A stretch of 64,000 nt of DNA from Opisthocomus hoazin (Eukaryota; Chordata; Aves; Opisthocomiformes; Opisthocomidae): positions 2,604,001 to 2,668,000 of the forward strand of contig NC_134443.1 of NCBI RefSeq assembly GCF_030867145.1, read 5' to 3'. A program made the translations under genes and the position numbers. Below, in pieces: positions 1-64,000 of this stretch (position 1 is the first letter of the stretch; every line of letters starts with the position of its first letter). The notes beneath the pieces are model-generated. The model was not told the origin of the DNA and made no database searches. It saw only the letters and a program-made list of their open reading frames with translations.

Positions 1-114
1 TGGACGTGGGTTTCACACGCCTGCCATCCCATAAAGCACCGCCAGCGCCACGCAAGTCAACCGCGAGCGCCGAAGGCACAACCGTGGGTTGTCGCCCGTG
101 ACTTGTCCTTGTTA

Positions 115-2036
<1,922 letters not shown>

Positions 2037-2420
2037 CGCCCCCCCCTCCCGCGGCTCCGCAGTGGCGAGGGAGGGTGGCCGGGCGCGGCGGGGGACCGCC
2101 CGCGGGGTCGCTGCTGCCGCCGCCGCCGGGAGGGAAGCGGAAATGGGAAAGGGAAAGCCGCGGGCAGCCGCCGCCGCCGCCCCGCTCCGCGCGCAGCTCC
2201 GATCCCGTCAATGGCCGCTCGCACACTGAGCCTCCATGACATGGCGCATGGCGCCCCCTCCCGCCGCCACGCCCCCGTCCCGGGGCGGGGCTTCCTCCGC
2301 GACACCGCCCCTCTCATTGGCCTGGCCGCGCCGCGGGAGGCGCCGCGCCATTGGCTGGCCGCGCTGTCCGTCAGACCGAGCGGCCTTTTAAAGGCGGGGA
2401 GGGGGTAGTGGGCTTCGTCT
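2037..2420 (-). promoter_or_regulatory. ANP32E: ANP32E 5' UTR and CpG-island promoter
   Basis: GC-rich sequence directly upstream of the ANP32E start, with two CCAAT-type boxes (ATTGG at about 2317 and CCATTGGC at about 2349) and several GC boxes. No TATA box is convincing. The transcription start is inferred to lie about 2100-2250. The CpG-dense region continues to about 3000, so a divergent plus-strand promoter transcript is possible, but no coding exon is visible there. Confidence 0.6.
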
Positions 2421-5400
2421 TTGTGTGTGCGTGCGGGGAGTGCGCGCGCGCGCCCTTCGCACGTGGTGGCGGGGCTTTGCACGCGTGGGGTTTTGCACGC
2501 GCGGTTGCGGGGCGGGGGAGGGCGTGCCGCTCGTGGCGTTTCGTGCGGGGTGGGGGCTGCGGGTCCGGTTGTGGGGAGGGCCGGACCGTGCGGCCCCGGG
2601 GGACTGCGGGTCCCGCGGTGCTGCCGGGGGCCCCGCTCGCGGGGAGCGGGTGCGTGCGGGGGGCCGCTCGCGGGGGCGGCGCGGGTTTGCACGCGCGGGG
2701 CCCGCACGCCTGGTCACGGAAGGGCTGCGGACGGGGTTGTGCGGCGGGAGCTTGCGCCGAGTTCTTGCGTGTCTGGTTGCGTGGGGAACTGCGGGGAAGT
2801 TTTTGCCAGTGGGGTGTTGCGGAGCGGGGGGTACGGCGCGTCTGCGGTGCTGCGCGGGGTTCCCCCGCCCTGGGGCTGTGTGCGGGATGCGGAGGCTGCG
2901 GGACGCAGAGGCAGGCGCCTTCAACTCCGCTCTCCCTGCGGCCCTGCCCGGGCGCTCGCTGCGGGGCAGCCGCCGGCTCCCTGGGCGCGCCGGTCACCCT
3001 GTGGGTACCCTCAGCTCTGGGCCTTCGGCTCGCAGCAGCCCGCTGGCATCTCCCCACTGATGGCTGCGTGGGCCTTGCAGTTCAAATGGCAAAAAAAAGC
3101 CACAAAAAAGGATGTAAACGCTCCCCAAATAGGGAAACACCCAGGGAACAGTGTGACACCAAAGCAAAACCGCGGGCAAAACCTGCTGAGTCCTGCCAGG
3201 TCTGGGCTTCCCGCAGCCCCCTGTGAGGAGAAGCTGCTGTCACTGTGCATTATTTTGTGTCCATAGGCGTGCAGGCAGCTCTGCAAACGTCTGGCAGATG
3301 TAGGGGAAGGTGGATGCACAAGCGAACAGCTATGTAAGCATAGCTCTTTAACTGGGAGGGCTCTCTGGGTGGATGTGTATGGTTTCTATACATCTGGAAG
3401 CATGGAAAACTTTTTTGCTACTTAGATAATATTTCTATATTTACAATATAGAAGAGATAGAATTTAGTGACTGCTGAGTCCTCCTGAGTACAGGCAGGAG
3501 TGCTTTGCCAGGCTGAAAGTGTTAGTCCCTCCTAGACAGGCAGTTCCAAATATTTATATGTTGGTTCTTTTAACTTTCAGACACAAATAGCCGGAGACTT
3601 TTTGGCAGCTCAGTGGCAGAACAAAAAAAAATGAACATGGGAATCTCTGCTGGTCTACTCTGCTTTGTGTAAACTGAGCGGAGAAAATATTTCCTGTTTC
3701 GGGATCAAATAGTGAGAGTTCCACCAGCCTATTTCTCTGGTTATTTGAGTAAGGGTTAAAAATGGGGTCAGAAAGACTGGATCTTGCCAATTTGGGACCA
3801 TATTTGGTCTGGAAGGCATTTTGTTTTAGGGGGTCTCGAGTACAAAACCACCCGCTGGTGGAGGAGAAATCGGGTGGTGTTGCTGCAGGGGTGAACCCAT
3901 CGCGATGCTGCTTGCGGTACGAAGGGCAGAGCGTCACTTCATCTGAAAGTGAAATTTGTTTGTGATAGCTGATACCGCAGTGCTTAAAAATACACATTTG
4001 GGAATAAAAATTCTGTAGGGGAGCTGAGGCGGGATTGAGTGCCGGCGTCCCTTTCCCTGGTGTGGCTGTCTGCAGAAGTTTCTGCAGCAAAACCCAGCCT
4101 GGCGAATGTCTCTGAAGCACGCTCGTCTGCGCTTCGTAGGGAAGGTGCGGTCGACAGGCACGGCGTGGAGTAAAGGGTGGAAAAACGGGAGAGTTAAGGA
4201 ATAAAAGGGGAAGCATGCTTCTTTTTGTTTCGGATCCAGTTGCTCCATGTGATGCTGATGAAAATGGTTTGTGTTGTCGCCGCGGCCGCTCTTGGCGGGG
4301 CTTTAAGTGAGGTTGGTATTGATGGATGTACCAGGGTGCTGAGTGAAGACAACAACTTAGGAATAATACAGGAGAGCAGTCCCAGCCTGCATCAGTAATT
4401 GTGTAAATCTGCATAAATTCATCTTAACAGGCCTCTAAAAGGGGGGCTGCAAACCCCAGAGCTGGTTACCTCCTCGCTGGCCCCATGGAGGGCGGCTTGG
4501 AGCTGCTCTTTGTAGTTGTGTGGGTTTGGTGTGTGTCGCTGGTGGGTTTGGGGGTGCCACCAGGCCACCGTTAACCCCGCTGTGGTTGCTCCTGTGCAAA
4601 AAGCAGGATCGCCAACACCTGGAGTGAGAAACAAGCCTTAAAGCCAGCCCAGCCCTTTTTTCCCCCCTTTTTATTTTGCCTCCATGAGGTCACAGGGGCC
4701 GGATGCCCCTTCTGAGGTTGGACCATGTTAAATGCACCCAGTAACCACAGTTACCCTCCGCAGAGGGTGAGCAGAGCCGTATCCACGCCCGCCCCAGGAC
4801 TTGCCTGAGCTCTCGCAAAGCCCCTGTGGGCTGCAGCTCCCCCGGGACGTTGTGCCCGGATCCTGGGAGCTGTGCTGAGAGCAAGTGCAGCACAATTTGT
4901 TTCTCCGAGAGTCTGATAAAGTCCTGCTAGAAAGCACCAGAGGCCTTGAGGGACCTTCTGCTTGCTTCTTGCCTGAAGATAACTAGGAAAGGTTTTCAAA
5001 ACCAGAGGGAAATCCTCTTTGTGTTAAAGCAGCTTAGCCCGTGGAGGTCTGCTGGGTGGCTGTTTGCAGAGCCGAGGGGCCGGCGGGTGTTGCACGAGCG
5101 GTGAAAAAAGGGGTAAATCTGGGAAAGCAACTTGTGAAAGCGTCTGGACGAGGATGGCTTCACCCCGGGCTTTGGACGCGGACTAGGAGATGCTGACGGT
5201 TTTACTGCAGGAGAGGACCCCGGGTGAGATTTTGGTTTTCCTATTAGAAACACAGGCATGCGTTTCCAAAGAAAAATAATTAAAATTTAAACTCTTAATA
5301 TTTCACTGATGCGAGTGCGTTTGCTCGCTCTTGGTGTCGTGTGCAAGACCACAGGTCCCGTAACGGAAAAGCTGGGGTTTTCCCGGCGCATTGGGGTGGC

Positions 5401-7085
5401 CAGGGATGGTCCAGCGGGAGCAGAGCCCCGCAGCAGGCGACGATGCCTTTCCTACCGCTTGTGGGAAGGTGCATTTGTAAACTAGAGACATTTTGGTGAA
5501 TAATATCAGCTTTAGGTAATGTCGTTTCCGGCCATACATCGTTAGATGTAATTAGGTCAGGATACACCTCATCCTAAACACTGCTATAACCTGAATGTCG
5601 GTTTTGCCCCTTTCTTCTGGTCTCGAAGTGAGCTGTAAAACTGAGCTGGGCTTTTACAATAAGCTGGGTTTGTGCGTGCCGTCAGATGTTGAACTTCTCT
5701 GTGTGGCTGGGTTTGTCTCGTGCTGTTGGAGAGGGCTTGTGGTTTTCTGTTCCTCAGCGTCAGGAGCACCACCACTGAGCCACTAATTATTTAGTAATAT
5801 TTGTTTTATTAACACACTTAGCATATTATAAGCTTCATGCACGTATTTTATTTTCCCTTTTTTTTTCTTCATTGCAGTGTTAAAAATTTCAATGCTGTGT
5901 ATTCAGAAATTATTTTCCAGAGCTCTTCTAGGCAAAGCTCAGCATTTTTTAATCGACTTTTGTAGCAGCGAGGAGCCAGGAGGTGGCACTGGCTGGCAGC
6001 ACATTCAGGTCTTGCTCCCTTCGGCAGCTCCTGGCCCTGTTTCGGAGCCTCCTGGCTTCCCTAGAAAATAAAATACTGCTGCTTTTCAAGGTCGGGAGCC
6101 TGGATAACCCCGCAGGCCGGGGTGAGGGATGGCAGGGCTGGCTGGTGGTGGCACCGCTGCTCTATGGGCGTAGAGGAGATGGGTGGGTTTGGGTCGTACC
6201 TGCTCCGGCAGGTTGAGGAGTTTCTGCCTGGAGTTTTGAGGGCGAGCTCAAGGGAGTTTGAAGCTCTGCAGACCTGGGGGCCACGCAGATGTGACCACCG
6301 TGAGCTCTTTCTTGAGTTGACTCAGTCTCCGTTGACTTGCCGGAGCTCCAAGACTACATGGGTGCACCTGGATCGGGTTTGCTGCCCCTGCTTCCCCATA
6401 ACTCCTCCAAAGAAAAGCAGCGTAGACACACAAGACTGTGGGATTACTTTTTTGTTCTCCCCCAGCTGGGCCAAGAGGAGCCTTATAAACTCAGATTTCC
6501 TGACCAAAAAAAACCCTTTCTGGCACAGTTTGCTCTGCGTGGGGAGCTGGTGCAGGCTGTATTGCTCGGAGTGACTTATTTTTTGGTCCAGCTTCTCATT
6601 GCACCACAGATGTTGCTGCTGTTTCTAGAAAATAAAGAGCATTGAGAGCAATGCTGGAAAAACCTAAGTAGAAAACTTCTGCTTGTTTGCTCCAGCTAGC
6701 CAATAGCTTCTGGGTTTAGATGCTTAGAAGTTCTTTTGAAGGGACAAGCACTGTACAAGTTTCTTGCATTTGTTATTCCTGTTCTGCTGGTGTTTACCGA
6801 TTATTTACCAAGTGACTGCAAATGAAACCGCATCTCTGGCCACCGCAAACCTTGTGGTGGATGGTTGCCGGCATGGAGAGTTTGTCCCAAAACACTCCCG
6901 TTTAACGTGGTGGCCTGGGAAGATGGGACAGGGCAAAATCTGCGTCTGGTCCCCGAGGTGCGGAGGTTTTCCTGGAGAAATGGGGTGGGCATTGGGGCGG
7001 GGGGAGCAGGTTAGCCCAGCTCGGGGGTGGATGGGGCTGGTGTCGCTTGTGTTTTCCCAGAGGGTGTTGGTGGCTTCATGCTAGA
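2421..7085. other. intergenic, no recognisable gene
   Basis: Between the ANP32E promoter and the 3' end of the C1orf54-like gene. The first 600 bases are CpG island. After that the sequence is ordinary, with scattered AATAAA hexamers (for example near 6066 and 6627) that have no coding exon in front of them. Open frames of 60-150 codons occur but show no recognisable domain and no paired splice sites in phase. One breakpoint of the block inversion described in the findings must lie in this interval. Confidence 0.6.
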
Positions 7086-7109
7086 GACTGAACACCGGTT
7101 GTTAGCAGT

Positions 7110-7115
7110 TTTATT
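7110..7115 (-). terminator. polyadenylation signal AATAAA of the C1orf54-like gene
   Basis: On the minus strand AATAAA lies about 225 bases after a strong acceptor (pyrimidine-rich, TTTCAG at 7341-7343). The stretch 7090-7340 is clearly AT-richer than its surroundings, as expected for a terminal exon. Cleavage is inferred near 7090. Confidence 0.7.
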
Positions 7116-7285
7116 GGCAGGAGTTCATATTTACAACAGAATAATAGGAAATAGGAAAGAACCTAGTCATTACAAAGCTCTTCAGTGTTTGCACAACTTT
7201 TATGGCTCAGGACGGCATCATCCATCTATTGAAAACTTGGTACATAAAGTCACAACTGTACTAAAAATGGAGGTGACTGCTTCGT

Positions 7286-10200
7286 TTAGAGGATGTAATT
7301 TCCAGCGTGATGAGAATGTTCTTCATCAAAGCCGTCGTGTCTGAAACGAGGGGAAAAGGTGAGGAAGCTGTTGCCACGTCCTTCTATTGTGTCTCCAGCC
7401 ATGCTTGTGGCGGGACCGGGGTTTCATGAGCACCTGGGATGTCAGAGAGCTTCAGCCGCTGGAAAAAAGGGGGTTTGGGTGGCTGAGCAGCGGGGGTGCC
7501 TGGGCTGAGACCCAGTTTGGGCCAGGGGTGTCGGCGGGGTGTTCGCGCCGTTGAAGCTCCTGCTGAAGGCTGTGTGCAAAGAGGTCGCTTGGGTGCTTTG
7601 GAAAAATACCCTACAACGCCTCGTCAGGTCATTAGTAGCAATTAAAGCATTTTTGGTTGTCCCTAGCATTGCGGCTGGATGCCCAAAAGGTTTCATTATT
7701 TTGTAATTAGTTTGAAAAGTTGCTGCAAAGCGCTGCTTGCGGCTGCTTCAGAAAGAATGGAGTTTTGCTGGCTTAAGGACATGCTTTGAGTGCTCAAATC
7801 CTACGGGCTTTAGTACCTTCTGAGGAGGAGCAGGGGGGTCATAGCAGCAAACCCAGGAGGCTGAGGAGGATGACGAGCGGGAGGTGGCACCGGAGGGGCG
7901 ATCCCACCGACTCCCGGAACTCCTGGCAAGGCAATGGAAAGAAATCCATCAAAAATCGCTTGGTTTAATGCTGACAGGCATTAATTCATTAATTGTTTTA
8001 ATCCCGACGGGCTCCTCTGCTTGCCTAACTGTCCCTGGTGATTGCTTCTTGGGGGAGAGGTCGCATCCTTGCCCTGGAGCATCCTCATCTGTCGCTGAGT
8101 GAGGGAGCTGTCGCTGAAACCTGGGGACTGGCATCCTCTTTTGCAAATCCCTTCCCCAAAGCCCCGATGGTGCTTGGATGGATGTGTAGGAGAAGGAATA
8201 ACCCCTGATGTCACAGCACAGGGTTTACTGGTATCCAGAGGGATCCCTCGCTGGCAAAGGTTTGGTATTATTTCATTAGGAAAACTAGGAATTTCTGCCT
8301 CTCTGAGCCTCTCCTGTGCAAACTGGCAAAAGAAGTCCATGGCAGACTGATCACAGCTATTGCACGGACGTGCTCTGCCCAAACTCATTGGAGTTGTTCA
8401 GGGATTTAAAATCAATGTTTTAAATCCATTTATTTTTTTCTTGTGACCATGGTTTTGGCAAGGAAGGCCCCACTGTTTTCAGAAATAGGAAGAGAAAGTC
8501 CAACTCACCTCATATGAATAAATGGTGGGTATTAATGTGGTGTTGTCAGAGTAATACTCTACAGTTGCATATAAGTAATCACCTGGAATGAAAGCGTTGT
8601 CCTGATGAGTCGGGATTAATAGTTAGTATAACCAGGCAAGGGTCTTACCCGCTCAAGCCATTATAAAAATAACACCAAACATCACCGAGCATCAATTCCA
8701 TAGGTTGGAAGCTGAATTTTAGAAGCTGCCTGGGTTGGGGACTGCGTTTGCTTGTGGGCGGCGGTGGCAGCATGCCGGGGGGTGCAGGAGTCTGTTACTG
8801 CTGCCGAAACCACAGCGAATCTCTGCCCAGGAGCGGCTGCCGGGGTTCTCTCCACTCTGCCTCCATCTCAACAACCTTTTCAGCTCGGCAAGCTGTGGTT
8901 TCAGATGGTGACGAGAACCACTGGGGGCAGAACAGCTCCAGAAAAATCTCTTTTAACTCTACTTTTGATCTTGTTTGGTTTTTTTTTTTACACCAAAGAT
9001 TCGCTTTATTTATCATGGTCAGACCCATTCGGTGTTAGGGCGTGTATTTCCTACCGGTTGTTCACTTTTCAGAGGGTCCTGGTGTGGTTCAGTCGAAAAT
9101 GTTTTCATCCGAGAGGGTCTGCGGAGGCTCCTTTTAAAGTCCGTGGAGATGCTGGGTACCACTTTCTCTCCACTGACACTAAAGGGGGTCGGGGGCACCT
9201 GTGCTCTGTGCACATCATCCAGCGTCAGGTGAGATGAGTCCCACCCTTATCTTGTGACATTAGTATTGCACATCTTTTCCCCTCTCAATTGTCAATGTAA
9301 TTCAGATAAATCCAAGTAACTCGGGCAACTAAACTGCCGCTGCTTTGCTCGCGTGTCCTGCCTGAGCACCCGTGACGGCTGTAACCAGCCACGCGAATTC
9401 CCACGCAGCCACGATTCGGCAAACCCTCTTACCTCGTCTCGGCAGCATCTCCCCAGACCTCCGGCCCTATTTCCTAGGGGAGTTTCTGCAAAGCTCCACT
9501 GCCATGAGGACCTCGAGCCACCGCGGTGCCTTAGTTTCCTTCTGCCGTGCGTGGCAGCCCTGAGCTTTTAGCTTAAATTAAAGATGGAGGGAGCTGCGGT
9601 CTGTGCTGGTGGCGGCCGAGGGAGGTGGGGTGGGCTCAGTGTCCCTCAGGGGTTATGTGTAATTGCAGAGAACTCGATTCGGTGGCTGCTCGGTGCCTTT
9701 GCGTTGGTGCATGGGCAGCCTGATCTCCCTGCCTGGCAGAGGCTGGAGGGAGACCTCCCAGCATCATTGTCAACTTGCTCAGGCAGCTTGCATAAAATGA
9801 TTAAAAATAAGCAAGAGTTTCTCACCGAAACGAGATGCGTAGTCGTATAAAAACTCTGTTAGCTCCTCGTCTTCTCCTACCTCAGCATTCCCTAAAAACA
9901 AACAAAAACCAAGTGGTTCATCATCTGGCACCGTAAGCAGAGACCCGTGTCGGCTGGATACAGTTTCCCATGAAGAGTTTCATTGATTTATTGGCGCTTT
10001 GTGCAAAACCTATTCCCACGTGGGAGTAATGGATTCGCAATCTGGCCCGTAATTAAATCAGAGACTTCACAGCAAGGGGTATCATGTTGCAGACCTGACC
10101 AGAGCTCGTCCCACGTGGGTTCTTTCCTTTATTTTGGGTGCAGATGTGCCGGGAGTGGGAGATGCAGTAGTGGGGTTGCAGCCCTCCGCTCACGTTCCTG

Positions 10201-11993
10201 CATCCCGTACCCCAAATTTATTCTGGGGTGGATCTCAAAGCTGTGCTGTGTGCGTTCGGAGCCGCTCCTCAGCCGCTGACCCGGCTGCTTTATTCCTCAC
10301 GTGCCTTTTGCTGTGAGATTGCTGAAGGCTGAGTGAGGAGCCTTGCGTTTCCTTAGGGTTGGGTCACTATAAATAGATTTCTGAATCGTATGGCGTTGTC
10401 AAAGTCATATCAAGTCGTTCATTTCCCTTTTCCGAATACAAGGTTAAATGTGTTTTCTTTTTTTCAGGGTGTTATAAAGCAGACTAGGTGGGAATATTAA
10501 TGTTGTAATACTCGCATACTCATAGAATAACATAAGATACTCATACAATAATCTAAGATAATATTATTATATAAGATAATATATTTTAGTGTTCATGTAT
10601 GCTAATATATCCAGATAATAACTATATTAATATTATAACTTATATTATTAATAATGTTAATGATGTTGTTAGTCATGCCCGGGCCAAGCCGTAACTCCAA
10701 GTACCCCTCTCTAAGACTTTCCATCGTTTCCTAACGTAGCCCTGAGTTTCTTGGCACTGGCAGCAGGCTGAGCGAGCAGCCCGGATCCAAACCCTCTCAT
10801 CATTAGGAAATTCTCCGAACACAATGACACAGCCTACAGATTTCTGCGCAGGCATCAAAGCCCTGGAGCAGGAGTTGGGTCTGCAGGTCATCGTCGCTCA
10901 GCCTCGACCCATCCTATTCCCATCCTGAGCTTTCGGGGAAACTGGGACCGAAATCAGGAGCTGCGTGGCGTAGCGTACACCCGTCCACCCCATGCACCTT
11001 CCCACGCTTCCCTGCGAAAAGGCTCCGTCCTTTTTGGCTCCGGCGCTGTAAACTGTGGCTCTCGGGGCACATTATCCCACGCACAAAGCTTTCTGAGAAA
11101 GTTATTCCAAGTTGGCTGTTGTATTTACACTGGAGCCATGCTAAGAATAATAGAGTTTTTTTGCAACAAAGAGCTTCCTTCTGGAAATCCCCCCTGTGTG
11201 GCCGCTTTTAACCGCTCGCATGATGTTTCGCGTTTGGCTTCGTTCCTTCGGTGCGGTAGAGAAGGAGGAAGGCTCTTTGCAGCTGGCAGGCACGGCAGAG
11301 CCGCAGGCAGCTGCCAGTTTCCAGTTATCTGCCCCTCAGCCGGTGCTGCCCGCTATCGCACGTTCCTAGAAACATGACTTCATTGCACGTATGTTCGTCC
11401 CTAATGAGGTGCAGGTTCCTGCTTCGAGCTGCTGCTCACCCCTCCCGGGCGCTGCCAGTGCTGTGGTTTTCCTTGTTTAATTGCCCCCGACTTTGGTCTC
11501 CCCACATCTCCTAAGTGCCCACCTAACACTTTAGGAAATCCTGTTTGGTTTTTTCTTTCCCTCGCCTGTGTCTGTCTCTCTTCAAAGCTCCCAGCTGTAT
11601 ATTGCCAATAATTTTGAATACAATATGGAAAACATTAATTACCAGACTCCGTTCTGCCAGCACACGCTGTGTTCTGCAAGCACATACTGTATTCTCCAAG
11701 CACAGACTATGTTCTCCAAGCAGACGCTTTGCTGTAACTTTTAGTATTTCCAGTTTGTTTTCCCTGGGATTTCTTTTGCTACAGACCCCCCGTCTCCAAG
11801 TGAGCACCCCAAGACCTTTCAGCCTCCAAGACCCCACCCCGAGTGCCATGCAGCATCTCAGCAGCGCAGAAATAATTCAAGCCCAGCACTTATCAGCATG
11901 ATTAAATTACATTGCAAGCCAGAAAACCAGAGAAATGTATTTACCCGGTAAGAAATGAAGAACCAAGAGTGCTGCAATTAAAAAGTTCGTCAT
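7286..11993 (-). CDS. small secreted or anchored acidic tyrosine-rich protein, probable C1orf54 ortholog
   Basis: Exon 1 (11945-11993) encodes a signal peptide, MTNFLIAALLVLHFLPG, and ends in phase 1. Exon 2 (9826-9891) reads NAEVGEDEELTEFLYDYASRF, and exon 3 (8509-8582) reads GDYLYATVEYYSDNTTLIPT followed by IYSYE. All have good GT and AG sites, and the phases agree (1, 1, 0). The acidic tyrosine-rich segment after a signal peptide resembles human C1orf54, which has [20 protein letters not shown] at the same place; this comparison is from memory. The 3' part is less certain. Model B: exon 4 8229-8322, exon 5 7817-7922, exon 6 7286-7340, open in one frame and giving 147 residues that end HHAGNYIL. 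Model A: exon 3 joins 7922 in phase 0 and ends in a hydrophobic tail, LPLVILLSLLGLLL, with the stop at 7839-7841, giving 90 residues. Model A ends more like human C1orf54. The function is unknown. Confidence 0.72.
10490..10665. repeat. AT-rich palindromic island in C1orf54-like intron 1
   Basis: About 175 bases made almost only of A and T, built from overlapping TAATAT, ATATTA and AAGATAATAT words that form many short inverted repeats. It stands out sharply in a GC-rich window. No coding content; origin unknown. Confidence 0.75.
11651..11730. repeat. 20-bp tandem repeat, four copies
   Basis: Four consecutive 20-base units of the form GTTCTNCAAGCACANACTNT, diverged from one another by a few bases. 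It lies in intron 1 of the C1orf54-like gene, about 215 bases downstream of its signal-peptide exon. Confidence 0.85.
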
Positions 11994-11999
11994 CCTATG

Positions 12000-14900
12000 T
12001 TTCGGTGTCATCCGCCGGTGCGGCTCGGCACTGCTGCTCGGGAATTTCTTGAGACGTCCCAGCGGAGGCAGGAAATGACTCTTGCGAGGGCTGGACCGAG
12101 CAGCCGCCGCGCTCGGAGATAAGGCAAGGTTTTCTGCGGTTTGCCAAGCGCTGCGGTGTCAGGCTGGGCTAGAGGCTGTCCTGTACGGGCCAGGAGATGG
12201 GCGATGGCCCTGACACCACTCCGGCGGTGGAAGGTTTTCCCTTTGCAAAGACTTTTCCGACAGCTGAGTTACAAATCTTGGGAAGTTAGTCCTCAGGGAG
12301 GGTTAGCACTGCTGGATGACCTCGCAAATAGAGGGAAGATGGTTTTGATTATGGTATAGCGGAGCATAGCAGGAGTTATTAATAGCAAATCCTTCTTGTA
12401 GGGAAGGTGACGGTTAAGAGGCAGAGGCAGAAATGACAACTGGGAGCCAGATTCAGTTCCTGACTTCCCTTAAAATCTTGGGGGATTTTTTTCTTGGCTT
12501 CATTTCATCTTCCCATGCCTCAGTTTCTCCACCAGTAAGAAAAAAAGTAAACAGTCAGAGGCTTATTTTATGTTATAGTGGGTAGAAATACCCTGGGCTG
12601 GAGAGCTCTAGGAGCCGCGTTTGGTGTGTACGGTCAGCTCCTGTTACTGCGTCCGCAGGGTGTGGTGCCCTGGTACCTGTTGGTATCGGCTCCTTATTTT
12701 CCTCTCATCTAAATTAAAAACAAAATAGGAAAACATCTCTTGGAACAGAAATGGGGAGAAAACCAAAATCTGGCTCTTTTGCTTTGTGGGGAAAAGTTGA
12801 TACCGGTGCAGAAGGCCTTCTCCGAGGAGCAGATATGATGCTGGTGGAAACTGGTGTTAACTGGGTTGTGAAGCAAAAGGAGAATAGAAGGAGCAGGAGG
12901 TAAATCAGATGTGACCGAGCTGGTGTCAAATCAGTTCCTGAGCAGTGTGTGGTGGGGGCTGCTTGCTGCTGCGGGTTTGCTGCCGGAAAGGGCTGAGGTT
13001 GCTGTGACTTTATTGCTTACGCAGTGAGAAGAATCGGGGTTTGGAGGAAAAAAACACGCTTTCGCCCAAGACGGTTTCCTCTCCCACCTGGTCTCTGGAG
13101 TGTGGGGGGTGACGGTGCATTTTGGGGGCTCTTGGATGTGGTGCGGGAGACGGATGCTAGCAAACTGAGAAAGATAAGCCTTAGAAAGTAAGAGAGGAGC
13201 TGCATTTTGAGATATAACGAGAAGAAATTCATACCAAGAACCCTTCCCAGCCCAGAGAGTGGTGGACAGTCTTGGGAGGAGGTGCACACCCTGCTCTTGC
13301 TGTGTCTTTATCTACCAGCCCTCGAGGCACGTTCTCCCCATCTCAAAAACCTTTTCCCAGCCCTATATTTCAGTTTTCTCCGGCGAAACAACTGGAGGAC
13401 GATGCTCCCCCGCCGCGGAGCCGGGGGCTGCGCCCGCCCCCACTCCCTCGGTGGGTGCCTGCCCTGCGGGATGTGGGCTCGGGAGCTTCCTCTCGCAGAT
13501 GGGAAAACGGAAGCGAGTTTTTTGGCGGGGCGAGGGAATTTAATGGCAAACGGCTGTGCCGAGCCGAGACCAAGGAGGGGCCTGGGCTCTGGGTGGGGGT
13601 GGAAGACCACCAGCTGCGGTGGGATGGATGCAGGCATCCATGGGGCAACCGGCCGGGGAGAGCAGTGGCAGCCGGTCTTTTTCTCATCTTTGTGCTGTCA
13701 GTTTTAAACTGAGGATCCTTGTTGATTTTAAGCTGAGGATTTTCAAAGGCAGGCGGGTTTTTTTTGACTAAGAGGGGATCCAGCTGAAGAACTTTCAAGC
13801 ACATCCCAAAACCAGTTTGCAGCCTCCCAGGGCTGTACGCGCTTTGCCGAAGGGGCTTTTCCCATCCACAGGGAGATGCTTAGCAAAGGGTTAAGCACAG
13901 AGGAATGCCGAGCAGGCAGGAAGCGAATATCTCCAAACCCTCCCCTCGACCCACAAAAATAACATCAAAACTCAAAATCTCAACCCAAGCAGAAATCTGT
14001 CCTCGTTGGGGTGAATCCCACTGGGGCTGGAGCTGCTGGCTCAGCCGGGAGGCGTCTGGGTAGCGTGGGGACATGTCGAGCCGTGAAAGAGTTAAAATGT
14101 TCTGGTTTTGAAGTGATGGGGAGGGAAGGGGCAAGGAAGGTTTATGAGGATGGTGGTGGCTTTTATTAGATGAGCCGATGGGGCTGGACAGACAAACTTC
14201 TTTTGGAGTCCAAATTCGAAGGGATTTGCTGGCTTGGGACTGAGAATGGCTCCTCCTGGTTGGATGTGATGAAGTAAAACTTGGGGGAAAACAAAGCGTG
14301 ATACCTGCGGCGTGGAGATGCGGCGAAGGGAGCTGGATAGGACGCATGAGAAGGTGATACAAGGGGGCAGACAAAGCCTTTGCACCAAGCTGGGCTGTTC
14401 TTGTGAGCACAGCGGTGTCCAGCTTGAGCATCCCCAGCAGCGTCCCGCGTCTGCGTGGTCCCCGGATGCTGGGGGTACAGAGTTTGAGTTGTATCTCTGG
14501 CTGCAGAAAGCAAACGCTCTCTTCTGTTGGTTTGCTTTTCCCGTTAACGTTTGTTCTTACTCACTTTTCACGTCTCGCAACACAGAGCAAAAACATCGCC
14601 CAAAGAGCGGCCAAAAAAAGCAGCCAAACAGACATCTTTTCCAGCTCCCATTCCATGCTCCTTTCCCAAAACCCAATTCCTATTTTGCGCTATCTCTGTA
14701 CTTTTATGTCTTTTTTTTTTTTTTAATTACTGAAGTTTACGTGCCGAAATCAAACCGTAAAAGGTCCCACAGCTACGGAGCGGCGTGGGAGCGATGCCTT
14801 TCACATGGGAAAACTCAATGCGCGAGCCAAAACCCAATGGCTTTTCCAGAAAGGGATGGCAAAGCCGGCTCTTGCGTCTCGCAGTGCCGCGGGTTCTGCA

Positions 14901-17795
14901 TCCTGGGGGTGCTCCGAGCATCCTGGCGCGCTGAAGCCTGGCAGGCTGCGGTCGGGGGCTTGCACCACAGCTGTGGGTTTTACGCTGAGGATGAAGGTGC
15001 GAGTGAGATCACCGCCGTCCCCGGCTCTCGGATGCATCGCGTCATTTCCCAGCTTTAATAGGCGGAAGCAAAACTTGAAGGGAAATTAAAAAAATGCGGC
15101 TGGTAAATAAGACTTTTCCCTTAACAATGACTGGTGCCCGAGCAGATGACATTAGCAGGATTCCTGCGGAAGTCGCTGGAGGGAACATTGTTTGGTGTTT
15201 TTGCTGCGGGAGCCGAGAAGGTGGATGAAGGAAACCCAAAAAATCCGTTCCCCCATGGCACCGGCAGCCGTGGGGTTGCCACCGCTTCCCGAGGTGCCGC
15301 GTGCCGGCCGAGAGGTAGGTGGGACGAGCTGCCCGTCCCGCGGGAGTCCTCTGAGGAATGGAGGGGCTTTTCTACCGAACAGGCTGTTCTCGCTCTCCGG
15401 CGGGTTTTTCTACTCTAAATAAAGCTTTCCTGCCCTTCCCTGCCCTTTTGTAAACAGCGGCTGCCTGGGCTGGCTGCTGCCAGCCGGGGTGTGCGCTCTG
15501 CCACAGAGACTGGGAAATAGTAACATAATGCTTTGGACACTTTGAAATAAAGAAAAAGATGCACTTTTAAACAGTAGTTCTTCAAAAAATCAAATAAAAT
15601 AAAGAAAAAATAAATAGAAGGACGTCCCTGGTTTTCGCAGTTGGTGCCTGCAGTGTGCCGGGGCGGCAGCTCGCTCTTCCTCTGGGCATCGTCCCCGCGT
15701 GCGGCTCCCGGGGGCTCTCGGCACGGGTGCAACACGAGGGATTGAAAAGCCGGTGCTGTCCCACTGACGGTTTTAGGCTGAGACGGGCGCTGCAAACCGT
15801 CGTTGTCCTCGCCCTCGGGGTGCTGTGGGAGGTGATGCTGGGTGGCCCAGCCCAGAGTCACGGCTCTGAGGTGCTGGTTTTCCAGGTGTTTTTGGTTTTT
15901 TCCTTCCTTAATGAGACCTGGATCAGCTGCGTGCACCCCTGGGTGCCTTCCAGGGTTCTGAGCCACAGTGGGTGCTTCCCGTCCCTTCCCCTCCCCTCCA
16001 AAATACCCCTCCGGCCGCAGCACCCACCAAAACGGGGGGTATTAGTTGTACCCAAGCACCCATAGGCACCACAGACTTGTTATCCAGGGCATCACCGAGC
16101 AGCTGGGAAAACTGGGAGCATCCTCGGAGCAAGGAGAGGAGCTGCTCATCACGCGTCCTGCGGCTGCTCCGCAGTGTGCTTTACTGCCCCGTGAGCAAAA
16201 GGAGGAGAGAAGGGGCTGCAATACGGCTCGGCTTAATTCTGAAACTTTAAAATACTGTTTGTCCCTGTTTCACGGTAATTTTTGATGAGTGCTATACAGG
16301 ATGCCATAAATCGTAATCTGATGGAAATCCGAGACCTCAGTTGCTTACCCAGGAATCAGGAATTTTATTGGTTTTACGCCATCTCTGATTGCTATTGAGC
16401 ATCCTCTCCCTCCCCCCAGCGCTTCCAGCCTTCCTCCTCCTCCTCCTCCTCCTCCTCCTCCTCCAAGCCAAGCGGAGAAACCCAGCAGGAAAAAAGCAAA
16501 GGTTATTTCCCCCCCAGCCCCGCTGCCTTGGAAGGGGCAAAACGGGATCGCGGAGCTGCTGGAGCTGCTCCGGCCACCCAGGCTGGCCACGCAGGGTCCG
16601 GCCGTGGGGCCGTGGCGTGGTGGCTGTAGATGGCGGTGACACTGTGCCGGCTGGCCCCGTCCCACCGCGCGCTTGGCGGCTGCCCAGGGCTTTGCACTTT
16701 TTCCGGAGCACTTGTGTGCTTATTAGCTGGTAAACCACTGAAACGAGCTTTCCGGGCAGTTTGTGTTTGATACCGTCTACGAGCAGCCGCGAGATTCGCT
16801 TTCGAGATCATAAATGAATCAAAAAAAATCCGCTAAAAACCCTCCCCAAGAGGCCAGAAAATATCTGAAGGGAATTTTCCTGGGGCTGGTGCTCAAATCC
16901 TATCAGAAAAGATTAGGCTGAAAAAATCCCTCTGGTTTGTGCAAAGCTCCTGCGAGTTTGCAAATTGTTCCTGGGCGAATTTGCAGTGGGTTTGCAAGGT
17001 GCAGCTGGCAAGGGGCCGTGCCCACCCGGCTGCCCTCCTGCAGACTCGCACCATTTTCCCTTTTCTCTTGGTTTTTAACTCCTCTGCAGATAGTGGCTTT
17101 GGCAGAGCGGGGCGGGGGCGGTTCAGTGCCTCGCCGGAGTGGATCTGTCTGTAGGAGAAAGCAAGAACTGGCGTTATTAAACCTCTGTTTGCGCTTGAGG
17201 AGGTGTGGGGCAAAAAAAAAGGGAACGTTGAGGTTTTTTAGCTCCCTTGGGTGAGACCGAGCATGCGAGGCTGGGGACCCGTGCCAGTGGCGGCAGAACG
17301 CGGTCCCTCTGACTCGGAAAATGAAAGGTTTTGGGTCTAACCCAGCCTTGTGCCTGATTTCGAGGTGTTTTGAAGCAGCCGGGCTGCTTCTGAGCTGCCC
17401 CTGCCGTGCAGAGGGCTGGGGTTCAGGCTGGGGAGCTGCGGTGCTCCCCCAGAGCGGGTGCTGGGGGGACACCCAGTGTTCCCTGCTCGTGGGGCCAGCA
17501 GCTGGACCCGAGTGCGAGCCGACACCTGGATGAGATTTACCCTCGACTTTTGGGCAACCTGAGCGGTCACCAGCGCTTTGGGGGATGCTCCAGGCAGGAG
17601 CCTGAGGGGTGCAGCAGCAGCGTTTGCACCCCAGCACCAGCCAAAAGTAAATTTTCTCCCCAGGCTGCTGGGTTTTTTCCCCCCTCGTGAAACTGCAGAG
17701 GAAATCAGGTGTTGTGTTTTGACCAGAACAGCGTTGCGACGCTATAAATAGATTTCTTTCACGCCAGGGGTTGAGGAAGTGGTTTTACCTGCCGG
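12000..17795. other. intergenic, no recognisable gene
   Basis: Between the first exon of the C1orf54-like gene and the last coding exon of the V-J-C1 receptor. It holds a (CCT)n microsatellite at about 16431-16464, an A-rich stretch with several AATAAA hexamers at about 15540-15615, and a minus-strand AATAAA at about 16360 that could end the receptor's 3' UTR. Open frames up to 248 codons show no domain I recognise and no paired splice sites in phase. Confidence 0.55.
16431..16464. repeat. (CCT)n microsatellite
   Basis: Eleven or so perfect CCT/TCC triplets in the gene-poor stretch left of the receptor pair. Confidence 0.9.
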
Positions 17796-17802
17796 GTGTG
17801 CC

Positions 17803-19156
17803 TCACGGGTGGGCATTTGGGCAGCTGGGGGAGGCGAGGAGAGAGCCAGGGCGAGGGGGCTGCAAGGGGAGGCCGGAGCAGGGCTCAGCTCCAGCCAGGC
17901 GCCGTCGGCAGAGCAGGATGGTCAGCTGGAGCAGGAGAAGGAGGGAGACGCCGAGCAGCCCCAGCGCCAGCGGCCAGGAAGGGCATCCTTCTGCGGAGGG
18001 GGGAGAGGAGAGTGAACAGAGGGGGGAGAATGGGGCTTTGGTGGCTCTGAGAACCGAGCGTCCCTGAAATGGGGGGGTCAGGGCTGCGCAAGGGGGAGAT
18101 GTGCTGGTTTGAAGCCTTTCAGCGCAGAGGGATCCCAGCGAGGAGACGGAGGTATCGAGGGATTTGCAGAATGTGTCTTAACGAGGAAGAACTGGGATGC
18201 AGGGGGTGGGTGGAGGGCAGGATCTGGGGGGGATGCACTAATTACCCTCCCCGGATCCTTTACTGATGGCGACGCTGAGGGTCCTGGCCGTGCCGCTCTC
18301 CAGGGCCGTGCACTCCGCAGCCCCGTCCCAGCGCTCAGCCGAGACCCAGGCAATGCTCCAGGCGCTGAGGACGCCGTGCTCGTCCACGGCTGCCGCCGTC
18401 ACCGGTGTCACCTCCCCGCCGGGCTGCCACTGCACAGCGTCCCAGCCTGCGGGCAGGTCGTGGAGGTGGCAGAGCAAGGGGAGGCTGCTCGTGGGCTGCC
18501 CGGGTTCCTCTGTGTTGAGGGGCACCAGGATGGAGAGCTGGGGCTCGGTGGCATCTAAAGAGGGAAAACGGGTGCTGGGGGTGGCACAAACCTCCCCGGG
18601 GACGTCCCCGGCCGTGGGGCGAGCTGCCGGGCACTCACTGGTGACGATGAGCGTGGTCCCGTTCCCAAATGAGGGGTAGAGGTTGGCGGAGCTGCAGTAA
18701 TAAACCCCAGAGTCCTCCCTCTGCGCGGGGCTGATGGTGAGGGAAAAATGCCCCGGGGGTTCCCTTGTGCCCCAGTATTTTCCCACCAGAGAGGTGTAAT
18801 TTGGGCTCCTGCAAACCCAGTACAAACCGCCGTCCGGCTTCTCCTTGTACCAGTTCACATGCGAGCTGTGGTCCGGGGTGCGACAGCTCAGCTTTGCCGT
18901 CTCTCCCGGGAGCACCCAGAGCTGCCCCGGGCTTTGCTGCACCCGCATCCCCTCTGCCGAGGCACCTCCTGCACGGGGGGAGCAGCTCTGAGCTGGATTT
19001 TCTGCACTTCAGGCTTTGTGATATATTGCATTAAAAGTGTTTTGGGGCAAAAAAACCCAAAACAGATCAGCAAATCTGACCCCGGCCGGGGTATTTGTGG
19101 AGCGGGCACGTACCTGGCAGGAGGAGCAGGAGGGTCCCCAGGAGCCCGTAGGACAT
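17803..19156 (-). CDS. immunoglobulin-superfamily receptor, V-J plus C1 plus transmembrane
   Basis: Four coding exons sum to 852 bases, 283 residues, all junctions in phase 1. Exon 1 (19114-19156) is a leader, MSYGLLGTLLLLLPG. Exon 2 (18639-18968) is a complete V-type Ig domain with the first cysteine in TAKLSC, the tryptophan in HVNWYKEKP and the second cysteine in EDSGVYYC, followed without a break by a J-like strand, FGNGTTLIVT. V and J are joined in the germline exon and no recombination signal is seen. Exon 3 (18264-18554) is a C1-type domain: cysteine in LPLLCHL, tryptophan in AVQWQPGG, and the WSIAWVSAERWDGAAEC strand typical of antigen-receptor constant domains. Exon 4 (17803-17990) is a leucine-rich membrane segment, then CRRRLAGAE and a short tail without tyrosine. 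The membrane segment has no charged residue. V-J-C1 architecture is known from antigen receptors, tapasin-like and SIRP-like proteins. The exact family is not recognised; ligand and function are unknown. Confidence 0.85.
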
Positions 19157-20040
19157 GCTGGCCTTAAACCTTCTGCCAGGGAGATTTTCTCGCCGTCCAG
19201 GGAGATCTTCTCTGCCAGGCTGGGGGGGCTCTGGCGGACAAGACCCCCGGGGGGGTTGGCAGCCGCACGCCCTGGGGATGCTCAGAGGAGGCACCCCAGG
19301 AGCTGGCCCTGCCCCAGCTGGGACGGGGGGGGCCCACGTGTCATCATCCCCCACCGTGGGGCTTTCCAGCCTCCGTGGGTGACGGAAATCGGGGGGAAAT
19401 GGCGTGTTTGCCACCCGTCCCCCGATAACAGGACCCTTTGGGGCTGGGTTCAGTGCAGGGTGATGCCGGGGGGGTTGAGGGTCCCAGGGACCAGCGCATC
19501 CTCCAGCCCGGGGGTTTGTTTGGGCTTTGGGTGTCCAGGGGGGCACGAGAGGGGGAAATTGGGGAGGGAACAGTGGAGGGGGTTTGGGGAGGGAACCGTG
19601 CGCTCTGGTCTCACTTGCAAACTGGGATTTTAATTCCGGCTCTGCCGTGCAGTGGGGGTCTCATCCCCCTGCCCATCTCTCCGAGGAGCCCTGGGCTTCG
19701 TCGTTGTCCCCTGTCTCTTTTTCTGCTCTCCAAGGCAAAAGTTCTGCCTGCGCTTGGTCTTTGGGCTGGATTTCCCCAAGCTCCCGCATGGGAGCCGCAG
19801 GAATTGTCCCCGCGGCTCGGCATCCACCTACAGCAGCAGTATATATAATTAATTCCATATATATTCTATATTCTTCTGCCTCTGTGCAGCAGCTGGAGGC
19901 TGTGCTCGAGCTGGAGATAGCTGCGGTCAGCCTCGCTGCTGTATTTTGTCGCTTCGACGGGGTTTATTGACACCAACCCCTTCCCCCCCGCCCGGCGATG
20001 GGGGTTTCTGATGTTTTTCGGCGCCTGCCCTGTCCTGTCC
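19157..20040. other. spacer between the two divergent Ig receptors
   Basis: Upstream of both receptors if they are transcribed away from each other. It is GC rich to about 19600, then mixed, with a short TATATA/ATATAT run at about 19840-19875. I searched the plus strand for a leader exon ending in phase 1 and for a V-type exon with a YxC motif for the right-hand gene and found neither. This is the natural place for a shared or bidirectional promoter. Confidence 0.45.
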
Positions 20041-20605
20041 CCCTCCAGCATCCAACAACCACCTCACCCCCCATCCCCTCCAGCCCCCTCCATCTGTCTC
20101 CGTCCCCTCCATACCCCTCCGTCCCCCATCCCCTCCTTCTCCTTCATCCCCCCCATCCCCTCCATTTCTCTCCTTCCCTTCCATCCACCTCCATCCCCTC
20201 CATCCCCTCCTTCTCCTCCATCCCCTCCATTCCTCTCTATCCTCTCCATCCTTTCCATCCCCTCCATTCCTCTCCTTCCCCTCCATCCCTCTCCATCCCC
20301 TTCATTCCTCTTCATTCCTCTCCATCCCCTCCATCCTCTCCATCCTCTCCATCTCCTCCATCCTCTGCAGCCCCCTCCATTCCTCTCCAACCCCTCCATC
20401 CCCTCCTTCTCCTCCATCCCCTCCATTCCTCTTCTTCCCCTCCATCCCTCTCCATCCCCTTCATTCCTCTTCATTCCTCTCCATCCCCGCCTTCTCCTCC
20501 ATCCCCTCCATCTCCTCCATCCCCTGCAGCCCCCTCCATTCCTCTCCATCCCCTCCATTCCTCTCCTTCTCCTCCATCCTCTCCATCCCCTCCGCCGCGG
20601 TCCGT
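20040..20605. repeat. polypyrimidine minisatellite upstream of the ITIM receptor exon
   Basis: About 560 bases of almost pure C and T on the plus strand, made of CCCCTCCAT, TCCTCTCCAT and CCTTCTCCTCC words. A longer block recurs after roughly 195 bases (CCCCTCCTTCTCCTCCA near 20204 and again near 20397). It runs into the pyrimidine tract of the acceptor at 20646. Such strand-asymmetric sequence can form triplex DNA and is hard to assemble, so copy number in this window may be wrong. Confidence 0.95.
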
Positions 20606-20646
20606 GCCCCCGCCAGACCCCGCTGCAGCCCCTCTCCCTGTTGCAG

Positions 20647-21925
20647 ACAGCTGGAGGGCCGGCAGCTGGGTGTGGGTGCTGGCTCCCCGAGGGGCTGCCC
20701 AGACCCCTCCCCACCCGCTCTGTGCCGTGGGTGCCACCGACGGCCCTGTCCTCCTCTCCTGGCCAGGGGGGCCCGGGCAGGTGCTGGGGCTGGGGGGCGG
20801 CGTGGGGCCGCTCCTCCGCCCCGTGAGCGTGACCGGGGGGGTCTGCGAGGTTCGCTTCAACGGCTCGGGACCCCCCGTCCGCAGGAGCACAGAGCTGCCA
20901 GGGGCCGCAGGTGAGTCGGGGGGACCCCCCCGGGCTGGGTCACCCCTGGGGACACCGGGGCAGTGGGGATGGCTTGGCTGCGGGGCGGGGGGACGTGGGG
21001 GAGCCTTGGGGGTCATGGGGCGGGGGGGAGGATGGTGGGGGTCTGGAGGGGTCTGGGGGGGTGGTGAGGGGACAGGGGGATGGGGGTCCAGCCAGCTCCT
21101 CTCCCCCAGGCAGCTGCATCGCCCCCGGCACCTGGGCCCTGGCTGGGGCTGGGGGGCTGCTGCTGCTCAGCCTCTGCCTCCGCACCCGCTGCCTGCGCAC
21201 CCGCTGCCGGCGCCGCCCCGTGCCGAGGGGTGAGGAGTGGGGTGGCACCAGCCGTGTCCCCCACTGTCCCCCCGCTGTCCCCCGTGTCTTGGGCCCCTCC
21301 CACTGACCTCTCCGTCCCCAGCCCCCTCCATCCCTCATCCCCCTCTGTCCCTCTCTATCCCCTCCATCCCCCTCACCCCTCATCCCCCGCCATCCCCCTC
21401 CATCCCCAATCCCCCTCGATCTCCTCCATCCCCCTTCATCATCCCTCACCCCCCTCCATCCAAAATCCCCCTCTGTCCCTCTCTATCCCCTCCATCCCCC
21501 TTCATCATCCCTCATCCCCCTCCATCCCTCTTCCCTTATCCCCCTTCATCCCCCTCCGCCCCCAATCCCCCTCCACCCCCTCCATCCCCTCCGTCCCTCA
21601 TCCCCCCCATCCCCCTCCGTCCCCTCCATCCCCCCCATCATCCCTCACCCCCTCCGTCCCCTCCAGGCCAGCAGCCGGGGGCCCCGATGCCGCCTGCGTC
21701 GTGGGAGGAGGAGGTGAGGCCCTGGGGTCCCTGGGGCCTCGGGCTGGCAGGGCAGCAGCGTCCTGGGCTCGGGGACCGCAGGGGACGGGGGACCCTCGCA
21801 GACCCCCGCTGCTGCCGGAGGCGGGATTTGGGGTGCGGGGGCGGCTCTGACGGCACCCTCGCCCGCAGGGAGGGGTGACCTACGCCCAGCTGTGCTTCGC
21901 CGCCCCGGCAAGGCCCACGCTGTGA
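20647..21925 (+). CDS. Ig-domain receptor with transmembrane segment and ITIM tail (5' end not found)
   Basis: Four exons in consistent phase give the C-terminal 162 residues. Exon 20647-20910 is one Ig-like domain, with a cysteine in PHPLCAVG, a tryptophan in VLLSWPGG, a second cysteine in GGVCEVRF and an N-glycosylation site NGS. Its opening WVWVLAP...PLC resembles the start of the C1 domain of the neighbouring minus-strand receptor. Exon 21110-21229 holds a short stalk, a membrane segment (WALAGAGGLLLLSLCL) and an arginine-rich inner flank. Exon 21667-21713 is a linker ending SWEEE. Exon 21869-21925 reads GGVTYAQLCF and stops; VTYAQL fits the ITIM consensus (I/V/L)xYxx(L/V), a docking site for SH2-domain phosphatases. 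A poly(A) signal follows 118 bases later. The leader and any V domain are missing, hidden or lost near the pyrimidine repeat. It could be an inhibitory receptor or a decaying gene; the open frame and clean splice sites favour a working gene. Confidence 0.7.
21310..21662. repeat. second polypyrimidine minisatellite, in the ITIM receptor intron
   Basis: About 350 bases of CCCCCTCCAT and CCCTTCATCATCCCTCA units on the plus strand, closely related in sequence style to the repeat at 20040-20605. It forms most of the intron between the transmembrane exon and the linker exon, up to that exon's acceptor. Confidence 0.95.
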
Positions 21926-22042
21926 CCCGCCGTGACGACCCCAACCCCGCAGCTTGGCCCCCCCGTGCCCGAGACCCCCCGGCATCACCCCGCGGCCCCC
22001 CAGACCCCCCCGGGGCCGGGGCTGCTCGGCCGCGGGTGGGGA

Positions 22043-22048
22043 AATAAA
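22043..22048 (+). terminator. polyadenylation signal AATAAA of the ITIM receptor
   Basis: AATAAA 118 bases after the TGA of the receptor and 276 bases before the APH1A start codon. The receptor therefore ends just in front of the APH1A promoter. Confidence 0.75.
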
Positions 22049-22258
22049 GCGCTTGGGGCTGTGACGGCGCGGTGGGCCCGGCGAGCGCCCCGGCCGCGGG
22101 CCGTCCGCAGGCCTGGGGGGGAGCCAGGGGTTTTGGGGTGCTCCGGGAGCGTCCCCGCCGCTGGCTCCTACCCCCACCCCACACACCACCGGGGCGCGGC
22201 TCGGCCTCCCGCCGCCAGGGGGCGTTGTCCCCGGCCTGCGAACTACACCTCCCGGCGT

Positions 22259-22323
22259 GCCCCGCGCGGCCCCGCCCCGCGGCCCCGCCCCGCGGCCCCG
22301 CCCCGCGGCCCCGCCCCGCCGCC
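22259..22323 (+). promoter_or_regulatory. APH1A: APH1A promoter, tandem GC boxes
   Basis: Four tandem copies of a 14-base unit GCGGCCCCGCCCCG, each holding one Sp1-type GC box, run directly into the GCCGCCATGG start context of APH1A. No TATA box is seen. The transcription start is inferred within or just upstream of this array. Confidence 0.7.
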
Positions 22324-25300
22324 ATGGGGGCCGCCGTCTTCTTCGGCTGCGCCGGGATCGCCTTCGGGCCGGCGCTCGCCCTGGTGCTGCTGACGGTGGC
22401 GGCCGAGCCGCTGCGGGTCATCGTGCTGGTGGCGGGGTGAGCGCGGGGGGTGGCCGTGGGGGGGCTGGGGGGGACGTGCCTCTGGGGGGGGGGTGCTGTG
22501 GTGGGGGACTGAGAGCATGGGGCGGGCAGGGGGGGATGTCAGAGGGCATTGAGGGGGGACGAGGGGGCAGTGGGGGCTCAGGGCATTGAGGGGGGTCAAA
22601 GGGGCAGTTGGGGAGTCAGAGAGCATTGAGGGGGGCTGTGGGGGGCTCAGAGAGCATTGAGGTGGCTGTGGGAGCAGGGGGGGTCAGAGGACATTGAGGG
22701 TGGCTGTGGGGGGGTCAGAGCATTGAGGGGGGCTGAGGGAGCAGGGGGGGGTCAGAGCATTGAGGGGGGCTGTGGGGGGCTCAGAGAGCATTGAGGTGGC
22801 TGTGGGAGCGGGGGGGGTCAGAGGGCATTGAGGGTGACTGTGGGGGGGTCAGAGCATTGAGGGGGGCTGAGGGAGCAGGGGGGGGTCAGAGCATTGAGGG
22901 GGGCTGTGGGGGGCTCAGAGCATTGAGGTGGCTGTGGGAGCAGGGGGGGTCAGAGGACATTGAGGGTGGCTGTGGGGGGGTCAGAGCATTGAGGGGGGCT
23001 GTGGGAGCAGGGGGGGGTCAGAGCATTGAGGGGGGCAATTCTGGGGCAGTTCTGGGGCAGTTGGGCGGTCTGGGCAGGCCGCATAGGGCTGAAGGGGCAG
23101 CTGAGGGGGGTGGTGGGGCAGGCAGGATGGAGGTGGGCGAGGGGGCAGCTGGCGAAGCGAGGGGGGCAGTTCTGGGGCGGCTGAGGGGGCCGGGGGGGGT
23201 TGGCAGCTCCGAGAGGGGGGGCCTGAGGGAGTCTGGGGTTCAGGCGGCGCTGGGGGGGTTGGGGGGCAGCTGCGGGCGTCCGAGCGGGGCAGCCTGGGGG
23301 GCAGCTCCTGGGGCAGCCGCAGGGGCCGGGGGCGGGAGGCAGCGCCCGGGGGCCATTCTGGGGGGTCCGAGGGGGGGCTTGGGGCCATCGCCCACGCGGG
23401 TGGGAGCAGGCTGTGAGTTTGCGGGGGGTGGGCAGGGCTGTCCCCGCAGCGGGGTCCCCCGGCTTTGGGGTCTCCCAGCACCCGGCTCCGCTGGCGCGAA
23501 CGCGGTGTCCTGGCCGAGGGGAAGCACCTGGGGGCTGTGGCCGAGCCCCCGCAGGAGCTTGGGGACCCCCCCAGCGATGCCAAACAACCGCGGCCGAGCC
23601 CCTGCCGGAGCTCGGAGACCCCCCCAGCGATGCCGGGCAGCTGGCTCGGGGCAGCGCCGGCACCGCGGGAGCCGTTCCTGGCTCCGACCCCGCAGCCCCC
23701 GCTGCACCGGGGGCCGTGCGGGGGGGCAGAAGGGCAGGCGGGGGCTGCGCAGCGCCCGGGCGGGCGGCAGCCGGGAGCCGCCACGCCGTCCGTCTGTCCG
23801 TCCATCGGGTCTCCGGCTCGCTGCGCCCAGCCGGTCCCCAGGGTGGGGGGACCAGTGCGGGGGTCTCAAAGAGCGAGGGGAGCGGCTCCGAGCCGGCCGT
23901 CGCCCACCGCGCGCGGACCCTCGCGGGGTGAAGCACCGGGCGTCCCTCGCCGCGGGGCAGGGCAGCAGCTTCCCGAGAAAAGAAAGAAGGATTTCGGCTT
24001 CCGAATCGGATCGGTTATCGGCCGCGCGCTTCCCTCGCGTGCCCAACTCGGCCCGCGCCGCCACCGAGAGCTTCCCCCGCTGCGCCGCGGCCCGGGCACG
24101 CCAAGCGAGCAGCTCGGAGCACGGGCGCGTGAGCTGGGCGTTCGTCTCTCCGCAGGGCGTTCTTCTGGCTGGTCTCGCTGCTCCTGGCCTCGCTGGTCTG
24201 GTTCGTCTCGGTGCACCTCAGCGACCGGGAGGACGCGCGGCTGCAGCGCGGGCTCCTCGTCTTCGGGGCCGCCGTCGCCGTCCTGCTGCAGGAGGCGTTC
24301 AGATTCGCCTACTTCAAGCTGCTGAAGTGAGAGCCCGGCCGAGCGCGGCACCCGGGGCCGGGTGATTCGTTCTGGTCGCTGCCCGACCTCGGCTTTTTCT
24401 CCGGGGAACCCCGCAAAGCATCTTCCTCGTTAGAGAGCTGTTCCTCCTCGCCCCGGGCTCGTTTATCGCCGTCCCTGCCCCTCTCCTGGTGCCGAGGCCC
24501 CTCTTCCGAGCCGGCCGCTGACGCTTTCTCCCCTCCCGAGCAGGAAAGCGGACGAAGGGCTGGCGACGATCAGCGACGACGGCCGCTCCCCCATCTCCCT
24601 CCGGCAGATGGCTTACGGTGAGCGCGGCCCCGGCGGGGCTGGGGCGCCCGCTGAGCGCCCCGTGCTCCTCCCGGCAGCCGGCATTGCCGGGCCAACGCGG
24701 CCGCCCCGGTTCTGCCTGCCTTCCCCGAGCCCGGGGCGCGTGGTGGAGGCAGCGCGGCCGCGGCGGCTCTTGGCTGACTCCCGTCTCCCCGCGCAGTCTC
24801 GGGCCTGTCCTTCGGCATCATCAGCGGCGTGTTTTCCGTCATCAACATCCTGGCGGACTCCATCGGGCCGGGCGTCGTCGGGATCCACGGGGACTCACCG
24901 TACTACTTCATCACGTCCGGTGGGGCCGCGGGCTCGTGCCCGGGGTGCTGCGGTGGCACCGGTTGGAGCCGGGCCCAGCCCTTCGCCCAGGCGAGGAGGA
25001 GGAGGAGGAGGAGGAGGGTGGTGACGCGGGTCCGTCTCGCGCTCTTCCCGCAGCCTTCCTCACCATGGCCCTCGTCTTGCTCCACACCTTCTGGGGCGTG
25101 ATCTTCTTCGACGCCTGTGAAAACCGCCGGTACTGGTGCCTGGGGCTGGTGGTCGGCAGTCACCTCCTCACCTCGGGGCTGGTGAGTCCGGTGGTGGGAT
25201 GCCCGCCGCCGCCTCCCCCCGAAATCCCTGCCGCCGAGCCGCGCGCGGGGGAAGGGGGTTTGTGGGGTCTGCGTCCGGACGGAGGATTCGCTGCCAAGCT

Positions 25301-25855
25301 CCCGGGGGCGACGGCTCGGCAGGAGGCGAAGCCGGGCGCAGCGGAGCTCTTGGGGCTCCCCTCCCCGCCGCGGGGGCCTGGGGGGGCCATGGGCGACGTT
25401 CCCGACGCGCCTCTCCCCGTCCCACAGACGTTCCTGAACCCCTGGTACGAGGCCAGCCTGGGCCCCATCCTCATCATCACCCTCTGCACCGGCCTCTGGG
25501 CCTTCTCCACCGCCGGCGGCTCCTTCCGCAGCGTCCTCCGGTGCCTCTCCTGTAAGGGCGACGCGCGGGGGGGGACCCTGCGGGGCAGGGGCTTCTCTGG
25601 GGGGTCCCTGCCCCCTGCTAGGGGCTGGGGGGGGCGCGGGGGGCCCAGAGCTGCTGGGGCGGGGGAGGTCGGCTCTCGCCTGCGCCCGTCGTCCTTCCGC
25701 TGGGTGGAGGCTGCATCTCCTGGCTGAGGGGGGGCTCGAAGAGGTGCCCCCCCCCCCAGCGCGGCTGCTCTCCCTCCCCTCTGCCCCCAGGTAAGCGGGA
25801 GGCCGACGGCCGGGTGATGACGTACTCTGCGCTGCGGGTGCCCAGCGAGGACTGA
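22324..25855 (+). CDS. APH1A: APH1A, gamma-secretase subunit APH-1A
   Basis: Multipass membrane scaffold of the gamma-secretase complex (with presenilin, nicastrin and PEN-2), which cleaves Notch and APP in the membrane. Seven coding exons: 22324-22436, 24156-24326, 24544-24617, 24797-24919, 25054-25181, 25428-25551 and 25791-25855. They sum to 798 bases, 265 residues, the length of the human long form. The start MGAAVFFGCAGIAFGPALAL and the end YSALRVPSED match the family. The conserved GxxxGxxxG helix motif is seen in SGLSFGIISGVF, and the two membrane histidines lie in LLHTFWG and GSHLLTSG. All introns are GT-AG. Intron 1 (22437-24155) holds a minisatellite and is unusually long for this gene. 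The gene is tail to tail with CA14. No canonical AATAAA is visible after the stop, so the 3' end is uncertain. Confidence 0.97.
22500..23045. repeat. minisatellite in APH1A intron 1
   Basis: About fifteen copies of a roughly 30-36 base unit built around GGTCAGAGCATTGAGGGGGG and GCTGTGGGGG, arranged as a higher-order repeat of alternating variants. The plus strand is strongly G rich, with G runs of four to eight, so quadruplex formation is likely. Confidence 0.95.
23046..24155 (+). other. rest of APH1A intron 1
   Basis: GC-rich unique sequence. A long open frame runs through it on the plus strand, continuous with the minisatellite, but it has no domain and is explained by base composition. 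No separate gene is seen. Confidence 0.75.
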
Positions 25856-26427
25856 GCAGCCAGGGGGGCCCTGCCCGCGCCCCCCGCCCCGGCGCTGCCC
25901 GCGCCGCCGTGCTCTGAGCCCCGGCCCCCGGCCTCGACCCCTCCCGAGGGGAGCTGGGGGGCCGAGCGGTGCCCGTGGGCGCCCGGTCACCTTCGTTAGC
26001 GCCCTCCATTCGACAGCTCCGGGCAGGGGGAGCGCTGGGGCACGGGGCGGGACCCCCCACCCTCGCCTTGTCCCCCCCCCGGTGCTGCGGAAGCGGGGTG
26101 ACGCTGTCGGGGCGGGGGGAGCCGGGGTGGGGGGGGCTCTGCCCCGCTCGCCCGCTTTCCGCTGCCCCTCGGCCGGTGGTCGGGGGCCGCTCGTCGCCCC
26201 GCTGCGTGGTGGGGGGGGGTAAATTATTTTTTTGATTGAGAGTAAAACCCTTTTAATAGAGCAACGCGTCCCCCGGCGCCGAGACCGCTTCTGTGGGGGG
26301 CTGGGGGGAGGCGGGGGGGGGCAGAGGGGCCGGTTCCTCCCCCCCTGCTCCGCTCCCAGTCCGAGCATTGGGGGGAACAGCCCCGACCCCCCCAACAGAG
26401 AGCCGCCGCTGCCGGGGGTGAAGGGGC

Positions 26428-26433
26428 TTTATT
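26428..26433 (-). terminator. CA14: polyadenylation signal AATAAA of CA14
   Basis: AATAAA on the minus strand, 87 bases after the CA14 stop codon. The 3' ends of CA14 and APH1A face each other across about 570 bases. Confidence 0.8.
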
Positions 26434-26519
26434 TCCAGTGGGGCTGGGGTCGGCGCTGCCGGGGGGCGGGCAGAGGGCCGGGGGGCGGCGCGGGGGCCCT
26501 CGCAGCCCAGCCGGGGGGC

Positions 26520-29500
26520 TCAGGGCTGGGGGCCATCGTTCGGGGGGGTGCGGCGGGAGGCCATGAACACGACGCCCTGCTCCTGCGCCCGCCTGGCTCT
26601 GCCTCACGGGGGGAGAGGGGCCGTGGTGAGAGCCCCCTCCCCAGCAGGGGGTCCAGGTGCTTGGGTGGGGGGGTCCCGGACCCCCCCTTCGCTGCGGGGG
26701 GGTCTCCTTAGGGCGGGGGTCTCTCACCGCATCCTCTTGGCCACGCAGCCGGCAGCGAGCGAGAGGCCGAGGCAGCCGCAGACGGCGCCGATGACGACGG
26801 CGATGACTTCGCCTGCGTCACCCCGCCGAGGGCTCAGGGGGGTCCCCCGGTGGGTGAACCCCCCCTGCCCCCCCCCCCCTGCCACCCCCTACCTGTTGCG
26901 TAGCCCTCGGGCCCTGCAAGAGGAGAGCCGGGGCTCAGCGCTGGGGCTCCGAGCGCCGTTTGGGGGGTGCTGGGGCCCCCTTTCCCCCGGGCACTGTTTG
27001 GGGGTGCTGGGGCCCCCCCTTTCCCCCCCCCCCGTCGCTCACCCCGGGGCAGGGAGGCCAGCACCCGCCGCTGGTGCAGCTCCTGCGGCGCCCGGAAATT
27101 CTCTGCCAGGCGCCGGGGCTGGGGCTCGGCCTCGGCCGTGGCGAACAGGGCTCCCTGGAGCTGCTGCAGCTGCGATGCGGGCGCCGTGGGGCCGTGCTCC
27201 CCCCAAACTGGGGGGGGGGGGTGTCACCCCCCAAGCCCTACCTGGGCCGGGCTGATGCGGACGGGCTGCTGGAAGAGGGTCCAGAGGACGCCCTGGGTGC
27301 AGGGGGGGGTGGTCAGGGACCCGTTGTAGCGGTAGTAGAGGTCGAGGCGCGGGGGCAGCAGGTCCTGGACGCTGAAGGAGGGGACGGCCGTCGCCTGCCC
27401 TGGGGGTTGGGGGAGCGGTTGGGGGGCGTCGGGGGGGGGAACTGGGGGTGTCCCCCCCTTCCCCGCCGCAGCGCGGCGTCCCCAGGCGCTCACCGGCGTA
27501 GCGGATGCTGCCGAGGTGGCTCAGGATGCGGTCGTAGGCGGGGTGGGGGTCGGCACCCAGCTGGGGGGAGTGCGGAGGATGGGGCGGGGGGTGGCAGGGG
27601 TGGGGGGCAGAGGGGGCTGGGGGGGTCCGCGTACCTCCAGCAGCACGCCCAGCACGGCCAGCGCGCCGTCGTGGGGCTGCGCCTGGCCGGCGTCGGCGAA
27701 GCGCTCGGCGTCGTAGTGCAGCACGTGCATCTGCGGGGCCGGCGGCTCCGCGCGGGGCGGGGGCACGGCCGGGACCCCCCGGGGCGCGACCCCTGCCCGC
27801 ACCCGGCGCCCGCACCCGGACCGTTCCCTGCACTCATTGCCCACCGCCAGCCCCATTTCCCAGCCCCTTCCCATGCCATTTCCCGCTCCCAGTCCCCTTC
27901 CCGCCCCCATTTCCCACCCCCAGCCCCATTTCCTGAATCCATTTCCCTGTCCGCTTCCTGCCCCCAGCCCCATTTCCCACCCCCTTCCCATGCCATTTCC
28001 CACTCCCAGTCCCTTCCCGGCCCCATTTCCCAGTCCCAGCCCCCTTTCCCACCCCATTCCCATGCTGTTTCCTGCACCCAGACCCCTCCCTGCACCCATT
28101 TCCCACCCCCAGCCCCATTTCCCACACCATTTCCCGCCTGTTTCCTGTGCCCAGCCCTGATTCCCAGCCCCATTTCCCACCCCCAGCCCCATTTCCCGCC
28201 TGTTTCCTGTGTCCAGATCCATTTCCCAGCCCCTTCCCATGCCATGTCCCACACCCAGACCCCTTCCCTCCCCCATTGCCCACCCCAGCCCCATTTCCCA
28301 GCCCCTTCCCATGCCATTTCCCGCTCCCAGACCCCTTCCCGCCCCCATTGCCCCCCCCCAGCCCCATTTCCCGCCTGTTTCCTGTGCCCAGCCCCGACTC
28401 CCAGCCCCGTTTCCCACCCCGTTCCCGTGCCGTTTCCCGCCCCCAGCCCCGTTCCCAGGCCGGAGCCCCCTCTGGCCCCCCACCCCCGTGTCCCCCCACC
28501 TCGGCGGGCGCGCGGCGCCCATCCAGCAGATGCTCAGCGCCGCCGGCGCGGCCGGGCCGGCCCCAGTGGAAGTGGAGCTGCGCGGCGGCGAAGCTGCGGG
28601 GCAGCCCCTCGAGCCGCAGCGAGGGCGGCAGCGCCAGCACCGCTGCGGGGGGACGCGGGGCGACGCGGCGGGGGGCTCAGCGGGGCTGCGGGGCGCGGGG
28701 AGGCCCCCCCGACCCCCGGCACCCGCTCACCGGTGTGGCCGTTGTTGGTGAGGGTGAAGGCGGGGGTGTCGGGGCGGTGGTAGCCCACGGGGCGCACGGG
28801 CGGCAGCGAGGGGTCCGGCTGCGCCCGCTGCGTCCGGATGTCGATGGGTGACTGGGCCCGGCCCCCGCACGCCGGGTGCTCCTCGGCCCAGCGCTGCTGC
28901 CCGTGGGGGCCTGGGGGGACCCCGGCGTCCGGGTGGGCCCCCCACCCCGCCCAGCGCGGCCCCCCTGACCCCATCACCCTCGCTTCGCCCTGACGGAGGC
29001 CGCGGGGAGGTTCCCAGCGCGCCGGCGGGGACGATTTTTCCGGCCGGGGGAGCGGGGACAAAGCCGGGGGGAGCCAGGGGGGTCCCCGGGGCCGGGTCCT
29101 AATTGGGTTTGGCAGCCGCAGCGGGGCCGGCGTCGGGGAGCACAATGGGAGCATTGGCGCGAGGGGGCCGGGGGAGCACGGGGGGGCTGCACCCGTCCGT
29201 CTGTCTCCCATTCGGGGGTCCCGGGTGTCTGGGAGCAGGGCGGGGGCAATGGGGGGGCTGCACCCGTCCGTCTGCCTCTCATTCGGGGGGACCCGGGTGT
29301 CTTAGAGTGGGGTGAGGGGGCTGCACCCATCCATCTCCCTCCCTTTTGGGGGGACCCAGGTGTCTGGGAGCAGGGGGGGGGCCGCACCCATCCATCTGCC
29401 TCCCTTTTGGGGGTCCCGGGTGTCTGGGAGCAGGGTGGGGGCAATGGGGGGCTGCACCCATCCATCTCCCTCCCTTTTGGGGGGACCCAGGTGTCTGGGA

Positions 29501-30143
29501 GCAGGGTGGGGGCAATGGGGGGCTGCACCCATCCATCTGCCTCCCATTCTCGGGGACTCGGGTGTCTTAGAGTGGGGGGGCTGCACCCATCCATTTCCCA
29601 CCCTTTTGGGGGGACCCAGGTGTCTTCAAGCAGGGTGGGGGGGCTGCACCCGTGCATTTCTCTCCTGTTTGGGGGGCCCTAGGTATCCAGGAGCGGGGTG
29701 GGGGCAATGGGGGGGCTGCACCCATTCATTTCTCTCCCTTTTGGGGGTCCCGGGTGTCTTAGAGCGGGGGTGGGGGGGGCTCACCCATCCATTTCTCTCC
29801 TATTTGGGGGGCCCCAGGTGTCTGTGGGTGGGGGGGGGTGCGCGGGGCTGTCACCCATCCAACCCCCTCCCGTCTGATGCCCCTCGGCTCTGGGGTGCGC
29901 GGGGCGGTGGATTCGGGGGGTGGGAGCGAGGGGGGGGCCCACTCACCCTCGTACGTCCAGTGGGGACCTGCGGGGGGGAGCAGAGGCGTTGGGGGGTCCC
30001 GGGGCTCAGGGTGGCCCCCGGGGTCCCGGTGGGTGCTGGCAGCTGCACCCCGAGGCCGGGGGGGCCGGGGGCGGCCGGGGGCACTGACCGGCGGGCAGGG
30101 CGGGGGCCAGGCCCCCCAGCAGCAGCAGCAGGGAGGGCAGCAT
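26520..30143 (-). CDS. CA14: CA14, membrane-bound carbonic anhydrase XIV
   Basis: Zinc enzyme interconverting CO2 and bicarbonate at the outer face of the plasma membrane. Eleven coding exons sum to 1032 bases, 343 residues (human 337): 30089-30143, 29947-29967, 28731-28910, 28500-28642, 27635-27730, 27494-27560, 27242-27399, 27043-27169, 26893-26913, 26728-26812 and 26520-26598. Exon 1 is the signal peptide [19 protein letters not shown]. The zinc histidines are seen in AQLHFHWG and MHVLHYD, and the active-site threonine lies in NGSLTTPPC. The extracellular cysteines in EEHPACGG and TTPPCTQ can pair as in the family. After the catalytic domain come a short stalk, the membrane segment [17 protein letters not shown], a basic flank KRMRARR and a tail with VVFMASRR, like the human tail. 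Exons of 143 and 67 bases match conserved carbonic anhydrase exons. Two 21-base microexons are present. Introns 2 and 4 are filled with minisatellites. Confidence 0.97.
27835..28470. repeat. minisatellite in CA14 intron 4
   Basis: Irregular tandem array of CCCATTTCCCAGCCCC and TTCCCATGCCATTTCCC words, C and T rich on the plus strand. It fills nearly all of the 770-base intron between the 143- and 96-base exons. Long open frames on both strands here are produced by the repeat. Confidence 0.95.
29165..29860. repeat. minisatellite in CA14 intron 2
   Basis: About ten copies of a 60-70 base unit containing GGGGGCTGCACCCATCCAT, CTCCCTTTTGGGGG and CCAGGTGTCTGGGAGCAG. Copies differ by short insertions. 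The array makes up most of the intron between the 21-base exon 2 and exon 3. Confidence 0.95.
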
Positions 30144-30244
30144 GGCGGGGCGCGGGGGGGCCGGGGGCTGCCGGCCCGGCCTTAAATACCCGCGCGGGGG
30201 GGGCCCCCCCGGGGGGCGGGGAGGGACGGAGGGGCCATGCCCGG

Positions 30245-30745
30245 GGCGGGGGGCGGGGGGGACCGGGGGTGGTCTGTGAGTACTGGGGGGGTCTGTGGGT
30301 GCTGGATTGGGGGGATTGGGGGGGTAGTGGGTGCGGGGGGGGGGGTCTGTGGGAATGTGGATGCTGGATTGGGGGGGTTCGGGGGGCTGCGGGGGTCTGT
30401 GGGAATGTGGGTGCTGGATTGGGGGGGTCTGTGGGTGCTGGGGGGGGCTGTGGGTGCTGGATTGGGGGGATTGGGGGGGTGGTGGGTGCGGGGGGGGGTC
30501 TGTGGGAATGTGGGTGCTGGATTGGGGGGGTCTGTGGGTGCTGGGGGGGTCTGTGGGTACTGGGGGGGGCTGTGGGTGCTGGACTGAGGGGATTGGGGGG
30601 GTCTGTGGGAATGTGGGTGCTGGATCCGGGGTGCTGGGGGGGTCTCTGGGACCATGGGTGCCAGATCTGGGGGGGTTGGGGTGTGGTGGGTGCTGGAGCG
30701 GATCTGTGGGGCGGTGGGTGCTGGATCTGGGGGCCGGGGGAGGCT
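30245..30745. repeat. minisatellite just upstream of CA14
   Basis: Tandem G-rich array of about 30-65 base units, TGTGGGTGCTGGATTGGGGG alternating with GGGGGTCTGTGGGAATG. It starts about 100 bases upstream of the CA14 start codon, so it lies in or next to the CA14 promoter. It also lies in the interval that must contain the right-hand breakpoint of the inversion. Confidence 0.95.
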
Positions 30746-31065
30746 GCGGGGTGGGGGCCGGGGGCGGTGAGTGCTGGGCAATCTGTGAGTGCTGGATCTG
30801 GGGGGGCTGTGGGGGAGCGGTGGGTGCTGTGGGGCCGGGGCCGGCTGCCAGCTGGGCGGAGCCGCCGGGCTGGGGGCGGGGCCTGAACAGGCTCGCCCCA
30901 CCCCCTTTCCCAGCCCCGCCCCCTTTGCACCCCTCTTCGCCGAGGCGGGGAGGGCGGGGCCGCGGCCGCGTGCCCGGGACGCCCCGCCCCGCCCCCCCCG
31001 CGAGCGCTCCCGTCCTCGCGCTGGCGCCACCCGGGCGCGTGCCCCGCCCCCGCGCGCCCCGCCCC

Positions 31066-31071
31066 CACGTG
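31066..31071. promoter_or_regulatory. E-box CACGTG in the CA14-CIART spacer
   Basis: Perfect palindromic E-box within CCCACGTGGG, 33 bases to the left of the D-box and about 470 bases upstream of the inferred CIART start site. It could serve either divergent gene. Confidence 0.55.
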
Positions 31072-31098
31072 GGAGCCCACGCGCCTGCCCCTTCCCCA

Positions 31099-31106
31099 TT
31101 ATGTAA
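31099..31106. promoter_or_regulatory. CIART: D-box TTATGTAA upstream of CIART
   Basis: Perfect palindrome-like D-box (TTA(C/T)GTAA), the binding site of the PAR-bZIP activators DBP, TEF and HLF and the repressor NFIL3. It stands as a single AT-rich word in very GC-rich DNA about 450 bases upstream of the inferred CIART transcription start. Confidence 0.6.
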
Positions 31107-31530
31107 CGGCGCCGAGGCGGGGCCGCCCCCCCCCCCGCCCCCCCGCCATTGGCCGAGCCGGCCGTGACGCGTGGAGGAGGCCACCGTTTATTGGCGGCTC
31201 GCGGCGGGGCGGGGCTCCTCGTGCCGCTGTCGCGCGGCGGGGGCGTGGCCCGGAACTCCCAGGCGCGCAGCCGCGTGACCCGCGGCGCCTCCCGCCGCCC
31301 GCCAGGGGGCGCTGCCCGGCACCGCCCCTCCCCGCGCCGCCACATGGAGGGGCGTGGCCGCGGCCCCACCCTCCCGGCCAATCAGCGCAGGGCGGCCTCC
31401 GCATTGGGCAGCGCGCGCCGCGGCGCGGACCAACGGGGGACGAGGGGGCGGAGAGAGGCGCGGAGACCCCTCCCGCTGCCGGGAAGCGGCGGCCAATAGA
31501 CGAGCGGAGGGGGCGGGGCCCAGCGGGAGG

Positions 31531-31550
31531 CACGTGCGGCCGCGCACGTG
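31531..31550 (+). promoter_or_regulatory. CIART: CIART promoter, tandem E-boxes
   Basis: Two perfect CACGTG E-boxes (31531-31536 and 31545-31550) with eight bases between them, directly in front of the inferred CIART first exon. Closely spaced E-box pairs are the known binding arrangement of CLOCK:BMAL1 in clock-gene promoters, and CIART is a clock-controlled gene in mammals. CCAAT boxes (31379, 31491) and GC boxes surround the pair. Confidence 0.75.
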
Positions 31551-32034
31551 TCCGCGTGGGGCCGCCGCAGCCGGGGCGGAACCGGCGCCGGGACGGGACG
31601 GGGAGAGCGGGGACGGCGCCGGCGGCTGCGGCCAGGAGCAGGTGGGACCGGGGCCGGGGGGGGGGGGGGGGGGTCCCAGGGCTGTGGGGGGTTCTCCTGG
31701 GGCCGGGCGGGGGGAGTGAGGGTGCCGGCTGGGGGGTCCCGGGGCCGTGGGAGGGGTCCCGGGGCCGTGGGAGGAGTCTCGGTGTCGGGTGGGGGGGTCC
31801 TGGTGCTGGATGGGGGTGTCCAGGGGCCTTGGGGGGGATCTCGGTGCTGGGAGGTGCGCCCGGGGGTGGGGGGAGGCAGAGCCCCCGTGGGGGGCCCGCA
31901 GCAGGTTCTCAGTTGCCCGTTTTTCCCCCATTTCCCCACTTTTTTCCTCTTTTCCCCTCTCCCCCTCCCCCCCCCCGCAGGCACCGCCGGAGCTGAACCC
32001 GGGAAGCGGCCCCGCCGGGGGGGACCCCCCTGCC

Positions 32035-33001
32035 ATGGAGCCCCCCGCCATGGAGCCCCCTGCCATGGAGCCCCCTGCCCACGCCTGCTGCTGCGGCTCC
32101 CCCACCCCCAGCCCGAGGGGCCCCTCCGACAGCGAGGCCGAAGGGGGCGGGGCCGGCTCCCCCCCGGAAGCCCCCAACCCCCCTCGAGCTCTCCCCGAAT
32201 CGCCCCCAGGAGGGAAGCGGCCCCGGAAGGGGGAGGGGGGCGACGCCTCAACCAGCGACGGTGATCGCCTCTTTGCCCAAAAAGTGAGTTTTTCGCAGCA
32301 AAACGGAGAAGCACCCCCACACCCGGGGGGTACCTGCCTCAGTTTCCCCACCTGAAGCAGGTGGGAGGGGGAGAAGCATGGGGGGGGGGGCCTGACCATC
32401 ATCCCCCTCTCCTCTTCCTCACAGTGCTGGGAGCTGCGGGGCTTCATCCGGCCGCTGGCGGGGCTGCTGGAGGGGCTGAAGGGGGGGCGATACGACAGAG
32501 GTGGGTGCCCTCCACCCTCTCCCAACCCCCCCCCCCCAGTTCCCCCCTCCCCCAAAGGAGGACTCAGGGGTTTCGGGGTCCCCCAGGGCTGAGCAGCTTC
32601 CAGCAGAGCGTGGCCATGGACCGGATCCAGCGGATCATCGGGGTCCTGCAGAAACCCGAGATGGGGTGAGCATGTGTCCCCCCCCCCAAAAAAAACCCTC
32701 CCCTCCCCCCCGTGGGGTGCCCCCCCCGGCTGCGGGGTGACCGCTGGCTCCCTCCCCCCACAGCGGCCGGTACCTGGGGACGCTGCTGCAGGTCGAGGGG
32801 ATGCTGAGGCTCTGGTTCCCCCACGTCGCCCCCAGACCCGCGCAGGACCCCGCCCCCCCCCGCCGCCGTCGCCCCCCCGCCGGCCCCCCCGGAGCCCCCC
32901 GCTGCCGCCGCCGCCGCCTCGCCGGGGACACCCCGGGGACGTCGCCTCGGGGGGGGAACCCCCGCTGCCCCCGCACCGCGACCCCCGCGCCGGATGCCTG
33001 A
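32035..33001 (+). CDS. CIART: CIART (Chrono), circadian transcriptional repressor, short avian form
   Basis: Nuclear repressor that binds BMAL1 and damps CLOCK:BMAL1 transcription. Four coding exons (32035-32283, 32425-32500, 32587-32665, 32764-33001) sum to 642 bases, 213 residues. The conserved core is clear: SDGDRLFAQK, then RGFIRPLAGLLEGLK, then LSSFQQSVAMDRIQRIIGVL with QKPEMG, then RYLGTLLQVEGMLRLWFP. All match the corresponding part of human CIART from memory. An untranslated first exon probably ends at 31641 (AGCAG before GTGGGA). The start lies in three tandem MEPPA units, each beginning with an ATG in a GCCATGG context; I chose the first. After WFPHVAP the protein is a low-complexity proline- and arginine-rich tail that ends early, whereas human CIART is 385 residues. 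The N-terminal Ser/Pro-rich region is also shorter. Confidence 0.93.
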
Positions 33002-33347
33002 CCCCCGCGCCCCCCCGCCGGGGGGGGTCCCTCCTGGGTGTCTTGGGTTTTGCCTTTTTTGGATGATTTTTTTTTTTAATTTGTGGACACTGAGACCTGC
33101 GGGCGGGGCCGTCCCGGGGGGGCGGGGAGCCGCGAGACCCCCCCTCGGGGGGGGGGGTGGTGCCTTCGCCGGAGCGGAGCCCCCTCTCGTGGGGGGTGGG
33201 GGGGGGCAGGCCCCCCCGCCTGGCTCGTGCCTTCCCCCGCGGGGGGCTTCGGGCGGGGGGAGGGGGGGTCGTGTTTTTGTGCCCCCCCCCCCCCCTCCCT
33301 CCACCCCAAAAAGCGGGGCTGCCCCACGGCCCGGCCCTGCTGGAAGC

Positions 33348-33353
33348 AATAAA
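33348..33353 (+). terminator. CIART: polyadenylation signal AATAAA of CIART
   Basis: AATAAA 347 bases after the CIART stop, within a GC-rich 3' UTR that includes long G runs. Confidence 0.75.
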
Positions 33354-33559
33354 CGCCGCGGGAGCGGCCGGGGCCGCCCGGTGCCGGTGTCCTCTGTACG
33401 GGGGGTGGAGGGGGAAGTCAGAGCCGCCCCGCCCCGTGCATGGTGCCCCCCCCCGCGTGCCCTGCATGGCGCCTCCGGTCCCCTCTGCTGTGGGGCAGGG
33501 CCATCATCGGGGGGGGGGCAGGCCCGGTGTCCCCGATCGCTCCCACGGGGCCCCGAGGC

Positions 33560-33720
33560 CCCGCCCCGGCCGCAGGCCCCACCTCTCAGCTCCGCCCCTG
33601 TCCCCGCCCCACCTCCCAGCTCCGTCCCTGACTCTGACCCACGCCTCAGCCCCGCCCCGACTCCGCCCCACCTCCCAGCCCCGCCCCTTGCCCGCAGCCC
33701 AGACCCCGCCTCCTGCCCCT
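33560..33720. repeat. GC-box-like tandem repeat between CIART and MRPS21
   Basis: Several diverged copies of about 23-25 bases around CCCCGCCCCACCTCCCAGCTC. The repeat carries many GGGGCGG cores just upstream of the MRPS21 promoter. Confidence 0.7.
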
Positions 33721-33787
33721 CACACCGCTGCCACGCCCCCGCCTCGATCGCGGCGCCCTCAGCCACCCCCCCTACCGCGGCCCCGGG

Positions 33788-33816
33788 CGCGACTTCCGCT
33801 TCCGGGGGCGCCGAGT
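33788..33816 (+). promoter_or_regulatory. MRPS21: MRPS21 promoter with paired ETS sites and non-coding first exon
   Basis: Two adjacent CTTCCG ETS-type sites (ACTTCCGCTTCCGG), typical of mitochondrial-protein gene promoters (GABP/NRF-2). A good donor (CGCCGA before GTGAGT at about 33814) and an acceptor (CTCGGCAG at about 34045) just before the start codon suggest an untranslated first exon. Confidence 0.5.
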
Positions 33817-34060
33817 GAGTGGGGGCGGCCGCGGCTCCTCGGGGAAGGTCCCGGCCCGATCGCGACGTGCGCGGCACCGGGGGGGGGGGGGATCCGGCGG
33901 GGGCGGGAGAGGACAGAGCCGGGACCTGGGGGGGGCTCCGTTGGGGGGGGGAGCACTACCGGGTCGCGCGGGGTGGAGGGGGGTGGGGGTTGGGGCCGGC
34001 CCCTCCCGGGGTGCCCACCCACCCACCGTCCCGCTCCTCGGCAGCGGAGCGGCGGCCGCC

Positions 34061-34897
34061 ATGGCGAACCACCTCCGCTTCGTGGGCCGCACCGTCATGG
34101 TCCAGAACGGCAACGTGGAGGCGGCCTACGGCGCGCTCACCAGGTACGGGGGGGCCGCGGCGCTTCGGAACGTAACGGCCGCGCTAATTGGGCCGGGCGT
34201 GATCAGCGCCCGGCTGGGGTGCGGCTGCTGCAGCCCCCGGCGGCCCCGGGGGTGGGCTCGGAGGGGGCGTACGGGGGCTTTTCGGGCTGCTTCAGGCCCC
34301 CGAGGGCCGCGCGGGGCCCTTCCCCCCCGCTCTCCGCCCCGGTGCCTCTGCGGGTGCTGGCTTCGTTACATTAATTAATAAAACAAGTGCAAAAGGGTGC
34401 AGAGGAGGAGGCGGGGCTGTGGCGGGACGCTCCACCCCCTGCCACGCCCCGACACACCCCACCCTGCCCGCCCACCTTCGTTCCCCCCACCATAACGAAT
34501 CCCTCAGGGCGCGCGCTCCCCTCCTCGTGCCCCGCGGAGCGCGCTGACCCCGTGACACCACCGCCCCGAGCGGTGCCCGGTGTCGGGGGGGGGGGGGGCG
34601 GGGGCCGCTCCCCCTCCTCACCTCTCCGCGCCCAGGCCCGGCCCCCGGCCGCGCTCCGGCTCCCCGGGCGGGGCGGCTGGCCGGGCGGGCGGGCGCCTGA
34701 CGCGCGTCTCCCGCAGGATCCTGGCGCAGGACGGGCTGGCCGAGGCGGTGAAGCGGCGGCGCTACTACGAGAAGCCGTGCCGGCGGCGGCAGCGCCTGGC
34801 CTACGAGGCGTGCCGGCGGGTCTACAGCGCCGAGATGGCCCGCAAGATCGCCTTCCTGGCGCGGGGCAGCCGCCGCGACCCCTGGCTGGGCTGCTAG
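34061..34897 (+). CDS. MRPS21: MRPS21, mitochondrial small ribosomal subunit protein bS21m
   Basis: Component of the 28S subunit of the mitochondrial ribosome, homologous to bacterial bS21. Two coding exons (34061-34143 and 34717-34897) give 87 residues, exactly the human length. The start [20 protein letters not shown] and the basic core [14 protein letters not shown] followed by [19 protein letters not shown] are diagnostic. The start is in a strong GCCGCCATGG context. A poly(A) signal lies seven bases after the stop. The intron (34144-34716) contains ordinary GC-rich sequence. Confidence 0.97.
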
Positions 34898-34903
34898 CGC
34901 CGA

Positions 34904-34909
34904 AATAAA
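34904..34909 (+). terminator. MRPS21: polyadenylation signal AATAAA of MRPS21
   Basis: AATAAA only seven bases after the stop codon, so the 3' UTR is very short, about 25-30 bases. Confidence 0.85.
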
Positions 34910-35014
34910 CGCCCATCCCCGCCTCATTTCGCTTTAATTACGGCTAATTGAGGGGGGGGGGGGGGGTGTTGAGCCGCGGCGTCGCCGTCCGCGCGCGGGA
35001 AAAGGGAGGGGGCG

Positions 35015-35215
35015 GGGTGTTTCGCCAATCACGTGATGCGGCAGAGCTACGCCGCCTTCCGGCCCGTTCCGCGCCCGCCTCTTTCCCGGCGCCCCCCGCG
35101 CGGAGCGGGCGCGCAGGCGCAGCGCGGCTGTTTCCGCTTCCGCCCCGACGCGCCGTCGCCGTCAGGGCCGCAAGACCGGGCCGGGGCCTACCGGGGCCGC
35201 GCCCCGCCCGCTCCG
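35015..35215 (+). promoter_or_regulatory. PRPF3: PRPF3 promoter and non-coding first exon
   Basis: A CCAAT box overlaps a perfect TCACGTGA E-box (35029-35036; the USF/TFE type). ETS-like TTCCG words follow, and then a donor (GCTCCG before GTGAGG) at 35215-35216. The first exon is inferred to end there. Only about 120 bases separate this site from the MRPS21 poly(A) signal. A 15-base candidate microexon (35718-35732, between CCCGCAG and GTGAGC) lies further down the 5' UTR intron. Confidence 0.55.
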
Positions 35216-37027
35216 GTGAGGGGACGGGGGGGGCCGGGCGCGGGCCAGCGCGGAGCCGTTCGCTGCGCCGGGGGTCGCGGGGCGTTGAGGGGGGGGGTTG
35301 CCGGTAGCGGTGCGGAGCTGCGGCCGGGCCCCGCGGCGCGGGGTGCGGGGGCCGCCGGCAGTCCCCTGGGGGAGCCGCGGCTGCGGGCAGGCGGCGGGGC
35401 CGAGCCCTTCTCCCGCTCCCCGGGGGAGGCTCCGCGCCCGCTGGGCCCCTGCGCGTCTTCACCTTCACCTCCCGACGTGCGCGGTCGCTCCCGGCCGCGC
35501 CCGGGGCCGGGGGGCCGGGGCCGGCGGAGCCGATCCCCGCTCTCCCGGTGAGACGCCGCCAGACCCGCCACGCTGCCCCGGGCGCCTTCCTAGGCTGCGG
35601 GAGCTCGGGTTGAGCCCCGAGTGCGGGGCCGCTGCCTCCAGTGGCGCGGAGCCGCCGGTCTGTCCCCGCGCTCATTAACGATTTCCGCTTCTCTCCGGTC
35701 CCCGCGCTGTCCCGCAGCGTCGGAGCTCGCAGGTGAGCCCCGGTGGCAGCGTTCTGCCGGGCCGTGTCCGGCGCTGAACCCCCCCGAGAGAAACCCGCGG
35801 TGCGAGGCGGAAGGCGGCGGAGGTTCCGGGGCTTTCGGCGGCTGGGGGGCAGGAGCGCTCTCCAGAGCGGGCGCGGGCCCCCCCGTCGCTGCCTGCAGCC
35901 CGCGGGTTCGCTGCTGCTGTTCGCAGACCCCAAACTGAGCAGCGCTTCGTTAGAAACGATGCCCGGGCTCGGAATTCGCAGTTTCAGGGTCGATAACCGT
36001 GTTTGAGGGGGTTTCTGTCAGACCCGCGCCGGTGCCGGGGCTCTGCGGGCTGTTTGGCGTGGGGAGGAGATGCCGGGGCCAAGCACGTTTCCCTGAGCAG
36101 ATTTGCTCCGGTTTCCCGAGCGAGGAGACTCGGTTTCCAAATCAGAGCCTGGGCGCGTAATTCGGCGTTGCTGCACCTGCAGCCTGGGATGGACAGTGTG
36201 AGCACCGCTAACGAGGAACGGGGAGAAATACTTGCTTGGAAAAATCGGTGGTTCCGGCTCCGCCAGCGGTTGGAGCAGCGAGCAGAGCGGCGGCCGGGCG
36301 CGTGCGGAGCCGTTACGCGTCGGTGAAGCGGAGCGTGCTCAGGGCAGTTTGTGACCCTCCCGGGGAAGAGGACAGTTAAGGGCGAGCGGGCGCCTGCGAG
36401 GTTTCTCTGCGTCCGCTCGAAGCGTCCCGTAGCTCGTGCTGCGTGAGGCAGGCTGGCAGCCGCTCTGCTGATATCGCCGCGTGCAGGCTCGTGGGCCTGG
36501 AGGCGCGGTAGGAGCTGGCCAAGCAGCCGTGGAAAGGACGGGGAGAAGCTCAGAGAGAAGCCGAGGTGTGAGGGGACGCCCCGAGACCAAACGTTCCCGT
36601 CCCGTTTGTGGGGATCGGGGCGTGGAAGCGGAGCCTGAGCTGGAAGGACCGGAACGGTGCTCGGTGCTCGCCGCGTGTCCTCCCGCGGGGCACGTGCGAG
36701 GTTCAGGGCTTTCCCCGCAGCGCGGTCTGCGAGCGCGGTTTGCCGTCGTTAAGGCCTGATGCCGCGTGGTGTCTGCTGGGGTCGCGGGCTCCTCGCTGCT
36801 GAGCCCCTTCCCCTGCGTGTGGCTCGTCGAATTTGAGCTGGCCTTGTAAAAGCAAGGGAGCGAAAGTCGTCTCCGAGGGCTTTCCCCGCTCCTGAGCTTC
36901 CTCACGAGGGACAAAGGCGCAGCGCCAGAGCGAGGACGGTCTGATGCTTCATTTTCCAGTCTGTGGTTTGCTCCTCTGTCTGCTTTACAGGTACGAGCGA
37001 GACCACTCGGTTCAGCTCCTGGCAAAG

Positions 37028-47995
<10,968 letters not shown>

Positions 47996-48082
47996 GGCGA
48001 GGCGGCCGCCCCCTCCCCACACCGCAGCCCCCCGCCGGCGCTCGGACAGCCCCCTCCTCCCCTTGCTCTCCTCAGCGCAGCG

Positions 48083-48088
48083 ATTAAA
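48083..48088 (+). terminator. PRPF3: polyadenylation signal ATTAAA of PRPF3
   Basis: Variant signal ATTAAA 88 bases after the stop. No AATAAA is closer. Confidence 0.7.
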
Positions 48089-48405
48089 GACATATTTTTT
48101 AAAACAAATGACCGTTAAGGATTGTTTTTGGGGTAAAGGGGGGTGGAGGGGGGGCGGCGGAGCCTGCCTGCCCCTGGGTTTTGCCTTCGCTCTCTGTGGA
48201 AAGACGGGGGGGGGGGGGGCATCCGCTGTCAGGGGCTTCCTGAGGGAGGCGAGGGGCGCGGGCCGCCCTAGGGGGTCTGGCGGTGCCAGCAGCCGCCTCC
48301 TCCTTCTTTATTTATACCATAAAATGGTTTTTTTTCAAAAGCCGAAGCTGTTTTCCAGCCCTGGTGTCGCGCCCGGGCCTGGCGCCCCCCTCCCGGCTGG
48401 GGGCG

Positions 48406-48600
48406 GCCGCCATCTTGCAGGGCGGGGGGCGGCACGGCGCATGCGCGCGCCGCCCGCGCAAAGGGGCGGGGCTCCCCGCGCAGGCGCGGTGTGGCCCGGC
48501 GGGGGGCGCATGCGCGGCGAGGCGGTGGCGCAGGCGCGGGGGGGGGGGGGTCGCCGCGGCGGCCCGTGTGAGGGAGCCCGGCACAAAATGGCGGCGGGGG
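48406..48600 (+). promoter_or_regulatory. RPRD2: RPRD2 CpG-island promoter with NRF1 and YY1 sites
   Basis: Two perfect palindromic NRF1 sites GCGCATGCGC (48437-48446 and 48506-48515) lie between two YY1-type sites in opposite orientation, GCCGCCATCTTG (48406-48417) and AAAATGGCGGC (48585-48595). This is a standard housekeeping core promoter. The second YY1 site probably marks the start region of the RPRD2 transcript, about 310 bases before its ATG. Confidence 0.7.
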
Positions 48601-48903
48601 GGCGGGCGCTGCGTGCGGGGGGGGCCGGCCGGTGACCGCGCCGCCGCTGCCAGCCGCCGCCCGGGGCTGCGGGACGGGCCCTGACGGGCCGCGGCCGAAC
48701 GATCGCCCTCGGGGCGGCGCCTCCTCCCGCCGCCTCTCCTCGGCCCGGCGCGGAGGGCCTCCGCCTTCCCCGCCCCGCCGCCGCGGGCCCCGCCGCCTTC
48801 TCCTGAGGTGCCGCCGCCCGGGCCCCGCCGGGCCGAGAGCGGAGCGGGGAAGCGCCTCGCCGCCGCCGTCCGCGCGGCCCGCTTGGGCGAGCAGGGCGGG
48901 AAG

Positions 48904-51900
48904 ATGGCGGCGGGCGGCGGAGGCGGCGGCCGGGCCTCCTCCTCCTCCTCCTCCTCCTCGGCCGCCGCCTCCTCGTCCTCGGCCGGCGCGCTGGAGGCCT
49001 CGCTCGACAGGAAGCTGCAGGCGGTGACCAACACGATGGAGTCCATCCAGGGCCTCTCCTCCTGGTGCCTGGAGAACAAGCGGCACCACAGCACCATCGT
49101 CTACCACTGGATGAAGTGGCTGCGGCGCTGTGAGTGCGGGCCGGGGGGCCCGGGCCGTGGGGAGGGGGCCTGGCTCTGGGGCGGGTGCTCGGCCGCCTCC
49201 TCGTAGCCGTGTCCCGCGTCGGGGGGGGGCGGGGGTGCGGGGTTGGCTGCGGGCGGGGGTCCCGCAGGCTGGGGGGGGGGTTGGGGGTCGGCAGGCTGGG
49301 GGGGGAGATGGGGGTCGGCAGGCTGAGGGGTCCGCGGGTCCGCAGGGACAGCGGGAACGGGGGTCTGCAGGCACAGGGAGATGGGGCGCAGCTTACGCGG
49401 CCGTGCCGGGAGGTTCGGACCCAGCGTCAGGCAGCAAACGGAGATCGGAGGTTCGGCGACAGCTCGGGAATCTGTCGGCGTCGCGTGGCCCCCGGGCAGG
49501 GTTTGTGCCTCAGCGTCGCCTTGTCACGCTTAGGAAAACACAAACTGCGCGGCTGCACCTGACCCGCGGCACCTTCGACCTCCCGAATTCTGCGTGCACT
49601 TGGCTGGGAGCGTCTGAAACCTTGTTTTGAGAGCTGGGGAGGGGGGAGATGCTTCAGCACTGTGGGGGTGAGGGGCTGGCGCTGTCCCTTGCCGCGGGCG
49701 TAGCAGCCTGGTCTGGGCACAAATCAGTATTGGGTGCCAACGGTCGGCTTGGGTGAGCGCCCGCGGGCGACGCGGCGGTGACCAGAGAGTGGGAAAGTTA
49801 ATGTTTTCGCGAGTCTAAACGAGGCGGCGTTATCTCCGCTGTCTCGTTGCCGTGCGAAGGTTTTGCCTGTTGTCGCAGGAGTTGAAGTAAGCTTTGCCGT
49901 AAGGCTGAGATAACGTTCCCACCCCAAAGTGTCGCTCTGCTTTTTGCTAAACCTTTGGTAGGGTTTGGGATAGTTGGTTTTCTCTGTCGAGGCCCTGCAG
50001 AATGCAGAGGGCCCTTTTCCCCCAGAGTTTGATTTACATTTTTTCTTGTACGCCGTGTGATTAGAGAGAGGAAGGTGAGAGCCCGAGGGCTGTTCTCTGG
50101 TCCGTACCGACCTGCTGGTGAGGAGAAGCTGGCCCTGGTCCATCCTGCCTTGCTGTCCTTGCCCACCTCTCCTGGAAACCCTCTTCCCTCTGACAGCCCT
50201 TCTCACCGGGGGGTCCTGTGGGACTGTCTTCGGTCCCCTTCGCCCTCTTGCTCCAAGCACACCCCTTCCCAACGACTTCCAGCTCCCGTCTCTCCTCGGG
50301 ATGTGCCGACTCCTCTGGGCTTGGCGGCTCTTGTGGCAGCTGCCCTTCTGGCTCCGCACTAGGACCTCGGTGAGCATCTCACTGTAGGTCAGGCACAGCA
50401 CGACGCAGCTCCTCGTGCCCTGCCCGTACCTCAGGGCAGGTCCTCGCTATGCCCGGCCGGGAGCTGGGAGCCTTCGTGCCGGCGCAGCTCCCCCATGTTT
50501 ATTGTCCTACAGCTGCTGTCCCGCTGGTTTGTGGAGCGGAGACTCTTCCCCGGGCTCCTGCTGCTCCTCTGTGGCTGACCTTTGTCTTTCAGCTCCCGGC
50601 CGAGGCAGCTGAGCTTCCAGAGACACTGCTTTGGCACTGCCCCTGCCTTCTCCTTTGCACTCCTCCACTACTCCTTCCCTCTTTCCCAGGCTCATCTAAA
50701 GGAATCTAATTGCTCCCACTTGCAGGGCCCTTGACACGCTGTTCCTGCCCCACCGGCTCCTGCCCCGAGCCCTTGGTACCAGCCTGGGCGTTTTGTTTTA
50801 GCTTGGTACGGGCGCTTTCAAGGCTTTCCTTGCGCAGCCCTCGTGAGGCTCTCCCCTCAGCACCCCTCGTGTTTGTCCCGGTTCCTCCATAAGCATCTCA
50901 TCTGAGGTACCAGCTAAACCAGCCTTGGACAGTGGCCGTGATGCTGCTGTGCCCTGACCCCTGGTTGTTTGGTGATTTCCCACTTATGTGGGATTTTTTT
51001 CCTGCTTTTTCGTGGTACACTTCGTTTTCTGCCCCAAGGGCCTCGCAGCCTCTCCATGTTCTCACTCAGTGGGAAGCTGCGATCCCAGCCAGAAGACTCT
51101 GGTGGTACTAGTGGAGAGCACAGCTTGCCTTTGGGTTCCTTTCCCAGCTTTTAAATATGTGAACCCTAAAGCTGCTAAGAAAGCGTAAAAGCTGCTTTTT
51201 CAGGGGAGCTCCTTGTGCAGGACGGGTGCAGTGGGATTGGGGGCTGTATCTGGGTGCTCTGCCCAGGTGAAGGTGAAGGCGCCTGTGTGTGACCGGCGGG
51301 AGAATTGCCTTCGGATCTCCTAGATGCGCATCTCCGCTGCCTGTGAAACCCTGGAGTAGGGCAGTTCCTGCCCGGTGTCTCTCCAGCAATGCTGGCGTTG
51401 GGCTGAGGGTGGGTTCTTGCAGGAGGCTCGTAGAAAATGTCAAGTGTGGGGGGAAAAAAATTGGCCTTTTTATTCTTCTATAAATCGGGGTGAGTAGGCA
51501 TTGGGCTGGCCGGCGGGGCGGTTGGTGCTCCGGCCTCGGGTGGTGAAGGGATTTTTCCTGAGCGTGGTGGTCTTGTGGGTGCTCCCGCTGCGAGGGGTGG
51601 TTGGTCCCTCTCCCCCCACACCCCTGAGAGGACGCGGCTGCGTTTTGCCGTGGGTATTTCCTAGCATCTGCGTTTTGCCGTGTCTCGCTGGATTTTTCTG
51701 CACTTTGCTGTTAGTGTTGCTTCAGCTGATGTGAAACGTCCATATTATCCAAAGAGGTGTGTGGCTGTTTGACAAAGAATTTGGGCCTTTGAGGAAAAAA
51801 AAAAAAAAAAAAGAGTGCTGGTATTTAAATAATTCTTTGATAATTTAAATTTAAATAAATGTCATCTCCCTTCCTGGGTCAAGGCTTGTCCTGAGCGCAG

Positions 51901-54900
51901 GCCGGGCGCGGCCGTGGTTGTTGGCCAAGAGCTGCACGACAGAAATGCCCCTGCGAGGTAACGCTGCGATAGCCGTACCCCTGGGACGTCCCTGTAGCGA
52001 GTCGAGAGCTGTCTTGCAGGAGGGTCGCTCGGCAGTGTGGTCACGCGAGCGGCTCTTAAATGTGAGTTAAACCGGCCACGTTGCGCGCCGAACGCCTGGA
52101 GAGGTCGGCTGGCGGAGAGGTCCTGACGCTGAGCAAAAAGCTGGGGTGGGCTCAGTTATAAAATTTCCTGTTTCTTGTCTATATTTCCTCTCCAGTTTAA
52201 GCTGAGACACGCTAAGAGTAATTGTGAAGCTGTTCACCTGTCAGATGCGGCCAGTTGCATAATGTGGCTGAAACCCCTGGCACAAAGTCCCTTTTGGACC
52301 CAAAAGGCACTTCGTTTGCCTTCGTGCGGCTCGTCCGTGGCCTAGGTGTTGGTCTAGCGTGGATTTTTCCTACTGTGCCGTGCGGGTGAATCTTGTTTTG
52401 TGAACATCAGCTCTGAATCGAGGAGCTAAATGGATTCTGCCTTGGCCGAGGTCTGTGTTCAGCCTGGTGGAGACGGTGGTGGAGGTGACGGTGCGAGCTG
52501 TGCCCTTTCCTGGTGGCATTTGCCTTGAAGCTGACTCTGGGCTTTGCTGCTGCGTTTGGAGGCTGCGTGTACATCGAATTGTTTAAATCAAAGGTCTCTA
52601 TATCTTCGGGATCTATTTTGCGTTATGTCATAAGATCTGAAATCAGCGCTGTCTCTGCTGGTGAAGAACAATGCCAGGATGGAAAGAGCACCCAGTGACC
52701 AGGGGGTGAATTAGCAGGGGAGTGCTGCATTTTAATTAAATCACAGAAAGCCCGTTTTGATGGGATGGCGGTCTGACAGCTTACTGGGGCTGGTGTTTGG
52801 GGGAAAGCTGGCTCCGAATCGTTTCGGGAAGCCGGGCGAGCGCAGGACTGCTCCAGCTGAATGTTCAGTCCTCCGGGCAGAGCAGAGTGCTCCTCGCTCC
52901 GCTTCTCACTCCGACAACCAAACGCGGCTCCGCCATGTCAGGGTTGTGAATAACAGTTTCTGGTAGCAAATCCTTGGGCTTTTTGCGTTTGTTGCTATAA
53001 AAGCTGGTTCTGGGACATGGGACTTGAGGCTTCTTGACATGGCAGCTGCCGGAGCGGTGCTGGAGTAGCCTGGTGGGAAGGATGGAAAACACCTTCAGCA
53101 AAAAAATAGGTGAAAAATACGTGAGGAGCAAAGCTGCAGGTGAGAAGCCAGCTGCGGTGCTGGTGGAGGCAGCGGCCGTGCGATGCCTGGCGTGGGTCTC
53201 GCGCCTCTGGCCACGGGGAGCAGGGCCGTCCCGAGGGCTGGCTGTCCCCTCGCGCCACCGTGCTGTTCCTGCCTCGGGTATGGGGTGGGACGATGCTTCT
53301 CGCTCACCCACCGGTCTGTAGTGACACTCGGAGGGTGACAGCGACGAGCGGGAAGGATCAGTGCCACTTGTGGAGGCTCCTCGCTTGATGGCATCGACCT
53401 GTTGAGGACGTCACGATCTCTGTGTGTGTCCTCAGCTTTGCTCTCCCGAAGAGGCTGCCTTCTGTGAAAGAGGGTCACTTTGAACAAACAACTTGCTGAA
53501 TTATCCCTTGGTATCAGCAGGTCAGTGTAGAGCTCCTACAGTCAAAGCGTTCCTGGCATCATCTGTGAAGCCAAGCTCGCTGCGTGTGGGGACACCTGTG
53601 CTAGGTGGGGGCAGGACCCGGCTCTGCCTGCTGGGTGCTGATCCCCCGCCCAGGATCGAGCCCCTCTGCAGGAAAGGCGTGTGGGAGCCCAAGCGGGAGT
53701 TTTGCACGGAGAGGAGTCCCGGAAGCACCGGTGTTTCGTGCCCAGCTTCCCGTATGCGAGCGTGCTGTGTCGTTTGTGAGCGGGGGTTCTCGGCCTGGCA
53801 GAAAGGCTTTTGAATAATTGCGTTTGGTCTAATAAAAATGAGCTAACCCCCTGTTTCTGTGGCCGCGCTCCTACCGTGGTGGACTCCCTGCCAGACGTCC
53901 GCCGGTGCCCACTGACCCTCTGCTCCACGTCGGAGGGAAACGTTGGAAACGAGGAGGGCAATAAAATTTGACAATTAGGTTCCAGTAAAAGCGCGTGAGC
54001 TTATTGTTGGCTGGAAAATAGTGGTGTAGTGGCGTGTCCTTAGGCACGGTCTGAGGCGCGAAGGAGTTGTGTGAAAATCCTGGCTGTATTTCTGGCTGGC
54101 TTTGAGCAGGACGAGGTCGCCGAGCGGCCGGAGACGCAGTCGCTGCGGTGGGTGCTTTGGGGTTTTCCTGCAACAAATGGTGAATGCGGGAGCAGTGTCA
54201 GCGAGGGTGAGCTCCTGCCCAGGGCTCTGGAGCAGGGATGATGCTGAGAGCCTCCCGATGGGAAACCCGGAGACCGGGAGAGCTGTGAGGTGCAGCCACG
54301 CCACGCCAAGGGGCTCTGCCGAGGTCGGGACAGCGGGACGGAGAGTGAAGGGATTTGTAGATAGAAACTCTGATTACTGATGTGGCTGGCGTGCAGCGGG
54401 AGGGGGTGCAGCGTGGGGAAGGTGGCAGCCTGATAGCGCTCACGGGCACGTGAAACAAACCCATCTATTGTCACCATTCCTATATTTAAATCCTCATATT
54501 GTGTCGTTAAATCAAGTGAAGAAGCTAATTAGCGTGTGGATGAGCTTACGGCGCAAGCAGCGCTGTTACTGGCCGACTGAAGCGGAGGTTTGATGGAACA
54601 GTTCAGTTTGGAGCCAGATGTCAGGGAGACGAGAGGTGCGGGTGGGAGGTCTGGGGACGGAGGTCGGTGCCGGCTCCGTGGGGACGCGGGAGGTGATTTG
54701 GGGAAATCGGTCTCTGGAGGAGAAGGGACGGGGATCCGGGGTCCTTCGTGTGCCGCACAAAAGCTGGTGCCCGGCTGGTGTTAAAGCGCACGTCGGAAAG
54801 GGCCGTCCGGCAGCCGTGTCCGAGGAACCGGCAGCGCTTATTGAACGTGTTAATGAGCGTTGGTTTATTAATAGGAGGCGTTTAAAGGGATGTGGAGAAG

Positions 54901-57900
54901 GCTCTCCGTGTCCGTAGCAGGTGCCCTCTGGACATCTGTGGGCGTAGCTGGTAAAAATTCCCCGACAGCTGCAACTGTTGGAGACCAATTTAAGCCATTA
55001 CAGCTTAAAAAAAAGGAAATTTATACCTGATGATTCTTAGAAAATATGAAGAAGTGGCCTCAAAATAATTAAACAAGAGGTTGCAGGGAGTCAGTAGCCA
55101 AGCAGGGTGGTGCCGGAGCTGCAGAGACCGGGCCAGCCGCGTGCTCTGGAGCGGTGGGGTTCTGTTCCCTTGCAGAAACCTGTGCTGGTTTGTGTTGGAC
55201 CGCTTCCCACCAGCGATGCCCGTCTTGCTGGCTGTGCCGTTCCTCTTGCTGCGCGGGTATCGTAGAAGTAGCCCAGGGTGGACAGCTTTTTGTGCCCTTC
55301 CTAAGCCAAAGTCGGTGTCGGGGCTTGACGTTACCAAACGCTCGGGTTTTGGGAAGCTCTGGAAATGAGTTGTAAGTCGAAGCCTTCCTCTCCAGTCCCC
55401 GGTTCTGACCGCTGGACTGGCCCTTGGACGCGCCATTGATGGAAAAGCTGAGCCCCCCCCGGCCCCAGGCACTGAAATGCTGTTACCAACACGCGGCCGA
55501 TGTGGCCACTGCTGCTTGATGATGAATCTGAATTTTCTCTTTGTCTTTAGCTGCCTTTCCTCATCGACTGAACCTTTTCTACTTGGCCAATGACGTCATA
55601 CAGAACTGCAAGAGAAAAAACGCAATTGTCTTTCGTGATACGTTTGCAGAAGTGCTCCCCGAAGCTGCTTCGTTAGTGAAGTAAGTAACGGTGTGTTGGA
55701 AGGTTGAATGTCTCAAAAAATGTGAGTTTTTCTTCTAACATCTCAAACGGTGTAGAAACACCAGCAAAATTTCAAGGATTTTGTTTGAACAGCCGTGTGG
55801 ATTTGAGCTTCCCTACGAGGAGCGTGCTGGGACGGGCATAGAGCTGGCTTTTAATTTGCGTGGCGGTCTCATTTGAGTGAAATAATCAGGTGAAGCGGTG
55901 TGAGGGGCAAGTCTTGCACCGATACATGCGTGCCCTGTAGTTCTGCTCTCCCCTTGCGTGCAGGCACCGGTGGCTTGTGCTGCTGCCGGGGGGGACGGTG
56001 GCAGACTCGGGGGAGCGCTCGCAGCACGGAGGGGTGTGACAAGACGAGGAGGAGGAGGAGGAGGTCTTTGTGGTTTCCAGGGATCTGCCTGTGGTCGAGC
56101 ACCATGAGAACAAGCCTCGCAGATACTGGTGTAATCCCTGCCTGGCTTCTGCGAGCTTCGCTCTGGCCCCTGTGCTGCTGTACCCCTCTGCTAAAACGTT
56201 ATTCCAAGGTGACGCTTTCTCAAAGGTGGTTTTGTGCTCCGCTGGAAACTGGAGACTTTAATTTATTAGAGTAACGTGGGACGAAAGGATCTCAGGCTGG
56301 CACGTGTCTCAGGCTGGCACGTGTCCCGGCGTTACCGCAGGGTGCCTTGCTGCCCGCCGCTCTGGTGTCCGAACCGTCCTCGAAGCAGGTGGTCTGTGAG
56401 GGGCAGGACATCGTTACCGCACGGAGCAGCTCCTGAGCAGTGAGGTGATGTCACTGCTCCGCGTGTCTTTGGAACAGAGTTCAAAGCAGCAGATGGCTGA
56501 ACAGAGCACGAGGCAGGGAAAAGGTTAAACTGGACCGCTCATTAGCTTATATTTAAAAGTAGGTTGCCAGAAGAGAAAGTGGAAAATACTGTGAATAGAT
56601 GCCAGCACTGAGGAGGAGGAAGGAGGAAGAATTCTGGGAGTATCAGCTACCAGAGCAAAAGATAGAAGGAAAAGCTACGGCGAGAATTGCGTGTTACCGC
56701 TCCTTTGACAGCCCCAACAGGCTTTCCCACGCCCAGTCTGGTCCAGATACTGGTACAGGAGTGATGAAATGGATTAACAGTTCGGTGAACTTGCCGCTTG
56801 CATCTTTCGGTGTTTCTGTACCACGGGGGTGTGACTTGGTGGGCCTTTATGGACCCCGATGGGAGATTTTTTTTGTGTCTCTTCCACGTGCACCTCGCTG
56901 GCCCTGACGGGTGATGTCATTCTGTCTGTCCCTCCGCAAAGCTGTGCATGGCCGGGGACAGCAGTGTCACTCCACGGCAGAACCTTGGTGACCGACCTGC
57001 TTCCAGTCGGTTTAAAAAGCGGTCAGATGGGCCAGAAAACGCGTTGCTCTTTCCTGAGGCCCTGAGCTAGAACACAGAACGCAGCAGGGCTCAGAGTCGA
57101 GTCGGGCAGCTGCTCAAGTGGTCTTTACAAGGTCCCTCCCAACCCAGGCGGTTCCGTGAAGCCCCCTTCCTTCCATCGCACCCTTCCTTTGCTCCGGGCT
57201 TCGAGCCCTGCCGCGGTGCCAGCAGCCGCCCGGGTCCCACAGGGAGCGGTGGTGGCAGCTCCGCTCTCCAGTGAGAGTTTATTATTCTGAGCTCGAGTCC
57301 TCTGGGGCAGTCGCTTCTGGTTGTTGGCAGGGTTCGGGCTCGCTGCTGCCCTCGGAGTGCGAAATGCGGGGGGCATGGACTTCAGGTTGCTCGGCAGGAA
57401 GCGCTCTTCGTTTGGGTGACGAGCAGGGTGACCACTGGCCTGGTCGCGCGTTTCTCCAGGACAGCTCTTGGGATCGCGCCCTGGTGTTGGCTGCGGGTTT
57501 AGGGAGAACGCGCATTGAGAGCGGTTGCTTGCAGATGTTCTGTTTGTCAGTTTTTTCCCTTGAAACAGAAGCACCTGGACAAGATGCGTGATGTGACACC
57601 AGGCCGTCGCCTTTTCTTTCTTTCTTTCTTTGGAGGCGCTTGCAGGTGACGTTGCCCAACTCCCAAGGCCGATGCTGCTGAGCACAGAGGGGACGTGTGA
57701 TCAGAGATGAGCGGAGAGCTCGTTGGCTTGCTGAAGTTCAGCACTGCTGATGGCCTTACGCAGTCACGGAAGTCTCTGAAGCAGTTACTCTTCTCTGTGA
57801 AGAGAGCAATGTTTTATTGTGTCCCTGCCCTGGAATAATCACTTTTTCCCAGAGCATCCATATGGAAAGCTGCTTTGGAGGAGTAACAGAAAATTTTTTC

Positions 57901-60900
57901 CCTGTGAAGAAAGGCTTTGGAGAAATCCTGTTGGTGTTCCTACTGCTCTGAAATCTTCTAATTTTACCCACAAAAGGACCACGATCCGTTACGATACCGA
58001 AGTGTGTGTGTGCGTAACTCCAAGCGTGTGAACTTGCTGCCTTGGTCACAGTGGGACCCCTCGGGTAGAACTGAAGTCGTCACCTGGACAGAGAACTTCC
58101 CGGTCTGCAGGGTCTTCTAAAGTTCTGATTTAAACACAGAATTATTTACGTTATTACCCATTCTAGAATCACGAGAAATTACAGCGTAGGGTTAAAGAAA
58201 GCCCAATATGCTCTTCTTTTTCAGGGATCCATCCGTTTCCAAATCTATCGAAAGAATCTTCAAAATCTGGGAGGACAGAAACGTGTACCCCGAGGAAACC
58301 ATTTTGGCACTGAAAGAAGCTCTGAGTAAGTTACTTACCCTTTGCGTTCCTTCCCTTACAAACCAGTGCATGAGCTGAAAGAAGATGCCTGGAGTCGCTG
58401 AGCAAAATGAGTTTATTGCTCGTATCTGTTCTTGCTGTGTTGGCACCTAGTAAAGACTTTAAGGTAGCAAGGTGGTGTACGTGAGCAGGGCTGAGTTCAT
58501 CTGCTTCGCCTTCTTTGTACCTTTCTAAAAGCAGCTCTGAATCCTTTCACGTAAGCTGGAGTTGTTCCAGCTGAGAGTAAACAGCACGTGAAGGTGAAGT
58601 GGTCCTGCAGGTCCTCAGCACGGTGCCCTGGGAGAGGGCTTGTGTCCCTGGCTCTTCCTCTGAGCGTGAGCCGACGCTCGGCCTCCGCGGCGGGGCGAGG
58701 AACAGAGGCGGCTTCCTTCCTTTCTAGTCTGTTTTAGCAAGAAGTTGTTTTTACTAATAATATTTGTGGTGTGGGAAAGAGGCTGGAAGCAAAGCCGGTG
58801 GAGTGTCCTCAAGTACTTAGAAAAGAACTCTGCTTAAAAGCCGAAATGGCCGATGTTAACTGGAAGCAGGTGTAGTCAGCTCAAACCCGAAATTAGCCAA
58901 TACTCAAATACTTGAAGGAAATGGGTCCACGTTTCTGCTTCGCTTGCTTACGTCGTTCAGAGCTAAAGGTGCTTCAGGAAATCCTCACGTGTGGTTTCGA
59001 GGGCCAGTCGTCGTCACGGCAGGAGAAACACCGTGTCTCGGGTTCAGGCTTTGGCACCTGGAAAGGCTTTAGCTGGGCGTTGCATGCTGAGAAGCGAAGT
59101 TTATGCTTATATTCCAAAATGTCTGATTTTTGTAACTTGAAGACAAAAATATGTCAAATTACGTGTAAATTAGGCATCGTGGCTCTTTCCCCGACTTGCG
59201 TTACTTGCCTGTTGAATGCTGAGTTCGTAAAAGCCTCCTGGAAGAGCCGAGCAGTAAAGTTTTATTTTCAGATGCCTTGTGTTTTTCCTTTTTACTCTGG
59301 TCATTGCTGTGATTTTTGAACTGTCTTAGTGCAAGGGCAAACAGAAACTTGATTTAAAAATGGAAGACCATCCCACAGGTTGCTGTATTCCTGAGTAAAC
59401 CTAGGTTCTCTTGGGCATCCAGCAGCTCACCTCAGGAAGTTGGTCTAGGTGTTTTAAAACAAATTTCTGTTCACTCTTCTACCGTGCAACCGTATGGCAC
59501 CAAAAGCCAGATTCTTAAAGGAATCCCATAGTGCCAGACTGCAAAACCTGAAATGTTTTCCAGGTACCACTTTCAAAACTCAGAAGCAGCTGAAAGAAAC
59601 TCTGAACAAACAACCGAATAAGCCGTGGAAGAAATCGCAAAGTAAGGAAACAATGTGAACTCTCTGAACTAATCTAGACATTGCCTGCTTGAGGAACAGA
59701 AGAAAGGCTGGCCCAGACCGGGCAAAGTACCTGGACTAAAACAGGAGCCAGCATGCGTCTTCCAGGCTTGTAAAGCTCCTGACAGACTAATGTGTAACGC
59801 ACCGAGGAGTTGTTGTAGAGAACCAGTTTTTAAAGGAATGAAGTATGAAAAAAAAATAAAGTCTTTATGAGAGCGGAGGTTATGAACGGTAGAGGAAGGA
59901 GCTGGTGGAGCCGCTTGGAAACTGGCGTTAGACTGTGCAGAGATGGAGAGACGACAGACAGAACCCTGTGCTTTGGCAGCAGGAGGTGGACGCTGCCTTC
60001 GTGCTCAGGAACACGCCTGCAGCAGCAAGCTAGGTGCTAGGATAGAAGAAAACTGGAAGCTGGCAGTGCCGATAATGAACTTCGGCGTCCGACAGTGCCG
60101 GGAGCGCAGTCTAGCGGGAAGCGCGTGCCTGATGCACGGAGCGTACTGATCTCCAGATACGCTCGGGCCTTGGCTGGTCCGTACAGCGAGGTGGTGGAAC
60201 AGTAGGTGTCAGACGTGGCGTGCGCCCGCCTGCACGAGTGCTGAGATCAGAAGGTTGGCAGAAGAGTTTGGAAGCGTTTGTTACATCGTTCCCAAACAGC
60301 AATGGGCTGTGTTCAGCGTGCATGAAGGGTTTAGCGTTCTGCTTCTTGTCGGAGGTTTCTCCTGTTTTGTCCAGACACCAGGGGATTTAGTGTCTCTCGA
60401 CAGCGGGATTCATTCCCCCCTGCTCTGTTAGTAAGATGTCAGGATAAAGGTGTTAGAGTTTTGAAGGCTGAGAGCACGGTTAGGCCTAGTAAGTACCGAA
60501 GGGAGACCCCGTGTGAAGGGAGCGCTGGGCTGTGTGGGTCAGCTCTGAGTCTGGCCCTTAGGAAATCACATTCCCGTCCTTGGAGAGAGGTGTAAACCTT
60601 GGAGAGGCTGAGGCTCGTAGACCCACCCCGGCAGGGACTTGTCTTCCCCACAGTAGGGCTGGAACAGATAGGCACAGTAAACTTTTGTAGCATGTTAAAA
60701 ACAAAAAAAAAAAAAAGGCAAGCAATAGTAGAATTTGTTGACCTGAGTCGCGACCTAGCTGCACGTGGCTGTGTCCTGATTAGCTAACGGGAAGCCGGAG
60801 CGCTGAGGGACATCTGTGTGGAGGGGAATATGGAGCGAGTGACAACAGCCGGCCAGTCTTCCGGTGATCTGTATTAAAATATTGTTATTAGAACTGCCCG

Positions 60901-63500
60901 ACTTTTAGTCGGGGCCTAGTTCCTTGGGTTCTTTATACTTTTTCTTTATTCCAACAGCATCCACGAACCCGAAAGCAGCTTTGAAGTCCAAGATTGTTGC
61001 CGAATTCAGGGTAAGTCTGCAAGTGGAAATACTCTGTTGCGCTAACCTCCATCCTTGGGCTGTAGCGTACGCCCACCGGCGGTGTGAGGTTGATGGGAAG
61101 CTCGAGTGTTCAGCGTCTGTTTGCTCCTTGGCAGGTAATGCCTGCTAGATGTTTCAGGTGCGGGTTTTGTTAGGGCTGCCACCCCTTCTGTGCGCTGTTA
61201 GGGACAACAAGGCAACTGGAAAGCCTTTGGAGAGCGGTGAGGAGGTTCCCTGTGGAGATGCAGGTTTTCCTTTGGGGTAACCTCGTACAGGAGAGCAGTT
61301 TGCCGTAAAGTCCACGGCTCCTACGCCTCGAGGGGCTGGCTGTTATGGACGGCGCTGACCGGGGCGTGCGGTCAGATCAGCCTCTTGGAGGAGCTTAGGT
61401 TAGCCGAGGAGTTGGTGGCAAGAAGTCTGTCTAAATCTGGAGTACTGTGTCCAGTTCTGGGCTCCCCAGTTCAAGAAAGATGAAGAGCTACTGGAGAGAG
61501 TCCAGCGCAGGGCTACGAGGATGGTGAGGGGACTGGAGCATCTCCCCTACGAGGAGAGGTTGAGGGAACTGGGCTTGTTCAGCCTGAAGAAGAGAAGGCT
61601 GCAAGGGGACCTTATAAATGCCTACAAATATCTGAAGGGTGGGTGTCAGGAGGATGGGGCCAAGCTCTTTTCAGTGGTGCCCAGTGACAGGACAAGGGGC
61701 AATGGGCACAAACTGAAGCACAGGAAGTTCCGTCTGAACATGAGGAAGAACTTCTTCCCTCTGAGGGTGACGGAGCCCTGGAACAGGCTGCCCAGGGAGG
61801 TTGTGGAGTCTCCTTCTCTGGAGATATTCAAGACCCGCCTGGACAAGGTCCTGTGCAGCCTGCTGTAGGTGACCCTGCTTCGGCAGGGGGGTTGGACTAG
61901 ATGACCCACAGAGGTCCCTGCCAACCCCTACTATTCTGTGATTCTGTGATTCTGTAAATGAGGTCCCCCGAAGGAGCATGGTATGTTAATGAAATGCACG
62001 GGCACTAACAGAGTCAAGAAAAAAAAATAATAAAATAAAAAAGGTCTGTCCCTACTCTTAACCATCACAACCAAGAGATTTGTAGAATTACAGCCCCTTC
62101 CTGGGCCCGAGCCTGCTGATGTGTTTGACTTGAGGTTACAGACCCGGAGATTCGCAGGCTTCGTCTCTGCGTTAGCTCGCGTTTGGAAGCGGGCGTGAAC
62201 GGGAGCGCTGTTTGTCGCTGAAGCGGGGCTGCGCCGTTAGCTCTGTGCAGCGGGGCTTCTCTTCCGCGGAATGTGATGAGGGTGCTTTTCGTGTTTGATT
62301 TTTTCCAGCCCCAGTCTCTCATCGATGAGCTGCTGTTATACAAGCGCTCGGAAGACCAGATAGAACTGAAAGAGAAGCAGCTTTCCACGATGAGAGTGGA
62401 TGTGTGCAGCACTGAAACACTGAAATGCTTGAAAGGTAAAGGCAGCGTATCGCGAACAAACCCCGACGGAGGCGCGAATACCTGTCCTGACAGTTGTAGG
62501 AGCTCCTCGCTGCTGCTGAGCCTTAGACCAGAAACCGCACTGCGCTGTAAAATGCCAGAATTTCCGAGTGCAGTTAAGAACCACCAAGCAGGAGCTGAAA
62601 ACCTTCGTTAATTGAACCTGTTTGTAGAAATCCGCAGACAGAGCTGAGACAAAGCGGGAGTGATGAAGATGTGTTTTGTACTGTTCAGACGTGCCCTCGT
62701 ATATCATTCACACACGCATGGTTCTTAATTCAGAATCCCTTACGCAGTTTGGGATGGAAGTTAATTGTAGCCACTCAGGGATGCCTTAGCTTGAGAACGC
62801 CGACTGTGAGTCCGGTAGCAAGCGGCGTGTGTTAGGGGTGAATGAGCTGAGTTACGCTGAGCCGTATGAAGAGGAAATTGAATTTTAAAAGTGCAGATAG
62901 CTCTAGCTGTGCTTAGTAATCTGTGACTGCGGTCTTTGAAAACGGTCGCAGCCGTGGTAGCTCGCAGATGTTGTGAACCCCGATGATGTTAGGAATCTTC
63001 GGTAACGAAGGAAAAATAAACCTCAAGATTTTTGCCTCTTCCGAAATGAAAGTGCAATCTCTGGGTAACTGAAAGAGTAAAATTTTACACTTCTGTGTCT
63101 CAAACTTACTTATCGCTGATAACTAGTTGGAAAACAATAGGTGCTGCCAGCGGCTTGGCCCCTTTGTTTCAGGGGGTGTCGGTGGATGAACAGGGTGGGG
63201 GGGGGGGGCTGCACGGCATGGTGTGGCGTCCGTTGCCTGGACGTCCTTCAGCATGCGCTTTGGAGAGCTGAGCTCTGGTTTAGCAGGTGGCAGCTTAATT
63301 TCCGTGGTGTTAATCTCCTTGCAGACAAAACGGGAGGAAAGAAGTTCTCCAAGGAGTTTGAGGAAGCAAGTTCAAAGCTGGAAGAGTTTGTTAACGGCTT
63401 AGACAAGCAAGTGAAAAATGGCCCCTCCCTCACCGAAGCCCTGGAGAACGCCGGTATATTTTATGAAGCGCAGTATAAGGAAGTCAAGGTGGTAGCAAAT
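48904..63500 (+). CDS. RPRD2: RPRD2, first seven coding exons (partial, 3' part off window)
   Basis: Regulation of nuclear pre-mRNA domain-containing protein 2, which binds the phosphorylated C-terminal domain of RNA polymerase II and associates with CTD phosphatase RPAP2. Exons: 48904-49129, 55551-55680, 58225-58325, 59564-59641, 60958-61010, 62309-62435 and 63325-63500. They sum to 891 bases, 297 codons, all in phase, then a GTAAGT donor. After a Gly/Ser/Ala-rich start ([15 protein letters not shown], with a (TCC)8 tract), the CID/RPR domain begins at [14 protein letters not shown] and includes [16 protein letters not shown]-type helices (here [14 protein letters not shown]), [17 protein letters not shown] and [15 protein letters not shown] coiled region follows ([32 protein letters not shown]). 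Human RPRD2 is about 1461 residues, so roughly four fifths lies to the right. Intron 1 is 6.4 kb. Confidence 0.97.
49130..55550 (+). other. RPRD2 intron 1
   Basis: The first kilobase is GC rich, with a short GGGGTCNGCAGGCTGGGGG repeat at about 49250-49340. The rest is ordinary sequence with a poly(A) run at about 51795-51812. No nested gene with domain or splice support is seen on either strand; open frames up to 225 codons have no recognisable content. Confidence 0.65.
55681..60957 (+). other. RPRD2 introns 2 to 4
   Basis: Apart from exons 3 and 4 (58225-58325 and 59564-59641) this is non-coding. It holds a duplicated 18-base word CTCAGGCTGGCACGTGTC at about 56291-56326, a (TTTC)n run at about 57614-57631, a poly(A) run at about 60703-60716 and no gene that I can support. 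Confidence 0.6.
61430..61957 (+). mobile_element. CR1 LINE, 5'-truncated copy, 3' end complete
   Basis: The last part of a CR1 non-LTR retrotransposon in the sense of RPRD2, inside intron 5. It keeps the characteristic CCAGTTCTGGGCTCCCCAGT stretch, the end of the reverse-transcriptase ORF2 (an open frame at 61521-61868 with [20 protein letters not shown], ending [13 protein letters not shown]), the GGTTGGACTAGATGACC region of the 3' UTR and the terminal ATTCTGTG repeats at about 61932-61955. It is 5'-truncated, as nearly all copies are. The C-terminal frame is still open over 115 codons, which suggests a fairly late insertion. Confidence 0.95.
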
Positions 63501-64000
63501 GTAAGTATGTTTTTCCTCAGTTCTCAAGCATCTCGGAGACTGGAAAGTGCATCATTTCTACTCAGAAATGATGACGTTTGGTGTCATTATTGTACAAATG
63601 GTTTCAAAACAGATCAGAGTTGAGGTGTTGGGCAAGAGAAGGAGATGCTGGAACAATCCGTAAGTCAGGAATTCCCTTCTTGTGCGTTGCTGGAATTTTG
63701 TAGCCCCTCTGGATTTTCAAACAGGTGGAAATTAGGGTTTGTCAACGAATCCGAAACTCTGGAAGCTGCACAAGTTGTGGTCAATACGTGAACTGTGTGA
63801 ATAAAGAAAGAAAGAGTTCCACGAAGTGTCGTAAAAACAACCAAGGCCCCTAACCCTACTAGAAAAACTCTAAACAGGCGCAATATTTGTTAGAATCTTT
63901 TTTTTTTTTATGAAAATTGTTTTCTGTCACTGGAAAAAGGTTTTACCTTCCCCTTTTTTTGTGCTTCTTGCTCAGCAAGTCTCCCTGACAAGCGGAGCTC
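63501..64000 (+). other. RPRD2 intron 7, start
   Basis: Non-coding sequence after the exon 7 donor, with T-rich and A-rich runs at about 63897-63911. The next exon (AYKTFANRV in human) is not reached. Confidence 0.7.

Follow-up and report, generated by a model that had tools for sequence, protein, structure and literature searches.

A complete V-J-C1 gene, antigen-receptor-like by score, and a partly confirmed ITIM-like exon chain at one locus of Opisthocomus hoazin

The gene that the RAG transposon is thought to have split has its best living stand-ins in genes that combine a germline-joined V-J with a C1 domain and lie away from the rearranging loci. Positions 17803 to 21925 of the window, a stretch of 64,000 nucleotides from Opisthocomus hoazin (NC_134443.1, 2,604,001 to 2,668,000), raise the question of whether such a gene survives there, and whether it forms a pair with a related, ITIM-bearing receptor on the opposite strand, as proposed in an initial annotation of this DNA.

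Results

A four-exon V-J-C1 gene on the minus strand

The gene on the minus strand holds up as real, and it is complete. Its four exons run from 19156 to 17803 and form a complete frame of 852 nt (283 amino acids) with no internal stop; every intron is GT-AG, and all internal borders are in phase 1. The features of the gene are as follows.

19114..19156, minus strand: exon 1, start codon and signal peptide MSYGLLGTLLLLLPG, ending in phase 1 (splice sites, phase, translation)
18639..18968, minus strand: exon 2, V domain and germline-joined J motif FGNGTTLIV, phase 1-1 (Pfam V-set, J motif)
18555..18638, minus strand: intron between V and C1, 84 nt, in frame and stop-free
18264..18554, minus strand: exon 3, divergent C1-type Ig domain, phase 1-1 (own-genome C1 HMM, C-lambda similarity)
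17803..17990, minus strand: exon 4, stalk with Cys224, transmembrane segment, tail, stop at 17803

This four-exon frame, together with an end-to-end match of the V exon to the Pfam V-set (E 2.1e-15) and the C1 HMM score given below, bears out the germline-joined V-J exon, C1 domain and membrane anchor that had been placed on this strand. The transmembrane segment, LALGLLGVSLLLLLQLTILLC, lacks the charged residue of a TCR chain, and the tail contains neither a tyrosine nor a signalling motif. AlphaFold2 gave a pLDDT of 36.8 for V plus C1, so low that the fold model is unusable.

That these exons are a pseudogene or noncoding relic is very unlikely. The divergence of the C1 domain and the distance to any polyadenylation signal (no AATAAA or ATTAAA on the minus strand from the stop codon to 16370) are what would be expected of a relic, but the frame is open throughout, the splice sites of all four exons are canonical, and GC content by codon position is coding-like (0.83 at third versus 0.55 at second positions).

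The V domain scores with antigen receptors

The J motif FGNGTTLIV, which lies within the same germline exon as the V domain, fits the consensus FGxGTx(L/V)xV that is printed in PMC11599192. When the V domain was scored against 49 of the 150 V-set matches listed for the same genome, with family labels (VPREB3 included) assigned by eye, the top scorers were a VPREB3-like exon (35.4 bits), Ig-lambda V exons (21.0-32.7 bits) and a TCR-gamma V exon (23.1 bits), whereas TIM, CD300, BTN and TAPBPL-like V exons reached at most 9.8 bits. The closest PDB sequences to the V domain are antibody chains. A clear match to a named family such as SIRP or tapasin, which the initial annotation had listed as evidence that would count against it, was not seen for this gene among these V exons: SIRP scored 16.9, TAPBPL 4.1 and BTN-like exons 3.3-7.0 bits, against the best score of 35.4, and by score the V domain is not that of SIRP, TAPBPL or a butyrophilin.

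The affinity is distant. Identity to the Ig-lambda/VPREB3-like and C-lambda exons is 28% at best, and in a tree of 38 of the 49 own-genome V exons plus the window V, the latter is unplaced: its branch is long (1.82), and a position on the antigen-receptor side is weakly supported (62/93). The rows nearest to it by path are TCR-beta V rather than VPREB3, and it joins with neither VPREB3 nor Ig-lambda.

A divergent C1 domain follows the V exon

The C1 domain occupies the exon after V, with phase 1 borders on both sides. An HMM was built from 21 own-genome C1 exons (24 C1 stretches taken from 48 matches, leaving out L037 for its stops, L007 for its strand and L043 for its I-set look). The C1 exon scored 11.0 bits with this HMM, a value reached by 0 of 2000 shuffles (1851 of which obtained a score), and it ranked first among 783 window frames, at only E 0.043. 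Its nearest own-genome exons are C-lambda (E 0.006 and 0.02); no Pfam family matched it at E<=10, and its match in the PDB had an E of only 0.29.

In mammals, VpreB and lambda-5 pair with an Ig heavy chain during lymphocyte development, and the scores above are compatible with a membrane-anchored surrogate light chain, in which the partner of V-J-C1 would be an Ig heavy chain or a TCR-like one. The V domain is best matched by VPREB3-like and Ig-lambda V sequences, the C1 domain is nearest to C-lambda, and the tail carries no signalling motif. We consider this reading unlikely: the protein has a membrane anchor of its own, identity is low, the tree does not unite the V domain with VPREB3 or Ig-lambda, and the label VPREB3 was given by eye.

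The gene lies outside the rearranging loci

Neighbor domains in the window are Aph-1 (PF06105), PWI and CID, and we read the corresponding genes as APH1A, PRPF3 and RPRD2, which would place the V-J-C1 gene beside APH1A. The region is the match of human 1q21, on an MHC-paralogous chromosome; we know of no Ig gene at the corresponding place in human. No second copy of the V-J-C1 gene was found among the 137 candidates scored of 305, where the next-best matches, none with an E below 9.4e-5, lay on the Ig-lambda contig; Ig-lambda-like exons are on contig C13 and the window gene is on C30. Recombination signals at <=3 mismatches are absent from 17803-21925, and a 23-spacer signal is absent from the whole window. 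The only 12-spacer matches in the window, at 15630 and 16619, number two against 0.54 expected.

By score, the minus-strand gene appears to be a nonrearranging, antigen-receptor-like V-J-C1 gene outside the rearranging loci. To this extent the initial proposal of a germline-joined V-J-C1 membrane gene outside the antigen-receptor loci is upheld; the gene is of antigen-receptor type by score and lies in a region matching 1q21.

The plus-strand exon chain is partly confirmed

The plus strand contains the following features, of which the exons were confirmed as reading frames only, with consistent phases.

20647..20910, plus strand: open exon (reading frame), called Ig in the earlier reading, an identity that is unsupported
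21110..21229, plus strand: hydrophobic exon, phase 1-1, best 19-residue mean 1.52
21667..21713, plus strand: short cytoplasmic exon, phase 1-0
21869..21925, plus strand: last exon, with the ITIM-like motif VTYAQL and a stop at 21925
22043..22048, plus strand: polyadenylation signal AATAAA, 118 nt past the stop

This gene is only partly confirmed. The exon chain, the membrane segment and VTYAQL, which fits the ITIM pattern (I/V/L/S)xYxx(L/V) and lies in the tail after the membrane segment, stand, but the Ig domain of the initial annotation finds no support. The exon at 20647-20910 matched no Pfam family at E<=10 and drew no support from PDB sequences or from a phmmer comparison with 70 V and C1 exons of the same genome, and 836 of 2000 shuffles scored as well as it did with the own-genome C1 HMM. 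AlphaFold2 run without an alignment gave it a pLDDT of 41.5, an unusable prediction. Neither a signal peptide nor an Ig ectodomain, as expected of an ITIM receptor, was found for this gene. A scan for a leader gave two ATGs (18266 and 20011) in five rows, neither of them signal-peptide-like with a good donor. The ATG at 18266 falls inside the C1 exon of the minus-strand gene.

There is almost an even chance that what lies on the plus strand is a gene in decay, or else open frames strung together fortuitously in DNA of very high GC content. Besides the want of a convincing leader, a 527-nt minisatellite lies directly upstream and a related one inside, the GC3-GC2 value of the first exon is equalled by 4.6% of local windows, and searches of PDB sequences, Pfam and viral contigs returned no relative. 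On the other side stand four phase-consistent exons with a membrane segment, an ITIM-like motif and a polyadenylation signal, a combination that is rare in simulated sequence: a comparable chain arose on one strand of simulated 3.1-kb regions in 2/1000, 0/1000 and 0/1000 cases under three models. These counts were obtained at a hydrophobicity threshold of 1.5, relaxed once from 1.6 to admit the real chain, which the higher value had missed (1/200 simulated regions positive), and at 1.5 the real chain was recovered, its first acceptor being an alternative one at 20617. Because about 40 region-strands of this kind fit into the window, a chance origin is possible at up to ~8% window-wide.

The two genes are not demonstrably related

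According to the initial annotation, the plus-strand exon and the C1 exon begin alike and may be sisters. As a sister of the C1 exon the plus-strand exon fails: BLASTP against the C1 gene gave a best E of 5.8, and its alignment to the C1 exon was equalled by 593 of 1000 shuffles, so that neither the similar beginnings nor the sister relationship finds support. The shared phase-1 borders are present in the splice phases of both genes; such borders are usual among IgSF exons.

A pair of divergently oriented sister genes, with the ITIM gene as the inhibitory member of one paired-receptor system, as had been suggested, would be consistent with the head-to-head order of the genes, a cysteine immediately external to the membrane segment in both, the VTYAQL motif and the rarity of the chain in simulations. 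In addition, the alignment score of the membrane and tail regions of the two genes was reached by only 21/1000 local and 6/1000 global shuffles, thus beating 979 and 994, respectively, a likeness that may merely reflect a hydrophobic stretch at the same place. Paired receptors normally have alike ectodomains, but the plus-strand exon shows no Ig or C1 similarity by Pfam, C1 HMM, BLASTP or shuffles, its predicted structure is of very low confidence, and the gene has no convincing leader. A paired-receptor system is quite improbable here, and the plus-strand neighbor is best taken as having no demonstrated tie to the V-J-C1 gene.

Discussion

The reading that we favor, and hold to be probable, is that the locus encodes an invariant V-J-C1 surface chain, a probable pre-RAG remnant, plus a separate neighbor gene for an ITIM-like membrane protein. 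The minus-strand product would be an invariant cell-surface glycoprotein with antigen-receptor architecture, consisting of a signal peptide, a light-chain-like V-J domain, C1, a stalk cysteine, a membrane anchor and a silent tail. Its most likely role would be that of a germline-encoded recognition or ligand chain, which may form a disulfide-linked dimer through the V/C1 faces and its one stalk cysteine and which would signal, if at all, only via a partner. As to ancestry, it would probably be a leftover of the pre-RAG set of antigen receptors that has been retained in the chromosome-1 MHC-paralogous region. The plus-strand neighbor would be a short gene of its own, coding for a membrane protein with a single ITIM-like motif, and it may be incomplete or in decay.

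It is highly improbable that both genes make one innate, unrearranged, inhibitory receptor in which V-J-C1 binds the ligand and stalk cysteines link it to the ITIM-bearing chain. Were this so, an inhibitory antigen-receptor-like complex, predating or parallel to the rearranging receptors, would have survived among birds, in their chromosome-1 MHC-paralogous region. For the V-J-C1 gene itself, a position in the chromosome-1 paralogue is relevant to the question of which MHC-paralogous regions harbored precursors of this kind.

The description of these receptors as unrecognised is doubtful for the V-J-C1 gene because PMC10751288 refers to UrIg, a shark VJ-C1 gene that does not rearrange, to PRARP, a VJ gene, to a chicken study from 2019 on two IgSF genes of the nonrearranging type, and to tetrapod VJ-C1 genes linked to MHC paralogues. 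Since the kind is published (PRARP, UrIg), the window gene is at most one more example of it, and the gain is therefore one further place and sequence, with no new principle. It is possible that the window gene is identical with a published gene.

Judging by the title of the paper, the chicken gene family described by Fu et al. (2019, J Immunol) appears to be PRARP. PRARP, which is also named in PMC11599192, is a germline-joined VJ IgSF gene like the window gene, but it stands among VJ genes in the MHC according to PMC10751288, whereas the window gene lies in the chromosome-1 paralogue. UrIg (Flajnik et al. 2023, cited in the same paper) shares the nonrearranging VJ-C1 layout; it is set apart by description, as it belongs to shark MHC class III and is by title a "nonrearranging antibody," whereas the window gene is membrane-anchored.

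SIRP, TAPBPL and the butyrophilins combine a V domain, one or more C1-type domains and a membrane anchor, as does the window gene, but their V scores are lower, and a SIRP-like gene of the same genome has two C1 exons where the window gene has one. NKp30 resembles the window gene in its proline-rich tail but has a charged membrane residue and no C1 domain, and these two traits set it apart by description. Both are joined VJ, the term applied to the NKp30 domain in PMC11599192. VPREB3 and Ig lambda resemble the window gene in the J motif, the V-J-C1 order and the top V (35.4 bits) and C1 (E 0.006) scores, and the window gene differs from them in being unrearranged, in having a stalk and membrane anchor, and in lying on another contig, outside the Ig-lambda locus.

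Results

An intact, germline-joined V-J-C1 gene on the minus strand

The initial annotation had placed a divergent pair of unrecognised Ig receptors at 17803 to 21925, one of the V-J-C1 type and one with an ITIM. The V-J-C1 membrane gene is real and intact, with a single 852-nt frame across four exons, GT-AG introns, phase 1 at all three internal borders and a stop exactly at 17803, the left edge of the annotated region. Its GC content is 0.83 at third and 0.55 at second codon positions.

Exons of the minus-strand gene (283 residues)
19156-19114, minus strand, first exon
18968-18639, minus strand, V exon with J-like end
18554-18264, minus strand, C1 exon
17990-17803, minus strand, stalk, membrane segment and tail

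The V exon matched Pfam V-set across all 109 profile positions (E = 2.1e-15), and antibody chains were its best matches in the PDB (best 60 of 9616 sequences at E ≤ 0.01). Its end, FGNGTTLIV, agrees with the J consensus FGxGTx(L/V)xV quoted in an excerpt of PMC11599192. The following exon has cysteines and a tryptophan in C1-like positions. It gave no Pfam match at E ≤ 10 and matched only two PDB sequences, both IgG1 constant regions (E = 0.29 and 0.39). With an HMM built from 21 C1 exons of the hoazin genome itself, this exon scored 11.0 bits, a value reached by none of 2000 shuffles (1851 scored, best 6.1); its frame ranked first among the 783 window frames of at least 50 residues, yet with E = 0.043.

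The last exon encodes a stalk cysteine (position 224), an uncharged and strongly hydrophobic segment, and a tail that lacks tyrosine. The V domain has an extra cysteine at position 67, and three N-glycosylation sequons lie at positions 71, 117 and 125. The V-J and C1 faces, stalk cysteine and anchor would provide what surface display and dimerisation need. A charged membrane residue is generally needed to hold CD3- or DAP12-like adaptors; with its uncharged segment and tyrosine-free tail, the protein would have nothing for signalling alone. As read from its sequence, it is a putative invariant recognition or ligand chain.

Relatives of the V-J-C1 gene in the hoazin genome

No second copy of this gene was found in its own genome (137 of 305 candidates scored); apart from the gene itself, the strongest matches were to exons of contig C13, which carries the Ig-lambda locus, with E values no lower than 9.4e-5. 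When the V sequence was compared by phmmer with 49 V exons of the genome, whose family labels were assigned by eye, a VPREB3-like exon scored highest (35.4 bits), followed by Ig-lambda V (21.0-32.7 bits), with TCR-gamma V (23.1) among them. Lower scores were obtained with TCR-beta V (17.5 and 18.8), four TCR-alpha/delta-like V exons (9.1-18.7), SIRP (16.9), a CD8-like exon (16.6), IgH V (15.0 and 9.9), unlabelled exons (some up to 16.7) and TIM/CD300/BTN/TAPBPL-like exons (≤9.8). In a tree of 39 V exons the window V fell, weakly supported (62/93), on the antigen-receptor side, where it sat on a long branch without a defined position; TCR-beta V were nearest to it by tree path and VPREB3 by identity (28%). 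Among 70 exons of the genome, the C1 exon came closest to C-lambda, its two best matches having E values of 0.006 and 0.02. Since its V and C1 are both light-chain-like, the protein may instead be a membrane-bound surrogate light chain.

With as many as 3 mismatches allowed, the window contained no 23-spacer recombination signal; its two 12-spacer matches (15630 and 16619) both lie outside the gene.

Other loci were noted in these searches. The Ig-lambda locus, labelled by eye (contig C13, 18.70-18.86 Mb; loci L046, L047, L001-L003 and L026), holds eight C1-domain matches and two copies of the VPREB3-like exon; the chicken has one C-lambda. Locus L059 (contig C1, 133156276-133156596), a V-set exon with the J-like end GDGTKLRIRR, lies far from the TCR-beta-like matches near 155 Mb on the same contig and is possibly a further joined-VJ gene. 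Loci L021 and L022 (contig C16, 2.67-3.23 Mb) form a large tandem repeat family with several frames open; their matches to the C1-plus-membrane portion of the query, with E = 0.02 at best, are probably compositional.

The plus-strand gene

Exons of the plus-strand gene (joined in phase, 161 residues)
20647-20910, plus strand, putative Ig exon
21110-21229, plus strand, exon
21667-21713, plus strand, exon
21869-21925, plus strand, exon with ITIM-like motif VTYAQL

The ITIM-like tail is present, ending in VTYAQLCFAAPARPTL with a stop at 21925, the right edge of the annotated region, and AATAAA follows at 22043. Comparable exon chains occurred in 2/1000, 0/1000 and 0/1000 simulated regions. These counts apply to a single strand of 3.1 kb and to a threshold that was loosened so as to include the real chain; across the whole window, the probability of such a chain by chance could therefore be as high as about 8%. 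A leader-exon scan from 18000 to 20646 gave two candidates only, both weak. A 527-nt CCCTCCATC minisatellite (20067-20593) lies directly upstream of the gene, and a related one of this type (21310-21660) inside it.

The Ig domain assigned to this gene found no support. The putative Ig exon had no Pfam match at E ≤ 10, matched only unrelated enzymes in the PDB (E = 0.05 or worse), scored -2.1 bits with the C1 HMM (836 of 2000 shuffles as good) and gave E = 0.65 or worse against 70 Ig exons of the genome; its AF2 model had a pLDDT of 41.5. BLASTP gave no match between the two genes (E = 5.8), and the alignment of the putative Ig exon to the C1 exon was equalled by 593 of 1000 shuffles. Based on these domain and alignment tests, the proposed sister relation fails, and the ITIM-like tail stands without support for an Ig domain. 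Nor did support emerge for the two genes as a pair. Only their membrane and tail parts aligned beyond the level of most shuffles (21/1000 local and 6/1000 global shuffles reached the scores), which a hydrophobic stretch at the same place may explain. All 48 candidates in the genome were scored, and none proved to be another copy of the plus-strand gene at E ≤ 1.

The locus

The window is GC-rich (0.60) and lies on contig C30 (6.8 Mb) of the 1.48-Gb assembly.

Neighbouring genes (names are those we take to apply)
166-363, minus strand, ANP32E exon (by eye; Pfam gave no match)
from 22324, plus strand, APH1A (Pfam Aph-1, E = 3.3e-10)
near 36980, PRPF3 (Pfam PWI, E = 1.5e-7)
near 55568, RPRD2 (Pfam CID, E = 1.6e-9)

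Their order is presumably that of human 1q21.2, where we take CA14 to lie between ANP32E and APH1A. A CGCGGCCCCGCCC repeat (22265-22323; 13-base unit, 4.5 copies) lies directly upstream of the APH1A start, and a tandem repeat (22561-23036; 134-base unit, 3.6 copies, 93% matches) in its putative first intron. The open frame at 61419-61853 presumably belongs to a bird CR1 retroelement and encodes the C-terminal part of its reverse transcriptase.

Discussion

Human chromosome 1 is one of four major MHC-paralogous regions, according to an excerpt of PMC10751288. The minus-strand gene is of moderate interest: genes of the V-J-C1 kind are relevant to how rearranging receptors arose, and its location in the chromosome-1 paralogue is testable across vertebrates. 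No paper combining APH1A, ANP32E, chicken and immunoglobulin was found in open-licence PubMed Central, and an excerpt of a chicken MHC review (PMC8813856) contains no word beginning "rearrang". That the gene was unrecognised is doubtful, as the same excerpt of PMC10751288 already mentions MHC-located VJ genes; the reference list of that paper includes Fu et al. The chances are about equal that the minus-strand gene is, or is not, one of those of Fu et al. or Ohta et al. (2019), and at most it adds another example to an already known kind.
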